In this document: in pieces, positions 1 through 57,614 of the stretch
Position numbering within the stretch: the stretch's first letter is position 1
How the letters are laid out: every line of letters starts with the position of its first letter
Assembly (NCBI RefSeq): GCF_900103505.1
Contig: NZ_FNIA01000020.1
Span: 1 to 57,614, forward strand
Reading direction: 5' to 3'
Length of the DNA: 57,614 nt
Source of the DNA: Haloarchaeobius iranensis
GTDB taxonomy: Archaea > Halobacteriota > Halobacteria > Halobacteriales > Natrialbaceae
The notes under the pieces: generated by a model
Databases searched by the model: none
What the model saw: the letters and a program-made list of their open reading frames with translations, nothing else
Told to the model about the DNA's origin: nothing
Program-made: the position numbers and the translations under genes

Positions 1-276
1 GTAGTACCAGACAAGGCCGTTCTGAAGTTCTCGTGTAACCGGACGCGTGCCGTAGACATCCTCGTAGTAGCAGTGGAGGAAGCCACGAAAGAGGTCTGCT
101 GGCTCGTGAACTCGTGTTCGCCCCCGGCAAGCGGGGGCGAACACGTCGTACTCCAGCAGAAAATCGAACTCAAGATACTCGAACAACGGTACTGTCTCGG
201 TAGCCGCCGCATTCAAGAAGTCGTCTACCGAAGCTACGTCTTGCAGGGCGTTGGTACTGCTGGACACAGTTTCCAA
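1..276 (-). CDS. IS transposase, N-terminal part (cut by window edge)
   Basis: The minus strand reads open from about 276 (TTG, or GTG at 267) to the left edge, so only about 90 N-terminal residues are present. The stretch DLFRGFLHCYYEDVYGTRP followed by VTRELQNGLVWYY has the look of the helical DUF772-type N-terminal domain of IS4/IS5-group haloarchaeal transposases; I recognise it by memory, not by a search. The DDE catalytic residues would lie outside the window. The codons contain a 14-bp perfect palindrome at 113-145. Exact start and IS family are uncertain. Confidence 0.6.
   Translation of the reverse strand, partial: METVSSSTNALQDVASVDDFLNAAATETVPLFEYLEFDFLLEYDVFAPACRGRTRVHEPADLFRGFLHCYYEDVYGTRPVTRELQNGLVWYY
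113..145. repeat. 14-bp perfect inverted repeat, 5-nt loop
   Basis: Arms 113-126 and 132-145 are exact reverse complements around a GCAAG loop, GC-rich in the inner half. It lies inside the transposase codons, so it is not a terminator. Similar perfect hairpins sit inside the other transposase genes of this window. Confidence 0.85.
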
Positions 277-354
277 ACCCTGCGGCCTCCCTTGGGAGGC
301 TTTCTATGACACGCTCTGTAGTATACTGTGAGAACAGTCACGTAGCAGGGACGG

Positions 355-497
355 AGAAGCATCCAACGCAGACACATCGATAGACGTGTGTCGAACACAG
401 GCTTGTACGGTGGAGATAGGTGGTTCCGAGTGACGGACGGACTCACCGAGTTTCGGTGGCAAGTCAACCCGCAACTTGCCGACTCAACACGGGTTCG
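355..497 (+). repeat. Left arm of a long inverted repeat
   Basis: This stretch matches the reverse complement of 2253-2392 with roughly 85% identity by eye. The best block is the inner end, where about 55 of 57 bases agree (ending GACTCAACACGGGTTCG), and a second block around AACGCAGACACATCGATA is exact. The inner part carries a small hairpin with arms GGCAAGT and ACTTGCC. No gene is seen in it. The arms enclose the three genes at 646-1883. Confidence 0.85.
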
Positions 498-645
498 TCC
501 TTACCGTCTTCGGCTTCTTGGCAGACGGTCGTGGTGGGTAGGTCGGACGTGAGTTGATGGATCTGACGTAGGTGTACACTGTCGGTCTAGTTTCTCCTTT
601 AAGTATGACATACACATTACAGAAGATAGTGAAGAGGTTGACAAT

Positions 646-795
646 ATGACTACTAGAGATACACGAATCGCGGTTTCGACTGACGAACTTAACGAACTGA
701 AATCGGTGAAAGAAGAACTGTACGGAGAGAACGCGGCAGACGACGTTTCCCATGCTGCCGCGATTCTCGATCTGATTGAAAACTACCGAGACTAA
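646..795 (+). CDS. Small ribbon-helix-helix (CopG/Arc-like) protein
   Basis: This 49-residue ORF starts at ATG 646 and ends three bases before the next gene. Its pattern (a basic start, RIAVSTDELNELKSVKEEL, then a short turn and a helix SHAAAILDLIENY) fits a single ribbon-helix-helix DNA-binding unit, the fold of CopG/VapB-type repressors and antitoxins. The AT-rich stretch CTTTAAGTATGAC at about 597-609 could be its promoter. It probably heads an operon with the genes at 799 and 1596. Function as repressor of the module is inferred from size and pattern only. Confidence 0.6.
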   Translation: MTTRDTRIAVSTDELNELKSVKEELYGENAADDVSHAAAILDLIENYRD

Positions 796-798
796 TCT

Positions 799-1596
799 AT
801 GAGCGACACGAACAACACAGGCGAGTTTGAGGAACCCCGTGGAATCGATTACGATTACGTCGCTACGCATGAAATCGAACGCACTTCGAGTGCAAAGCGT
901 GACTGGCTTGAACGGCAGTCACAGGTGACTGACGGAGGACAGGCACGTGAAGACCAAGGTGCGTTCATCCACCACGAATATCAGCAAGGCTCACACTCGT
1001 ATGCTGATACGGAGATAGACCAGAACGAGCAGGTGCATACTCACGCAGGCCAGCAGTCTGCCGTCGCTGGCTCAACTTTCTACGCGGATGACGCCTCTCC
1101 CGACCGTCAAAGCGACTACGAACGCCTCTGGCAGTACAATGCTGGCACGGATTCGCATGTCGCCAATGGGAATGTGCGTCAGGGCGACTCGCTGAAGGTT
1201 GATTCTAATAAGAAATTCGTACACGAGCGAGTCGAAACCTTGTGTACCCAAGCAGGTGCGACGAGTCAGCAGACGCATGCCGTTTGTAGCCGTCTCAGAG
1301 GTGTAGACAAGAGAAAGTTCAATTATCTCTTGTCGGCAGGAGTTTTCGACCCCGAAGAGCACGAGCGTATCAAGGCCGACGACGATCTAAAATCCCCCAC
1401 GACCGAAATTGTGGCGGTCGGTGTACTCGGGTGTATTTTGGCCTACTATTGTGACAACCCGCTTGAACACCCGACTCTCCACGATGCAGCAGAGATAGTC
1501 GGTATAACGGACGTGCATACGCTCTGTTACGAGATTTGCGAGAAGATGGAGTTCGATTGGTGTGACCCGTCTGATTTCGAGGGGACAGACGTGTAA
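799..1596 (+). CDS. Unknown acidic protein with possible TFB-like cyclin domain
   Basis: The product has 265 residues. The first ~140 are low-complexity and acidic/polar with no recognisable domain. Residues ~145-255 look helical: ETLCTQAGATSQQTHAVCSRL, then EIVAVGVLGCILAYYC, then HDAAEIVGITDVHTLCYEI. This order resembles one cyclin repeat of archaeal TFB (helix, small-residue helix, then a helix-turn-helix-like pair with an I-x-G-I-T core). The resemblance is by eye and could be chance. The stop codon overlaps the next start as TAATG, so the two are likely translated together. The gene lies within the inverted-repeat module. Confidence 0.55.
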   Translation: MSDTNNTGEFEEPRGIDYDYVATHEIERTSSAKRDWLERQSQVTDGGQAREDQGAFIHHEYQQGSHSYADTEIDQNEQVHTHAGQQSAVAGSTFYADDASPDRQSDYERLWQYNAGTDSHVANGNVRQGDSLKVDSNKKFVHERVETLCTQAGATSQQTHAVCSRLRGVDKRKFNYLLSAGVFDPEEHERIKADDDLKSPTTEIVAVGVLGCILAYYCDNPLEHPTLHDAAEIVGITDVHTLCYEICEKMEFDWCDPSDFEGTDV

Positions 1597-1883
1597 TGGC
1601 ACGTCGCTGCACCAAGCCGATTAAGATATCTGAGCAGACGAAACGCGAGTTGAAGCAGGTTCGTGATAGAGACGATTCACCTGACGGACGAACCTATTCA
1701 GAGGCAATCGCATGGCTCTGTGGTAGATACGTACAGGCACCTCTGAGACGGCAGTATAACGAGATTGGGCCTACGGAAACCACCGTGGCCGTCACACCTG
1801 CCTGTTATACCGTTCTCACGGATATGAAGAAAGCAGGCGAGTCGTTCGAGGAGCTGTTTCGGAGACTACTGACGACGGTATAA
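1596..1883 (+). CDS. Double ribbon-helix-helix protein
   Basis: The ATG at 1596 shares its A with the preceding stop codon. The 95-residue product shows two similar units: PIKISEQTKRELKQVRDRDD with YSEAIAWLCGRY (residues ~8-46), and TTVAVTPACYTVLTDMKKAG with SFEELFRRLL (residues ~61-92). Each has the beta strand, helix, turn, helix order of a ribbon-helix-helix monomer, so the chain could fold as an intramolecular dimer. Copies of CTCGTTATAC occur within its codons (reverse orientation at 1754) and immediately after its stop, which suggests it may bind them. Known VapB/CopG proteins act as antitoxins or repressors; neither role is proven here. Confidence 0.6.
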   Translation: MARRCTKPIKISEQTKRELKQVRDRDDSPDGRTYSEAIAWLCGRYVQAPLRRQYNEIGPTETTVAVTPACYTVLTDMKKAGESFEELFRRLLTTV

Positions 1884-1977
1884 CGAGTCTCGTTATACTG
1901 GTTTTCTCGTTATACTACTGCATCGGTATAGGGAATCTGTGAGCACAGGTACGTTGTTGATGTGCCTGTCGTTATAC
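1878..1977. promoter_or_regulatory. Clustered CTCGTTATAC motifs (operator or iterons)
   Basis: GTATAACGAG at 1878-1887 and CTCGTTATAC at 1889-1898 form a perfect 10-bp inverted repeat around one base. CTCGTTATAC recurs at 1906-1915, and TCGTTATAC at 1969-1977. Another reverse copy is at 1754-1763 inside the upstream gene. The spacing is irregular. The cluster follows the double ribbon-helix-helix gene, whose stop codon it overlaps, so it may be that protein's operator, or iterons of a replication origin. Confidence 0.6.
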
Positions 1978-2252
1978 TGCTGATAGCCGTGGCTACGTCG
2001 TGGAAATCCGTCGGGAGTGAGGAAACCAATCTCCCCGACGGGCGAACTGTGAAACGTGTCGACCGACAATGCGGACAGATACGAACGGAGCAACACAGAC
2101 GAACTTGGTGGACGGGGGTCCCACCCGTCCATACCCTCGTACACAAATTGGCCCCCAAATCAATCGACAGACAACACCTGCGTTAGACCCGCCGAGACAT
2201 GTACCGCCTGCACCCCCATCCACTCGACCAGAGACGGGACTCGGAGCGTTGC
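1978..2252. other. Gene-free stretch between motif cluster and right repeat arm
   Basis: I see no convincing gene here. Short open frames on both strands lack protein-like composition. Together with the motif cluster and the right repeat arm, 1884-2490 is a roughly 600-bp non-coding tract. Confidence 0.5.
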
Positions 2253-2392
2253 CGAACCCGTGTTGAGTCGGCAAGTCGCGGGTTGACTTGCCAGCGAAAC
2301 TCGGTGAGGCAACCTGAATCCCCACTCACTTCTCCACCGTACAAGCGTCTGTTCGAGACACCTGTATCGATGTGTCTGCGTTAGACGCTTCT
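2253..2392 (-). repeat. Right arm of the long inverted repeat
   Basis: This is the reverse-complement partner of 355-497, ending on its inner side with CGAACCCGTGTTGAGTC. It also carries the internal hairpin GGCAAGTC...GACTTGCC (2271-2292). The two arms bound a segment of about 1.75 kb. They could be ends of an invertible or composite segment, or duplicated origin/attachment sequences. Confidence 0.85.
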
Positions 2393-2490
2393 ACTCTCTC
2401 CTAGGTGACTATCTCCACTACATACTACACAGAATGGCCCCCCGTTACCGATCTATCTCGAATGGACCCAATTCGTGTACAATATATTGC

Positions 2491-2748
2491 ATGAAAGTGA
2501 GTAAAATTCCTATTTCGGACGGAGAACTGTGCCATTTTCCAAAGCAGTTCTACGATGCAGAGATTTCTGAGGATAGCACGAATCAAATGATTCTGACGGT
2601 GCTCGCACCCGAAGATACGAAATTCAAACTCCGACGGATTGAGCTTGAGCACGTCAGTAATATCGGGCAATTCGATACTGACGGATACGCCTACGTCGGA
2701 ACGCATACCCACACGGATAGTGGGACGTGGACGGTGATGCTTCGATGA
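2491..2748 (+). CDS. Hypothetical protein, first gene of accessory operon
   Basis: I take the ATG at 2491 because it follows an AT-rich AATATATTGC and leaves an 85-residue protein; an upstream in-frame ATG at 2434 would add 19 poorly composed residues. No domain is recognised. The chain is mixed beta-like (MILTVLAPEDTKFKLRRIEL) with a HTHTDSGTW stretch near the C-terminus. Its TGA overlaps the next ATG as ATGA, so it begins a tightly coupled operon of four genes. Product of the integrated element; role unknown. Confidence 0.55.
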   Translation: MKVSKIPISDGELCHFPKQFYDAEISEDSTNQMILTVLAPEDTKFKLRRIELEHVSNIGQFDTDGYAYVGTHTHTDSGTWTVMLR

Positions 2749-3029
2749 AGTGCATCAACAGGCACGTCTCTGCGGGAGACACCGTAGAAGTAGGTGAGAT
2801 CGAGGGGGCTAATCTCGAACAACAGAACGGGAACCTAGTCTTTCAAGCCGTTTACTCGGGGGACCCCTCGGAGCACGTTGTACTGAAGACCCGTTTCGAC
2901 CATGGTGACGATATTCAAACAAGGGGGGAAGTTCTCACCGTCGTAAGCGGAAGTGGCTATGGAAATCCAGTCTGTTACATGCTCGTTCCGATGGACGAAT
3001 ACGGCGGGGGTGATGGCGATGAATCTTAG
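2745..3029 (+). CDS. Hypothetical protein, second gene of accessory operon
   Basis: The ATG at 2745 overlaps the preceding TGA (ATGA), giving a 94-residue acidic protein ending in GGGDGDES. No domain is recognised. Alternating hydrophobic residues suggest beta structure (VVLKTRFDHGDDIQ, EVLTVVSGSG). The last 17 bases overlap the start of the next gene in another frame, a compact arrangement common in viral and plasmid operons. Confidence 0.55.
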   Translation: MKCINRHVSAGDTVEVGEIEGANLEQQNGNLVFQAVYSGDPSEHVVLKTRFDHGDDIQTRGEVLTVVSGSGYGNPVCYMLVPMDEYGGGDGDES

Positions 3030-3702
3030 CAACAGAGCTGTAGCAGAGTATGACGGAGAAGCCGACGACGACCGTGACGAGAAAGTCGAACTGGCCCTTA
3101 CCCACGACGTGAAACTCGGTTGGCGAGAGGGGGAACCGCTTGTGTACGACGGCGAGGGGATACCACTCGATGAAGCTGTGAACGATGCTTACGAGGGGTA
3201 TTACCGAAACGAGGATATCCTCGTGCCTGAAGCTGGTTCGTTCCTTTCCCGACTCGCGGAACACCCTCTCGTCACGTCGGTCGAGGATGTCGCTACGGAG
3301 CTTGGCATGGACCAAGGGATGAAAACAAGTTCAAAGCGGGAGAAGATTCGCAAAGCCCTCGAAATCCACGGGATTGAGATTACCGACTCTGACGACGATG
3401 TAGACCGTGACGAGACTGACGATGTGATTACCTTACCCAACGGCGAGTCGTGGGACGTAGATAACCTACGGAAACCCGTGTACGAGGATAGCCGCTTGCT
3501 GACGCAGCTTGGTCCGATGAATGGGTTTTCTGTCGAAGAAGTGGCTATCTACATAAGCAATGAGATTGGTGAACGGGTAGACGAGAGCGACGTACAGCAG
3601 GGTATGGTGAACGGTGGTATCCTCGAAGGCACCCGTGATATCGAAAATGAGAGTAGCAGTAACCAGCCTGTCGCACATCACAGTCGGGTGCATAAAGCAT
3701 GA
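3013..3702 (+). CDS. Hypothetical acidic protein, third gene of accessory operon
   Basis: I place the start at ATG 3013 (or 3019), inside the end of the previous gene, rather than at 2953, which would overlap it by 77 bases. The product is about 229 residues. Two regions look like small helical, possibly winged-helix segments: HPLVTSVEDVATELGMDQGM with KREKIRKALEIHGIEI (~85-130), and NGFSVEEVAIYISNEIGERV (~180-200), each resembling a condition-specific helix pair. A very acidic linker DSDDDVDRDETDD separates them. No family is recognised. The stop overlaps the next ATG. Confidence 0.55.
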   Translation: MAMNLSNRAVAEYDGEADDDRDEKVELALTHDVKLGWREGEPLVYDGEGIPLDEAVNDAYEGYYRNEDILVPEAGSFLSRLAEHPLVTSVEDVATELGMDQGMKTSSKREKIRKALEIHGIEITDSDDDVDRDETDDVITLPNGESWDVDNLRKPVYEDSRLLTQLGPMNGFSVEEVAIYISNEIGERVDESDVQQGMVNGGILEGTRDIENESSSNQPVAHHSRVHKA

Positions 3703-3797
3703 CTGACGACGGTTCCCCTGAACCACACGACCCGTGGGACGATTCTGACGACGACGAAGACGACGAGACTCCCAACCCCAATGACCCTTGGGAGTAG
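3699..3797 (+). CDS. 32-residue acidic peptide, end of accessory operon
   Basis: The ATG at 3699 overlaps the previous TGA as ATGA. The peptide begins MTDDGSPEPHDPWDD, continues with a run of aspartate/glutamate, and ends NPNDPWE. The DPW motif occurs twice (PHDPWDD and PNDPWE). Translational coupling and halophilic composition support it being real. A T-rich stretch (CATTTTTGATCG) follows the stop and may end transcription. Function unknown. Confidence 0.5.
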   Translation: MTDDGSPEPHDPWDDSDDDEDDETPNPNDPWE

Positions 3798-4783
3798 TCG
3801 TCTTCCATTTTTGATCGAGTTGCCCCCCGTTCCTCTGCCATAATTCTGTTCTCTATTTTCCCATAGAAATCGGGGTTCGACCGTCGTCTATTATGACGAT
3901 TTTGACGGGGTGTACTGAGAAATTAGTACGCAGGCAGAGGGCAGTTTGTTCCACCACTATATGCGAGTAACACACCAGTCCATATCTACTAATTTTGACG
4001 GTGAGGCTACTGTACTCCCCGATAGTGCCGTTTGACCCTCTGGCAGATCGTTCTGTAGGGCCAGATATACAGACTTCTCTTATTATCAACCTGCGTGGTA
4101 CCAGATTTGGCCCCAAAATCACTTATTACAGATAGTAAAGTCTGGAATTTGGAAATCTTCTCCGACAGTCTGATAGTTATTCGTCTCTCAACGTAGCTGA
4201 CTGGTTCACGCAGTCCCCTCCCCGACCGACCCACATCGTACCTGTGACTGTCGAACAGACGGACCTACTTGATTACTACCAGACATAATTATTGCATATT
4301 CTACGTACGCCTGCGTCTAATTGAAAATTCTGGCCGTTTCAGATGCTTTCAGAGCCGATAGAGAGTTATAGGCCAACAGACAGGAACCCATTCTAAGCCT
4401 GCTCAGGCACTTCACAATCGACGTGAGTAGGATGCAATCGATACCACTCACAATCTGCTCAAGACCGTCAGAAACGAATCTGTGGCTTCTCAGAGATTTT
4501 CGGGCGGGGATGACACCTATTCTGAGCTAGATATTCCTACTAGCACCAGAAAACAGATCTACATCTTCATACCAAAGTGTGATTTTCTAAGTAGTATCGA
4601 ACTATAGGTTTCTACTCTCGTAAGATATGACAGGTTCTTTTACAGAACGTAAGTTCAGAAGGATTTGGATTTTGACTACTAAGGTAGGGCGTTTTGCTCA
4701 GAGGGGAGGGGGTGTGATACCCGAGGTAATAAAAATACTGTTTCGATGCACAAAGGGTAAGTACGTGCACTTTGCACTTACGA
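3798..4783. other. AT-rich tract without recognisable genes
   Basis: About 1 kb shows no convincing open frame on either strand. An open frame at 4627-4812 on the plus strand lacks haloarchaeal composition. There is a weak inverted repeat near 4759-4780 (GTAAG...CTTAC). Confidence 0.5.
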
Positions 4784-4807
4784 TTGGGATAGGACGGGTG
4801 TCCCGAC
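4784..4807 (+). repeat. 24-bp direct repeat, copy 1
   Basis: TTGGGATAGGACGGGTGTCC plus four more bases is identical to 4984-5007. The start-to-start distance is exactly 200 bp. Each copy contains a short CGGG-TGT-CCCG hairpin. The 38-residue membrane peptide gene lies between the copies. Confidence 0.9.
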
Positions 4808-4830
4808 CGTAGAAAGTCGGGTCCCGTACC

Positions 4831-4947
4831 TTACTGCAACATCACGAGGAGCGACACGCTTAGGAACAAGACTTCAAGCACCAGCTTTACCATCTTGATC
4901 CGACTCGTGATGGACTCGTCTCGGTCGTTTCCAGAGGCGTTGCTCAT
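4831..4947 (-). CDS. 38-residue single-span membrane peptide
   Basis: The ATG is at 4945-4947 and the TAA at 4831-4833. A charged N-terminal part (MSNASGNDRDESITSRIK) is followed by one hydrophobic segment (LVLEVLFLSVSLLVML) that reaches the C-terminus, so this looks like a small membrane peptide with an N-out or N-in acidic tail. It lies between two identical 24-bp repeats, and a perfect 8-bp inverted repeat sits right before the start. Such peptides occur in toxin and virus settings, but no family is recognised. Confidence 0.45.
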   Translation of the reverse strand: MSNASGNDRDESITSRIKMVKLVLEVLFLSVSLLVMLQ

Positions 4948-4951
4948 GGAT

Positions 4952-4981
4952 GGTTCTCCCCGTGCAGTCCCTCGGAGAACC
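4952..4981. promoter_or_regulatory. 8-bp inverted repeat before the membrane peptide
   Basis: GGTTCTCC at 4952-4959 and GGAGAACC at 4974-4981 are perfect reverse complements 14 bases apart. They lie directly upstream of the minus-strand ATG at 4947, a position fitting an operator or a 5' leader hairpin. Confidence 0.4.
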
Positions 4982-4983
4982 GT

Positions 4984-5007
4984 TTGGGATAGGACGGGTG
5001 TCCCGAC
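4984..5007 (+). repeat. 24-bp direct repeat, copy 2
   Basis: Identical to 4784-4807, including the two leading T residues. The flanking sequences differ, so the identity is confined to the repeat. Confidence 0.9.
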
Positions 5008-5104
5008 GGACTGCAATAGGGTTGACGAATGCCTGCACTAAAAAAACACCCTTTCACTCGACCCCCATCAGGCCAAGGGTCAACTCTTCAGAGGTACAAT
5101 TAAA

Positions 5105-5437
5105 TTGTCTCAGGCAATTGTCAAAGGTATGCAGCAAGAAGATCTTTCAATCGAAGATGCACCGAATGGGATTATCAAAGCAGTTCTGAGGGAGATGGAT
5201 GGGACTCGGGACCGTGATGACCAGCCAATCATTTCTTTTGGTGGTCATCACGTCGAGGTATCTTGGAACTGTCCCGAGGGTCGTGATTGCAAGGATTATG
5301 ACCCGAGAAATGAGGATCTCGATAGAGTCGAGAGGGCAGGGTCAGACGAGAAGATGTGCTACATTGAGGCAGACAAGGATGAGGTTAGAAAAGAGGCAGA
5401 GGAGCGGAACAGAATAGAATTCGAGAGGGACGAATAG
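5105..5437 (+). CDS. Hypothetical acidic protein
   Basis: A TTG at 5105 follows an AGAGGT ribosome-binding-like site by about ten bases; an ATG at 5129 is the alternative. The 110-residue product begins SQAIVKGMQQEDLSIEDAP and ends in a charged, probably helical tail (EVRKEAEERNRIEFERDE). The middle holds a possible beta segment (PIISFGGHHVEVSWNCPEG) with cysteines at WNCPEGRDCKDY and KMCYIE, which might bind metal. No family is recognised. It is the last gene before the tRNA and probably belongs to the integrated element. Confidence 0.55.
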   Translation: MSQAIVKGMQQEDLSIEDAPNGIIKAVLREMDGTRDRDDQPIISFGGHHVEVSWNCPEGRDCKDYDPRNEDLDRVERAGSDEKMCYIEADKDEVRKEAEERNRIEFERDE

Positions 5438-5654
5438 GCCCGTTCTCTGGTTGGTACCGACCTTTGCGGATGAAACCACCCCATCCACCGAAAAACCTAG
5501 GTTCCCCCGCGTAGATGGTTCTCACAGATGCCCATACGGGAGTGACGTGCGTTACGTCACCGAACGGTCGTGGAACCACACCCGTAGAAAATCCATATAA
5601 AGAATCGGTGAATCGGACTCACGTCTGCCGATTCCAGAACATGCGGTGAAAGAA

Positions 5655-5727
5655 CGGACCCGACGGGATTTGAACCCGCGACATCTTGGTCCGGAACCAA
5701 GCACTCTGTCCACTGAGCTACGGGCCC
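5655..5727 (-). tRNA. tRNA-Arg, anticodon CCG
   Basis: The minus strand folds as a 73-nt cloverleaf: acceptor GGGCCCG/CGGGTCC, D stem GCTC/GAGT, anticodon stem CTTGG/CCAAG with loop TTCCGGA (anticodon CCG, reading CGG), and T arm GCGGG-TTCAAAT-CCCGT. CCA is not encoded. The 3' end points left, toward the AT-rich accessory block, so it is a plausible integration site. Confidence 0.95.
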
Positions 5728-5772
5728 TCAGGTACGCATTGCCCACCCGATGCTATAACGGTTGTGAACCGC

Positions 5773-7245
5773 TCACTCCTCGCCGCCGGTCGGTGACGGC
5801 GACTCCCCGGGGCCCTTCTCGATGTAGGCGTCCTTCCACGTCCCCCGGGTGAACCAGAGGGCGGCGGCGACGCCGCCGACGATGTTGCCGAGCGCCATGC
5901 CGATCCAGAAGCCGTCGGGGCCGAGCCCGTAGCCGGTGAACTCGGTGAACGGGACGGTGCCGACGAGCGGGATGGGGTCGAAGGCGAGGATGCCGACGGT
6001 GGCGACGCGGCCGATCCAGAGCGCAAGCAGGGAGAACACGAGCGCGGTCTTCGTGTTGCCCGCGCCGCGGTAGGCGCCGAGGACGACCTGGAGGACACCG
6101 ATGAAGGCGAACTCGAAGGCGCGGACCCGGATGTAGTCGGAGCTGAAGTCGATGGTGGCCCGGGCGTTGTCGATGTCCTCACTGACGAACGCCTCGACGA
6201 GCGGGTCGGGGAAGGCGTAGACGAGCACGGCGACGACGAGGAGGATGCCGGCGGCCGCTCCGGCGGCGAGGAGGACGGCGCGCTCGGCGCGCGCCGGTTT
6301 GTCGGCGCCGAGGTTCTGTCCGACCATGGTGTTGGTGGCGCGGCCGAGGCCCATGGCGGGGAGGAAGATGAGCGATGCGATGCGGTTGCCGAGGCCGTAG
6401 GCGGCGACGACCGGCGGCGCGAACAGGACGATCATCGCGGTCAGCGTGACCATGGCGAACGCGCTGGCGGACTGTTCGAGCGCCGTGGGGACTCCGAGGC
6501 GGACGATGTCGCGGATGACCCCGAAGTCCGGCTTGAGGTGCGAGACGTCGACGTCGGGGCCGGCGTCGGTGAAGAAGAGGATGTAGACGCCGAGGATGGA
6601 GCCGAGCCCGCGGGAGGCGACGGTGGCGATGGCCGCGCCCTGGATGCCGAGTTCGGGGACGGGGCCGACGCCGAAGATGAGGATGGGGTCGATGACGACG
6701 TTGACGGCGACGCTGACGAGCATCACCCGCATCGGGGTCTTGGTGTCGCCGTAGCCGCGCATGAGCGCCGAGAAGACGAAGAAGCCGAACATGAAGACGA
6801 TGCCGAGGAAGAACACCTCCATGTAGTCGGCGGCGAGCGGGATGACGGCCTCCTTGGTCTCCTGCTGACTGGGCAGTGCGGCGAGCATGTCCTCGGTGAG
6901 GACGTAGCCGACGATGCCGAGTCCGATGGCGAGCACGGAGACGAACGAGAGGGTCTGGCCGGCGACGCGGCCGGCCGAGGTGTCGCTGTCGGCCCCGGTG
7001 TACTGCGCGACGAGGATGCTCCCTGCGGCGGTGAACCCGCCCGCGAGCGAGATGAGCAGGAAGATGAGGGGGAACGCGAGGCTGATGGCGGCCAGCGCGT
7101 CGGTGTCGAACTGGCCGAGCCAGAACGTGTCCGCGATGTTGTACGTGACCTGGAGGAGCTGGAGGGCGACGATGGGCCAGGCGAGCCGGAACATCGGTCG
7201 CACCAGTCCGCCCTCCGTGATGCTGTCGGACGGCTGAGTGCTCAC
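5773..7245 (-). CDS. MATE family multidrug/Na+ antiporter
   Basis: The product has 490 residues and about twelve hydrophobic segments, the usual size of MATE (multi antimicrobial extrusion) transporters, which expel cationic drugs in exchange for Na+ or H+. N-terminal features include RPMFRLAWPIVALQLLQVTY and ADTFWLGQFDTDALAAISLA, both typical of the family. The start is GTG at 7243-7245 (MSTQPSDS). The gene stands alone; its stop is 45 bp from the tRNA. Substrate cannot be told. Confidence 0.9.
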   Translation of the reverse strand: MSTQPSDSITEGGLVRPMFRLAWPIVALQLLQVTYNIADTFWLGQFDTDALAAISLAFPLIFLLISLAGGFTAAGSILVAQYTGADSDTSAGRVAGQTLSFVSVLAIGLGIVGYVLTEDMLAALPSQQETKEAVIPLAADYMEVFFLGIVFMFGFFVFSALMRGYGDTKTPMRVMLVSVAVNVVIDPILIFGVGPVPELGIQGAAIATVASRGLGSILGVYILFFTDAGPDVDVSHLKPDFGVIRDIVRLGVPTALEQSASAFAMVTLTAMIVLFAPPVVAAYGLGNRIASLIFLPAMGLGRATNTMVGQNLGADKPARAERAVLLAAGAAAGILLVVAVLVYAFPDPLVEAFVSEDIDNARATIDFSSDYIRVRAFEFAFIGVLQVVLGAYRGAGNTKTALVFSLLALWIGRVATVGILAFDPIPLVGTVPFTEFTGYGLGPDGFWIGMALGNIVGGVAAALWFTRGTWKDAYIEKGPGESPSPTGGEE

Positions 7246-7314
7246 TGTACTTCGAAACGAAACACTCGGTTTTGAATCTGTTGAAACGCCGTCGAGGGCG
7301 GTCAGGGCCCGGTT

Positions 7315-7718
7315 TCAGGGCGACACGGTGGTCGCCGCACGGACGAACCGGTAGGCCGTCCGCACGTCCGGTGCCTCGTGGCCGACAGTGCGGCTGTCCG
7401 CGCCGCGCTCGACGCCGGGCCAGAGCGTCGCCTGGTCCGCGAGTATCGCGTTCACGAAGTCGACGGCGACCCGTATCGGTGGCTCGACGGGCACCGGCGC
7501 GTCGGGGTCGGCGGTTGGTCGGTCGCGGCCGCACGCGCTGCCGCCTCGATGTCGTCTCGAACCGCCTCGGGCGGACGGCAGACCACCGCGCCGGCCCCGC
7601 GAGCGGTCTTGGTGGTGACGTAGCTCGCGGCGGGGAGGCGGTCGGCGTCCTCGGATGGGTCGGTGTAGCCACTCACACCCTCGATGTCTGCGCTGAGAAA
7701 CACCTCGAACTCGCTCAT
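7315..7718 (-). pseudogene. Decayed M55 D-aminopeptidase-like gene
   Basis: The 5' part reads MSEFEVFLSADIEGVSGYTD, matching the N-terminus of M55 (DppA-like) zinc peptidases, then passes to TTKTARGAGAVVCRPPEAVR, which belongs about 120 residues later in the family. Near 7505-7515 the frame shifts; the other frame continues DAPVPVEPPIRVAVDFVNAI and WPGVERGADSRTVGHEAPDV, the family's C-terminal end. Thus an internal deletion removed most of the metal-binding region and a frameshift split the rest. M55 proteins are normally about 270 residues; this remnant could encode about 134. Confidence 0.7.
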
Positions 7719-7756
7719 GCCGGCACGTCACGCGCCGGCGACAAAGATGCGGGGGT

Positions 7757-8338
7757 CTACGGCGTCTCGTTGGTCTCGAGCGTGAACTCGCCGCGCGGGT
7801 AGGCGACGCAGGTCAGCACGTAGCCGTCCTCGAGCTCGGGGTCGTCGAGCATCTCCTGGTTGTCGTGCTCGACGTAGTCCCTGGAGTCACCGCCGTCGGC
7901 GACGTGTCCCGCACAGGAGACACACTGGCCCTGTCGGCAGGCGTAGGGCAGGTCCCAGCCCTCTTCCTCGCCGGCCTCGAGCAGCGTCTCGTTGTTGGCG
8001 ACGGAGATGGTCTCGCCCTCCTTCGTGTACTCGATGTCGAAGTGCTCGATTTCGTCCTCCGGGATGTCGGCGGGGCTCGTCGACTCCTCTTCTTCGGCGC
8101 CCTCCTCGAGCTCCGCGCCTGCGTCGCCGGCGCCGACCGCACCGACCGCGCCGCCGCCACCGATGGAGCGGTTCATCGGCTCGGGGAACTCGGTCTCCGG
8201 GACGGTGCTCGCCCGATGTTCGAGGACGTCCTGCGAGATGTCCTCGTTGGGCTTCCAGGACGTGCCGCGCACGAGATGGAGCGTGACGGCGATGACCGTC
8301 AGGGAGAGCCCGACAGCGATTCCCAGTTCGTTAGCCAT
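7757..8338 (-). CDS. Membrane-anchored [2Fe-2S] ferredoxin
   Basis: The 193-residue product has one N-terminal hydrophobic segment (ELGIAVGLSLTVIAVTLHLV), an acidic Gly/Glu-rich linker (~55-95), and a C-terminal plant-type ferredoxin domain. The cluster ligands are CRQGQCVSC plus the distant C in VLTCVAYP, giving the C-x4-C-x2-C...C pattern. It should carry electrons at the inner face of the membrane. ATG at 8336-8338. Partner enzymes are not evident next to it. Confidence 0.85.
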   Translation of the reverse strand: MANELGIAVGLSLTVIAVTLHLVRGTSWKPNEDISQDVLEHRASTVPETEFPEPMNRSIGGGGAVGAVGAGDAGAELEEGAEEEESTSPADIPEDEIEHFDIEYTKEGETISVANNETLLEAGEEEGWDLPYACRQGQCVSCAGHVADGGDSRDYVEHDNQEMLDDPELEDGYVLTCVAYPRGEFTLETNETP

Positions 8339-8412
8339 ATGCGAGACGGTTAGGAGTACGGGTTTAATTCAGTTGTGATTGCTCGCGCCCTCTGCGACGG
8401 TATCGGGGGCTC

Positions 8413-8823
8413 TCACTCCCGGTCGGGGCGAGCGACGTCGTACTGATGACAGTACAGTTCGAGCAGTTCCTCCAGCAGGAGGGCGTCGCGCGAACTCGTC
8501 GGGTAGTGGTGGTCGATGAAGTCCTCGGCGTCGTTCGGGTTGCCGCGGACGACGAACCGCCGGACGGTCGCGACCGACTCGAAGAAGGGGAGTCCGGACT
8601 CGCGGTCCTCGGCGGATTCGATGACCTGGTCCTGCGGGAACACGTCCGCCTTGATATCGTCGAAGTCGACGGTCGAGGGCTCGTAGCTGTCCGAGAGCTG
8701 CTCGAGGATGTACTCCGAGGCGAAGCGGTAGAACTCGGACTTGCTCTCGAAGACGCCCTCCTCGACGAGGGACTCGATCTCCTCGACGGTCGACTCCGAG
8801 AACCGGACCGTGCTCTTTACCAT
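8413..8823 (-). CDS. CopG-type ribbon-helix-helix regulator
   Basis: Starting at ATG 8821-8823 the product is 136 residues; a GTG two codons upstream is possible. The N-terminus MVKSTVRFSESTVEEIESLV with SKSEFYRFASEYILEQL is a clear ribbon-helix-helix DNA-binding domain. The remaining ~90 residues form an acidic C-terminal extension with a possible helical end (LLLEELLELYCHQYDVA). This layout resembles haloarchaeal RHH regulators such as CdrS-like proteins, but its target is unknown. It lies between ferredoxin and a 500-bp gene-free stretch. Confidence 0.75.
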   Translation of the reverse strand: MVKSTVRFSESTVEEIESLVEEGVFESKSEFYRFASEYILEQLSDSYEPSTVDFDDIKADVFPQDQVIESAEDRESGLPFFESVATVRRFVVRGNPNDAEDFIDHHYPTSSRDALLLEELLELYCHQYDVARPDRE

Positions 8824-9339
8824 ACCCACGCATGTTAGCGAAGGGGTAATAAATCGACCGACCGTCCAGCTCCGTTTTCACCCCGCTCCGGCGCTGCTGT
8901 GCCCGTTTCGTGGCCGACCGTCTGACGTACGTCGGACGTTCGGCGCGGCAACCGCGTCCACCGAGAGTATCTGGGAGAGATCCCGATAGAGAAGGACAGG
9001 TACAGAGGAGCTGTACCGCGATTGCGACGGCCACGACCCGCGGTCGTCACCGACCCCTTTGCGTGAATCGCTGGCATACTGCACGGCGGGCGCTCGTTCC
9101 TCGAGAATCCTGGCAGCCGAGGGCTACCAACCCTGCCCCCCGGCTACTCACTCCTTCCGTGCGACCCCGTGCCGCCCGACCATCTTTTCCATCGTCGGGT
9201 GCCGTCGCTTCGCTCCGGCACCGCTCCTCGAAAAACATGGGTGAAAACGGCCGCGGCTCACTCCGTTCGCCGCGGTGAAACGCCGGCCGCAGGCCGGCGT
9301 ACGTCTACGGCACCGCGACGGCACAGCCCCGGGCCCGTC
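8824..9339. other. Gene-free stretch with hairpin cluster at 9198-9300
   Basis: No credible gene is seen. At its right end are three inverted repeats: GGTGCCG/CGGCACC (9198-9222) with GCTTCGC in the loop, CCGCGG...CCGCGG near 9250-9275, and ACGCCGGCC-GCA-GGCCGGCGT (9280-9300, nine pairs, three-base loop). The last could end transcription of the gnd-like gene that stops at 9340. Confidence 0.6.
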
Positions 9340-10251
9340 TCACTGCTCCCGCGCGACCTCGTGCCGGCCGAAGCCGTAGCGGAGCCGGTTCGCGAGCCGG
9401 CGGGAGAACCGCCCCGATTCGGGGGCCCGGGAGCCGAACCGCTCGGCGAGCGACTGGTAGATGAGCGGGACGGGTACCTCCTGTTCGAGGGCCTCCTGTA
9501 CGGTCCAGGTGCCCGTCGAGCCGCCCGCGACGTGGTCCGCAACGTCACCCAGCTCGTCCGCCTCGGTCCCTTCCTCGCGGAAGGCCTCCTCGCAGAGTTC
9601 GAGCAGCCACGAGCGGATGACTGCACCGTTGTTCCAGGTGCGCGCGACCGATTCGAGGTCGAGGTCGTACCGGCCGTTCGCGAGCAGTTCGAACCCCTCG
9701 CCGTAGGTCTGCATGAGGGCGTACTCGACGCCGTTGTGGACCATCTTCACGTAGTGGCCGGAGCCGGCGGGCCCCATGCGGTCGTGGCCCTCGGGGCCGG
9801 TCGCGACGGCGTCGAAGACCGGCGAGAGCTCGTCGTAGGCCCACTGCGGGCCGCCGACCATCAGCGAGAAGCCCAGCTCCGCGCCGGCGGGACCGCCCGA
9901 GGTGCCACAGTCGAGATACGCCGCGTCGGTCTCCTCGGCGCGGCGCACCGAGTCCTCGAAGTGGGAGTTACCGCCGTCGACGACGATGTCGTCGCCGTCG
10001 AGTCGGGGTTCCAGGTCCGCGAGCGCGGCGTCGACCGGCTCGCCCGCCGGGACCATCAGCCAGATGCGCTTCTCGTCGCCGAGCTCGGCCGCGAGTTCGG
10101 CGACGGAGTCGACCGGCGTCGCGCCCGCGTCGGCCGCCGCCGCGACGGCGTCGTCGTCGAGGTCGAACGCGACCACGTCGTGTCCGGCGTCGAGTGTTCG
10201 GTCGACCACGATGCGACCCATCCGCCCGAGGCCGAGTACGCCCAGTTGCAT
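9340..10251 (-). CDS. gnd: 6-phosphogluconate dehydrogenase, short archaeal type
   Basis: From ATG 10249-10251 the product is 303 residues. It begins MQLGVLGLGRMGRIVVDRTL, a Rossmann dinucleotide site, followed by the GGNSHFEDS and CGTSGGPAGAELGFSLMVGG motifs and the catalytic lysine in GHYVKMVHNGVEYALMQ. These are hallmarks of decarboxylating 6-phosphogluconate dehydrogenase. The ~300-residue length fits the short (YqeC/GndA) form. It would oxidise 6-phosphogluconate to ribulose 5-phosphate. Cofactor preference is not obvious. Confidence 0.88.
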   Translation of the reverse strand: MQLGVLGLGRMGRIVVDRTLDAGHDVVAFDLDDDAVAAAADAGATPVDSVAELAAELGDEKRIWLMVPAGEPVDAALADLEPRLDGDDIVVDGGNSHFEDSVRRAEETDAAYLDCGTSGGPAGAELGFSLMVGGPQWAYDELSPVFDAVATGPEGHDRMGPAGSGHYVKMVHNGVEYALMQTYGEGFELLANGRYDLDLESVARTWNNGAVIRSWLLELCEEAFREEGTEADELGDVADHVAGGSTGTWTVQEALEQEVPVPLIYQSLAERFGSRAPESGRFSRRLANRLRYGFGRHEVAREQ

Positions 10252-10309
10252 GGCTGGGGCTGCTCGGGGAGACACCGTAGGGGTTGTGATTGCCGACCGC
10301 GGTCGGGAG

Positions 10310-10711
10310 TCACTCGTACACGCCGACGGCAAAGCGGGAGAGGATGTAGCCGAGCACCGCGAGCGAGGCCGCGAAGATGGCGAGGTCGACCGGTGATTCC
10401 CCCGCGAAGACGGCGAGGGGTTCGGTCGGCCGCCGAACGAGACCGACGATAGCGTCACGGACGCCGTACGTGGCAATCCAGAGGGCCCCGGGCAGACCCC
10501 ACCGATGACGGTGCAACACCCCCCAGGCGATGGCGAGGAACAGCGGCACCCAGCCGAAGATGAAGATGGCGTTGAGCGTGTCGACGCCGCCCCCGCCGAC
10601 GCGGAGCAGCGCCTGGTACAGCGGTGAGGCGGAGACGGTGACGAGGTAGCCGGCGACCAGTTTGTTGCCGAGCGGTGCGGCGACCGCGTCGTCGCTCAAT
10701 GGGAGGGTCAC
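10310..10711 (-). CDS. Predicted multi-span membrane protein
   Basis: I choose the GTG at 10709-10711 (VTLPLSDDAVAAPLGNKLVA), giving 133 residues; frames upstream have a different composition. Four hydrophobic segments are visible: LVAGYLVTVSASPLYQALL, FIFGWVPLFLAIAWGVL, ALWIATYGVRDAIVGLV and LAIFAASLAVLGYILSRFAV. No domain is recognised. It lies head to tail with gnd at 58 bp, but nothing indicates a link in function. Confidence 0.55.
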   Translation of the reverse strand: MTLPLSDDAVAAPLGNKLVAGYLVTVSASPLYQALLRVGGGGVDTLNAIFIFGWVPLFLAIAWGVLHRHRWGLPGALWIATYGVRDAIVGLVRRPTEPLAVFAGESPVDLAIFAASLAVLGYILSRFAVGVYE

Positions 10712-10922
10712 GCTGTCGGTCGGTACAGCGAACCCGAACAAAATTCTTCCGACAGGAACCGGGTGAGAGATACGTGCCGGCGGCTCGACCGGGGGAGCGC
10801 ATCGGGAGTGAATCTGTGACGCGGGCAGAACGAACCGCGAGCGTGGTGCTACGGATGGACGACGACCCGCGCCGGGGACGGTACCGAACGGCGTGTGGGA
10901 CGCGAACGGATCCGTCGCGACA

Positions 10923-11099
10923 TCACACTGCCTCCTCGACTGAGACGGCCACGGAGGACTGGATCCACGCCGTGGAGCGGCCTTCGTCGAACAGCAGGAT
11001 TTCGCCGTCGCCGACATCGATGGCGACGTACGGCCCGAAGTCGACGGCGTCGACTCCGACCGTGTCGTGTCCCCGGTCTCGGTTCGGTGCAGCTGCCAT
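10923..11099 (-). CDS. Small DUF7331-like haloarchaeal protein
   Basis: The frame from ATG 11097-11099 to TGA 10923 encodes 58 residues: an N-terminal MAAAPNRDRGHDTVGVDAVD, then FGPYVAIDVGDGEILLFDEG and STAWIQSSVAVSVEEAV. The pattern of a short beta-rich unit ending in AWIQSS-x-V is one I associate with the haloarchaeal DUF7331 family; this name is from memory. Its role is unknown. Confidence 0.65.
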   Translation of the reverse strand: MAAAPNRDRGHDTVGVDAVDFGPYVAIDVGDGEILLFDEGRSTAWIQSSVAVSVEEAV

Positions 11100-11223
11100 G
11101 GTGTTCCTCGGCCGCTACGTTGGTCCCCGAGCACGATAAATGTTAGCACGTCACAAGTTTTCGCGAGGTGACCGCACGACCGCGACACACTGAAGACACG
11201 TTCCCGGTCGTTGGCAAAACGGT

Positions 11224-11688
11224 ATGCCCGATGCGTCGCAACGGGTGTGCATGACAGTCAACGCGATCTTCGATGCGATGCCGTACGCGAAGCATCTCGG
11301 CATCGAGTTGGAGGAGGCCGAGGACGGCTTCGCCCGGGGTCGCCTCGAACTCGCCGAGGAGCACTCCTCGGTCCCCGGGAAGGTGATCGCCCACGGCGGC
11401 GTCGTCCACTCCTTCGCCGACCACGTCGCGGGTGCGGCGGTCATCTCGCTGAACTTCACCCCGACGCCGACCATCGACATCCGCATCGACCACCTCGCCC
11501 CGGCGACGGAGGACCTCGTCGCGGAGGCCGAGGTCGTCAAGGACGGCGCGGACATCGCCACCGTCGACTGCGACGTGACCGACGTGACCGGCACCCGCGT
11601 CGCCACCGCCCGCGGCGTGTTCAAGACCGCCGGGGGCGACGGCGGCTCGGCCTGGGTCGACGACGCGACGGCGTTCGACGTCGACTGA
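11224..11688 (+). CDS. PaaI-type hotdog thioesterase
   Basis: The product is 154 residues from ATG 11224, or 145 from ATG 11251 (MTVNAIFDAMPYAKHLG), which is closer to family length. It shows the hotdog-fold signature HGGVVHSFADHVAGAAV (catalytic region at ~60-76) and the HLAPATEDLVAEAEVV strand region. Such enzymes hydrolyse acyl-CoA thioesters in the cytoplasm. The short spacing to the next gene (68 bp) suggests only loose linkage. Confidence 0.8.
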   Translation: MPDASQRVCMTVNAIFDAMPYAKHLGIELEEAEDGFARGRLELAEEHSSVPGKVIAHGGVVHSFADHVAGAAVISLNFTPTPTIDIRIDHLAPATEDLVAEAEVVKDGADIATVDCDVTDVTGTRVATARGVFKTAGGDGGSAWVDDATAFDVD

Positions 11689-11756
11689 GCCCGAACGAGC
11701 CGGCGGTCCCACCCGCTTTCGTCGGGGTTTTTCTCGCTGGAGATACGAGTACCGGT

Positions 11757-12110
11757 ATGCTCGGCTCCCCGAAGCTCCGGAAAGCGATCGCCGCCGCAAC
11801 CGCCGCACAGGGCCTTCTCAGCCTCCTCTTCCCGAAGCGCATGGCCAAGCTCGGCTCGCGCCTCCTGCTCGGTATGAGCTACGAGAACACCGGCGAACTC
11901 GAGCCCCGCGACTGGTACGTCGACTCGACCCGCGCCTCCGGCCTCGGGATGCTCGTCGGCGGCCTGTTCGGCTACATCCTCGCCGACCGCGCCGGTGACA
12001 GCGCCGCCGCGGCAGCCGTCGAGGAGAGCGAGGACGCCGCCGAGGATGCAGCGAGCGACGAGGAAGACGACGACGACGACGGCCCCGTGATGGTCGACAT
12101 CGACGAGTAA
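11757..12110 (+). CDS. Conserved-type haloarchaeal membrane-associated protein
   Basis: The 117-residue product begins MLGSPKLRKAIAAATAAQGL, continues through two moderately hydrophobic segments (LLSLLFPKRMAKLGSRLLLG and GLGMLVGGLFGYILADRAGD), and ends in a very acidic tail (about residues 85-117). The stretch ENTGELEPRDWYVDSTRASG looks conserved in haloarchaea. No function is known to me. Confidence 0.6.
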   Translation: MLGSPKLRKAIAAATAAQGLLSLLFPKRMAKLGSRLLLGMSYENTGELEPRDWYVDSTRASGLGMLVGGLFGYILADRAGDSAAAAAVEESEDAAEDAASDEEDDDDDGPVMVDIDE

Positions 12111-12182
12111 GTGCGCCCCGGCGCAGTCGGTGCCGGACTCGGCACACTGCTTTTGCCGGCTCGGACCGTACGCTAGCGTATT

Positions 12183-12380
12183 ATGTCGACACTCAGCGAG
12201 AGCCGCGGGATGGGCCCGAACGCACCGATGAGCGCCATCGGCTACATCATCGCCGGGCTGCTGGCGCTCGTCCTGCTGCCCCTCGCGCCCATCATCCTGG
12301 TCGCGTGGCTCGCCCTCAAGATCGCCGAGGCGGCCGGCGGCGAGACCGAGGAGGACGACAGACGCCCCGGTGCAGCGTAG
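12183..12380 (+). CDS. Small membrane protein (DUF7535-like)
   Basis: The product has 65 residues: MSTLSESRGMGPNAPMSAIG, a long hydrophobic segment (YIIAGLLALVLLPLAPIILV, then AWLALKIAEA), and an acidic tail. I associate this layout with haloarchaeal DUF7535. The TAG at 12378-12380 directly abuts the stop of the converging kynureninase gene at 12381, leaving no spacer. Confidence 0.65.
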   Translation: MSTLSESRGMGPNAPMSAIGYIIAGLLALVLLPLAPIILVAWLALKIAEAAGGETEEDDRRPGAA

Positions 12381-13679
12381 CTACGTCACGCCGCCGCTCT
12401 CGGGTTCGTACTCCTCGTAGAGCGACTGCGCCGCGATCTCGACGAGGTCGTCGACCACGGACCACACCTCCTCGAAGGTGACGTAGTACGGCGAGGGCGC
12501 GACCCGGACCACGTTCGGGGGTCGGTAGTCCACGACGATGCCGCGGTCGCGCAGCGCCTCGCTGATGCGATAGCCCTCGGCATGTTCGAGCGCGACGTGG
12601 CCGCCTCGCCGGTCGGGGTCCCGCGGCGTTCCCACGGCGAACCCGTGCTCGGCGAGGCGCGCGTCGGTCAGGGAGACGAGGTACTCCGTCAGCGCGACCG
12701 ACTTCTCCCGCAACGCGTCGATGCCGGCATCCTCGACCACGTCCAGCGCGCCGTCGAGCGGTGCCGCGGCGAGCAGCGGCGGCGTGCCGATCTGCCACGC
12801 CCCGGCGTCCGGTGCCTGGTCGTAGGTGGTGCGCATCTCGAACATCGTCGACTTGTCGTTGCCCCACCAGCCCGCCAGCGCGGGTGGTGCGTCGAAGTGC
12901 TCTTCGTTCATGTACAGCCCCGCGACCGCGCCGGGACCGCCGTTGAGGTACTTGTACGAGCACCAGACCGCGAAGTCGACACCGTTCGCGTCGAACTCGT
13001 GTGGCACCGCGCCGACGCTGTGGGCCGCATCGACGCCGAACAGCGCGCCGTGCTCGCGGGCCAGCTCGGCGATGGCTTCCACGTCGAGCAGCTGTCCCGA
13101 CCGGTACAGCACCGTCGGGAGGAAGACGACGTCCACGTCGTTGGTCTCCAGTGCCCGCTCGACGTCCGCCACGGTCACGGTGCGGCCGTCGCTGCTCTCG
13201 GCGACGACGAGGTGGTCGTCGGGGTCGAGCCCGCGCTGGCGGAGCTGAGCCCGGATGGCGTAGTGGTCCGTCGGGAAGTCCAGGTCGTCCACGAGGATGG
13301 TCTCCGCGCCGTAGGCGTCGAGCATCGTCCCGATCACCGTGTGGATGTTGACCGTCGTCGAGTTGCCGACGACGACCTCGGACTCCCGTGCACCGACGAG
13401 CGACGCGAGCCGGTCGCCCAGTCGCTCGGGGTAGTGGAACCAGTCCGGGTCAGCCTCGCCCCAGCCCCGGATGGCCAGGTCGCGCCACTCGTCGACGACG
13501 TGCGCTAGCGCCGCCTCCGCGTCCTTCGACATGAGCCCCAGCGAGTTCCCGTCCATGTAGCGGTCGCCCTCCGGGATGTAGAATCGGTTCCGTAACGCCG
13601 CGAGCGGGTCCCGGTCGTCGAGTTCAATGGCGAAGGCACGGTCCGTCGGTGGGTCCTCTGGGAGTTCGGGCGTCGGCAT
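12381..13679 (-). CDS. kynU: Kynureninase
   Basis: From ATG 13677-13679 the product is 432 residues, typical for kynureninase, a PLP enzyme that cleaves kynurenine to anthranilate and alanine in tryptophan breakdown. Visible signatures are YMDGNSLGLMSKDAE near the N-terminus, VDAAHSVGAVPHEFD, the PLP-lysine motif WCSYKYLNGGPGA (Lys ~243), and GWWGNDKSTMFEM. No other kyn genes lie beside it, so the pathway is not a local operon. Upstream in-frame TTG is a worse start. Confidence 0.9.
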   Translation of the reverse strand: MPTPELPEDPPTDRAFAIELDDRDPLAALRNRFYIPEGDRYMDGNSLGLMSKDAEAALAHVVDEWRDLAIRGWGEADPDWFHYPERLGDRLASLVGARESEVVVGNSTTVNIHTVIGTMLDAYGAETILVDDLDFPTDHYAIRAQLRQRGLDPDDHLVVAESSDGRTVTVADVERALETNDVDVVFLPTVLYRSGQLLDVEAIAELAREHGALFGVDAAHSVGAVPHEFDANGVDFAVWCSYKYLNGGPGAVAGLYMNEEHFDAPPALAGWWGNDKSTMFEMRTTYDQAPDAGAWQIGTPPLLAAAPLDGALDVVEDAGIDALREKSVALTEYLVSLTDARLAEHGFAVGTPRDPDRRGGHVALEHAEGYRISEALRDRGIVVDYRPPNVVRVAPSPYYVTFEEVWSVVDDLVEIAAQSLYEEYEPESGGVT

Positions 13680-13914
13680 GCTGGCCAGTCGTTCGCGTGG
13701 CACCGTCAACAATCTTGGGACGGGACCGTTCCGAGCGCAGTGGGCGTGTCAGAAAAATATAATGACCTCCTGTAGAGTTGGACGGTGGATTCAGTCACAG
13801 AACTAACTCACCTCCGGTTTTTGAGTACGTACCAACAGAAATCTGGGGCAGAGTTGGGAGCTAGTCGGGAAAACGTGGTAGTTCGTCCCAGTCGAACGCG
13901 GCGGTGGTGTTCCG

Positions 13915-14409
13915 ATGACCACAGACAGACGCGCCGTGCTTCGGTCGCTCGCCGCTGGAACCGCACTGCTCGCCGGCGGGGCCGGCACCGCCGCTGCAGG
14001 CCCACCGCGCGACGGAGACACGATCGTCGACGTGGCTGTCTCGGCCGACGGGTTCGACACGCTGGTCGCAGCCGTCGCCGAGGCCGGGCTCGTCGGGGCA
14101 CTCGACGGCAACCGCCAGCTGACCGTGTTCGCACCGACCGACGAGGCGTTCGCTGCCGTCGGCATCACGCCCGACAACGTCGGCGACGTCGACGACGAGT
14201 TCCTGCTGAGAACGCTGGCCTAGCACGTCGTCCCCGGCCGTCGCCGGGCGCGTTCCGTCGTCGACACCGCGGGCGTCCCCACGCTGAACGATGCCCGGGT
14301 CGCCGTCGACGGCACCAGCCTCAACGGCGACCAGGCCGACATCGTCGCGACTGGCATCGAGGCGTCGAACGCGTTCGTCCACGTCATCGACGGCGTTCTC
14401 CTGCCGTAG
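13915..14409 (+). pseudogene. Fasciclin-domain secreted protein with in-frame TAG
   Basis: ATG 13915 starts a twin-arginine-type signal ([20 protein letters not shown]), then a fasciclin domain: [17 protein letters not shown] and [16 protein letters not shown]. At 14221-14223 a TAG interrupts the frame just where the family has Y-H-V-V; the same frame continues HVVPGRRRARSVVDTAG, VPTLNDARVAVDGTS and ASNAFVHVIDGVLLP to a TAG at 14407. A single TAC to TAG change (tyrosine to stop) explains it. The full frame would give 164 residues, a single-domain FAS1 adhesion protein. Confidence 0.75.
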
Positions 14410-14441
14410 TCCCCCACGGCACTCCACCGCCGAGCGACGTG

Positions 14442-14621
14442 TCAGTAGCCCGCCGAGGCGACCGCGAACGTCCCGACCACGAGCGCGACGGCCACGGCGG
14501 ACGCCTGCAGAAACGCCACGTCCGCGGGCACCCGCAGCAGCAGCCCCGTCCCGGCGGTAACTCCGAAGGCGACGACGGCGGTGGCGAGCGCGCGGATGAG
14601 CCGGTTCGGGTCGCCTGCCAT
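14442..14621 (-). CDS. 59-residue two-span membrane protein
   Basis: The frame from ATG 14619-14621 to TGA 14442 encodes MAGDPNRLIRALATAVVAFG and continues with two hydrophobic segments (TAVVAFGVTAGTGLLLRV; ASAVAVALVVGTFAVASAGY). It is divergent from mutS with a 114-bp gap. Composition is that of local genes. No family recognised. Confidence 0.5.
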   Translation of the reverse strand: MAGDPNRLIRALATAVVAFGVTAGTGLLLRVPADVAFLQASAVAVALVVGTFAVASAGY

Positions 14622-14735
14622 ACCTCCCGCTCCTCGCGGCGGTGGCTAAAGGCCTTCGGCAGGGGCGGCAACAGACGGGCGCGGTCCCACGTCGAACCCG
14701 CAGGGTTTTACTCCGTCTCCCGACCAGTACACGCC

Positions 14736-17396
14736 ATGACAGAGGCGACGGGTATCGTCGGGGAGTTCCTGGGGCTGAAGGCGGAGACCGACGCCGACGT
14801 GCTCGCGATGCAGTGCGGCGACTTCTACGAGTTCTTCGCGGACGACGCCGAGCTCGTCGCCGACGAGCTGGACCTGAAGGTGAGCCAGAAGTCGAGCCAC
14901 GGCTCGTCGTACCCGATGGCCGGCGTACCGGTCGACGACCTCACGCCGTACCTGAAGGCGCTCGTCGAGCGCGGCTACACGGTCGCCGTCGCGGAGCAAC
15001 ACGAGGACGGCGGCGACATCCACCGCGAGATAGAGCGCGTGGTGACGCCCGGCACGCTGCTCGACGTCGCCAGGGTCGACGCGCAGTATCTCGCCGCGGT
15101 CGTGCGAGCGGGCGACGGCGGCACGGGCGGCGACGCGGACGACACGACCTACGGCCTCGCGTTCGCCGACGTGACGACGGGCCGGTTCCACGTGACGACG
15201 GTCGAGGGCACCGCCGCCGCGCTCACGGAGCTGTACCGGTTCAGTCCCGTCGAGGTGCTTCCCGGCCCCGGAATCCGGGACGACGGCGCGCTCTGTGACC
15301 GCATCGAGGAGCGGACCGGCGCGCGGCTCTCGCTGCCCGACGCGTCGTCGTTCGCGCCGGGACAGGCGGGCCACGTCGCCCGCGACCACTTCGGCGACGA
15401 CACGTTCGAGACCCTCGGCGTAGGCGACCTCGGCGTCCGCGCCGCGGGTGCAGTCCTCGCCTACGTCGACGAGACCGGCACGGGCGTGCTCGCGTCGATG
15501 ACCCGGGTCCAGCCCTACCACGGCGGCGAGCACGTCGAGCTCGACGCGACGACCCAGCGCAACCTCGAACTGACCGAGACGATGCACGGCGACCGCGCGG
15601 GCAGCCTGTTCGCGACGGTCGACCACACCGTCACCAGCCCGGGCGGTCGCCTGCTGAAGGAGTGGCTCCAGCGGCCCCGACGCGACCGCGACACGCTCGA
15701 CGAACGCCAGGCGAGCGTCGCCGCCTTCACCGCCGGCGCGCTCGGTCGCGAGGAGGTCCGGGACACCCTCGACGCGGCGTACGACCTCGAACGGCTCGCG
15801 TCCCGGGCGGTGGGTGGGAGCGCCGACGCGACGGACCTGCTCCGGGTGCGGGACACGCTGGGCGTGCTCCCCGAACTCGTCGAGGCCATCGAGGCGTCGC
15901 CCCAGCTGGCGGACTCGCCGCTGTCTGGCATCCTCTCGCGGCCGGACCGGGAGGCGGCCGCCGCACTCCGGGACGAACTCGCCGACGCGCTCGTCGAGGA
16001 CCCCCCGAAGACGACGACCCAGGGCGGGCTGTTCAAACCGGGCTACGACGACGAGCTCGACGAGCTCCGGGAGCGCCACGAGGCCGCCCAGGCGTACTTC
16101 GACGAGCTGGCCGACCGGGTGAAACGCGAGCACGGACTCAGCCACGTCACCGTCGACCGGAACAAGACCGACGGCTACTACGTGCAGGTCGGCAAGTCCG
16201 CCGCCGACGGCGTGCCCGAACACTTCGAGCACGTGAAGACGCTCAAGAACTCGAAGCGCTTCCGGACCGACGAGCTCGCCGAGAAGGAGCGCGAGCTGTT
16301 CCGGCTGGAGGAGCAGCGGGGCGAGCTCGAAGCGCGGCTGTTCGACGAGTTGCGCGACCGCGTCGCCGCACGGGCCGAACTGCTGCAGGACGTGGGGCGG
16401 ACCGTCGCCGAGGTGGACGTGCTCGCGAGCCTCGCGACCCACGCCGTCTCGAACGACTGGAACCGCCCCGAACTGACCGACGAGCGCGCCCTCGACGTGA
16501 CGGCGGGCCGCCACCCCGTCGTCGAGCAGACCGTCGAGTTCGTCCCGAACGACTGCCACCTGGACGACGAGCGCACGTTCACCGTCGTCACCGGTCCCAA
16601 CATGTCGGGGAAGTCGACGTACATGCGCCAGACCGCGCTCATCGTGCTCCTCGCCCAGGTCGGCAGCTTCGTGCCCGCCCGCGAGGCCACCGTCGGACTG
16701 GTCGACGGCATCTACACCCGGGTCGGTGCGCTGGACGAGCTCGCCCAGGGCCGCTCGACGTTCATGGTGGAGATGCAGGAGCTCTCGAACATCCTCCACT
16801 CCGCCACCGAGGACTCCCTGGTCATCCTGGACGAGGTCGGCCGCGGCACCGCCACCTACGACGGCATCTCCATCGCCTGGGCCGCCGTCGAGTACCTGCA
16901 CAACGAGATCCGCGCGAAGACCCTGTTCGCGACGCACTACCACGAGCTGACCGGGCTCGCCGAGCACCTCGAACGCGTCCAGAACGTCCACGTCGCGGCC
17001 GACGAGCGCGACGGCGACGTGACGTTCCTCCGCACCGTTCGGGAGGGACCGACGGACCGCTCCTACGGCATCCACGTCGCCGACCTCGCCGGGGTTCCCG
17101 AGCCGGTCGTCGACCGCGCCCGCGACGTGCTCGACCGGCTCCGCCAGGAGAAGGCCATCGAGGCCCGGGGGAGCAGCGGCGGCGACGGCGGCGGGGGCCA
17201 GCAGGTCGTCTTCGACCTCGACAGCGGCACCATGGCGACGGCTGACGGGGGGCGAGAGACGGAGCACGAACCGGCCATCGACCCCGAGACAGAGGCCATC
17301 CTCGACGAACTGGACGAGGTCGACGTGGACCGGACCTCGCCCGTCGAGCTGATGCAGCGCGTGCAGGAGTGGCAGGAGCGGCTGGACCGGGAGTGA
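14736..17396 (+). CDS. mutS: DNA mismatch repair protein MutS
   Basis: The 886-residue product is full length for MutS1. Domain I has CGDFYEFF (residues ~28-34), the mismatch-stacking Phe-x-Glu motif, then the connector and lever domains, and a C-terminal ATPase with Walker A GPNMSGKST (~620), FMVEMQELSNIL and Walker B ILDEVGRGTATYDG (~698). A TTTTA box lies about 28 bp before ATG 14736. MutS binds mismatched DNA and recruits MutL; mutL is not adjacent here. The C-terminal tail carries a Gly-rich insert (~810-815). Confidence 0.95.
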   Translation: MTEATGIVGEFLGLKAETDADVLAMQCGDFYEFFADDAELVADELDLKVSQKSSHGSSYPMAGVPVDDLTPYLKALVERGYTVAVAEQHEDGGDIHREIERVVTPGTLLDVARVDAQYLAAVVRAGDGGTGGDADDTTYGLAFADVTTGRFHVTTVEGTAAALTELYRFSPVEVLPGPGIRDDGALCDRIEERTGARLSLPDASSFAPGQAGHVARDHFGDDTFETLGVGDLGVRAAGAVLAYVDETGTGVLASMTRVQPYHGGEHVELDATTQRNLELTETMHGDRAGSLFATVDHTVTSPGGRLLKEWLQRPRRDRDTLDERQASVAAFTAGALGREEVRDTLDAAYDLERLASRAVGGSADATDLLRVRDTLGVLPELVEAIEASPQLADSPLSGILSRPDREAAAALRDELADALVEDPPKTTTQGGLFKPGYDDELDELRERHEAAQAYFDELADRVKREHGLSHVTVDRNKTDGYYVQVGKSAADGVPEHFEHVKTLKNSKRFRTDELAEKERELFRLEEQRGELEARLFDELRDRVAARAELLQDVGRTVAEVDVLASLATHAVSNDWNRPELTDERALDVTAGRHPVVEQTVEFVPNDCHLDDERTFTVVTGPNMSGKSTYMRQTALIVLLAQVGSFVPAREATVGLVDGIYTRVGALDELAQGRSTFMVEMQELSNILHSATEDSLVILDEVGRGTATYDGISIAWAAVEYLHNEIRAKTLFATHYHELTGLAEHLERVQNVHVAADERDGDVTFLRTVREGPTDRSYGIHVADLAGVPEPVVDRARDVLDRLRQEKAIEARGSSGGDGGGGQQVVFDLDSGTMATADGGRETEHEPAIDPETEAILDELDEVDVDRTSPVELMQRVQEWQERLDRE

Positions 17397-17496
17397 ACGG
17401 CGACCATATTTTCCGACCAACCGGATGGCGCGCGGCTGGCGAGACGCGCGACCGAGAGGGAGCGTGTCTCGCCGCACTCGTGCGAGGGATGAGCGA

Positions 17497-17812
17497 CGCG
17501 AGAGCTTCGCTCTCGCGAGTCTGAGCGCGTAGCGCTCAGGCACCGCAGGGAGCACTAGAGGCTGGGGGGCATGCGGTGCGGTGCGGTCGCTGTCGGGTGT
17601 CCCCGTGAGCGAGCCTGCGAGCGAACGGGGGCTCGTCGGACCGTCGGTCCGACGGTGGGACTGAAAGGGGCGACGTGCTCGGCGTCTCCACGAGCGAAGC
17701 GAGTGGAGGCTCGGCAGACGGAGTCTGCCGGCGAACCCCGCCAAAGGAAGGACCGTGGTTCGAGAGAGCGAAGCTCTCTCGTCATCACGAAAGAGCGCGG
17801 AGCGCTCTTTCG
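17497..17812. repeat. Array of perfect tri-loop hairpins
   Basis: Six perfect stems are: 17497-17517 (9 bp, loop TTC), 17521-17539 (8 bp, loop GTA), 17634-17654 (10 bp, loop T), near 17713-17729 (GGCAGAC-GGA-GTCTGCC, 7 bp), 17761-17781 (9 bp, loop GAA) and 17788-17812 (11 bp, loop GGA). CTCCAC/GTGGAG around GAGCGAAGCGA lies between. Several contain GCGAAGC or its complement, a sequence known to form exceptionally stable mini-hairpins in DNA. Confidence 0.85.
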
Positions 17813-17861
17813 AACGACAGCGTAGCGAGGACCGCAGCGAGGCCCGGGAGCCGAGCACGTC

Positions 17862-17925
17862 GGGGCTTTCTGGCTGTTCGCGGTCCCGGATGTGCTCACC
17901 GACGAAGGGGCTTTCTGGCTGTTCG
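17862..17925 (+). repeat. Two 19-bp direct repeats
   Basis: GGGGCTTTCTGGCTGTTCG occurs at 17862-17880 and again at 17907-17925, 45 bp apart. The bases between are unrelated to the repeat. They lie 135-200 bp before the stress-protein start. Confidence 0.85.
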
Positions 17926-18059
17926 AGTCCGGGCGTGTTCGTGTCACGGTTTCGGCGTTCGACTCCCACAGGCGGCCGAGACCGACGTTCCAGAGCCAGC
18001 CAGAGACCGATGACGCAAAGGGCCGCAGATTTATGCCCTCGGCCGGGAAACCCACGCCC

Positions 18060-18488
18060 ATGTTCGACACCGTCGTCATCGCCACCGACGGCTCCGAGAG
18101 CGTCAAACGAGCGGTCGCGGTCGCTCTCGACCTGGCAGAGCGCTTCGACGCGACGGTCCACGCGCTGTACGTGATCGACGCGAGCGAGGTGGAGTCCTCC
18201 CCCGAGTCGGTCCGGGACCAGTTCCGCGATGCCCTCGAAGAGAGCGCCGAGGAGGCGCTGGCGGAGGTCACCGCGGACACCGACCTGCCGGTCGAGACCG
18301 CCATCCGCGAAGGCCGGCCGGCCGCGGAGATCTGCGCGTTCGCCCGCGAGGTCGACGCCGACGTGGTCGCCACCGGGACGCGGGGCCGTCACGGCGAGAA
18401 CCGCTTCCTCATCGGCAGCGTCGCCGAGCGCGTCGTCCGCACCTGCGAGGCACCCGTGCTGACGGTGCGGCAGCTGCAGGAAGCGTAG
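18060..18488 (+). CDS. Universal stress protein (UspA family)
   Basis: The 142-residue product starts MFDTVVIATDGSESVKRAVA and has the nucleotide-binding signature GTRGRHGENRFLIGS followed by VAERVVRTCEAPVLTVR, the G-2x-G-9x-G(S) pattern of ATP-binding Usp proteins. It is a single-domain Usp, cytoplasmic, linked in general to stress survival. GATTTATGCC about 30 bases before ATG 18060 could be its TATA region. Confidence 0.9.
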   Translation: MFDTVVIATDGSESVKRAVAVALDLAERFDATVHALYVIDASEVESSPESVRDQFRDALEESAEEALAEVTADTDLPVETAIREGRPAAEICAFAREVDADVVATGTRGRHGENRFLIGSVAERVVRTCEAPVLTVRQLQEA

Positions 18489-18497
18489 CGGAGACCG

Positions 18498-18953
18498 ATG
18501 CGTCGCGTGCCGTGGTCCCGACTGCTGGTCGCGTGTCTGTTGGTGACGGCGGGCTGTTTCACGCCGGACCGCGAGCGCCCGCGGGAGCCGTCGGACTACC
18601 GGGTCGCGGCCAACTCGGATGTCGACGTGCCAGCGAACGCGACGGTCGTCCCGCCCGACGTGACGAACAGCTACGGGAACGGGACCGCCGAGAACGTGGC
18701 CATCGTTCGGTTCAACGAGACGGCGCTGGCCGAGAACGAGACCGTCCGGCGGACTATCGAGGGCACGAGTCGGCACGACACCAACACGACGTGGATTCCG
18801 GCGGCGAGCTACAGGACGCTCTGGGACGTGTTCGAGCGACTGCCACATCGCACGTGGAACAGCAGCGCCATGACCGAGCCGAAGATAGTCGTCTACGTCC
18901 GGTACGGCGGCGAGGTGGTTAGGCTGGAGCTCGAGCCGATGGTGGCTGGGTAA
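18498..18953 (+). CDS. Predicted lipoprotein
   Basis: The product has 151 residues with a basic start and lipobox-like signal (RLLVACLLVTAGCFTPD; lipidated Cys at ~21). The mature part is rich in N-x-T/S sequons (for example NETALAENETV), so it may be N-glycosylated. It starts nine bases after the stress-protein stop, suggesting cotranscription. No domain recognised. Confidence 0.65.
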   Translation: MRRVPWSRLLVACLLVTAGCFTPDRERPREPSDYRVAANSDVDVPANATVVPPDVTNSYGNGTAENVAIVRFNETALAENETVRRTIEGTSRHDTNTTWIPAASYRTLWDVFERLPHRTWNSSAMTEPKIVVYVRYGGEVVRLELEPMVAG

Positions 18954-18966
18954 GCACGACCGGCTC

Positions 18967-19758
18967 TCACACCCGGTACAGGAACGCCCGGAGCTCCGCC
19001 CACGCGGCGTCGTGCTCGTCCCAGAAGACGTGATGGCCGGCGTCGGGGATATGGACGAGTCGGCCGTCGGGGAGCGAATCTGCAATCTCGAGATCGTCCG
19101 CGCGCTCCTCGGGGTCGGCATCCCGCTTCAGGACCAGCGTCGGGGCCGCGATGTCGGGGAACGCGTCGGGTGTCGGCTCGAAGCCAGCGGCCGCGAAGCC
19201 CGCGATGTTCGGGTCGCACTCCCTGTTCGCCACGGCGACCCGTCGTGCCCGCTCGTCGGCCAGTTCCCCGTGCTCGGCGGCGATCTCCGCGACCGACTGC
19301 TCGGCCAGCCCTTCGACGCGCTCGCGGACGAACGTGGCCATCTCCTCGGGGGGCATGTCGGGTTCGCCGCGCCAGGCGTCGGGGTCCTCCAGCACGACTG
19401 CTCGGGGGAGTTCCGGATACCGGGCGGCGGCCCAGGCGACCGTCGAGCCGCCCGCGGAGTGCCCGAACAGGATTGGGTCGTCGAGGTCGAGGCCCGCCAC
19501 GAGTCCGACGAGGTCGGCCACGCGGTCGTCGATGCCGTAGCCCCAGTCCGGGCCGTCGGAGCCACCGTGGCCGCGGGCGTCGTAGGCGACCACGTCGAAG
19601 TCCTCCGCAAGGTCCTCGACGAGCGGGAGTCGACAGCGCGCGTTCTCGTAGAAACCGTGGGCGAGGACGAGCGGTGGCCCCTCACCGGTCCGGTGGTACT
19701 GGAGGTCGATGTCGTTGGCGTGCACGGTGTCGGTCGTCCAGCCGTCGGGGACGTTCAT
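18967..19758 (-). CDS. Alpha/beta-fold hydrolase
   Basis: From ATG 19756-19758 the product is 263 residues. It has the oxyanion region LVLAHGFYENARC, the nucleophile elbow GHSAGG, a likely acid in LKRDADPEERADDLE, and the catalytic histidine in IPDAGHHVFWDE. This is a complete alpha/beta hydrolase of the epoxide hydrolase/esterase kind; substrate unknown. It converges on the lipoprotein gene with a 13-bp gap. Confidence 0.85.
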   Translation of the reverse strand: MNVPDGWTTDTVHANDIDLQYHRTGEGPPLVLAHGFYENARCRLPLVEDLAEDFDVVAYDARGHGGSDGPDWGYGIDDRVADLVGLVAGLDLDDPILFGHSAGGSTVAWAAARYPELPRAVVLEDPDAWRGEPDMPPEEMATFVRERVEGLAEQSVAEIAAEHGELADERARRVAVANRECDPNIAGFAAAGFEPTPDAFPDIAAPTLVLKRDADPEERADDLEIADSLPDGRLVHIPDAGHHVFWDEHDAAWAELRAFLYRV

Positions 19759-20064
19759 ATCATTGTGCGGAGAACATTGCCTGAAAATGTACCGGTATTG
19801 ATTTCGACGATTTGATCTTGCATGAGTTTTTGAATAGATTCGGCCATAGTGACCAAAATCGACAGATACACCCACATTGTTTAAACTTCTGCTTTCCAGT
19901 TCTTTTCCCCCGATGCCAAATGGCAGAAAATGTAAAATATTTAATTCCGTTATTTTTATTACTCTCTGTATCTATTGGTGATTTGCATGAGGCCTAACCG
20001 TAGGAACTTCATGAAGCTATAGTAGTCGTTAGATATATTTGCAAAGCATTTCTTGTGGTAGCTA

Positions 20065-20589
20065 GTGGAGCACCTCGACGAAATCTCCGTCGAAGAGCTG
20101 CAAGATGCTCTCGACAACGTGGAGGGAAAGAAGCCAACAGAGCGATTGTTAGCAGCTATCGCGTACAAGAACGGTGTCTCGCAAGAAGAGCTAGCCGAGT
20201 GGTACGACGTTCACCGAAAAACGATCTACAACTGGCTCAAGCGACTCGACGCCGACGAGTCGCTTGAGCATGCCGTCGCTAACACTCACCGTTCTGGAAG
20301 AAATCGAAAGCTCTCAGAGACACAGCAACAAGAGTTCGAAGAAACTGTCCACGACCCACCTGAAGCGGTCGGGATCGACGCGCCGGCGTGGACGCCGGCG
20401 CTCGTCCAGCAGTTTCTCGAAGAAACGTACGGCGTCGAGTACTCCTATCCGAGTTGCCGACGATTGCTGAAAGAAGCAGGCCTCAGCTATCAGAAACCAC
20501 GCCGTTCAGCCGCTGAAGCTGATGAAGACGAGCAAGAGGAGTTTCACGAGGAGTTCAAAAAAAGCAGCGGGAGATGGACGCCACCGTAG
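20065..20589 (+). CDS. IS630 transposase, frame A (DNA-binding part)
   Basis: GTG 20065 starts a 174-residue frame with a helix-turn-helix (GVSQEELAEWYDVHRKTIYN, ~36-55) and a second winged-helix-like region (PAWTPALVQQFLEETYGVEY). It runs into a run of seven A residues at 20557-20563. A -1 slip there would continue as FKKKQREMDATVVC into frame B, making one full transposase. The frame contains a perfect 13-bp hairpin at 20236-20268 and a 9-bp one at 20380-20401. Confidence 0.85.
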   Translation: MEHLDEISVEELQDALDNVEGKKPTERLLAAIAYKNGVSQEELAEWYDVHRKTIYNWLKRLDADESLEHAVANTHRSGRNRKLSETQQQEFEETVHDPPEAVGIDAPAWTPALVQQFLEETYGVEYSYPSCRRLLKEAGLSYQKPRRSAAEADEDEQEEFHEEFKKSSGRWTPP

Positions 20590-21065
20590 TCTGCATCAAC
20601 CAGACCAAGAAATCGGTGCAGGTCGAGCCGCGTGCCGCGTGGTTTCCGCGTGGCACGCGCCCGAGCGTCGAACTTTCTGGACAGCGCGACTGGACGTGTC
20701 TGTTGGGCGCGATCACCGAGGACGGTGATCGCTTCTTCTCCCGATTCGAGGAGTACGTCACCGCCGATCACGCGAAACATTTCATCTTAGCACTATGTGA
20801 AGAGTTTGAGGATGACCTGCTCGTGGTGCTGGATGGCGCGCCGTATTTCCAGGCGTCGGCCGTCACGGACCTGGCGGCCCGTGACGACCTCGCCTTCGTG
20901 ACGTTGCCGGCGTATTCGCCGGAGCTCAACCCGGTTGAGGAATGCTGGCGACAGCTACAACAGGCGCTCAGCAACCGGTTCTTCGACTCACTCGACGAGT
21001 TAACAACGGCGATCGGCACCGCTCTCGACCAACTCTCTGTCCCAAAAGTAAGCAATTACTTCTAA
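20574..21065 (+). CDS. IS630 transposase, frame B (DDE catalytic part)
   Basis: The frame carries the catalytic triad of the family: the first Asp in MDATVVCINQTKK, the second in VVLDGAPYFQA, and Glu in SPELNPVEECWRQLQ. It has an ATG at 20574 but is probably made as a fusion with frame A by -1 frameshifting or transcript slippage at the A7 run. It ends 9 bp before the right inverted-repeat end. An independent start would give a catalytic domain without DNA binding. Confidence 0.85.
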   Translation: MDATVVCINQTKKSVQVEPRAAWFPRGTRPSVELSGQRDWTCLLGAITEDGDRFFSRFEEYVTADHAKHFILALCEEFEDDLLVVLDGAPYFQASAVTDLAARDDLAFVTLPAYSPELNPVEECWRQLQQALSNRFFDSLDELTTAIGTALDQLSVPKVSNYF

Positions 21066-22203
21066 CGCCTACTATAGTAGGTGCTAGTAGTTTGACTACG
21101 CTCATTTCCCATAGCGTCTCAGCGTACACTAACCCACAAACTAGTGTTCGAATCCGCCGAGACAGAGCCAATGGACTTAGCGAAACTGAGCTGCGAAATC
21201 ACCGGAGGGCGGCGATACAGAACTGGTCCGATCGGGATAGTTCGGATTATTCTTTCGCAGTTTCGGAATTTGAAACTGAAGACGGCGAAACTATCATCGC
21301 ATATAACTTCGATATAATCAACGGGTCACCAGTCGAGTTCATCGGAACCGTTGTTGAAGCCAGACCTCCCGAAGGACGAACTCAACAAAGGGTTGGAATC
21401 ACTGCCGAACAAGTAACGGATATTCACAACAAAGCCGACGAAAAGGCTTCAGAGATTCAGAATGCAGGAGTCTCATCAAATTATTCTTCCTCATCGCCGG
21501 ACGATTGGAGTGACTGGAACACACTGAACCAAACTGACTGGTACACCACTGACGGAGCCGACAACACATTCGGTGTAACGATAAACTATCGAGAAAACCC
21601 CGCAGATCTCGATACTCACGCAGTTGAGACGGAGGTTGATCTCATAGCGGCTGGCGTTGACAACGGTGATGAAAACGATAGCTACTGGCAAAACCATACG
21701 GCGAGTCTCAAACACGATTGGAAAGATGGAACTGGTATCGATGCAGAACTAGTGAATCGTGCACCGGGTAACACCGTAGGACAGACAACTTCAGGCTGGG
21801 AATTAGCAGCTTCTGCCGGTTACCCAAGTGGGGGCACATTTACTCTGGGATACTCTGAGTCAAATCAGTCGCCCGAGATCGACATCGACGACAAAAGTCA
21901 ACCGTACACTGATAAGTACGTAAAACACGAAGCCGATATAAGCGGGGATGTCAGATATAATGCAGTCAATCTAAACACCGCGAGCGTTGCACAGTCCCAG
22001 TATGTCTCCAACCCATATGTTTACAACCCAACATCAGTCGAGATTAACCTAGAAGCAATTTACAAGCGAAACCCGATCTACTCGCCACCACTGACGACAA
22101 GTATCGATAAGAACGTCAGCTATTCACTGAACGATAACGTTAGCGACTAAGCCCGCCTCATCGGTATAACGAATAAGGTGGAAAACAAACTTTTCGAATT
22201 AAA

Positions 22204-23358
22204 ATGAAACGAAGACAGGTCCTCGCTGCGATAGGTGTTAGTACATTGTCAGGCTGTGCGGCCCTGACACAAGGGACTAGCAATAAGAACTCACCAACTA
22301 CCCTCCGAGATAAACCCGGTGAATGTGCAAATTCCCCCCAGTGGGAATCGCTGCAAGGCAATCCACAGAGAACCGGCACCTATACCGAAACCAGCCCAGC
22401 GTTCACCGAAACAACTTCCGAAGTAGTGTTTGGTAGAACAGTCGAAGGCACAACGCCAGTCGTCGGAGAGTACCACATCTACGTGACCGGAACGGACGGA
22501 CTCTACGCCCTAAGTCGTGATTCAAAATCAACGGTCTGGAGCAAGACGATTTCCGATTTCCAGTCCTTGTCACCCCTCGTCGTCTGTGACCTCGTTGTCT
22601 TCCAGACCGGGAACCAGATTAGCGCGTTCGACACTGACGACGGCACGCTCAGATGGGATCGGGACTTTGTGACTGGGCTTGGCGAAGCAAGCCCGCTCGC
22701 CACGTCTGATGCCATCTACGCCGCTGAGCAGTCGAGTGTCTCGTCACTTACCTTCTCAGGCGAGCGGAACTGGGAGGCGCTCAATGGTGACCACGCCATC
22801 CACGGGATCGCCGCTTCGGACGATAGACTCTTCGTCACCGCATCGGTTCCAGACGACGGAGGCGGAGCCGTCCACGCGCTCACGCTCGACGACGGCGAAC
22901 ACGAGTGGCGTACGGAAGGCATCGAAAGCCACGGCGAACCGGTTGTCGGACCGGACGCAGTGTACGTACTCGAACGAGATGGACCAGTTCACGCACTGGA
23001 CAGAGGTTCCGGCGAACGACGATGGCAGGTCGATGTCGAGTCCTCGGCAAACGAGGCACCGCCAACGCTGGACATAGCCAGTAATACTCTGTTCACTCCG
23101 ACGAACAGCGAAGTCATTGCCATCGATACCGAGAGTCGAGACGTGCAGTGGCGTACCGACGTCGGCGGTTCGGATAGCGGAATCGCCAAATGTGGTGACC
23201 GGCTCTACGTGCCCGGTCGAAACGTCACGGAGCTCGATGCGACGACGGGCGAAGTCCTCTGGGAATCCACGGAGTACGCCGGAACCGGCCCCGCAGCCGT
23301 CACCTCCAACGCGCTTTGGGTGAACGCGGGACAGGAACTGGTCACGTTCGCACCATAG
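22204..23358 (+). CDS. PQQ-like beta-propeller lipoprotein
   Basis: The 384-residue product has a signal and lipobox (MKRRQVLAAIGVSTLSGCAA; lipidated Cys ~18). About seven repeats of the type GLYALSRDSKSTVWS, ISAFDTDDGTLRWD, VHALDRGSGERRWQ and VTELDATTGEVLWES follow, the PQQ/WD-like blades of an eight-bladed propeller. It should sit on the outside of the membrane. It lies 53 bp after the disrupted secreted-protein gene. No enzyme residues are evident; a binding or scaffold role is likely. Confidence 0.82.
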   Translation: MKRRQVLAAIGVSTLSGCAALTQGTSNKNSPTTLRDKPGECANSPQWESLQGNPQRTGTYTETSPAFTETTSEVVFGRTVEGTTPVVGEYHIYVTGTDGLYALSRDSKSTVWSKTISDFQSLSPLVVCDLVVFQTGNQISAFDTDDGTLRWDRDFVTGLGEASPLATSDAIYAAEQSSVSSLTFSGERNWEALNGDHAIHGIAASDDRLFVTASVPDDGGGAVHALTLDDGEHEWRTEGIESHGEPVVGPDAVYVLERDGPVHALDRGSGERRWQVDVESSANEAPPTLDIASNTLFTPTNSEVIAIDTESRDVQWRTDVGGSDSGIAKCGDRLYVPGRNVTELDATTGEVLWESTEYAGTGPAAVTSNALWVNAGQELVTFAP

Positions 23359-23398
23359 AACCGGCGACTTCTTCCCGCTCCCGCCACTCTCCCGGGGT

Positions 23399-24493
23399 AT
23401 GAACGAGGAACTCATCGCTGACGAGGACATGCCGCTGGCGCGGAAGTCCATCCTGCCGGGCACCGGCTTCTTCGTGCCGGACGAGGTCGACGAGGAGCGA
23501 CGCGAGCGAGAGGCCCGCGAGGCCCTGGACGGCAAGTCCGTGGCCGTCGTGGCCGACCCCGACGCCGACGGGCTGGCCTGCGTCGCGCTGCTGCGGGAGG
23601 CCTTCGGCGAGGCCGGGCTGGTCCCGGCCGGCCCGCACGACCTGGAAGAGGGTATAGAGCTCGTCGCCGAGTTCGGCGAGCCCGGACTGGACGTGTTCGT
23701 CTGCGACCTCTGCCCGGACAAGTTCGAGTACGTCGAGGACGAGCTCGACATGCTGCTGGAGACGGCCGACAGCGTGCGCTGGTTCGACCACCACCAGTGG
23801 GACCCCGAGGTCGAGCAGGCCGTCCGCGACGCGGGCGTCGACCTCGTCATCGGCGACGGCGAGGCGGAGTGCACCGCCGACGTGGCCGTGCGCTCGCTCG
23901 ACCACGAGTTCGACGAGCGGTGGGTCGACCTCGCCGCGGTCACCCGCGACCACGACCTCTGGCTGCGCGAGGACGAGCGTTCCGACGACCTCGCGGACCT
24001 CGCGTACTGGCTCGACCCCGACGAGTACGTCGACATCATCAGCGAGGGCGGCGCGGACCTCCCGCCCGAAACCCAAGAACTGCTCGCCGAACGCCGCGTC
24101 GAGAAGGAGGCGCTCATCGAGAAGGCCGTCGACCGCGGCGAGCTGAAGGAAGTGAACGGCTGGACCGTCGGCGTCACCTACGGCCGCTGCTCCCAGAACG
24201 AGGTCGCCGAGGCGTTCCGCGAGCAGGGCGCGGTCGCCAGCGTGGTCGTGAAACCCGCCGGCTCCGCCTCAATCCGCGGCACCGACGCGTTCGAGCGCTG
24301 CCACGAGGTCGCCGCGCAGGTCAACGGCGGCGGCCACCCCAAGGCGGCCGGCTGCAAGCCCGACATCTACGACGACATGCTCGACATGGCCCACCACTGG
24401 ACGACCCGCGGCGCGACCGCGAAGCAGGTCATCCTCGACGGCTTCCGGAACTTAGAGCCCGAGGACAGCGAGGGCGTCGAGACGGAGCGGTAA
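23399..24493 (+). CDS. DHH-family phosphoesterase
   Basis: The product has 364 residues. The DHH domain shows VADPDADGLACVALL, the acidic CDLCPDKFEY, and VRWFDHHQWDPE; the DHHA1 domain has the QVNGGGHPKAAGCKPD motif. These are metal-dependent phosphodiesterases of the RecJ/NrnA superfamily, acting on single-stranded nucleic acid or nucleotides. ATG at 23399, five to ten bases after a GGGG tract. Archaeal members are diverse, so RecJ-like or oligonucleotide roles cannot be told apart. Confidence 0.9.
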   Translation: MNEELIADEDMPLARKSILPGTGFFVPDEVDEERREREAREALDGKSVAVVADPDADGLACVALLREAFGEAGLVPAGPHDLEEGIELVAEFGEPGLDVFVCDLCPDKFEYVEDELDMLLETADSVRWFDHHQWDPEVEQAVRDAGVDLVIGDGEAECTADVAVRSLDHEFDERWVDLAAVTRDHDLWLREDERSDDLADLAYWLDPDEYVDIISEGGADLPPETQELLAERRVEKEALIEKAVDRGELKEVNGWTVGVTYGRCSQNEVAEAFREQGAVASVVVKPAGSASIRGTDAFERCHEVAAQVNGGGHPKAAGCKPDIYDDMLDMAHHWTTRGATAKQVILDGFRNLEPEDSEGVETER

Positions 24494-24550
24494 GGGTCAC
24501 GACTTCTTTCCTGGAACAAGACACTTATCCCGTTAGTGGGAACTACCACC

Positions 24551-25231
24551 ATGGACCGCCGTCGGCTCCTCACCAGTCTCGGACTGGTCGCTCTCCCGGG
24601 GTGTTCCGCACTGGATGGTCCGGAGACAGAAGCCGAGATGACGAGTGACACGACCACAACGCCCCCCGAGACGACGGCAACGCCGACGGCGACACCGACC
24701 GCGGAACCGACGGCGACCGTCGAACCGCCGGACTCCATCGCCGACGCGAACATCTCCTTCCACGTCGAGACGCTGCGCGAGGCGACTTCGGAGCACCCGG
24801 CGGAGATAGAGATCGGCGTCACGAACGAGGGGCGACCCCGGGACCTGAACTTCGTCGGCTCCGCGCCGCTGTCCTCGGAGTTCGTCGGCGACGGACCCGA
24901 ACCGGAAGGGCTACTCCTGGCACCACACGAGCGTCACGATGCGGCCATCATCGACGAGAACGGGGACCACGAGTTCACCGTGGTCCCAGGCTCCCGACGA
25001 GGGGAGTGCTGGAACCGAATCGACATCCCGTACAGCCCGCCGAACAGCGGCTTCAAGATCATTCTGGGCCGAGAGGAGACGTTCACCAACACGTACTCGG
25101 TGCTCGTCAACAGTCCCCGTGGCTGTATCCCTGCGGGCGAGTACACCTTCGAGAGCGAGTTTCAGATACCGGACGATGGCCTCGTCGAGTTCGCCTGGGA
25201 GTTCTCGCTGACGTATCCGGTGACGGTGTAG
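24551..25231 (+). CDS. Predicted Tat lipoprotein
   Basis: ATG 24551 starts MDRRRLLTSLGLVALPGCSA, a twin-arginine signal with a lipobox Cys at ~18. A Thr/Pro-rich linker (TTTTPPETTATPTATPTAEP) links to a ~160-residue beta-rich domain with NEGRPRDLNFVGSAPL, a pattern seen in extracellular immunoglobulin-like domains. Two cysteines (GECWN; RGCIP) could form a disulfide. Function unknown. Confidence 0.75.
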   Translation: MDRRRLLTSLGLVALPGCSALDGPETEAEMTSDTTTTPPETTATPTATPTAEPTATVEPPDSIADANISFHVETLREATSEHPAEIEIGVTNEGRPRDLNFVGSAPLSSEFVGDGPEPEGLLLAPHERHDAAIIDENGDHEFTVVPGSRRGECWNRIDIPYSPPNSGFKIILGREETFTNTYSVLVNSPRGCIPAGEYTFESEFQIPDDGLVEFAWEFSLTYPVTV

Positions 25232-25344
25232 GCCGTCGCCGACGAACTACGGACGGGGGACAGTCCGAGAGATCGCGAGAGTACGGGTGGCGAACGACTT
25301 CGACGAGTTCTGTGACTGGCTGGACCGGAACACGTAGCACTCGT

Positions 25345-25518
25345 TCACACCGACACCGAGTCGTTGAGCTCCAAGGCGACACCGAGCAGTCCGAGGAGGA
25401 AGCTGGCCATCATCGCTCCCTCGGCGATTCCGACGAGAGACAGGTTCGCCGCCGTGACCGCGACGAGTCCGAGTACCATTGCGAACTTGAGGAGGGTATC
25501 ACCGAACGCGGAGTCCAT
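25345..25518 (-). CDS. 57-residue membrane protein
   Basis: ATG 25516-25518 starts MDSAFGDTLLKFAMVLGLVA, with a second hydrophobic stretch GAMMASFLLGLLGVALELND. Two membrane segments are likely. It shares its length and the (M/V)DS start with the next gene on the same strand, so the two may be distantly related. Function unknown. Confidence 0.5.
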   Translation of the reverse strand: MDSAFGDTLLKFAMVLGLVAVTAANLSLVGIAEGAMMASFLLGLLGVALELNDSVSV

Positions 25519-25594
25519 ACCCGCCTTTGTTCTATTTTCTTATAATTAAGTTGTGGTTGGAGCTGGAACCAGAAGACTATCACCGAACCGGCGT

Positions 25595-25768
25595 TCAGAA
25601 AAGTTCGAGCGACCTCGCAGTGAAGACGGCCCCCGCGATTCCGCACGTGACGACGATGGCCGCGTTCAGCGGATCTGGGTCAGTGTATCGGTAGTGGTAG
25701 TATTGAGTTCCCATCGTAAAGAACATGATTATTTGTCCGATCGTGTATCCGACTCTATCAGAGTCCAC
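25595..25768 (-). CDS. 57-residue membrane protein, neighbour of the previous
   Basis: A GTG at 25766-25768 starts VDSDRVGYTIGQIIMFFTMG, then QYYHYRYTDPDPLNAAIVVT and a second hydrophobic segment ending TARSLELF. The start is uncertain; an ATG 14 codons later is possible. Length matches the neighbour exactly. No family recognised. Confidence 0.4.
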   Translation of the reverse strand: MDSDRVGYTIGQIIMFFTMGTQYYHYRYTDPDPLNAAIVVTCGIAGAVFTARSLELF

Positions 25769-25923
25769 ACACCCGATTGGACCGATATTCAGATAAAATT
25801 TTCCGTTCCCCCGATACTAAATTCTAGGTTGGCAGATATCTGTGGCTGGCACTCAGTTCGACAGTTCGGACATCCATCTCGGAGACGCCGGAGCCGAACG
25901 TCGACGACGGAATACAGAACCGG

Positions 25924-26844
25924 CTACAGTCGCTCCACGACCACGTCCCTGGACGGCAACCCACCGCGCGCACCTTCACCAAGACAGTTCTCTGCCGCCA
26001 CCGCCGCCGCGAACCGCCCTGCCTCACCGGTAGGTTTCCCGTCGAGAATCCACGCATCCACCAGCCCGGCCGAGAACGCGTCGCCGGCACCGGTCGTATC
26101 GACCGCGTCGACCTCGAACGCAGGCACCTCCACGATGTTGCTCCCATCCAGCAACAGCGCGCCGTCCTCGCCACGCGTCAGCGCGGCCCGCGTGACCCCG
26201 CGCTCGCGCAGTTCCGCGGCCGCGTCGCGCCCGTCGCAGCCGAGATAGGAGCGCAGGGGCACCTCGCTCGACACGAAACAGTCCACTACCGGAAGGAGGC
26301 CGTCGATGGTCTCGGGCTCGGTCCCGCGGTCCGCCAGCTCTTCGAGCGGCCCGGCGAGGTCGAAGACGATGGGCGGGAAGCCGTCGTCCGCGCGGGCCGC
26401 CGCGACGAGCCGCGAGACGACCTGGTCGGGGGCGTACGCGCTGGTGAACACCACGTCCGCGTCGCGGCAGTAGTCCAGGGCGTCGTCGTCCAGCCGCAGC
26501 TTCGGGATGCTCTCGCCGCCGGCGATTATCATCCGGCGACCGTCGTCGTCCCGGAGGATCATCGCGTAGCTAGAGCGTTCGTCGCCGCGGGAGACGTGGC
26601 TGGCGTCGATGCCCTCGGCAGCAAGCGAATCGAGAATCCGGTCGCCGTCGTCGTCCCGGCCGACGCGGCTGACGACGCCGGCGTCACGCCCGAGCCGGGC
26701 GCAGGCGGTGGCGACGTTCGCGGCGACACCACCTGCTGCGAGTCGTTCGTCGCGGGCGAACGCGCCGCCGTCGGGTTCCGGCAGGTTCGTCACCGGGTAG
26801 ATGCGGTCGGGGACGGCGCTGCCGACGGCGACGACGGTGGGCAT
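25924..26844 (-). CDS. PfkB-family sugar kinase
   Basis: The 306-residue product shows both PfkB signatures: LAAGGVAANVATACARLGRD near residue 40 and DTTGAGDAFSAGLVDAW near residue 250, whose Asp in GAGD is the catalytic base. The family phosphorylates sugars and nucleosides with ATP. The substrate is not evident; no sugar operon lies beside it. It directly follows the DUF5807-like gene, with no bases between the stop and the ATG, so the two are likely cotranscribed. Confidence 0.88.
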   Translation of the reverse strand: MPTVVAVGSAVPDRIYPVTNLPEPDGGAFARDERLAAGGVAANVATACARLGRDAGVVSRVGRDDDGDRILDSLAAEGIDASHVSRGDERSSYAMILRDDDGRRMIIAGGESIPKLRLDDDALDYCRDADVVFTSAYAPDQVVSRLVAAARADDGFPPIVFDLAGPLEELADRGTEPETIDGLLPVVDCFVSSEVPLRSYLGCDGRDAAAELRERGVTRAALTRGEDGALLLDGSNIVEVPAFEVDAVDTTGAGDAFSAGLVDAWILDGKPTGEAGRFAAAVAAENCLGEGARGGLPSRDVVVERL

Positions 26845-27270
26845 CTACCGGGAGCCGGCGACCCACTTGTGGCTGTACGCCGCGCCGCAGTCACAGCGGG
26901 CGTAGGCGTGGATGACGTCGCCCTCCTCGTAGAGGCCGCCGACCTCCTCGTTCTGCTCCTCGGCGAAGGCGAAGACGTACTCGACGGTGCCGTCGTCACA
27001 GTCGGGACAGTCGCCGGCGGTGAGGTTCGGCGCGATGGTGCCCTCGGTGCCCATCGCCTCCTTCGCGAAGTTCATCGCGTCGGCGCCGGTCGCGGCCGTG
27101 AACGCGTCCCGGCCGCTGTCGCCGTCGACGACGACGACGATGCCGTCGGCGACGCGCTCGCCGTACTTCTCCAGCCGGCCGAGGTCGTCGACGAAGCTGT
27201 CGGCCAGGTAGAGTGCGATGTCCTCGGGCAGCTCGCCCGCCAGAAAGGTCTCGCGGCGTGAGTCGCTCAT
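26845..27270 (-). CDS. DUF5807-like haloarchaeal protein
   Basis: From ATG 27268-27270 the product is 141 residues. It has CPDCDDGTVEYVFAFAEEQN in the middle and YARCDCGAAYSHKWV at the end; the two C-x-(D)-C pairs suggest a zinc site. I associate the order FLAGELPEDIALYLADSF then the cysteine pairs with DUF5807. Its stop abuts the PfkB start. Function unknown. Confidence 0.75.
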   Translation of the reverse strand: MSDSRRETFLAGELPEDIALYLADSFVDDLGRLEKYGERVADGIVVVVDGDSGRDAFTAATGADAMNFAKEAMGTEGTIAPNLTAGDCPDCDDGTVEYVFAFAEEQNEEVGGLYEEGDVIHAYARCDCGAAYSHKWVAGSR

Positions 27271-27660
27271 GGTCGGGATACCGTCTCGACCGATAAAAAG
27301 CACGCGAGTCGCCCCGAGTGGGAAGGTCGGGGCGTGCTCGCAATCGGAATCGCGGTTGCCTCGGGTGTGGGATACACCACGTGGGGTGACCCCGGCGGCG
27401 ACGTGCCGCCAGCGTCGGAATCGCGTTGCCTGGATCGATGCGTCGGGACGACGCCTCATATCCGTTCGTTGGGATGGTTAGCGTGCTGTGCCGTTCCGGG
27501 CGAGTCTACGAGCGCATCCCGTGAGGGACGCGTCGAGCGGTCCTCGTCTCCGGTCGATGTCACCGGCGCATCCCCGGTCCAGTGTGAGACCGGAGGGGAT
27601 GCGCCCGCAGACGGTACTCGGAGCCGACGAAGCTGAGGTGGGAAGGCTCAGCGTCGCCGG
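27271..27660. other. Gene-free stretch downstream of the archaellin genes
   Basis: No credible gene is seen in these 390 bases. A strong hairpin at 27565-27605 is the main feature. Confidence 0.6.
27565..27605 (-). terminator. Nested hairpin after the archaellin operon
   Basis: GGCGCATCCCC (27565-27575) and GGGGATGCGCC (27595-27605) form 11 perfect pairs, and GGTC/GACC add four within. It lies 55 bp beyond the last archaellin stop on the minus strand, so it may end or stabilise that transcript. No long T tract follows. Confidence 0.5.
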
Positions 27661-28278
27661 TTAGACCGCCACGTAGTCCTGGTCGCTGGAGATCGTGTCC
27701 GGCACGTTGACTCCGTAGATGGTTGTCGCACCGGACTGGTCGACGAAGCGGACCGTCGCTTCCTCGCCCTCCTCGAGTTCGTCGCCGAGTGCGGAGCTAC
27801 CCATGTAGATACCGATGACCTTTCGTTCGGACGTCTCGCTGAGCACGACGTCAGACGTGTTGGCGAGATACGCGCTGGTTTCGTCAGTGTTGGCAACCGT
27901 GAAGTTCCCATTCCCGTATCCAGCAGCGGCCGTATCGAAGGTCAACGTCTCCGATATCTCGTCCGTCGTGACCTCCACGGTCGCGTCCTCCAAGTCGAGG
28001 TCGTCCGAACCGGCGGACTTCTTCACGGTGAAGTTGAGGTACTGGACAGTCTGGCTGCCACTGACGTTACCGCTGGCGGAGACTACTTCGATCTGATTGG
28101 AGACCTGTGCCTGCGAGTCCTGGCCCGTGTCGGAGGCCGTGGACTCGAGCAGCCCAGCCGTGTTGATGAGCACGCCCGCGGCGACCGCCGCGACGAGCAC
28201 CATCGCGATGAAGATGATCAGCGTGCCGATACCGACCTGACCGCGGTCGCCGTCGTTCTCGGTGATGTCTGCGAACAT
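27661..28278 (-). CDS. arlA: Archaellin (major filament protein)
   Basis: The 205-residue product starts [20 protein letters not shown], with the class III signal that the prepilin peptidase PibD/FlaK cleaves before [20 protein letters not shown]. The hydrophobic helix then packs in the filament core; the outer domain is acidic and has N-x-T sequons (NVSGSQT). The C-terminus [20 protein letters not shown] is shared with the upstream paralog. It starts three bases after the paralog's stop. The gene is last of the leftward archaellin group. Confidence 0.92.
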   Translation of the reverse strand: MFADITENDGDRGQVGIGTLIIFIAMVLVAAVAAGVLINTAGLLESTASDTGQDSQAQVSNQIEVVSASGNVSGSQTVQYLNFTVKKSAGSDDLDLEDATVEVTTDEISETLTFDTAAAGYGNGNFTVANTDETSAYLANTSDVVLSETSERKVIGIYMGSSALGDELEEGEEATVRFVDQSGATTIYGVNVPDTISSDQDYVAV

Positions 28279-28281
28279 GGA

Positions 28282-28860
28282 TTAGACCTCCACGAACGTC
28301 TCACCGGAGATGCTGTCGGGCACGTTGACCCCGTAGATGGTCGTCGCGCCGGACTGATCCACGAAGCGAACCGTCGCTTCCGAGCCCTCAACGAGGGCAC
28401 TGTCAACGTCGGTCACGTTGATACGGATGCTGACACGCTCGCTCGTATCGTCGAGGACCGCGTCATCGTCGCCCTTCAGCGAGGTCTCGTTGAAGTGCGT
28501 ACTGTTCGCAACTGCACCGTACGAGAGCGTCTGCTGTGCGGTGTCCGACTGGTAGTCGATGGTCGCGTCCTCCAAGTCGATGTTGTCGGAGCCTGCGGAC
28601 TTCTTGACCGTGAAGTTCAGTATCTCGACTGCGTCGTCGCCGTCGGTGTTCTCACCGACAGCCGTGACCACGTCGATCTGATTGGAAACCTGTGCCTGCG
28701 AGTCCTGGCCCGTGTCGGAGGCCGTGGACTCGAGCAGCCCGGCCGTGTTGATGAGCACGCCGGCCGCCACTGCGGCGACGAGCACCATGGCAATGAAGAT
28801 TATCAGGGTGCCGATGCCCACCTGACCGCGTTCGTCGTTGTCTGTTACGTCCACTATCAT
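28282..28860 (-). CDS. arlA: Archaellin, paralog
   Basis: The 192-residue product starts [20 protein letters not shown] and keeps the same N-terminal helix and the [18 protein letters not shown] end as its downstream neighbour. The middle part differs ([14 protein letters not shown] region). The near-identity of helix and C-terminus with divergence between suggests gene duplication with partial conversion. It is separated by three bases from the downstream copy and has about 220 bp of its own upstream sequence. Confidence 0.92.
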
Positions 28861-29078
28861 TGGTTTACGTGGGGATGCGCCCCGAATAGGGCAACGGCAC
28901 CTACTACTATCAAGGCCTGTATGGTTTCGAGAGCCGTTTCGATGCTCGACTCACGACTCGATACGGTGCAGGAAATGAATCGGAGTCGTACTGCTGTCTG
29001 TCGAAGTAAGAGTAGTCAGTGTCACGACAGTATCGCTACGGACCGGAGAACAGCATCGCAGAACTACCAGCTGTTCGA

Positions 29079-29522
29079 CTATACTTCCAGCGGCGACGCG
29101 TCCAGCAGTATCCGGAGCGTCTCCTCGGCCTCCATCTCGTCGTCGAGCTCGTCGGCGTACCACGTCAGCAGCGACGTGAACACCTCGCGCACGTCGTCCG
29201 AGCGGATCTCCGTCTGTGCGACGCCGTCGTCGGTCTTCACCGCGATGTCGACGCCGTATCGTTCGTTCGCGTTCGCCAGCGCGTCGGCGGACGCGGGAGC
29301 CCCCGATGGGTCCCCGGACCCGTCGGCCGCCAGCCCGGCCAGCGCCGGGTCGACGTCCGGAAGACGGGTGCCGCCGTGTTGTTCCGCAGACGGACCATCG
29401 CTCGCCGAGACGACGAACCGACCGTCGCCGAGGTCCTCGCAGTGGTCCTCGCTCGGGGTCAGCTCCTCTGGCGAGAGGATGCCGTCGGCGCGTTCGTCCG
29501 TGTGCTTCGTGCGTTCGTTCAT
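29079..29522 (-). CDS. DUF7500-like archaellum-locus protein
   Basis: ATG 29520-29522 starts MNERTKHTDERADGILSPEE. The N-terminal half is disordered and acidic; the C-terminal ~70 residues are ordered (NANERYGVDIAVKTDDGVAQ, then VREVFTSLLTWYADEL and ETLRILLDAS). I associate LSPEEL...RYG-x-D...LLTWYA with haloarchaeal DUF7500, which I recall from motility/chemotaxis regions. It lies 39 bp after the third archaellin and is probably in its transcript. No TM or signal. Confidence 0.65.
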   Translation of the reverse strand: MNERTKHTDERADGILSPEELTPSEDHCEDLGDGRFVVSASDGPSAEQHGGTRLPDVDPALAGLAADGSGDPSGAPASADALANANERYGVDIAVKTDDGVAQTEIRSDDVREVFTSLLTWYADELDDEMEAEETLRILLDASPLEV

Positions 29523-29561
29523 TGGTTGATGTGTGCCCCCGTGAGGCACGGTTTCCCCGCA

Positions 29562-30137
29562 TCAGACGACGACGTACTCCTCGTCGGATATCGACTGCGG
29601 GACGTTGACGCCGTAGAGCGTCTTCGCGCCCGACTGGTCGACGATCTGGAGCATCGCCTCTTCGCCCTCAGCGAGGTGCGTTCCTTCGACTTGTGGACTC
29701 GTGACGTTGATGGAGACGCGGATGCGGTCGGATCGGTCGTTCAGCGTCGTGTTCGAGTCACCGCTCATGTTGATGAGCGAGACTGCGGAGTCGTCGTGCG
29801 ACAGCGTGACTGCTGCCGAGTCCGACACCCACTCGAACGACGCCTTACTCAGGTCTATGTCGCCGGCACCGGCTGCCTGCATCAAGGTGAGATTTACCCT
29901 GTTGACGCCGGTGCCGTCGGCGTTCACCTCGCCGGTCGCGCTGACAGCGACGATGTGATTCGAGACCTGTGACTGTGCGTCGGTACTCGTGTCCGACGCC
30001 TTCGCTTCCAGCATGCCTGCCGTGTTGATGAGCACGCCAGCTGCGACAGCCGCGACCAGGACCATCGCGATAAAGATGATCAAGGTCCCGATGCCGACCT
30101 GCCCGCGGTCACCATCTTGTGGTTCCGTTACGTTCAT
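29562..30137 (-). CDS. arlA: Archaellin, third copy
   Basis: From ATG 30135-30137 the product is 191 residues: [20 protein letters not shown], the archaellin helix, then a more divergent outer domain with [14 protein letters not shown] and NVTSPQ sequons. The C-terminus [20 protein letters not shown] matches the other two. It is the copy nearest the divergent arlCE operon and is separated from the other two by the DUF7500-like gene, so it may be a distinct minor archaellin. Confidence 0.92.
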
Positions 30138-30572
30138 CGGTAATTCACCCCGTGCGAGCAGCTCACTCGCGCCCTCGTGGACACGACCAGCTACGCGTGG
30201 CCCAGCAGGGCCAACCGGGAGTCGGCGAGACGCGATCCAGAGAGAGGCGTCTGCTGCCGACCGCCGCCAACGTCGTTCCCCGTCGTGGGGTGAGCCGATT
30301 CCTCGCATCACAGCGTGGGGGGTTTCCCCGTCGATGACGACGACGGACACGACCATCAACTCCGGTATGCGCTCAGCGTCTGTTTCGACCGTCGACTCAG
30401 TCCTCGATACGCGGGCCGAGTCGGCGTGCGAAGGCGTCCGTACCAATATACCGACATCCGTTCTACGAGGTAGCAGTGACTGCTGGGAGTACAGCGACCG
30501 TCGGCGCACCCGTCCCCGAGACCGGGAGCGACCGCGCCGAGCGTGCACGGGTCTACATCGAGAGGGACAGCA
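30138..30572. promoter_or_regulatory. Divergent promoter region between archaellins and arlCE
   Basis: This 435-bp gap separates leftward archaellin and rightward motor genes. ACCAATATACC at ~30452-30462 looks like a TATA box for the rightward side but is over 100 bp from the arlCE ATG, implying a long leader. No open frame is convincing. A regulator site is expected here but I cannot define one. Confidence 0.45.
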
Positions 30573-31682
30573 ATGGGGCTTCGAGACGTACTCGCTGATT
30601 TCCTCAGCTCGGAGGGACCCCAGGGAGGGGACCCCACCGGGGCGGAGACCGACGAGGGCGACGACGACGAGGAGATGTCGCCCGAACCGGGCTACGACGT
30701 CCCGCTCGATGACCTCGACCAGGAGGAACAGGTCGAGAATCTCGAACACCGCATCGACTCGATGCAGGAGGACCTGGAGCGCAGCAACTCCCAGATAGAG
30801 TCGATCCAGAGCTCCCAGGAGGAGGTAGCCGAGCGCGTCGAGGACGTCAACGGGACGGTGCGACAGTTGCTCGGCATCTACGACCAGCTGACCGCCGGCG
30901 CGAACCCGTTCGTCGAGGGCGGAAGCCAGACCCAGATGAACGACGACGTCGACGGGTTCGGCCTGGGCGGCGAGCCCGACCTCGACGGCGCGACCGGCGA
31001 GATGCCGCCGGCCGACGCGGTCGAGAACGAGACCGAGACGGAAGCCGACGCAGAAGACGAGGAGCCCGCGGACGAGGACCTCGCGGACAACGAGGTCGTC
31101 GTCGAAGCGACCGAGCCGGGCGACGAGAACGCGGTCTCCTTCGACGACCTGAAGTCGGAGGTCGAGGCGGGCGAGGACGACTTCGAGACGGTCGAGGCCG
31201 GCGACGACGGCCAGCAGGCGATACAGGAGGACACCAATGCAGACGACACCCAACTGGAGGTCGAACCACTCTCCGACGAGGCAGCACAGATGAGCGAAGC
31301 AGCCGAGGAGTCGCGCTCGCACGAGCGGGCGTCGAATGGCTCGCGGACCGGGGCAGTCGAGTCACGGTCGGACGCCACCCTCCCGGCCCTCGCTGACACG
31401 TACGCGACTGACATTCTCGTGTTCGAGTGGCTGACCGACCTCGTGACGAGTGCGGGCCCGGCGGCGACGCTGCGGGCCATCGCGTACTACGAGGAGATCG
31501 GGTGGATCTCGCCCGAGGTGAAGGCGTCCCTCGAGGACGCCCTCTCCGGGCCGGACCTCGACATGACCGTCGACCCGAGCCGGGACCCGAACGAACTGAA
31601 CGCGGAGGACCACGCGGAGAGCTACGAGTACATCATGAAACTGGACGCCATCCAGGAGACGATGGACGACACGGGACTGTAA
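30573..31682 (+). CDS. arlCE: Archaellum accessory protein ArlC-ArlE fusion
   Basis: The 369-residue product begins [20 protein letters not shown]. Residues ~50-100 hold a coiled coil ([20 protein letters not shown]) with the FlaC-type pattern. A long acidic linker (~120-270) leads to a FlaD/FlaE domain (residues ~290-365) with [20 protein letters not shown] and [20 protein letters not shown]. In haloarchaea ArlC/D/E link the motor to the chemotaxis adaptor CheF and form the polar switch complex. It opens the arl operon. Confidence 0.88.
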
Positions 31683-31684
31683 CC

Positions 31685-32116
31685 ATGGGATTCAGCACGA
31701 GTGGCTCGGTCGCCATCCTGTTCGTCGGCGCGCTCGTCTGCCTGAGCACCGTCTACCCGGTGGTGGAGACAGCGAACGAACGGGTGACCGAGGCGACCGA
31801 GGCCCGCGACGACCGCGCGCTCGCAGAGGCGAACACCGCCGTGAACGTGACCGACGTCAGCTACAACGCCTCGACCGACACGCTCGTCGTGAACGTCACC
31901 AACACGGGGTCGACGACGCTGTCGGTCGACGGGACCGACCTGCTGTTGGACGGGACATACGTGAGCGGCGCGACGACCCGCGTCGAGGGCGATTCGGGGA
32001 GAACTATCTGGGTGCCGGGCGAGCAGCTCCAGTTCGAGCTGGCCGGCGTCACCAGCGAGCCGGGACGGGTCAAGCTCGTGACCGAGAACGGCATCGCCGA
32101 GACGGAGGTGCTGTGA
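31685..32116 (+). CDS. arlF: Archaellum stator-type protein ArlF
   Basis: The 143-residue product begins MGFSTSGSVAILFVGALVCL, an N-terminal membrane helix, followed by a beta-sandwich domain with NVTDVSYNASTDTLVVNVTN. ArlF binds the S-layer and with ArlG forms the stator. ATG 31685 is two bases after the arlCE stop. The order C/E-F-G-H-I-J fits haloarchaeal operons. Confidence 0.88.
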   Translation: MGFSTSGSVAILFVGALVCLSTVYPVVETANERVTEATEARDDRALAEANTAVNVTDVSYNASTDTLVVNVTNTGSTTLSVDGTDLLLDGTYVSGATTRVEGDSGRTIWVPGEQLQFELAGVTSEPGRVKLVTENGIAETEVL

Positions 32117-32117
32117 G

Positions 32118-32570
32118 ATGGCGAGTACGTCGGTGTCGAGCATGATCCTGTTCATCGCCGCGATGCTCGTCGCGGCGAGCGTCGCGGGCACGCTCGTCAC
32201 GAGCGTCGGCGACGTGAGCGGCTCGATAGACGCCAGGAGCGCCGACGCCGCCCAGACCATCGACACGGAGGTCGACATCATCTCGGACCCGGGAAGCGAG
32301 GCGGTGTACGACGACAGCACGACCACGGTGACGCTGCTCGTGAAGAACACCGGGAACGGCCGGCTGCCGGCGGACGCCTCGAAGCCCGACGTGCTGGTCG
32401 ACGGACAGTACGTCGGCGCGGCCGACCGGACGCTGACCGTCGTCAGCGGCTCGGAGTGGCGGTCGGGCAACGTGGTCCGCCTCGAACTGACCGCCGACCT
32501 CGACCCCGGTGAGCACCGCGTCGTCCTCATCGTCAACGGCGACAGGGAGGTGTTCGAGTTCTACGTATGA
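32118..32570 (+). CDS. arlG: Archaellum stator-type protein ArlG
   Basis: The 150-residue product starts MASTSVSSMILFIAAMLVAA, one membrane segment, then an immunoglobulin-like domain with TTTVTLLVKNTGNGRLPADA. ArlG caps or anchors ArlF in the pseudoperiplasm. One base separates it from arlF, and its stop overlaps the next ATG as ATGA. Confidence 0.88.
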   Translation: MASTSVSSMILFIAAMLVAASVAGTLVTSVGDVSGSIDARSADAAQTIDTEVDIISDPGSEAVYDDSTTTVTLLVKNTGNGRLPADASKPDVLVDGQYVGAADRTLTVVSGSEWRSGNVVRLELTADLDPGEHRVVLIVNGDREVFEFYV

Positions 32571-33295
32571 ACGACTACTACTCGCTCGGCCTGACGGACT
32601 CGGACCGCGTCAACCACGCCTTCGGCGGCGGTATCCCCGAAGGCAGCGTCGTCCTCATCGAGGGCGTCGACGGCGCGGGCAAGTCGGTCATGAGCCAGCG
32701 CATGGCCTACGGTATCGCAAGCGAGGACGCCTACGTCTCGTACATCTCGTCCGAGCTGAACGCCGGCGAGTTCATCACGCAGATGCACTCGCTGTCGTAC
32801 GACGTGGTCGAGCACCTGCTCGGCGGCCAGCTTCTGTTCCTCAGCGCGGACGTCGACACCCACCGGAACGGCTCCCAGCGCGAGCTGCTCGCGCGGCTCA
32901 CCGAGCCGAGCCTGCTCTGGCAGGGCGACGTCGTGGTCGTCGACGCGTTCAGCGCGTTCCTCCGGAACGACCCGCGGTACGACGCAATCACCGGCGTCGG
33001 CGACGAGGACCACGCCATGGAGTCCGTGCTGACGTTCTTCGAGAGCATGACCCGCAAGGGGAAGACGGTCATCCTGACCGCGGACCCCGAGGCAGTCACC
33101 GAGCGGGGGCTCATGCCCATCCGGAGCGTCGCGGACGTGTTCCTCCAGATCGAGACGGAGACGGTCGGCCAGGACATCCGACGGACGGCCCGTGTCCGGC
33201 GGTTCACCAACATGAAACAGCCCGTCGACGACGGCATCGGCTTCAACGTCCAGCAGGGGCGTGGCATCACCATCGTGAACCGGACGGTGGCCTGA
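32567..33295 (+). CDS. arlH: Archaellum KaiC-like ATPase ArlH
   Basis: The 242-residue product carries Walker A in IEGVDGAGKSVMSQRMAYG and Walker B in GDVVVVDAFSAFL. ArlH is a RecA/KaiC-fold regulator that binds ArlI and controls assembly of the motor. ATG 32567 overlaps the arlG TGA. Size is standard for the family. Confidence 0.92.
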   Translation: MNDYYSLGLTDSDRVNHAFGGGIPEGSVVLIEGVDGAGKSVMSQRMAYGIASEDAYVSYISSELNAGEFITQMHSLSYDVVEHLLGGQLLFLSADVDTHRNGSQRELLARLTEPSLLWQGDVVVVDAFSAFLRNDPRYDAITGVGDEDHAMESVLTFFESMTRKGKTVILTADPEAVTERGLMPIRSVADVFLQIETETVGQDIRRTARVRRFTNMKQPVDDGIGFNVQQGRGITIVNRTVA

Positions 33296-33296
33296 G

Positions 33297-34961
33297 ATGG
33301 CGGAGTACGGCACCACCCGGATGACGACCGAACTCCGGGAGGCGAGCGAGGAGCACTCGCACCTCGCGGACCACCTCGCGGAGTTCAACGCGGAGTTCGG
33401 CGAGTACCCGTCGCTCGTACCGGACCCGGGCGACTACGAGTCCGACCGGCCGAACGTCTGCTACCAGGTGACCGACGAGGTGTTCGTCCACGTCTTCGGC
33501 GACATGGGCATCGACACGACGTACTACTGCATCGAGCCACAGCTCGACGAGGAGCAGCGCGAGGTGTACGCGCAGGTGCGCCAGCGCATCCTCGACCGCT
33601 CGGTCACGCGGCCCGCCCCCTCGGACGACGACGAGTTCGAGAACCACATCGACACGCTGCTGAGCGAGGTCGTCAGCGTCGGCGGGGCCATCAGCTCCTC
33701 CATCGGCGGCCTGTTCGGCGGCTCCATCACGGTCGACTCGGGCACCTACGAGTCGCTGCGCTACCACCTGCAGCGCGACATCGTCGGCCTCGGCCCGCTC
33801 GACCCGGTGATGCAGGACCCGGAGAACGAGGACATCCACGTCATCGGCCCGCACCAGTGCTACACCGACCACGGCACGTACGGGATGGTGGAGACGAACG
33901 TCGACTTCGGCGGGCTGGAGTCGTTCCAGAACTGGATCCGCAACATGGGCGAGCGGATGGACACGCCCATCAGCGACTCCCACCCCATCATCGACTCGAC
34001 GCTGCCCGACGGCTCGCGTATCAACATCATCTACTCCGACGACGTCTCCGTGCAGGGGCCGTCGCTCACCATCCGCCAGGGCGAGGACATCCCGCTCTCC
34101 ATCTTCCAGATCACGAAGTGGGGGACGCTCTCGCCGGAGCTGGGCGCGTACCTCTGGCTCTGTCTGGAGAACGAGCAGACGGTGTTCGTCGTCGGCGAGA
34201 CGGCGTCGGGGAAGACGACGACGCTCAACGCCTCGCTGTCGTTCATCCCGAACGACTCGAAGATATACACCGCCGAGGACACCGCCGAGGTCAAGCCGCC
34301 ACAGGAGACGTGGCAGCAGCTGCTCACCCGCGAGGGGTCGGGTGACGGCGACTCCGACGTCGACATGTTCGACCTGGTCGCGGCCGCGCTGCGCTCGCGC
34401 CCCGACTACATCATCGTCGGCGAGGTGCGCGGTGCGGAGGGGCAGATGGCGTTCCAGGCCGCCCAGACCGGCCACCCGGTGATGCTCACCTTCCACGCGA
34501 GCGACATCGTCTCGATGATCCAGCGGTTCACCGGCGCACCCATCAACGTCCCCGAGACGTTCATGGACAACTGCGACGTGGCGCTGTTCCAGAACCGCGT
34601 CAAGCAGGGCGACGACGTGCTCCGCCGGGTCACCTCGGTCCAGGAGATCGAGGGCTACTCAGACTACGAGGACGGCGTCATCACGCGGCAGGCGTTCAAC
34701 TGGGACCCCCGCGAGGACGAGGTCGAGTTCACCGGACGGAACAACTCCTACGTCCTCGAGGAGCAGATCGCGACGCTGCTCGGCTACACGGACACCCGGC
34801 TCATCTACGACGAGCTGGACAAGCGCGCCGAGCTCATCCGGCGTGCCATCGACGCCGACATCCTCGGCTACCACGAGGTCAACGACTTCATCGCCGACTA
34901 CCAGCGCGACGGCATGGAGGGGATCTCCATCGACACCGGCGGCCTCGGCCAGACCATCTGA
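33297..34961 (+). CDS. arlI: Archaellum motor ATPase ArlI
   Basis: The 554-residue product is a type II/IV secretion superfamily ATPase. Walker A is GETASGKTTT (~300), Walker B IIVGEVRGAEG (~372), and the His-box is HPVMLTFHAS. ArlI powers both assembly and rotation of the archaellum. The N-terminal ~130 residues carry the haloarchaeal-type acidic extension. It starts one base after the arlH stop. Confidence 0.95.
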   Translation: MAEYGTTRMTTELREASEEHSHLADHLAEFNAEFGEYPSLVPDPGDYESDRPNVCYQVTDEVFVHVFGDMGIDTTYYCIEPQLDEEQREVYAQVRQRILDRSVTRPAPSDDDEFENHIDTLLSEVVSVGGAISSSIGGLFGGSITVDSGTYESLRYHLQRDIVGLGPLDPVMQDPENEDIHVIGPHQCYTDHGTYGMVETNVDFGGLESFQNWIRNMGERMDTPISDSHPIIDSTLPDGSRINIIYSDDVSVQGPSLTIRQGEDIPLSIFQITKWGTLSPELGAYLWLCLENEQTVFVVGETASGKTTTLNASLSFIPNDSKIYTAEDTAEVKPPQETWQQLLTREGSGDGDSDVDMFDLVAAALRSRPDYIIVGEVRGAEGQMAFQAAQTGHPVMLTFHASDIVSMIQRFTGAPINVPETFMDNCDVALFQNRVKQGDDVLRRVTSVQEIEGYSDYEDGVITRQAFNWDPREDEVEFTGRNNSYVLEEQIATLLGYTDTRLIYDELDKRAELIRRAIDADILGYHEVNDFIADYQRDGMEGISIDTGGLGQTI

Positions 34962-34962
34962 G

Positions 34963-36681
34963 ATGTCCACCGCGAACCCCTCGGGCGATATCAACGCCCG
35001 CACGATGCTCTCCTCGGTCCGGGAGGCGTACCGCCGCATGGAGATGTCCGCCCGGCGGTACGTCCTGCTCATCGTGCTCCCGTCGGTGCTGTTCATGGTC
35101 GGTAGCCTCGTCGCCGTCGTCGTGGTCGGCCTCCCGCTGGTCATCGGCGCCCCGATCGTGCTGCTCGGGGTGTTCGCGGTGTTCGCCGCGCTGGTCTACC
35201 CGAAGGCGGTCCAGGACAGACAGCGCAAGCAGATCCGCCAGCGCTTTCACCTCTTCCTGACCCACATCACGGTCCTCTCGATGACGAACATCAACCGCAT
35301 CGAGATCTTCCGCACCCTCGCTGAGGAGGAGGAGTACCAGGCGCTCGCCGAGGAGATGGGCTTCCTGGTCGCGCTCGTGGACACGTGGAACCAGAGCCTC
35401 GACGACGCCGCCCGGATGCGGGCGCGGCAGGTGAACTCGCCGCTCCTGTCGGACTTCCTGGAGCGCCTCGCCTACACCGTCGGTGGCGGCCAGCAGATCA
35501 GCGAGTTCCTCATCGACGAGCAGGACTCCATCATCCAGCAGTACGTCATCCGCTACGAGGCTGACCTGAACAAACTCGACGTGATGAAGGAGCTCTACCT
35601 GTCGATGATGCTCTCGACGGCGTTCGTGCTGGTGTTCGCCATCGTCCTGCCCGTGCTCGTCGGCATCAACCCGACGGTGGCGGTCGGGGGCGTCGTCTTC
35701 ATGTTCGTCGTGGTGCAGGCGGGCTTCGTCTACGCCATCCACGCCGTCTCGCCGTACGACCCGGTCTGGTACATCCAGCAGACCGCGGGCGAGTACCCCC
35801 TCGAGCGCGCCAGGCCCGCACTCGTCGCGGGCGGTGTGCTCTCGCTCGTCGCGTTCGTCATCGTCGGCGGTATCCTGCTCGGCTACCTGCCCGTGAAGAG
35901 CGACGTGCTGCCGCTGCCGGTGATGGCGGCCATCCCGGTGACCCCCCTGCTCATCCCGGGGTGGCTGGTGCGCCACGAGGAGAAGAAGGTGAAGGAGCGC
36001 GACAGCGAGTTCCCGAGCTTCATCCGCGCGCTCGGTGCGGTCGAGTCGGTCAAGCAGACCTCGACGGGCAACGTGCTGGAGTCGCTGCGGCGCAAGGACT
36101 TCGGCGCGCTCACGCACAACATCGACAACCTGTACAAGCGGCTGGCGATGCGGGTCGACTCCTCGCGCTCGTGGTCGCTCTTCGCGGCCGAGGCCGGCTC
36201 CTACCTCATCCAGAAGTTCGGGGACATGTACGTCGAGGGCCGCCGGATGGGTGGCGACCCGAAGATGCTGGGCCAGGTCATCTCGCGCAACCAGAGCGAG
36301 GTCCTCAAGCTGCGCGAGCAGCGCCAGCAGGCCACGACGACGCTCATCGGCGTGCTGTACGGGCTGACCGCCGCGTCGGTGTTCTCCTTCTTCGTCGGGC
36401 TGGAGGTCGTCGAGATGCTGATGACCATCGTCAGCGACATGGACCTGCAGGCGAGCCAGATGAGCTTCCTGCTGTCGACCGAGCAGTACGACGTCCAGAC
36501 CATCGAGTACCTGCTCATCCTCACCATCGTCTTCAACGCGATGCTGTCCTCGATCATGGTCCGGGTGGCCGACCGCGGCCACATCCTCTCGGGCTACGTC
36601 CACTTCGTCGCGCTGACGTGGACGGGCGCGCTGACCGCCGTCATCACGAAGGTCGCCGTCGACGCGCTCATCTCGGTCTGA
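34963..36681 (+). CDS. arlJ: Archaellum membrane platform protein ArlJ
   Basis: From ATG 34963 the product is 572 residues with two GspF/TadC-like halves and about eight to nine hydrophobic segments, for example YVLLIVLPSVLFMVGSLVAV and STAFVLVFAIVLPVLVGI. ArlJ is the membrane base on which ArlI works. It ends the operon. Its last codons (KVAVDALISV) were copied twice downstream as non-coding remnants. Confidence 0.93.
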   Translation: MSTANPSGDINARTMLSSVREAYRRMEMSARRYVLLIVLPSVLFMVGSLVAVVVVGLPLVIGAPIVLLGVFAVFAALVYPKAVQDRQRKQIRQRFHLFLTHITVLSMTNINRIEIFRTLAEEEEYQALAEEMGFLVALVDTWNQSLDDAARMRARQVNSPLLSDFLERLAYTVGGGQQISEFLIDEQDSIIQQYVIRYEADLNKLDVMKELYLSMMLSTAFVLVFAIVLPVLVGINPTVAVGGVVFMFVVVQAGFVYAIHAVSPYDPVWYIQQTAGEYPLERARPALVAGGVLSLVAFVIVGGILLGYLPVKSDVLPLPVMAAIPVTPLLIPGWLVRHEEKKVKERDSEFPSFIRALGAVESVKQTSTGNVLESLRRKDFGALTHNIDNLYKRLAMRVDSSRSWSLFAAEAGSYLIQKFGDMYVEGRRMGGDPKMLGQVISRNQSEVLKLREQRQQATTTLIGVLYGLTAASVFSFFVGLEVVEMLMTIVSDMDLQASQMSFLLSTEQYDVQTIEYLLILTIVFNAMLSSIMVRVADRGHILSGYVHFVALTWTGALTAVITKVAVDALISV

Positions 36682-36712
36682 GACCCGGGGACCGTCCGCA
36701 CCGAGACGAGGC

Positions 36713-36752
36713 ACAGTTTCGGACTCGGAAAATCTCCCTCGTCGTATACGTC
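36713..36752 (+). promoter_or_regulatory. Promoter of tandem paralog 1
   Basis: CAGTTTCGGACTCGGAAAAT precedes TATACG at 36745-36750, exactly 30 bp before ATG 36775. The same upstream box and spacing occur before copies 2 and 3. The distance fits leaderless or near-leaderless transcription. Confidence 0.65.
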
Positions 36753-36774
36753 TGCGCAGGGCCTCGTTCCATCC

Positions 36775-37215
36775 ATGACCGAGACCCTCAACCGCGACCG
36801 GCAGGACGCCTGGACGTACGCCCTCGTCGGCGGCTTCGTCGCCGCAGTGCTCGTCGTCGCCAACAACCTGTATACCGGGCTCGACACCGAGTTCTCGCTG
36901 AACGGCGTCCTGATAGGCGGTTTCGTCACCGGCTTCCTGGTCGCTCGAGCGTCGGCCGGCACCGACGTCGGCCGTGCCGCCATTGGTGCGGGCCTGCTCG
37001 GTGGCTCGCCGGCACTCGCCTGGTTTCTCCCGCCACTCGTCGACTTCGTGTTCTCGGGCGACGGGGCGTGGTCGTACTCCCTCCTCGAGGCCGGCTTCGT
37101 GCTCCTGTTCGTCGGGATACACCTCGTCTTCACAGCCCTCATCGGACTGCTCGGTGGTGTAGTTGGTCGCTGGGTGTTCGAACACCAGTCGGTGCTCGGT
37201 GAAACCCACAGCTGA
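36775..37215 (+). CDS. DUF5518-like membrane protein, tandem copy 1
   Basis: The 146-residue product begins MTETLNRDRQDAWTYALVGG and has four hydrophobic segments. Its closest relatives are the next two genes; all share the RQDAWTYA(I/L)VGG start, the EFSLNGV segment, GAG(L/V)LGG-x-PALAW and a final LLGG-VVG-W. I associate such proteins with DUF5518 from memory. The copy starts 94 bp after arlJ with its own promoter. Confidence 0.7.
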   Translation: MTETLNRDRQDAWTYALVGGFVAAVLVVANNLYTGLDTEFSLNGVLIGGFVTGFLVARASAGTDVGRAAIGAGLLGGSPALAWFLPPLVDFVFSGDGAWSYSLLEAGFVLLFVGIHLVFTALIGLLGGVVGRWVFEHQSVLGETHS

Positions 37216-37252
37216 CCGTCGGTCGACGGACCCACGGGAGAGAACCGGGATC

Positions 37253-37279
37253 GTGGCCGACGCGCTCGTCGCCGTCTGA
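37253..37279 (+). repeat. Remnant of the arlJ 3' end before copy 2
   Basis: These bases would read V-A-D-A-L-V-A-V-stop, close to the arlJ end A-V-D-A-L-I-S-V-stop (36655-36681). GACGCGCTC and GTCTGAGA are identical. It lies the same distance before copy 2 as the arlJ end lies before copy 1, so it was copied along with the gene. Confidence 0.75.
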
Positions 37280-37304
37280 GAGTGGGCGGCGGTGAACGAC
37301 CGGC

Positions 37305-37346
37305 CACGGTTTCCGACCCAGAAACTCTCGTCATCAGTATATGTCT
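37305..37346 (+). promoter_or_regulatory. Promoter of tandem paralog 2
   Basis: CACGGTTTCCGACCCAGAAA precedes TATATG at 37338-37343, 30 bp before ATG 37368. This match to the other two promoters is why I prefer ATG 37368 over the in-frame ATG at 37341, which would lie inside the TATA box. Confidence 0.65.
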
Positions 37347-37367
37347 CCGTGGGCCGACCTCTCGCCC

Positions 37368-37799
37368 ATGAGCAAGTCCCTCCACCGCCGGCAGGACGCC
37401 TGGACGTACGCCATCGTCGGCGGCCTCGTCGCCGCACCGCTCGTCGTCGTGCACAACCTCTACACCGGGCTCGGGAGCGAGTTCTCCCTGAACGGGGTGT
37501 TCGTCGGCGGCCTCGTCGCCGGCTTCCTCGCCACCCGTGGGTCTGGCGATGCGGACCGCGCTGCCGCCGGTGCGGGCGTACTCGGTGGCGTCCCGGCGCT
37601 CGCCTGGATGCTCCCCGACCTGTTCGTGGTCGCCCTCGGTGGCGACGGGTCGTGGTGGTTCACGGTCGCCGAGGCGGCCGTCGCGGTCGTGTTCGTCGGG
37701 TTCGTCCTCATCATCGCCGTGGTCGCCGGCGTGCTCGGCGGCGTGGTCGGCAAGTGGCTCGCCTCGGTCGTCCGTCGGCGGACTGCCACCCACGGCTGA
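37368..37799 (+). CDS. DUF5518-like membrane protein, tandem copy 2
   Basis: From ATG 37368 (MSKSLHRRQDAWTYAIVGGL) the product is 143 residues with four hydrophobic segments. It is the copy most like both others, sharing AIVGGLVAAPLVVVHN with copy 3 and LYTGLGSEFSLNGV with copy 1. This suggests copy 2 arose from one neighbour and gave or received parts from the other. Confidence 0.7.
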   Translation: MSKSLHRRQDAWTYAIVGGLVAAPLVVVHNLYTGLGSEFSLNGVFVGGLVAGFLATRGSGDADRAAAGAGVLGGVPALAWMLPDLFVVALGGDGSWWFTVAEAAVAVVFVGFVLIIAVVAGVLGGVVGKWLASVVRRRTATHG

Positions 37800-37823
37800 C
37801 GGGCGCACCGAGCACCCAGCTCG

Positions 37824-37855
37824 AGAAGACCGCGGTCGACGCGGTCGTATCGGTC
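37824..37855 (+). repeat. Remnant of the arlJ 3' end before copy 3
   Basis: The bases would read E-K-T-A-V-D-A-V-V-S-V, against T-K-V-A-V-D-A-L-I-S-V at the arlJ end. The stop codon is lost (TCCGG replaces TCTGA). The remnant sits at a similar distance before copy 3 as in the other units. Confidence 0.7.
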
Positions 37856-37892
37856 CGGAACGGCACGATGACGGTCTGCTTCCGTGGGAGGG

Positions 37893-37932
37893 CAGTTTCC
37901 GACCTGGAAAGACTCCCCCATCTTATACGTCG
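37893..37932 (+). promoter_or_regulatory. Promoter of tandem paralog 3
   Basis: CAGTTTCCGACCTGGAAAGA precedes TATACG at 37924-37929, 30 bp before GTG 37954. The conserved spacing supports the GTG start. Confidence 0.65.
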
Positions 37933-37953
37933 TCGGGGTTCCTCACCACGTCC

Positions 37954-38394
37954 GTGAGACCGTCCCTCCACCACCGACGGGGCGCCTGGACGTACGCCAT
38001 CGTCGGCGGCCTCGTCGCCGCACCGCTCGTCGTCGTCCACAACCGCACCGCCGGGCTCGGGGGCGAACTCTCGCTGCTTCCCGGTCTCGGAACCGGCCTC
38101 CCGTTGACCGCGGTGTTCGTCGGCGGTCTCGTCGCCGGCGTCCTCGCGGGACGCACGTCAGCCGATGCCGACACTGCCGCGGCCGGAGCCGGCCTGTTCG
38201 GCAGCGTCCCGGCGCTCGGCTGGGCACTCGCCTACCCGGCCGAGCTCGCGCTCGAAACCGGCGGCGCCTGGTGGTTCGACCTCGTCGAGGTCGTCCTGCT
38301 GGTCGTGTTCGCCGGTCTCGTCCTCACCCTCGGGGCCGTCGGGGGGCTGCTCGGTGGGCTCGTCGGCAGGTGGCTCGCCTCGCAGGTCGGCTGA
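37954..38394 (+). CDS. DUF5518-like membrane protein, tandem copy 3
   Basis: GTG 37954 gives 146 residues beginning VRPSLHHRRGAWTYAIVGGL. It has four hydrophobic segments and a small insertion (SLLPGLGTGLPLTAVF) relative to the other copies. The GTG is chosen from alignment with the paralogs and the TATA spacing. Role unknown; position next to arl genes may be accidental. Confidence 0.65.
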   Translation: MRPSLHHRRGAWTYAIVGGLVAAPLVVVHNRTAGLGGELSLLPGLGTGLPLTAVFVGGLVAGVLAGRTSADADTAAAGAGLFGSVPALGWALAYPAELALETGGAWWFDLVEVVLLVVFAGLVLTLGAVGGLLGGLVGRWLASQVG

Positions 38395-38514
38395 GGAGCG
38401 GTCGCTCACGGGGGGTCGTCGGGGGACGAGCGTGACCCGCAGACGGAGCCGACCTCGGGCGTCGACTCACACCTCGAAACGGCGAGCACCTTTATACGGA
38501 TACCGTCCGTCGCT

Positions 38515-38970
38515 ATGGACAAGCGGATGTCATTGCACGCCGAGAAACCGTACCTGCGCTCGCTCTCGCAGGGCACCGAGGGGATGGAGGCCACGATGGA
38601 GTGGGCTCGCTACCTCGGCGAGACGTTCGGCACCAGCGGCGCACTGAACTGTCTCGCCTACTACGAGCGACTCGGCTGGATCTCCGAGGACGTCTGTCGC
38701 TCCATGACGACGTACATCCGGGGGCTCTCCCTGCAGGAGATCCACAACAAGAAGTACGACGAGCCGGCGACGCTCGAGTACCCGCTGGAGACCCTCTCCG
38801 GGACGCCCTTCGGCACCCACGCGCGGTCGCTGAAGTACATCGCGGCCATCGCGGGCGACGACCTCGAGGAGCATCTGATGCTCGCCCGGCTCGCCGAGCG
38901 CCGCGTCGAGAAACAGATCGGCGACCCGTCCGTCCGCGACGAGGTCGTCGAGGCCATCGGCGACGACTGA
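38515..38970 (+). CDS. arlD: Stand-alone ArlD/E-domain protein
   Basis: The 151-residue product begins MDKRMSLHAEKPYLRSLSQG and contains the FlaD/FlaE signature EWARYLGETFGTSGALNCLA then YYERLGWISEDVCRSMTTYI, matching the C-terminal domain of the ArlCE fusion ([14 protein letters not shown]). It lies past the tandem paralogs, under its own promoter: TTTATACGG at ~38491 ends about 16-24 bp before the ATG. It probably completes the switch complex with ArlCE. Symbol is by domain. Confidence 0.8.
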   Translation: MDKRMSLHAEKPYLRSLSQGTEGMEATMEWARYLGETFGTSGALNCLAYYERLGWISEDVCRSMTTYIRGLSLQEIHNKKYDEPATLEYPLETLSGTPFGTHARSLKYIAAIAGDDLEEHLMLARLAERRVEKQIGDPSVRDEVVEAIGDD

Positions 38971-39264
38971 AAGGAGTGAACGTTTTCTGATAAGTGTCGT
39001 CGAGAGCCATCAGTTCGTCGCCCGTTTTCGAATCTGGGATTCCCCGTCTAGAGACACCATTAAAACGCTTTTCGGCCATTTCCCGAACCGTCGAAAACAT
39101 CGCTCCGAGCCGGCCTAATATTTTGTCACAAAACACGGGTTGGCCGATTGACTTATTAGCCATGCTTCCATGGAATTGAACAGTACCCGAACGGACCCGA
39201 CGACCGTTGGTGGCGGTCGGTGTGGGGGCCGAATCGGAGAAAGCCAGAAGGTGACGACTGACCG
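38971..39264. other. Non-coding upstream region of the PadR-type gene
   Basis: About 290 bases with AT-rich patches (CATTAAAACGC near 39058, CCTAATATTTTGTC near 39114, TTGACTTATTAGCC near 39150) likely including the promoter of the regulator. No gene is seen. Confidence 0.5.
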
Positions 39265-39768
39265 ATGCGAAACAACAAGGAACCAAGTTCGGTGTTCAGC
39301 GACCTCACGGCCGCTGCCACCGACGACGATAGTGGCACCGACCAGTACGAGCTGACCATCGGGTCGGCGGAGAAAGTGGCCGACCAGTCCGTCGAGCGCG
39401 AGCTCGACGAGATGCTCGAATCCGTCGAGAACGCGCTCCCGACCGACGAGGCGGAGTTCGACGAGGAGATCATCAAGGAGAACCTGGACGAGGTGCTCCT
39501 CATGCTCATCTCGCTGCGCGGCGAGACCCACGGCAAGGAGCTCATCTCCGACCTCACCCGACTCTTCGACGCACAGCTCAGCCCGGGGACGGTCTACCCC
39601 GGCCTGCACAGTCTCGAGGAGGACGACGTGCTCCACATGCACAAGAAGGTCCGCACGAAGGAGTACTCCATCGAGGACGAACGCGAGGTCCGCATGAGCG
39701 TCGAGCGGACGATGCTCCAGCACCTCGCCTTCGGCTACCTGCTCTACTCCTTCCTCCCTCGACTCTAA
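39265..39768 (+). CDS. PadR-type transcriptional regulator
   Basis: The 167-residue product has an acidic N-terminal half and a winged helix at ~85-145: LDEVLLMLISLRGETHGKEL, LSPGTVYPGLHSLEEDDVLH and KEYSIEDEREVR, the PadR pattern. A purine-rich GAAGGTGA lies upstream of ATG 39265. Its place right after the arl genes suggests control of motility; PadR-like regulators near archaellum clusters are known in haloarchaea, and EarA, a different regulator, in methanogens. It overlaps the converging gene by four bases. Confidence 0.75.
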   Translation: MRNNKEPSSVFSDLTAAATDDDSGTDQYELTIGSAEKVADQSVERELDEMLESVENALPTDEAEFDEEIIKENLDEVLLMLISLRGETHGKELISDLTRLFDAQLSPGTVYPGLHSLEEDDVLHMHKKVRTKEYSIEDEREVRMSVERTMLQHLAFGYLLYSFLPRL

Positions 39769-40199
39769 TCCTCGAGCTCCGAGGCGATAGAGGCGAGACT
39801 CCCGTCGGGTTGCTCCAGTGCGTCGTACACCGCACGGCCTCCCGGGGCCCGCAACCCGTACTGGAACCCGTCTTCGATGACATCGACAAGCACCGACCCA
39901 CCAGCGTCGCGGCCGTTCGCCTCGCACCAGCCCGTGAAGTGGTTCTCGCCCTCGCCGGGGTTCCGCGCCGCCGACGGCGTCTCGAACGCACCCGCGATGA
40001 GGAGCTCGTCGCCAGTCAACGCCGACTCGATCCGCGCGAAGTACTGGTCGCCGTCGAGCACCAGCCGAACGACCTCGTCGACCGGGAACCGGTCGGTCTC
40101 GTCCCCCGGCAGCTCCAGCTTCAGTCGCCCGGTCGCCCCGTGTTTCGCGAGCGTCGCCCGTACCGTCGGCACCGCATCAGAAGAAACCCGATCAGCCAT
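39765..40199 (-). CDS. DUF7112-like haloarchaeal protein
   Basis: The 144-residue product begins MADRVSSDAVPTVRATLAKH. Visible parts are KLELPGDETDRFPVDEVVRL and VLVDVIEDGFQYGLRAPGGR, which I associate with haloarchaeal DUF7112. Its stop overlaps the stop of the converging PadR-type gene by four bases. Likely cytoplasmic, beta-rich; function unknown. Confidence 0.75.
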   Translation of the reverse strand: MADRVSSDAVPTVRATLAKHGATGRLKLELPGDETDRFPVDEVVRLVLDGDQYFARIESALTGDELLIAGAFETPSAARNPGEGENHFTGWCEANGRDAGGSVLVDVIEDGFQYGLRAPGGRAVYDALEQPDGSLASIASELED

Positions 40200-40340
40200 G
40201 GCCGTTACTCGTTCACCACGCCAGATGTACCTGTCGCTCGCGGCGTGATGGGCGCAGGAAGTGTGTCGCTGTCACCGCCGCGCGCCGAGGGTGTGCCCCT
40301 CAGGAAACCTACGACGCGGCCGTGACGGGACCCGTTCGGA

Positions 40341-40757
40341 TTACTCCTCGTCGTCTTCGTCTGCGTCCTCCTCGACCAGGCCGAGGAGGGACTCGACGGA
40401 CTCGTCGCCGCGACCGACGATCTTCGCGTTGATCTGGCTGGTCTCGTCGGAGACCTGGCGACCACGGATGGTCAGCCGCTTGCGCTCGCCCGGCCGTGCC
40501 GGGTTGTAGCCGACGCCCTGCTCGCGCATCAGGACCTCCTCCACGCTCGAGCCCTCGATGTCCTCGCGCATCGGCCGCCCGGCCTCGTCCGAGCCGCCAG
40601 TGAGCAGGAGCGTGTAGCCGTCGAGGCCGACGGCACCGCCGTCGACCTCCTCGCCGAGCTCCTTGCCCATGAATCGGTTCGCGTCCTGTTCTGCTGCCTC
40701 GAGCTGGTACGATGCGCCCGAGTCCGGGTCCGCAACGACGACGTTGAAACTCGCCAT
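40341..40757 (-). CDS. rps6e: 30S ribosomal protein S6e
   Basis: The 138-residue product begins [20 protein letters not shown] and has the S6e core [20 protein letters not shown] and [18 protein letters not shown]. The acidic C-terminal tail is typical of haloarchaea. It is a component of the small subunit. The gene stands alone. Confidence 0.95.
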
Positions 40758-40833
40758 AGTGGATACGAATCGTCGGTGGGCGTTCAAAACTCCGTCGAAA
40801 CGGGGGCGGACCGTCGGGGGCGGTTCGCCGGCG

Positions 40834-41052
40834 TCAGCCCATCCGGGCGACGTCGACGACGAGGGACTCGTCGACCAGTATCCACTCGGTGGCGGTGGGG
40901 CGGCCGTCGGAGCCGCGTGCCATGAACGTGACCGTCTCGGCGTCGGGGTCGGTCGCGACCCCGATGCGGGAGCCGATGGCTCCGTCGACAGCCTCGCACG
41001 GCTGGCCATCGGTTCGAGCGGTTCGTCGCTCCCGGTCGCTGGTATCAGTCAT
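40834..41052 (-). CDS. Small DUF7511-like haloarchaeal protein
   Basis: The 72-residue product has a charged N-terminus and an ordered C-terminal part: [20 protein letters not shown] then [19 protein letters not shown] associate this with DUF7511 from memory. No TM or signal. It lies 76 bp upstream of S6e on the same strand. Confidence 0.65.
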
Positions 41053-41193
41053 CTACCAGGTGGTAGGGCTCCCAGGTACATAGGGTAGTGACAGCGGTTT
41101 CACGTTTTGAAACCGCCCGAGTCCGACGCACGGCTGACGGACGACAGACCGGCCACCCGAAGACCGAAAGCGCCCGGGTGCGAACGCCCTCGC

Positions 41194-41481
41194 ATGAAGC
41201 CCGGTCGACTGGAGCTCAGGCTCGAACGGGAGTTCGGCGGCGAGGGGCACGTCGTCGTACGGGAGGCGCTCGACCTGCGTGACTCCGGTCGGTACCACGA
41301 CGACACCGACCACGACCTCACGGCCGACGTCATCGTGGACAACCTGCGCGACGCGCCGCGGGGTGACGTGGTCGACCGCTGGAACTGGTGGCTCGGCTCG
41401 CTGGCGCTGGCCTACGGCCCCGAGTACAACCAGTTCACCGTCCGTCGGAGCCCCCGGGACCGGGAGAACGGCACGTTCTGA
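41194..41481 (+). CDS. Haloarchaeal hypothetical protein
   Basis: The 95-residue product begins MKPGRLELRLEREFGGEGHV. It includes LTADVIVDNLRDAPRGDVVD and RWNWWLGSLALAYGPEYNQF, with a Trp-rich centre. No domain recognised; composition and codon use match the chromosome. The next gene follows after 338 bp. Confidence 0.6.
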   Translation: MKPGRLELRLEREFGGEGHVVVREALDLRDSGRYHDDTDHDLTADVIVDNLRDAPRGDVVDRWNWWLGSLALAYGPEYNQFTVRRSPRDRENGTF

Positions 41482-41819
41482 ACAGCTGAACAAGCCCAGC
41501 GTCCACGTGACGAGTTCGGTGCGCCGTGAACACCGTACCCGCCAGCTGGGAGCGCACGCGCCCATCACGGCCAGCCCGGCGACCGACGCGACAATGATGC
41601 CGAGCTGGACGAGAGTGGATACCAGCTATCCTGCCGGGAGTAGCTCACGACACGGCGATGAGCGTTGGGAACGGGGCAACCGGTCGCTGTCGTCCACCCG
41701 TGTGCGGCCGGGGGATCCGAACACGGCGCCACCCCGTCTGCGGTCGCCCCCGCTGCAGTTGCCCCGAGGGCGAAGCCGACGGACCCAAACCGCTCGCCCG
41801 CTTACGGGACCGCAATCGA
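41482..41819. other. Gene-free stretch upstream of the beta-CASP gene
   Basis: No credible gene is seen. The reading frame of the next gene stays open through part of it, but there is no suitable start before ATG 41820 and the composition is atypical. CGCTTACGGG lies about 26 bp before that ATG. Confidence 0.5.
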
Positions 41820-43097
41820 ATGGAGATACGGTTCCTCGGAGGCGCACGCGAGATCGGGCGGAGCGCCATCCTCGTCGACGACTCGCTGCTGCTGGACTAC
41901 GGGATGGCCTCGGGCAACCCGCCGCAGTATCCGGTGGACCAACCCGAGCCCGACGCCGTCGTCGTCTCCCACGGTCACCTCGACCACGTCGGCGCGGTCC
42001 CCTCCCTCCTGTCCGGCGACGAGCGCCCGCCCATCCACTGGACGCCGCCGACCGCCGAGCTGGCGCGGGTGCTCGCGCGGGACACGCTCAAGCTCCACGG
42101 CGGGAGCTACGACTGCCCGTTCACCGAGGCGGAGCTCAAGCGGCTGACCGAGGTGTCCCACACCCACGGCTACCGGCAGCCGTTCGAGGCCGCGGGCTAC
42201 GAGGTGACGTTCTTCGACGCCGGGCACATCCCCGGCAGCGCACACGTCCTCGTCGACAGCGCGGGACGAAGTCCCGCGGGCGATCGGACGCAGTCCGATG
42301 ACGACGGGGACACCCGACTACTGTACACTGCGGACTTCCACACCGAGGACCAGCGGCTCCTCGGCGCCTCCCGCGCCCGGCCCGACGCCGACGTCGTCGT
42401 CGTGGAGTCGACGTACTCGGACACCGAACGCGAGTCCCGCCCGGCCATCGAGCACCGGTTCGTCGAGAGCGTCACGTCGACGGTCTGGGAGGGCGGCACC
42501 GTCGTCGTCCCCGCGTTCGGCATCGGCCGCACGCAGGAGATGCTCTGCATCCTCGGCGCGCACGACGTGGACTGCTACGTCGACGGGATGGGCAAGGACG
42601 TGACCCGGCTGTTCCAGCGCCACGACGGCTTCGTCCGGGACGCCGAGACGCTCCGGCGCGGCGCGTCGAACGCCCGCTTCGTCACGGGCAAGCCCGGGCA
42701 GCGCGAGCGCATCGCGCAGAAGAACACCGTCATCGTCACCACGTCGGGGATGCTCCACGGCGGGCCCGCGATGGCGTACGTCCCCGAGATACGGTCGAGC
42801 CCGACGAACAAGGTCGCGTTCACCGGCTTCCAGGTGCCCGGGACGCCGGGCCACGAACTGCTCGAACGGGGCCGGGCCGAGTTCGACGGGCGCATCCTCC
42901 CCGTCGCGGCCCAGACCGAACAGCACGACTTCTCCGCCCACGCCGACAGCGACGGCCTCTGGGAGTTCCTGGGGTCCTACCGCGACGCACAGGTGCTGGT
43001 GAACCACGGCGACAACTGCGAGGACTTCGCGGCCGAGCTCGTCGCCGGCGGTTTCGACGCGGCGGCACCGCGGCTGGACGAGACGGTCGAGGTCTGA
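41820..43097 (+). CDS. Metallo-beta-lactamase/beta-CASP nuclease
   Basis: From ATG 41820 the product is 425 residues. The metal site is in VVVSHGHLDHVGAVPSLL (H-x-H-x-D-H), FDAGHIPGSAHVLVD and LYTADFHTEDQRLL; the beta-CASP part has VVVVESTYSD, PAFGIGRTQEML, FTGFQVPGTPGHEL and FSAHADSDGLWEFL. These enzymes process RNA or DNA ends (RNase J/CPSF relatives). Between HVLVD and GDTRLLY there is an extra SAGRSPAGDRTQSDD, encoded by two adjacent palindromes (42260-42299); the usual form appears to join directly. Confidence 0.88.
   Translation: MEIRFLGGAREIGRSAILVDDSLLLDYGMASGNPPQYPVDQPEPDAVVVSHGHLDHVGAVPSLLSGDERPPIHWTPPTAELARVLARDTLKLHGGSYDCPFTEAELKRLTEVSHTHGYRQPFEAAGYEVTFFDAGHIPGSAHVLVDSAGRSPAGDRTQSDDDGDTRLLYTADFHTEDQRLLGASRARPDADVVVVESTYSDTERESRPAIEHRFVESVTSTVWEGGTVVVPAFGIGRTQEMLCILGAHDVDCYVDGMGKDVTRLFQRHDGFVRDAETLRRGASNARFVTGKPGQRERIAQKNTVIVTTSGMLHGGPAMAYVPEIRSSPTNKVAFTGFQVPGTPGHELLERGRAEFDGRILPVAAQTEQHDFSAHADSDGLWEFLGSYRDAQVLVNHGDNCEDFAAELVAGGFDAAAPRLDETVEV
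42260..42299. repeat. Two palindromes inside the beta-CASP gene
   Basis: CGCGGGAC-GAA-GTCCCGCG (42260-42278, 8 pairs) and ATCGGAC-GCA-GTCCGAT (42283-42299, 7 pairs) stand in tandem, each with a G-N-A three-base loop. They encode a 15-residue insertion at a surface-loop position. The design is the same as in the non-coding array at 17497-17812. Confidence 0.85.
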
Positions 43098-43124
43098 GGG
43101 GGCGACCGGGTCGAGAGCGACCGC

Positions 43125-44141
43125 TCAGGGCTTGACGAGCAGGTCGAACAGGTACCAGTCGCCGTCGTAGGACGCGACGGCGTTTCGGAACGCGGCGGGC
43201 TCGTCGTAGCTGTCGAGCGACCGCAGGTCGTCGGCGACGCCGAGCTCGTCGAGGACCGTCGAGAGCCCGTCCGAGAGCGGTGGCTCCTCGTGGTAGCGGC
43301 TGCCGGGCTCGCTGTCGACCGCCGAGTCGAGGACATCGCGGGCGGCGTCGGAGAGCGCGTCGCGGTCGAGCCGGGCGTCGGGCACAGTCTCCTCGGCGTA
43401 CGAGTCGAGCGCGTCCCGCGACGGCGCGACCTGCTCGACGGCGAACGTGCGCTCGGGCACCGTCACGGTCCGCTGCTCGACCACGACGCGGTAGGTGCTG
43501 CCGGAGTAGTCGACGTAGTCGAACGGCGGTTCCGGCACGAGGTCGCTCGCCTCGGCGTCCATGTCGCAGTGGTACTGGACGGGGCGGAGGCCGTCGATGT
43601 CTGGCTCCCCGAGGAAGCCGTCGTTGTCCGCGTAGACGGCGTCGAGGGCGGCCTCGAGGACGTCGCGGTCGCGCCACGAGAGGTCGAACGGTTCGCTCGC
43701 GACGGTGGCGTCGCTCGGGGGCTCCTCGTCGGTGCGCTGGACCGCGAACAGCCAGCGCTCGCGCTCGACGTCCCGCGTCGTCTCGGTCGTCACCTCGTGG
43801 TAGGCCCCGTCGTGCTGGAGGAACGTCGGCCGGGGACGCGTCTCGGTCCCCCAGTCGTCGGGGTGGACCAACGGCCACTGGACCGCGGTGACGCTGCCGG
43901 TCTCGAACAGCTCGGCGAGCCAGTCGCGCTTCGTCTCGGTGTCGTAGTCGACGCGGGTCTCGGCACGAGTTTCGACCGGCTCCGCGACGAGGAACTCGTC
44001 GGCGAGGGTTCCGTCGACGTCGTGGGGGACGAGCCGGTAGCCGCTCTCGCGGCCGACGCTCAGGCAGCCGGCGCCGACGGTCGCTGCGAGGCCGGCGACG
44101 GTGCCGGCACGCTGGAGGAGGGAACGACGGGAACAGGGCAT
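43125..44141 (-). CDS. Predicted Tat lipoprotein
   Basis: From ATG 44139-44141 the product is 338 residues: MPCSRRSLLQRAGTVAGLAA, twin-arginine type, and a lipobox VGAGC (Cys ~25). The mature part is acidic with no recognised domain; FLQHDGAYHEVTTETTRDVE and FDYVDYSGSTYRVVVEQRTV look like beta strands. It is followed on the minus strand by nothing but a 27-bp gap to the beta-CASP stop. Confidence 0.7.
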   Translation of the reverse strand: MPCSRRSLLQRAGTVAGLAATVGAGCLSVGRESGYRLVPHDVDGTLADEFLVAEPVETRAETRVDYDTETKRDWLAELFETGSVTAVQWPLVHPDDWGTETRPRPTFLQHDGAYHEVTTETTRDVERERWLFAVQRTDEEPPSDATVASEPFDLSWRDRDVLEAALDAVYADNDGFLGEPDIDGLRPVQYHCDMDAEASDLVPEPPFDYVDYSGSTYRVVVEQRTVTVPERTFAVEQVAPSRDALDSYAEETVPDARLDRDALSDAARDVLDSAVDSEPGSRYHEEPPLSDGLSTVLDELGVADDLRSLDSYDEPAAFRNAVASYDGDWYLFDLLVKP

Positions 44142-44236
44142 GAATCGTGTCAGAAGATGGATAACCACCGAGTAAATCTCTTGTGTTCGCGCCGCCGCCA
44201 ACGCGACGACCAGGGGCGTGAGCCACCGGACGGGAC

Positions 44237-45430
44237 CTACCCGTCGCCGAGTGCGACCACCCGTCCCCCGTAGCCCGAGAGCAACATCGCGTTCGGCGTG
44301 ACGACCGCACGACCGGTCCCGTCGGGGGAGCGCGTCCAGCGTTCCTCACCGGTGTCCCGCGAGAGCCCGACGAGGGAGTCCCGGCCGCGGACGACGACGC
44401 TGTCGCCGACGACCGTCGGCGTCCCGACCCGCTGCTCTGCCGACTCGTACGTCCAGACTGTCTCTCCGCGTCGGTCGACCGCGGAAATTCGGGGTGAGAG
44501 CCGGTCGCGAGTGGCGACGTACACGTGCTGGTCGTCGACGGCAACCGGCAGGACGTCCCCGTCGGCGACGCCGAACGACCATCGGTGCGTGCCGTCGAGG
44601 TCGAACGCGACTACGGCGTGTCGGGTCCGGACGACGACGCGGTCGCCGTGGACCACCGGGCCCCCCATCACGGGAGCGGTGGACAGCTGCCAGCGCACCG
44701 CGCCGGTGGCGGCGTCGAGCGCCGTCACGCCGGTCCTCCCCGAACTGGACCCGACGTAGAGCACGCCGTCGTGGACGGCGACCGCCTCCGAGAACGACGG
44801 GGCGTGGTCGTCGTCGTCGCCGAGCCGTCGCGACCACCGGACGGCACCGTCGAACACAGACAGGGCGTGGACCCACCCGTCCGAGTCGGGGACGTAGGCG
44901 ACGGCCCCGGCGATGGTCGGCGGGGCGGTGAGCCTGGCGTCGACGTCGTAGAGCCAGTGCTCGTCGCCGTACCGACTGTCGAAGCAGACGACGCGGCCGC
45001 GCTCGACCGACCGGCGTGCGGTCACGACGACGTGGTTGCCGCGGACCGCGGGCGGGCCGTTCGGGTTCGCGCGGAGCGGGACCTGCCAGCGTTCCTCGCC
45101 GGTCGCGGCCTCGAGCGCGTGAATCCGGTGCCGGTATCGGCTGCTGTCGGAGGCGGCGTCGACCGGGACGTACATGTCGCCGCGGACGACCGCCGGCGTC
45201 CCGGTGGCCCGCGCACCGTCCAGTTCTGTCAGCCAGACCGTCTCCGGGTCGGCCGGGCCGTCGGGGACCCGGCGGGTGTGGCCGCCGTTCCGTCCGGCCA
45301 TCCGCCACGAGCCGTCGACCGTGCCGAGGTCGCCAGAGGGAGTGGCGTCTCCACCGGAGAGACAGCCCGTCAGAACCGTGCTCGCCGCACCGACGGCGGC
45401 GAGGAACCGACGACGTGAGTGGGAGGGCAT
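44237..45430 (-). CDS. PQQ-like beta-propeller lipoprotein
   Basis: The 397-residue product begins MPSHSRRRFLAAVGAASTVL with a lipobox LTGC (Cys ~22). Propeller repeats are clear: IHALEAATGEERWQ, VVCFDSRYGDEHWLYD, VTALDAATGAVRWQ and LVGLSRDTGEERWT. It resembles the lipoprotein at 22204 in layout. It is followed by the lipoprotein at 43125 after 95 bp, so both may be cotranscribed envelope proteins. Confidence 0.85.
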   Translation of the reverse strand: MPSHSRRRFLAAVGAASTVLTGCLSGGDATPSGDLGTVDGSWRMAGRNGGHTRRVPDGPADPETVWLTELDGARATGTPAVVRGDMYVPVDAASDSSRYRHRIHALEAATGEERWQVPLRANPNGPPAVRGNHVVVTARRSVERGRVVCFDSRYGDEHWLYDVDARLTAPPTIAGAVAYVPDSDGWVHALSVFDGAVRWSRRLGDDDDHAPSFSEAVAVHDGVLYVGSSSGRTGVTALDAATGAVRWQLSTAPVMGGPVVHGDRVVVRTRHAVVAFDLDGTHRWSFGVADGDVLPVAVDDQHVYVATRDRLSPRISAVDRRGETVWTYESAEQRVGTPTVVGDSVVVRGRDSLVGLSRDTGEERWTRSPDGTGRAVVTPNAMLLSGYGGRVVALGDG

Positions 45431-45479
45431 CGTCGGGAGTTCTCGGGACGGACGGATGAATCCCACGCCGCGGACCGGC

Positions 45480-46325
45480 TCACGTCGCCAGGAACTCGAC
45501 GACTGGGTCGAGCTGTTCGGGCACGTTCAGCCCGGGTGGATGGCCGCAGTCGAGTTCGAGCAGCTCGGTCTCCGGCCGCCGGGCGAGCATCTCCTCGACC
45601 GTCGGCTCGGTCAGCACGTCCGACTCGCGACCCCAGAGGACGAACACGGGGAGGTCGAGCGACTCCCAGTAGCCCCAGGCCGTCTCGGGGTCGGCGTTGC
45701 TCGAAAGCAGGGCGGCGACGATGCGCTCGTCGTAGTCGCGGGTGACACGGCCGTCGTCGCGCCGTCGCGCGCTCGTGACGGTGAACCGCCGCCACTCGGC
45801 GTCGGTCTGTTCGTTCATCGTCGCGTAGGTCTCCCGGTACCACGACTCGAGTTGGGTGTAGGTGTCGAAGGCGGGCGGGTCGGTGAGGTAGTCGACGATG
45901 CGCTCGATGCCCTCCTCGGCGTGGACGAACACCGGCCCGATGTCGTTGCAGACGAGGTGGGAGAGGGAGACGGCGTCGTCGTCGTTCGCGAGCAGCATCC
46001 CGAGCAGGCCGCCCATCGAGGTGCCGACGTAGCGGACCTCCTCGCGGTCGAACGTGTCGCAGAACGCGCTGAGGGTGGCGAGCAGCCCCTCCCAGGAGTA
46101 CTCGGTCTCGGGGTCGTCGGCCCACTCGCTCCGGCCGCGGCCCGGCATGTCGGGGCAGACGACGCGGTAGCCCTCGCTCACGAGTCGGCGTGCGAGCGGG
46201 TCGAAGTCCCGCCCGTTGCGCGAGAGCCCGTGGACGCAGACGACGAGTGGGGCGTCTGAATCGCCCCAGTCCGTGTAGTGGACTTCGGTGCCGGCGACGG
46301 TGACGAAGGCGTCTGTTCGGGTCAT
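45480..46325 (-). CDS. Alpha/beta-fold hydrolase
   Basis: The 281-residue product has VVCVHGLSRNGRDFDPLARR, CPDMPGRGRSEW, the nucleophile elbow YVGTSMGGLLGM, an acid near VLWGRESDVLTE and the histidine in ELLELDCGHPPGLNVPEQLD. It is a complete soluble hydrolase; the substrate is unknown. ATG 46323-46325, 49 bp before the propeller gene on the same strand. Confidence 0.87.
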   Translation of the reverse strand: MTRTDAFVTVAGTEVHYTDWGDSDAPLVVCVHGLSRNGRDFDPLARRLVSEGYRVVCPDMPGRGRSEWADDPETEYSWEGLLATLSAFCDTFDREEVRYVGTSMGGLLGMLLANDDDAVSLSHLVCNDIGPVFVHAEEGIERIVDYLTDPPAFDTYTQLESWYRETYATMNEQTDAEWRRFTVTSARRRDDGRVTRDYDERIVAALLSSNADPETAWGYWESLDLPVFVLWGRESDVLTEPTVEEMLARRPETELLELDCGHPPGLNVPEQLDPVVEFLAT

Positions 46326-46456
46326 GTGAGCATGCACCGCGTAATCGAGTATAAACGGTGACGTTAACGGACGCCGTCGCAGGTCGGTGGTCGGCCGGGG
46401 AGTCCGGCTTAACTGGTCTATAATGAAGCGGCTGGCGGGTGACCGTTCGAATCTAG

Positions 46457-46693
46457 ATGTTCACATCGACGTTCCCGCCGACGACGCTTGGTACCCTCGG
46501 TGACGCGAGCGCAGCACTCGTCGGCGTCCCCCTGCAGTCCGGCAGTCTGCTTGGGCTCGCCATCGTGTTCTTCGCTCTCGCACTCGCCGCCGCCGTGGTC
46601 GGGGCCCGTGGTATCGCGGGGATGAACATGGAGATCGCGCGGATACTCGTCCTCGTGTTCCTCGTGCTCGCCATCCTCTCGCTGCTGCTGTGA
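46457..46693 (+). CDS. DUF1328-like small membrane protein
   Basis: The 78-residue product has two membrane segments. The part [20 protein letters not shown] with [20 protein letters not shown] matches the DUF1328 (YtjA) pattern. Function unknown. It converges on the SDR gene with a nine-base gap. Confidence 0.75.
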
Positions 46694-46702
46694 CAACCGC
46701 TC

Positions 46703-47665
46703 TCAGTCCGTCTCCTCGACCGCGACCGGCTCCTCGAACGCGTAGGTGACGCCCGTCAGCTCCGTGGAGACCTCCCAGAGGCGCTCCGCGCTCGCCTCGT
46801 CGTGCGAGCGGTCGCTGGAGGCCTGCACCTCGGGGGCACCGCGCATGTTCATGAGGCCGCCCGGGCCGACGTACTCGCCGCCCTCGATGCTCGGGTGGGT
46901 CGCCGCGTACACCATCGGGAGCGACCCGACGCGCGGCGACTGCCCCACGACGGCGTTGGCGACGCGCATCATCGCGAGCCGGAGCCACGAGCCGCTCTCC
47001 TCGGGGCCGCGGTACTGGAGGTTCGTCGACGAGTAGCCGGGGTGACAGCCGACGCTGGTCACGTCGTCGATGCCGGCCGCGTCGAGCCGCCTGTCGAGCT
47101 CGTAGGCGAAGAGGAGGTTCGCGAGCTTGGACTGTGCGTAGGCGTCCCACTCGTCGTACTCGCGCTCGCCGTGGAGGTCGTCGAAGTCCATCTCGCCGCG
47201 CTCGTGGAGGCCGCTGGACTGGCTGACGACGCGGGCCTCGCCCTCGCTCGTCCGGAGCGCGCCGAGCAGATGCCCGGTCAGCGCGAAGTGGCCGAGGTGG
47301 TTCACGCCGAACTGCGTCTCGAAGCCGTCCGCGGTCTCCGAGCGCGGGATGGCCATCACGCCGGCGTTGTTGCAGAGCACGTCGACGCTGCCGTACTCCT
47401 CGTCGACGCCCGCGGCGAACGACGCCACCGAGTCGAGATCCGCGAGGTCGCACTCGCGCACGTCGATGTCGGCGTCGGGCACGGTCCGGCGCACCGCCGC
47501 GGCGGCCGCCTCGCCCTTGTCGGTGCTCCGGCAGGCCATCACGACGGTCGCGCCGGCGTCGGCGAAGTGCTTCGTCCCTTCGAGGCCGAGGCCGCTGTTG
47601 GCCCCGGTCACGACGACCGTTCGTCCGGACTGGTCCGGCACGTCGTCCGCGGTCCAGTTGCTCAT
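46703..47665 (-). CDS. Short-chain dehydrogenase/reductase
   Basis: The 320-residue product has the cofactor motif VVVTGANSGLGLEGTKHFAD, NNAGVMAIPRSETADGFETQ and the catalytic Tyr-x3-Lys in DAYAQSKLANLLFAYEL with Ser in VVSQSSGLH. It resembles retinol-dehydrogenase-like SDRs. ATG 47663-47665. Substrate unknown. Confidence 0.88.
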   Translation of the reverse strand: MSNWTADDVPDQSGRTVVVTGANSGLGLEGTKHFADAGATVVMACRSTDKGEAAAAAVRRTVPDADIDVRECDLADLDSVASFAAGVDEEYGSVDVLCNNAGVMAIPRSETADGFETQFGVNHLGHFALTGHLLGALRTSEGEARVVSQSSGLHERGEMDFDDLHGEREYDEWDAYAQSKLANLLFAYELDRRLDAAGIDDVTSVGCHPGYSSTNLQYRGPEESGSWLRLAMMRVANAVVGQSPRVGSLPMVYAATHPSIEGGEYVGPGGLMNMRGAPEVQASSDRSHDEASAERLWEVSTELTGVTYAFEEPVAVEETD

Positions 47666-47760
47666 CGTGGGAACTGGTTGGGACGGCAGGCAGTCAAGGG
47701 TGTCGGCGGCGGCCGGAGACAACCGAACGGGCTTTGTATCGCCGGACTGGACGGCGCTGT

Positions 47761-48624
47761 ATGGACTCGGAGGTGGTTATCGCGCTCGTCGTCGGTGTCC
47801 TCCAGGGCATCTTCGAGTGGCTGCCCGTCTCCAGCGAGGGGAACGTCACCGTCGTCCTGACGGCGCTCGGGAGCGAGCCGGAGGCCGCCCTGCAGTACTC
47901 GCTGTTCCTCCACGTCGGCACCGCGCTCGCCGCGACGGTCTACTACCGCGACACGCTCGCCGAGGTCGGCTGGACGCTGCCCGAGCTGCGCCCCGACGAC
48001 CCCTTCCGCGACGACACGGCCCAGCTCTCCTTCCTCGTGCTGGCGACGCTCGCCTCGGGCGTCGTCGGCATCGCGGCCTACCTCGCCATCGAGGAGGTCG
48101 TCTCGGAGCTGACGGGCGGGACGGCCGTCGCGCTCATCGGCGTGTTGCTCGTCGCGACCGGCGTGCTCCAGCGCACCGCGGGGACGGGCGACGCCGAGCG
48201 CGAGAGCTCACCGACACCCGCCGGCGGGCCCGGTGGGCACCGCGAGACGCCGACCGCGGTCGACGCCGTCCTCGTCGGCGCGCTCCAGGGACTGGCCATC
48301 CTCCCCGGCGTCTCCCGCTCGGGCACGACCGTCAGCGCGCTGCTGTTGCGCGGCTACGAGGGCGAGGCGTCGTTCCGGCTCTCCTTCCTGCTGAGCGTCC
48401 CCGCCGCGCTCGGTGCGGGCGTGCTCGCCGTCCTCGACGGCGGGGGCCTGCCGACGCTGAACCCGGCCGCCGCCGGCCTCGCGCTCGCGACCGCCGCCCT
48501 CGTCGGCTACCTGACCATCGACGCGCTGATGCGGGTCGTCAAGCGGGTGGCGTTCTGGGGCGTCTGCGTCGGGCTCGGGACGCTGGCTATCGTCGGCGGG
48601 GGGCTGGCGATTCTGCTGGCGTAG
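47761..48624 (+). CDS. uppP: Undecaprenyl-diphosphatase-like (UppP/BacA) phosphatase
   Basis: The 287-residue product has about eight hydrophobic segments and the two family motifs GVLQGIFEWLPVSSEGNVTV near the N-terminus and GALQGLAILPGVSRSGTTVS in the middle. In bacteria UppP removes a phosphate from undecaprenyl diphosphate; in haloarchaea it likely recycles dolichyl or polyprenyl diphosphate after glycosylation. The central linker (GDAERESSPTPAGGPGGH) is an unusual polar insert. Confidence 0.85.
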   Translation: MDSEVVIALVVGVLQGIFEWLPVSSEGNVTVVLTALGSEPEAALQYSLFLHVGTALAATVYYRDTLAEVGWTLPELRPDDPFRDDTAQLSFLVLATLASGVVGIAAYLAIEEVVSELTGGTAVALIGVLLVATGVLQRTAGTGDAERESSPTPAGGPGGHRETPTAVDAVLVGALQGLAILPGVSRSGTTVSALLLRGYEGEASFRLSFLLSVPAALGAGVLAVLDGGGLPTLNPAAAGLALATAALVGYLTIDALMRVVKRVAFWGVCVGLGTLAIVGGGLAILLA

Positions 48625-48657
48625 CGCCTTAGTCCCTGCCGCGAGTCACCGCCGACC

Positions 48658-50130
48658 ATGCTGCCCTCTGGGGCGGACTACGTGCTGGTCCGGTTCGTCT
48701 TCCAGCGCGGACTGGCGGTCATCTACCTGTTCGCGTTCCTCGTCGCGGCCCGGCAGTTCCGGCCGCTCGCCGGCGAGGACGGCCTCCTGCCGCTCTCGGA
48801 GTACGCCGAGAACGCGTCGTTCCGCGAGCGCCCGAGCCTGTTCTACTTCTATCCCGACGACCGGGTCGTCGGCCTCACGGCGTGGACCGGCGTCGCGCTC
48901 TCGGTCGTCGCGCTGCTCGCGGGGCCGTACTGGCTCCCCGAGCCGTACGCGCTCCCGGCGTCGATGCTGCTGTGGCTGGCGCTGTGGGGGCTGTACCAGT
49001 CGTTCGTCAACGCCGGCCGGGTGTTCTACGGCTACGGCTGGGAGTCGATGCTGCTGGAGACGGGCTTTCTCGCCGTGTTCCTCGGCGCCGGGGCGAGCCA
49101 CCCGCCAGTCGTCGTCATCTGGCTGCTGAAGTGGCTGCTCTTCCGCAACATGTTCGGCGCTGGGCTCATCAAGATCCGCGGCGACGACTGCTGGCGCGAC
49201 CTGACGTGCCTCGACCACCACTACGAGACGCAGCCGATGCCCAACCCCGTGAGCTGGTTCGCCCACCACCTCCCGGAGCGGTTCCACCGCCTCGAGGTGG
49301 TGGGGAACCACGTCGTCGAGCTCGCGATTCCGTTCTGCTACTTCGCCCCGCAGCCGTTCGCCACCGCCGCGGGCGTCGCGACCATCGGCTTCCAGGCGTG
49401 GCTCCTGTTCACCGGGAACTTCTCGTGGCTGAACGCGCTCACCGTCGTCCAGGCGGTCGCGACGTTCAGCGACGGCGTCCTCACCGCGGTCGCGCCGGTC
49501 GCCGCGCCCGCCGCCACGGCGCCGCCGCTCGCGCTGACCGTGCTCGCGCTCCTGCTGGCCGTGCTCGTCGTCGCCATGAGCGTTCGCCCGGCGCTGAACA
49601 TGCTCTCGCCGACGCAGGTGATGAACACCTCGTTCGACCCGCTCAACCTCGTCAACACCTACGGCGCGTTCGGCTCCATCACCCGGGACCGGTACCAGCT
49701 CGTCATCGAGGGCACCGACGCCGCGGACCCCGACGAGGACGACTGGGAGGCCTACGACTGCAGGGGCCAGCCCGTCCGCACCGACGAGCGCCCGCCCCAG
49801 TGGGCCCCGTACCACCTCCGGCTGGACTGGCAGCTCTGGTTCGCCGCGATGCGCCCCCGGCCGGGGCGTCGCCAGCGGTGGCTGCTCGAACTGCTGGAGG
49901 CGCTGCTGGAGGGCGACGCGGGCGCGCGCTCGCTGCTGGCGTCGGACCCGTTCCCCGACGGCCCCGAGCGGATTCGGGTGCTGCGCTACCGCTACCGGTT
50001 CACCACGCCCGAGGAACGCGCCGAGACGGGCGACTGGTGGGCACGCGAGCGCGTCGGCACCTACGTCGCCCCCATGTCGCGCGAGGAGCTCCAGCGCGGC
50101 GGGCTCGGCCGGCGAACCGTCGTGCGATGA
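48658..50130 (+). CDS. Lipase maturation factor-like membrane protein
   Basis: The 490-residue product has many hydrophobic segments and the LMF1 signature region: FRNMFGAGLIKIRGDDCWRD, LTCLDHHYETQPMPNPVSWF and HHLPERFHR. In animals LMF1 matures lipases in the ER; archaeal and bacterial homologs lack a proven role. The C-terminus has the family's PPQWAPYHLRLDWQLWFAAM. ATG 48658, 33 bp after uppP, so they may form an operon. Confidence 0.82.
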   Translation: MLPSGADYVLVRFVFQRGLAVIYLFAFLVAARQFRPLAGEDGLLPLSEYAENASFRERPSLFYFYPDDRVVGLTAWTGVALSVVALLAGPYWLPEPYALPASMLLWLALWGLYQSFVNAGRVFYGYGWESMLLETGFLAVFLGAGASHPPVVVIWLLKWLLFRNMFGAGLIKIRGDDCWRDLTCLDHHYETQPMPNPVSWFAHHLPERFHRLEVVGNHVVELAIPFCYFAPQPFATAAGVATIGFQAWLLFTGNFSWLNALTVVQAVATFSDGVLTAVAPVAAPAATAPPLALTVLALLLAVLVVAMSVRPALNMLSPTQVMNTSFDPLNLVNTYGAFGSITRDRYQLVIEGTDAADPDEDDWEAYDCRGQPVRTDERPPQWAPYHLRLDWQLWFAAMRPRPGRRQRWLLELLEALLEGDAGARSLLASDPFPDGPERIRVLRYRYRFTTPEERAETGDWWARERVGTYVAPMSREELQRGGLGRRTVVR

Positions 50131-50192
50131 CGGCGACGAGTCCGGTCCGATGGGCGGTAGGCTGACCTGGCTCCGCGTGGAACGTACCCCCG

Positions 50193-50411
50193 ATGGAGCC
50201 ACGCAGCTGGGTGCGCCGCCCGCTCGACCGGGTCCGGGCCGTGGAGCCGTTCATCCGGCGAATCGTCGCCGGCGGCCTCGCGCTCGTCGCCGGGCTCTGG
50301 CTCGTGAGGCTCACAGTCCGGTGGACGGCTCCGTGGGCGGCCGGGGTCGTGCTCGCGCTGGTCGGCGTCGCCGGGCTCGCCGTCGGGGTCGAGCGCCAGC
50401 TCGAGTACTGA
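50193..50411 (+). CDS. 72-residue two-span membrane protein
   Basis: The product begins MEPRSWVRRPLDRVRAVEPF and has two hydrophobic segments (IVAGGLALVAGLWLVRL; AGVVLALVGVAGLAVGV), ending ERQLEY. A degraded copy of its C-terminal end occurs at 51170-51259. Function unknown. Confidence 0.6.
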   Translation: MEPRSWVRRPLDRVRAVEPFIRRIVAGGLALVAGLWLVRLTVRWTAPWAAGVVLALVGVAGLAVGVERQLEY

Positions 50412-50621
50412 CGGAAGCGGGGAGCGTTGGGCCGCGGAATCGGGCTGCCCGTCGGGCGGACGGACCGGTGGCCCCTTCCGCCGTCGCTGCGAATCCGGTA
50501 CTGGCCAAGGGATGTGTCGCGAACGCCCTCCAAGCGGCTCCGTCTCCCTCGTATCGTTCCCCGGACGAGCGGGCGCGAGAACGCCCGGAACGACGACCGG
50601 CTCCCCCGGGAGGTGCACACG

Positions 50622-51137
50622 GTGAACCGCAGGTCGGTACTCGCCTCCCTCGGAACCGCGCTCGGCGTCGGGACTGCCGGGTGTTCGCTGCTGGATACGC
50701 CCGACGAGTTCCGGCTCGCGTTCGTCCGTGTGTTCAACGGCAGCGTGACCGCAGTCTCCGGCACGGTCCGGGTCCACAGCGACGACGACGTGGTGTACAC
50801 CGGTCAGTTCGAGGACCTGCCCAGCTTTCAGGACGTCGGTGACGAACCCCGGGAGAACCGCTTCGCGGGCCTACCGAACGCCAAGGTGTTCGACTCGACC
50901 TGGCCCGACGAGTCCGGGGTGTTCGAAGTCAGCTACAGGCTGTCCGACCAGGCGTCGTGGCAGCGCGCCGCCGTCGAAACGGTCGATGCCCCGCTGGTGG
51001 CGTTCGACCTGTCCGTTCTCGGTGGCGGCATGAACGCCGTCTCCATCAATCACAGACTCCTCGAATTCCAGTCCGAGGACGCTGTTCAGCGACTCCTCGG
51101 GACGAACGAAACCGAGGACGCGACCGAACGGCCGTAG
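50622..51137 (+). CDS. Predicted lipoprotein
   Basis: GTG 50622 follows GGGAGGTG by a suitable spacing and gives 171 residues: VNRRSVLASLGTALGVGTAG then CSLL, a twin-arginine-like signal with lipobox Cys at ~21. The mature part is beta-like (TAVSGTVRVHSDDDVVYTGQ). No domain recognised. It lies between the intact membrane-protein gene and its degraded copy. Confidence 0.7.
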   Translation: MNRRSVLASLGTALGVGTAGCSLLDTPDEFRLAFVRVFNGSVTAVSGTVRVHSDDDVVYTGQFEDLPSFQDVGDEPRENRFAGLPNAKVFDSTWPDESGVFEVSYRLSDQASWQRAAVETVDAPLVAFDLSVLGGGMNAVSINHRLLEFQSEDAVQRLLGTNETEDATERP

Positions 51138-51169
51138 CACCGTGGGATGCGAGGCATCCAGCAGCCCCC

Positions 51170-51259
51170 CCATACAGCCGAGTGCGTCTCGGGTTCGGAG
51201 TAGTACTCGTCGGGGTCGCCGAGGTCGCCGTCGGAAGCGAGCGCCAACTCGAGTACTGA
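51170..51259 (+). pseudogene. 3' fragment duplicate of the 50193 membrane protein
   Basis: The frame ends GVVLVGVAEVAVGSERQLEY and a TGA, against GVVLALVGVAGLAVGVERQLEY in the gene ending at 50411. The upstream part is lost or degraded. The fragment lies just after the lipoprotein gene, which may therefore have been inserted into, or duplicated with, an original pair. Confidence 0.65.
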
Positions 51260-51319
51260 GGACGAGGAGGGTCCCCGGTCGGGCGTACCGTTTTGGCGCT
51301 GGCCCGCCTCGGTCCTCGC

Positions 51320-51427
51320 ATGGGCGACCGCGCCTGCTACCGCGAGTACTGTCCCGACTGCGACGCGCAGGTGACCATCGTCGACGAGGCGTGTCCCGAC
51401 TGTGGGCGCTCGCTCGACGTCGAGTGA
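51320..51427 (+). CDS. 35-residue two-CPxC zinc-finger protein
   Basis: ATG 51320 starts MGDRACYREYCPDCDAQVTI, then VDEACPDCGRSLDVE and TGA. Two CPDC motifs 17 residues apart make a single zinc knuckle pair (treble-clef or ribbon). Zinc microproteins of this size are known in haloarchaea (for example HVO_2753 in Haloferax volcanii, which has CPxCG motifs), some affecting swarming or biofilm. Any link to motility here is inference. Confidence 0.7.
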   Translation: MGDRACYREYCPDCDAQVTIVDEACPDCGRSLDVE

Positions 51428-51454
51428 GCACGCCGGTGCCCACACACGCCGTCG

Positions 51455-51865
51455 CTAGGCTGTTGCCGGGTCCGGTCCGTCACGGTCGACGAGGTCGATG
51501 TCGACCTCCAGCCCGTCGTACGGGAAGATCGGTTTCTTCGCCTCGCCGGGTTGTGCGTCGCCCCAGTCGATGACGCCGAGTTCGGCCAGTTCCCTCAGCT
51601 GTCGGTGAACTGTCTTGTAATCCCGGTCGACGAGGTTCGCCGTCGCGCTGATGCTCTCCGGTTCGTTGGTGGCGATGGCTTCGAGCAGTTCGACCCGCTG
51701 CTCGCTCAGCACGTCGAACAGTTCGCCGTAGGACCCGAAACGTAACTCGAGTTGCACCGCGTCGAGTTCGTCGGCATCGCTCCCCGGCTCGATAGCTGCG
51801 AGGCGGTCCCGTGTCCGTTCGGCCAGCCCGTCGATACTGCCGACCGTGATTCTGAGTTTGGTCAT
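51455..51865 (-). CDS. HVO_A0114-type helix-turn-helix protein
   Basis: From ATG 51863-51865 the product is 136 residues: MTKLRITVGSIDGLAERTRD at the start, then ELRFGSYGELFDVLSEQRVE, LLEAIATNEPESISATANLV and DRDYKTVHRQLRELAELGVI. The winged-helix signature and KTVHRQLRELAELG match the haloarchaeal HVO_A0114 family, which often pairs with a short toxin-like gene. Here a remnant on the same strand (51895-52011) precedes it. Confidence 0.78.
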   Translation of the reverse strand: MTKLRITVGSIDGLAERTRDRLAAIEPGSDADELDAVQLELRFGSYGELFDVLSEQRVELLEAIATNEPESISATANLVDRDYKTVHRQLRELAELGVIDWGDAQPGEAKKPIFPYDGLEVDIDLVDRDGPDPATA

Positions 51866-51894
51866 TTCTTCCTCCGTTCGATGGCACCCCACCG

Positions 51895-52011
51895 TCACCG
51901 CGGAAGCTCCTCGAGATCCGCCCGAACCGTGTCGAGGAATCGCTCGTACAGCGTCGTCATCCCGGGGAAGTCTCTTTGGTAACGGTGTGTCACCGTGACG
52001 AGCGCGGTCAT
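51895..52011 (-). pseudogene. 3' remnant of a gene upstream of the HTH gene
   Basis: The minus strand reads MTALVTVTHRYQRDFPGMTT then LYERFLDTVRADLEELPR and stop, in convincing haloarchaeal style, but its 5' part is missing: the frame runs into the palindromes and the TnpB remnant. Spacing of 29 bp to the HTH start fits a former two-gene operon, perhaps a toxin-antitoxin pair. Family not recognised. Confidence 0.45.
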
Positions 52012-52052
52012 CAGACAGAGTCTGATGGGCAGCCAGATCGCACGCGATCTGG
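52009..52052. repeat. Two palindromes at the TnpB truncation point
   Basis: CATCAGAC-AGA-GTCTGATG (52009-52027, 8 pairs) and CCAGATCGC-AC-GCGATCTGG (52033-52052, 9 pairs) stand side by side where the TnpB homology begins to fade. They resemble the tri-loop palindromes at 17497 and 42260. Confidence 0.8.
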
Positions 52053-52707
52053 CGACGGCTCCCCGACTGCACCCAACCTCTGGAACGACGAAGGCAAGAC
52101 GGTTCGGCAACTCCGTGAGACGTATTTCACGGCGACTCGACGCCTTCAGCAACGCGGAAGCGAACGAATCGCTGAATCCTTTGGGGACGAGCTGTGGCGA
52201 CAGATCGACCACATCGTTCACACGGTCACGTCGGAGGTCGTCGCCTACGCCGACGGATTCGAGAACCCCGTACTGGTGCTGGAAGACTTGACCCACATCC
52301 GTGAGAACATGGACTACGGCGCGTTCATGAACCGTCGCCTTCACGGATGGGGCTTTGCGAAGATGCACGGCCAGATTCGCTACAAGGCGGCTGAGAGGGG
52401 AATTCGTGTGAAGACGGTGAATCCCGCCTACACCTCGAAGACGTGCCACTGTTGCGGAGAAGAGGGCTCCCGTCCGACGCAGGTGACGTTCAACTGTTCG
52501 AACTCGGCGTGTTGGGTTTCGGAGTACCAAGCAGACGTGAACGCCGCGCTCAACATTGCAGATCGCTACCGCAGCGGAGAGAGCCATTCAAGAGAACACA
52601 CGAGTGGCGATGACTCGGCTGCGGAAGGGGGACGTTTGACCGTCCCACAAGACAGCCACGCCGATGCTGACACCCAGCAGACGACGCTTGGAATGAATGC
52701 GTCTTGA
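52053..52707 (+). pseudogene. tnpB: TnpB (IS1341 type), 5'-truncated
   Basis: Homology starts near KTVRQLRETYFTATRRLQQR and runs to the C-terminus. Present are the RuvC Glu (NPVLVLEDLTHIRENMDYG), the zinc finger TCHCCGEEG...CSNSACW and the final RuvC Asp (SEYQADVNAALNIADRYR). The N-terminal ~200 residues, with the first RuvC Asp, are missing, so it cannot cut DNA. Intact haloarchaeal TnpB has about 400-430 residues; here about 217 remain. Confidence 0.85.
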
Positions 52708-52778
52708 AACCTTAGGGCCACGCTCGGCCTGAAATCCCATGGTGGGATTCCCGCGACTTTAGGTGCGGGAGGAGGTCA
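52708..52778 (+). ncRNA. Right end of IS1341 element (omega/reRNA scaffold)
   Basis: Just after the tnpB stop are AATCCCA-TGG-TGGGATT (52733-52749) and CCCGC...GCGGG then AGGAGGTCAA, the usual 3' end of haloarchaeal IS1341-type elements. In TnpB systems this region gives the guide-RNA scaffold, with the guide read from the flank (from ~52779). The RNA is inferred, not shown. Confidence 0.55.
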
Positions 52779-52782
52779 ATTC

Positions 52783-52995
52783 TCGCTCCACTACCACGAG
52801 GACCACGATGAGGGAACGTTCGACCATCGGTGGGACTGACACCCGTCCGACCACAATGCACGTGACCACGTTCATCCGGGACCGGACGCGCCAACACCCG
52901 GCGAGGACGTGTCGCATCCGGCCGACTGGCGCGATGTGCTCTCGATGGTACTCGCCGAGATCGGGGACCGACAACGGGCGTTCTGGTCCAATTGA
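52783..52995 (+). pseudogene. 5'-truncated gene with internal stop
   Basis: The frame reads SLHYHEDHDEGTFDHRWD, a TGA, then HPSDHNARDHVHPGPDAPTP and WRDVLSMVLAEIGDRQRAFW to a final TGA. The His/Asp-rich part and HVHPGPDAP...WRDVL-x-MVL look like the C-terminal part of small TumE-like toxin-family proteins, though I cannot confirm it. Its 5' part is lost to the TnpB element. One C-to-T change (CGA to TGA) may have made the stop. Confidence 0.5.
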
Positions 52996-53100
52996 AGCGA
53001 GCGACTGCCGTGCATTCTGCTGGTCACCGACACCTGACGACTGCTTTCGATTTCCCGGCGACAAGAAGATATATTACTGACGGGAGGGGTCCATACGCCA
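52996..53100. promoter_or_regulatory. Promoter region of glmU-glmS
   Basis: GAAGATATATTACTG near 53067-53081 is a TATA-like box about 25-30 bp before ATG 53101, and GGGAGGGG near 53083 is a possible ribosome-binding site. Confidence 0.5.
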
Positions 53101-54294
53101 ATGAGTATTACTGCGGCCGTGGTCCTCGCCGCAGGGGAGGGTGAACGGTTACGGCCGTTGACGCGGAACCGGCCGAAGCCGATGCTCCCCGCCGCGAACC
53201 GACCGATCATCGAGTACGTCTTCGACGCGCTCGTCGACGCCGGCATCGAGGAGCTGCACGTCGTCGTCGGCTACAAGCGCGACCGCGTGCAGGGCCACAT
53301 CGGCTCGACGTACCGCGGTGTCCCGGTCACCTACCACGCACAGGAGCGACAGCTCGGGAGCGCCCACGCCACCCTCCAGGCGCGCGACGCGCTCGACGAG
53401 GACTTCCTCGTGGTCAACGGCGACCAGATCGCCCAGGGCGACCTCGTGGCCGACGTGATGGCCGCCCACGACGCGGAGAGTGCGGTGACCCTCGCCGTCA
53501 TCGAGAGCGACGAGGCCTCCATGTACGGGGCCGTCGAGACGGACGGCGAACGCGTCACCCGGATCGTCGAGCGACCGGGTGGCGACGAGTACCGGCTGCT
53601 CAACGCCGGCGTGTACGCCTGCGACGCGTCGCTGTTCGACGCCGTCGAGTACGCCATCGAGCAGGGCGACGAGCTGACCCTGCCCAACATCATCAGCTCC
53701 CACGTCGACTCCGGCTTCGAGGTCCGCGCCGCGCGCACCTCGGGCCTGTGGACCGACGCGACCTACCCGTGGGACCTGCTCGCGGTCGGCCAGCAGCTCC
53801 TGGACCGCGGCGACATCGACGCGACGGAGGTCCGCGAGGGCGTCTGGTGCGCCGAGCGGGTCCGCGTCCACGAGGACGCGGTACTACGGCCACCCGTCGT
53901 CGTCAGTGCTGACTCCGAGATCGGCGCGAACGCCGTCGTCGGCCCGCACGTCGCGCTCGGCCAGAACGTCACCGTGGGCTCGAACGCGACCGTCGAGCGC
54001 TCCGTGCTCGACGCCGACACCCGCGTCGGCGCTGGCTCGACGCTCGTCGACTGCGTTACGGGGCAGGGCGTCACGCTCGGCCCCGGCTGTGTCGCACCGG
54101 GCGGCCCGGCAGACGTCGCAATCGGGACGACCGTCCACGAGGACCGCCGCCTCGGCGCGCTGGTCGCCGACCGCGCGACCGCCCGGGGCGGGGTGACCTT
54201 CGCCCCCGGCACGCTCGTCGGCCCGAACGCCGAACTCGATGCGGGGACGACGGTTTCCGGCGTGATACCGGAGAACGGACGGGTGATGCGCTGA
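53101..54294 (+). CDS. glmU: Bifunctional sugar-phosphate nucleotidyl-/acetyltransferase
   Basis: The 397-residue product has an N-terminal nucleotidyltransferase domain (VVLAAGEGERLRPLTRNRPK, FLVVNGDQIAQGD, LNAGVYACDASL) and a C-terminal left-handed beta-helix of hexapeptide repeats (IGANAVVGPHVALGQNVTVG). It fits archaeal GlmU/Sugar-1-P nucleotidyltransferases that make UDP-GlcNAc from GlcN-1-P. Its stop overlaps the glmS ATG (TGATG), so both act in one operon for amino-sugar synthesis. Confidence 0.88.
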   Translation: MSITAAVVLAAGEGERLRPLTRNRPKPMLPAANRPIIEYVFDALVDAGIEELHVVVGYKRDRVQGHIGSTYRGVPVTYHAQERQLGSAHATLQARDALDEDFLVVNGDQIAQGDLVADVMAAHDAESAVTLAVIESDEASMYGAVETDGERVTRIVERPGGDEYRLLNAGVYACDASLFDAVEYAIEQGDELTLPNIISSHVDSGFEVRAARTSGLWTDATYPWDLLAVGQQLLDRGDIDATEVREGVWCAERVRVHEDAVLRPPVVVSADSEIGANAVVGPHVALGQNVTVGSNATVERSVLDADTRVGAGSTLVDCVTGQGVTLGPGCVAPGGPADVAIGTTVHEDRRLGALVADRATARGGVTFAPGTLVGPNAELDAGTTVSGVIPENGRVMR

Positions 54295-56084
54295 TGTGCG
54301 GCATCGTCGGCTGCGTCGGTCGCCCCGACGAGACCCTGGACGTGCTGATGACCGGGCTGTCGAACCTCGAGTACCGCGGCTACGACTCCGCGGGCGTCGC
54401 GCTCTCGAACGAGTCGCTGTCGGTCGAGAAGCGCGCGGGCGAGCTCGAGGCGCTCGAGGACGCGGTCCGCACCACCGAACTCCACGGCACCGTCGGCATC
54501 GGCCACACGCGCTGGAGCACCCACGGCGCGCCCACCGACGCGAACGCCCACCCCCACACGGACTGCAGCGAGCGCGTCGCCGTCGTCCACAACGGCATCA
54601 TCGAGAACTACGACGTCCTGAAGAACGAGCTTCAGGCTCGCGGCCACACGTTCACGAGCGAGACCGACACCGAGGTCGTCGCCCACCTCGTCGAGGAGCG
54701 TCTCGAAGCCGGCGTCGACCCCGAACGCGCCGTCCGGAAGGCCGTCGAGCGGATCGACGGCAGCTACGCCGTCGGGGTCGTCGTCGCCGGCGTCGACGCC
54801 ATCTTCGCCGCGCGCGAGGACTCGCCGCTCGTCATCGGCGTCGCCGACGACGAGTTCCACCTCGCCAGCGACGTGCCCGCGTTCCTCGACTACACCGACC
54901 GCGTCGTCTACCTCGACGACGGCGAGTTCGCCACGCTACGACCGGGCGGGCTCACCGTCATGGATTCGACGGGGTCGATCGTCGAGAAACCCGTCGAGAC
55001 GGTCGACTGGGACACCGAGGACACCGGCAAGGGCGGCTACGACCACTACATGCTCAAGGAGATCCACGAGCAGCCCCAGGCCATCCGCCAGTGCCTCAGC
55101 GGCCGCGTCGACGAGCTGCGGGGACTGGTCGAACTGGAGGAGCTCGGCGGGCTGGCGCGCCCGGAACGGGTGCAGTTCGTCGCCTGCGGCACGTCGTACC
55201 ACGCCGGGCTCTACGCCGCACACCTCTTCCGGGAGGCCGGCATCCCCGCCCAGACGTTCATCGCCAGCGAGTACGCCACCAGCCCGCCCCCCGTCGGCGA
55301 GGACGAGCTCGTCGTCGCCATCACCCAGAGCGGCGAAACCGCCGACACGCTCTCTGCATTGCGTGAGGCCGAAGCTCGCGGTGCGGAGACGCTCGCGCTG
55401 ACGAACGTCGTGGGGTCGTCGGTGACCCGAGAGTGCGACCACACCATGTACATCCGCGCCGGCCCCGAAATCGGCGTCGCGGCGTCGAAGACGTTCACGT
55501 CCCAGCTCGTCGCGGTGAACCTCCTCGTGGAGGCGATGAACGGGAGCGACGCCGGCGCGCTGACCGGATTTCGGGACCTGGCCGGCGACCTCCAGTCCGT
55601 GCTCGATACGGTCGACGTCACTGCTGCTGCGGAGCGGCTGGCCGCCGCGGAGCGGTGTTTCTTCGTCGGTCGCGGGCTGAACCATCCCGTCGCGCTGGAG
55701 GGCGCGCTCAAGTTCAAGGAGATCACCTACGTCCACGCCGAGGGGTTCCCCGCCGGGGAGCTGAAGCACGGCTCGCTGGCGCTGGTCACCGAGGAGACGC
55801 CCGTCGTTGCCGTGCTGACCGGCGACGACGAGGAGACGCGCAAGACCATCGGGAACGTCAAGGAGGTCGAGTCGCGAGGCGCGCCCGTGATCGCGGTGAC
55901 TGACGGCCGAATCGAGGTCGAGCCGTTCGTCGACGAGGTCGTGGAGGTGCCGGCGACGCATCCCCACGTCGCACCACTACTCGCGAACGTCGTCTTGCAG
56001 CTGATCGCCTACCGGAGCGCCGACCTGCTCGGTCGGAGCATCGACAAGCCGCGGAACCTCGCGAAGAGCGTGACCGTGGAGTAG
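54294..56084 (+). CDS. glmS: Glutamine-fructose-6-phosphate aminotransferase
   Basis: The 596-residue product begins MCGIVGCVGRPDETLDVLMT, so Cys2 is the glutaminase nucleophile after Met removal. The N-terminal Ntn domain has GIGHTRWSTHGAPTDANAHP; the SIS domains have VACGTSYHAGLYAAHLF and AVTQSGETADT-type (VAITQSGETADTL) motifs, and the C-terminal PRNLAKSVTVE is standard. It makes glucosamine 6-phosphate from fructose 6-phosphate and glutamine, feeding GlmU. Start overlaps the glmU stop. Confidence 0.95.
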   Translation: MCGIVGCVGRPDETLDVLMTGLSNLEYRGYDSAGVALSNESLSVEKRAGELEALEDAVRTTELHGTVGIGHTRWSTHGAPTDANAHPHTDCSERVAVVHNGIIENYDVLKNELQARGHTFTSETDTEVVAHLVEERLEAGVDPERAVRKAVERIDGSYAVGVVVAGVDAIFAAREDSPLVIGVADDEFHLASDVPAFLDYTDRVVYLDDGEFATLRPGGLTVMDSTGSIVEKPVETVDWDTEDTGKGGYDHYMLKEIHEQPQAIRQCLSGRVDELRGLVELEELGGLARPERVQFVACGTSYHAGLYAAHLFREAGIPAQTFIASEYATSPPPVGEDELVVAITQSGETADTLSALREAEARGAETLALTNVVGSSVTRECDHTMYIRAGPEIGVAASKTFTSQLVAVNLLVEAMNGSDAGALTGFRDLAGDLQSVLDTVDVTAAAERLAAAERCFFVGRGLNHPVALEGALKFKEITYVHAEGFPAGELKHGSLALVTEETPVVAVLTGDDEETRKTIGNVKEVESRGAPVIAVTDGRIEVEPFVDEVVEVPATHPHVAPLLANVVLQLIAYRSADLLGRSIDKPRNLAKSVTVE

Positions 56085-56107
56085 TCAGGTCTCTCTGAGA
56101 GAACTGA
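56085..56107 (+). terminator. Hairpin immediately after glmS
   Basis: TCAGGTCTCT (56085-56094), loop CTG and AGAGAACTGA form a stem with nine of ten pairs, starting right at the base after the stop codon. It probably ends or protects the glmU-glmS transcript. The sequence then turns AT-rich. Confidence 0.5.
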
Positions 56108-56224
56108 CTTGGAATTGCGATTCAACGTGCTAGATAGTCATGATGTTGGTCGGAGGATTTAATTGAGAGACTAGAGTTCGATATACTGTGCTGGAGATAG
56201 ATAAAATATCTAAAGATTCTACTG

Positions 56225-57435
56225 GTGGTTTGTGTTGTCTCTACAGCGGTCGTCGTTTGGGTGTTGGTCCCCGTGCCGAAGTTCGGTCTTTTGCCAAGTC
56301 AGGACCAGAGTTCAGAACGAGACTCAGCGGAGACGAGTACGTTAGTCAGGTCCAACACGGCGTCCCCTAATCAACAAAATCCAGACAAAATACCCATAAC
56401 ACAGGAATTTACCGAAAATCCACAGGATGGTACCCAACTCTTGACCAACGGGACGTTGGTACTGGATTACGCCGTTCTTGTCGAAGATAACTTCACTAGC
56501 GGTAACCTTTCAGAGAGCCCGTTTGAATGGCAAACGACAACACGACGAAACGGTACCATCGAAGCAGGCGAAAGCAGCATCAGGCTTGCAACGGAGAATG
56601 ATGGCGACTACGTCGGAGTCCTCAGTAACCGAACGTTTGACTTCAGCGCACATCCAGCGCTCGAATTGGACTTTGTTGCCCGATCGACAGACGATGCAAG
56701 CAGAAACGTCCAGGAATTCTTCTTCCTGAACGGATCGGATTTCAACGAACGCTATTTTGCTATGTACGACTTTGGTGGAGCATCTCCGAACTCAAACCGT
56801 TCAGATGACAGCTGTGGCAGGGATTCGACATCACCCTACAACAGCGATCAGCTCTCGTATCGACACTTCCTCGCCGATGTACAGTGTTGGGATGGGTTCG
56901 AGGGCGCACCATTAGACTGGTCAGAATCGTTCCACGGCGAACTTCTCCTGGACTATCAGAGGGGCGAACTCGTCGCCTACAGGAACGGAAATCAAGTGGC
57001 CAATATCACACGTGCAGACGGCCAAGAGCTACCACCCCAAGCAACCTACCGTGTCTGGTTCAAGAACCACGATAAGGGAGGCCCGAGCCATATGATTGTC
57101 GGATCGATATCTGTACAACTAGTCGACAGATACCAGTTCGAGGGAACGTATGTGTCCCCCCGGTCGACGCAGGTTCGACTGTCGATTGGACGGATGCATC
57201 TATCACTGCTGAAACCCCGCCAGGGACGGATATCGACATCACATATGCGACGAACGCCACCGGTGAGTGGCAATATGTGGATGACATCGGTGCAGTTCCA
57301 GACGCCAGATATGTCCGCTATCGGGTTTCGCTCGGCTCTATTGAATCCACGGACGGCGTAGGGACGAGTCGTCAGAACGTTGGAAGTGAAGCGGGAGAGT
57401 ACAGTTGTGCAAAAGGTCCTCTTCCGCTTCGTTAA
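56225..57435 (+). pseudogene. Surface-type membrane-anchored protein, frameshifted
   Basis: The first frame (GTG 56225) starts with a hydrophobic anchor (VVCVVSTAVVVWVLVPVPKF), then an acidic, N-x-T/S-rich chain of beta character (LELDFVARSTDDASRNVQEF; HGELLLDYQRGELVAYRNGN). At the six-C run 57156-57161 the sense leaves this frame and goes on in the next one: PVDAGSTVDWTDASITAETP and DARYVRYRVSLGSIESTDGV. One missing C explains it. No start codon is clear upstream. Past ~57361 the frame runs into the transposase element. Lectin/carbohydrate-binding-like folds are possible. Confidence 0.6.
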
Positions 57436-57614
57436 ACAAGCTGTCTCGATAGCACGAAAACTTACTGATGCTGCGCTAATGCAGATCAGCCATCCAGCCG
57501 GCAACGGGGTTGCCGGCTGGAAGCACGCCGTCCTGCACTTTCTCCGGCTTCACATGGACGCAACGCTCCAAGAAGTCCTCGACTGGGCCGAGGAGATGGA
57601 GCGGGTACGAGCCG
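57407..57614 (+). CDS. IS5-type transposase, N-terminal part (cut by window edge)
   Basis: GTG 57407 starts VQKVLFRFVKQAVSIARKLT, followed by WKHAVLHFLRLHMDATLQEV and LDWAEEMERVRA, the N-terminal pattern of haloarchaeal IS5-group transposases. The catalytic part lies outside. The codons include a 12-bp perfect palindrome (57494-57520). The left inverted repeat of the element should be at about 57360-57400 but cannot be defined without the other end. Confidence 0.65.
   Translation, partial: MQKVLFRFVKQAVSIARKLTDAALMQISHPAGNGVAGWKHAVLHFLRLHMDATLQEVLDWAEEMERVRA
57494..57520. repeat. 12-bp perfect hairpin in the transposase gene
   Basis: CCAGCCGGCAAC (57494-57505), loop GGG and GTTGCCGGCTGG (57509-57520) pair perfectly. 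It encodes the HPAGNGVAGWK segment just upstream of the conserved WKHAVLHFLR. Confidence 0.85.

Follow-up and report, generated by a model that had tools for sequence, protein, structure and literature searches.

A 45-bp palindromic unit has been inserted, precisely and recently, into a beta-CASP nuclease gene of Haloarchaeobius iranensis, and this unit is very likely one copy of a dispersed element that has entered genes recurrently in haloarchaea. The stretch of DNA analysed (57,614 nucleotides of contig NZ_FNIA01000020.1, referred to as the window) belongs to a 3.77-Mb archaeal genome consisting of 73 contigs. The host gene (41820..43097, forward strand, as are all features below) encodes a beta-CASP metallo-beta-lactamase-fold RNA nuclease of 425 aa, assigned by Pfam matches to Beta-Casp (3e-15), RMMBL (2.1e-10) and Lactamase_B_2 (3.7e-9). 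Solved relatives of this nuclease include archaeal CPSF homologues, FttA and RNase TTHA0252, and homologs are present in 99 of the 101 family genomes.

The inserted unit (AGCGCGGGACGAAGTCCCGCGGGCGATCGGACGCAGTCCGATGAC) occupies positions 42258..42302 and encodes 15 aa in frame (SAGRSPAGDRTQSDD), these 15 codons being exactly absent in congeners. It has the structure AGC, hairpin 1, linker, hairpin 2 and GAC. Hairpin 1 (42260..42278; CGCGGGAC-GAA-GTCCCGCG) is a perfect palindrome with an 8-bp stem and a GAA loop, and hairpin 2 (42283..42299; ATCGGAC-GCA-GTCCGAT) is another, with a 7-bp stem and a GCA loop; between them lies the linker GGCG (42279..42282), whose consensus in our alignment of copies (A1) is AGCA. 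The unit is preceded by a GAC codon (42255..42257), the preferred insertion point judging from the bias of in-gene copies, and is followed by a GAC codon of the host gene (42303..42305). The initial annotation, made from sequence alone, had proposed two adjacent palindromes with GAA and GCA loops at 42260-42299, encoding an extra 15 residues that keep the frame between two strands. Both claims held, and the coordinates were exact; in an AlphaFold model, the insert forms a low-confidence loop with strands 141-146 and 166-170 on either side.

The covariance model R1, described below, matches the window at 42255-42302 with 67.9 bits. The predicted fold of the 48-mer consists of exactly hairpins 1 and 2, and only 1 of 200 dinucleotide shuffles was equally stable (z = -4.0 as DNA and -3.5 as RNA). 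The core of the unit, GGACGNAGTCC, occurs twice in the window versus 0.30 times expected, a count reached by 3 of 100 shuffles; this is modest evidence when taken alone, and it is the comparison with relatives that decides whether the insert is real. In the whole genome, the core occurs 46 times versus 11 times for the reversed pattern. Use of the core alone as a diagnostic mark was rejected because most of the occurrences that we read have stems of just 4 bp. The 45-bp unit sits within the gene without an ORF of its own and thus encodes neither tnpA nor tnpB.

In three congeners (G009, G069 and G037), whose proteins are 92-95% identical to that of the window, the site is precisely empty. The empty gene reads GTC GAC GAC GG(C/G) and the window reads GTC GAC, the 45-bp unit, and GAC GGG, when the insert is counted from AGC to GAC. 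An absence of about 45 bases in close homologs had been proposed as a check of the insertion, and the result was thus positive. Two more at 75% protein identity also lack the insert, and among the 72 family genomes examined the site is empty in 64 and filled in 8. Clean presence or absence of 45 bp was also found in the acetyl-CoA synthetase gene of one genus (of 30 genes, 8 are filled and one has a diverged copy) and in the aldehyde dehydrogenase (ALDH) gene of another, in which 3 genes are filled and the remaining readable ones are empty. Furthermore, the trpA gene of the same genome as the window (G000:C30:236919-236969, L289) carries a related 42-bp insert with two hairpins that is missing from congeners at 92-96% identity, and several other genera have different hairpins in the same loop of tryptophan synthase alpha (TrpA), one of them with a tandem hairpin.

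The eight filled family genomes include one with a single hairpin and one with a badly decayed copy. The seven other than that of the window each belong to a different genus and carry a related segment, or a remnant, at this position; a genome of another family (L224) is also filled. According to the initial annotation, its reading would be refuted by distant genera sharing the segment at one position, a condition that several other genera literally fulfil. In a maximum-likelihood tree of the beta-CASP gene built without the insert, however, the eight filled rows require 8 changes, at least six of which are forced by well-supported branches, and the number 8 holds throughout the bootstrap range. 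The filled copies are nested in clades of empty genes, with empty close relatives. The insertion points also differ, falling at three neighbouring codons: V|S for G038, VD|S for the window and IDD|S for the genome of the other family. The eight changes and the differing junctions together indicate that insertion recurred at this site; with the empty close relatives, they favour recurrent insertion over an ancestral loop. Elements of different genera at this site are closer to one another than elements at different sites (6.5 versus 9.2 differences; 2 of 2000 permutations as low), and part of the recurrence may therefore reflect horizontal exchange of filled alleles. The beta-CASP gene of G027 (L418) carries only hairpin 1 and the flanks at the same site, possibly a decayed or half unit.

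The consensus of the unit runs AGC, hairpin 1 (stem of approximately 8 bp), AGCA, hairpin 2 (7-bp stem, C-GNA-G loop) and GAC. Copies show a strong preference for GAC as the preceding codon, found in 21 of the 31 distinct non-kinase in-gene copies versus 7.8% of flanking codons, and nearly all of the other preceding codons are NNC. Most copies have GAC on both sides, and others have GTC or ATC on the left; lack of a target duplication is a mark of PATEs, discussed below. No target duplication longer than 3 bp was seen among in-gene copies outside histidine kinases. Over 12 bp, the left flank resembles the right end of the element slightly more than expected (12 of 500 permutations as high).

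Within genes, nearly all copies are read in one orientation and one frame. Sense frame 0 was scored by 70 of the 79 coding-like copies, and the exceptions look misassigned, artefactual or non-genic; the few antisense calls were automatic and mostly look like codon-position artefacts of GC-rich DNA. In 41 copies, frame 0 contains no stop and is the most hydrophilic frame (mean GRAVY -1.72), whereas another sense frame contains a stop in 25 of the 41 copies and the antisense frames encode more hydrophobic or more basic peptides (+0.49 in one of them). Selection after insertion can account for this bias, and directional insertion is not excluded.

The stems co-vary between copies. In 34 distinct in-gene copies, 96.9% of the stem cells are paired, 79 cells show a change in both partners versus 1 cell with a change in a single partner, there is one G-U pair, and none of 500 shuffles gave a covariation score as high. 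These copies were preselected, with at least six of the eight pairs required in hairpin 1 and the core of hairpin 2 fixed by the search pattern; because of this screening, fairer evidence comes from the set in which hairpin 1 was not required. In the non-kinase coding-like copies of that set, 321 of 360 cells of hairpin 1 are Watson-Crick pairs and 10 are G-T, and 133 of 135 cells at the free positions of hairpin 2 are Watson-Crick with no G-T. The encoded amino acids track the pairing across the arms of hairpin 1 (E with S, A with A and V with T). The stems vary between copies, yet their arms change together, indicating pairing at the DNA level. From the scarcity of wobble pairs we infer that selection on RNA is a less likely cause than base pairing in DNA or the use of one arm as a template for the other.

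R1, trained solely on the 34 in-gene copies, matched 108 of the 146 genomes of the order, with up to 39 matches per genome, and in a phylum-wide draw of 148 genomes all 18 positive genomes belonged to this order. Matches to a degenerate pattern were found in Halorubrum, Natrinema, Haloarcula, Halorhabdus, Halapricum, Halolamina and other haloarchaea. Bacterial matches to this pattern (e.g. Methylobacterium and Streptomyces), generally without a good hairpin 1, were excluded as chance, and the pattern was not found in IMG/VR viral contigs. In-gene copies reside in genes for acetyl-CoA synthetase, ALDH, a LeuC-like dehydratase, PolX, an FAD oxidoreductase, acyl-CoA carboxylase and many histidine-kinase N-boxes; carrier genes were named by eye from their protein sequences, the Pfam scan having been made for the beta-CASP gene only. 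A second proposed check, similar peptides at loops of other haloarchaeal proteins, was thus positive, in that other genes contain the same kind of unit. Further copies lie in intergenic arrays, so that the claim of elements both between and inside genes held throughout haloarchaea. Tandem copies step by exactly 45 bp (e.g. G104 1571283/1571328/1571373/1571418), and copies of equal score are found at scattered sites within one genome.

Several other matches deserve mention. The genome of the window contains weaker R1 matches (G000:C30:142370, C58:12403, C47:6574 and C46:68250; L285-L288), some of them within ORFs, such as one for acyl-CoA carboxylase (SSPGSQTQSGDDDD). The PolX-like genes of Natrinema versiforme and Haloarcula japonica (L101 and L153) carry different units in apparently the same loop. 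Units have landed repeatedly in the histidine-kinase N-box (N-[AS]-VEHG; L069, L070, L100, L127 and L250), where as many as four stand in tandem; here the 5' arm of hairpin 1 consists of host codons, and the VEHG codons are repeated 3' of the insert.

The same two-hairpin module is also present at the right end of tnpB elements. R1 matches these ends downstream of tnpB in reverse orientation (E 2.7e-11 to 3.6e-15), and in three loci the module overlaps the 3' end of the Rfam sot0042 omegaRNA. The in-gene unit is therefore kin to the right ends of haloarchaeal IS200/IS605 elements. Three features of such an end beside sot0042 (RF02656) are missing from the in-gene copies: tnpB, the outer stem and the TGAC-(A/C)TCCTCC segment at the terminus. 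A search for the Y1 transposase (PF01797) found none in four copy-rich genomes (G104, G165, G186 and G202; 29 to 34 copies each), a genome with 2 Y1 transposases has 1 copy only, and the Y1 matches in the genome of the window are partial. Either a present-day TnpA is not required or our search misses it; the distribution of Y1 versus copy number does not support TnpA as a necessary present-day mover.

The closest kin of the in-gene unit are the ends of haloarchaeal palindrome-associated transposable elements (PATEs) and IS605 elements, a kinship that is one of kind in the case of PATEs; the nearest in sequence are the right ends of haloarchaeal IS200/IS605 (tnpB) elements. PATEs, described in Haloquadratum in connection with haloarchaeal IS605-type ends, are mobile as judged by strain comparison and have a terminal-only form down to 52 bp (PMC3119063). 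Like the unit, they are haloarchaeal, lack a transposase and have palindromes related to IS605/tnpB ends. They are, however, described as genome repeats with near-terminal palindromes, and in-frame insertions of a fixed 45 bp in conserved enzymes do not appear to be described among them (PMC3119063). The claim that the family is unnamed thus held in part: it is correct for the in-gene units, but PATEs, which are of a related kind, do have a name. We found no description of in-gene palindromic insertions in archaea or haloarchaea in the full-text literature searched, which did not cover subscription papers.

Rickettsia palindromic elements (RPEs) are short palindromic DNAs found in frame within a wide range of unrelated protein-coding genes as well as in intergenic DNA. 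The resemblance to them that had been suggested held in part. The unit behaves like an RPE in its palindromic in-frame insertion into many unrelated genes and in having copies inside and between genes, but it occurs in another domain of life, is shorter, has two separate triloop hairpins and shows no demonstrated sequence relation, and it has not been shown to be an RPE. Bacterial REPs, GTAG- or CGTC-tagged palindromes with RAYT transposases, are short stem-loops, some of which lie wholly within ORFs; the GTAG type is tied to IS200/IS605-family enzymes, and CGTC families have loops of 4-5 nt (PMC3733652). Unlike REPs, the unit lacks GTAG at the hairpin foot, where the conserved AGCA and GAC are found instead (alignment A1), and it has triloops, many in-gene copies and no dedicated transposase that we could find. 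With regard to the Y1 enzymes, some copies adjoin tnpB, and several copy-rich genomes gave no PF01797 match.

We consider it likely that the unit represents a non-autonomous mobile palindromic family moved as single-stranded DNA in the manner of IS200/IS605; no transposition was observed, and the moving enzyme was not identified. In this view, a very short haloarchaeal palindromic element with non-autonomous mobile behaviour would have entered an exposed loop of the nuclease just 3' of GAC (or, elsewhere, a similar NNC codon), keeping the reading frame. An IS200/IS605-type process acting in trans, now or in the past, may recognise the unit as single-stranded DNA hairpins and move it in that form. 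Survival in genes is inferred to follow from a stop-free frame whose product is a very hydrophilic linker, landings of other kinds having been purged, and the 15 added residues probably bring the host protein neither benefit nor harm. As for the IS200/IS605-type chemistry considered by itself, the evidence leaves it slightly less likely than not; the GAC codons on either side might represent a duplication of 3 bp, and IS200/IS605 elements make no such duplication. A bolder reading, to which we give clearly less credence than to its negation, is that this is a selfish DNA family in which the fold and the reading frame, and not the sequence, are conserved. The stems of the family would be rewritten at the DNA level, both arms together, while a 45-bp stop-free hydrophilic frame passes through genes, giving haloarchaeal enzymes recurrent 15-residue loops independently of any resident transposase.

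Among the alternatives, an origin in replication or repair remains possible. A nascent strand would fold at the GNA mini-hairpin and copy its own arm without a transposase, and a template switch at GAC-like microhomology would yield perfect palindromes of varying sequence. Freely varying stems that stay Watson-Crick with almost no G-U intermediates are in keeping with this idea, as are the N-box case in which the 5' arm of hairpin 1 is host sequence repeated after the insert (L070), the slight excess of similarity between left flank and right end, and the copy-rich genomes without detectable TnpA. However, local templating alone is insufficient for the constant AGCA linker, hairpin 2 core, GAC and 45-bp length across genera and genes, and the scattered copies of equal score in one genome also speak against it. 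It is unlikely that true insertions at this site were few and that the filled allele then passed from genus to genus through homologous recombination at the host gene. The greater likeness of same-site elements is in its favour, but junction codons differ at the same site, many distinct genes carry copies, and in the gene tree the filled host genes mostly cluster by genus.

Two further explanations appear very improbable. An ancestral nuclease loop lost in most lineages would account for the related segments or remnants, similar in sequence, at the same place in seven other genera. However, it would need far more changes by losses only than the eight required as single gains, and it is opposed by filled copies within empty clades, three insertion points and the same unit in unrelated genes. 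A functional acidic linker under protein selection, with incidental palindromes, would agree with the single frame and orientation and the hydrophilic residues. Against it, the residues covary according to DNA pairing, most homologs lack the insert, and the module also lies between genes and at transposon ends.

Across their range, haloarchaea appear to have a system comparable to the in-frame palindromic insertion seen in Rickettsia and in some bacterial REPs. It affects working genes, among them those of core enzymes such as acetyl-CoA synthetase, LeuC and PolX, as well as TrpA, which carries a related unit. The inserted loops constitute recurrent indels in haloarchaeal protein alignments, and the findings bear on how transposon ends turn into protein sequence. 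Given the exact empty sites, the GAC target and the large number of congeneric genomes, the insertion route is testable in tractable haloarchaea.

Hairpins were also observed outside the units described above. At L152 and L193, hairpins with varied stems are joined by TAGCAG-like linkers into intergenic chains, which suggest larger arrays of the same building block. In the window, an intergenic cluster at 17497-17812 contains several short hairpins with unrelated stems, often with C-GNA-G triloops, only one of which is matched by R1, and weakly; this cluster is likely to be the between-gene form that the initial annotation had in mind. Two long perfect hairpins, with stems of 14 bp (113-145) and 13 bp (57493-57521), lie near the ends of the window.
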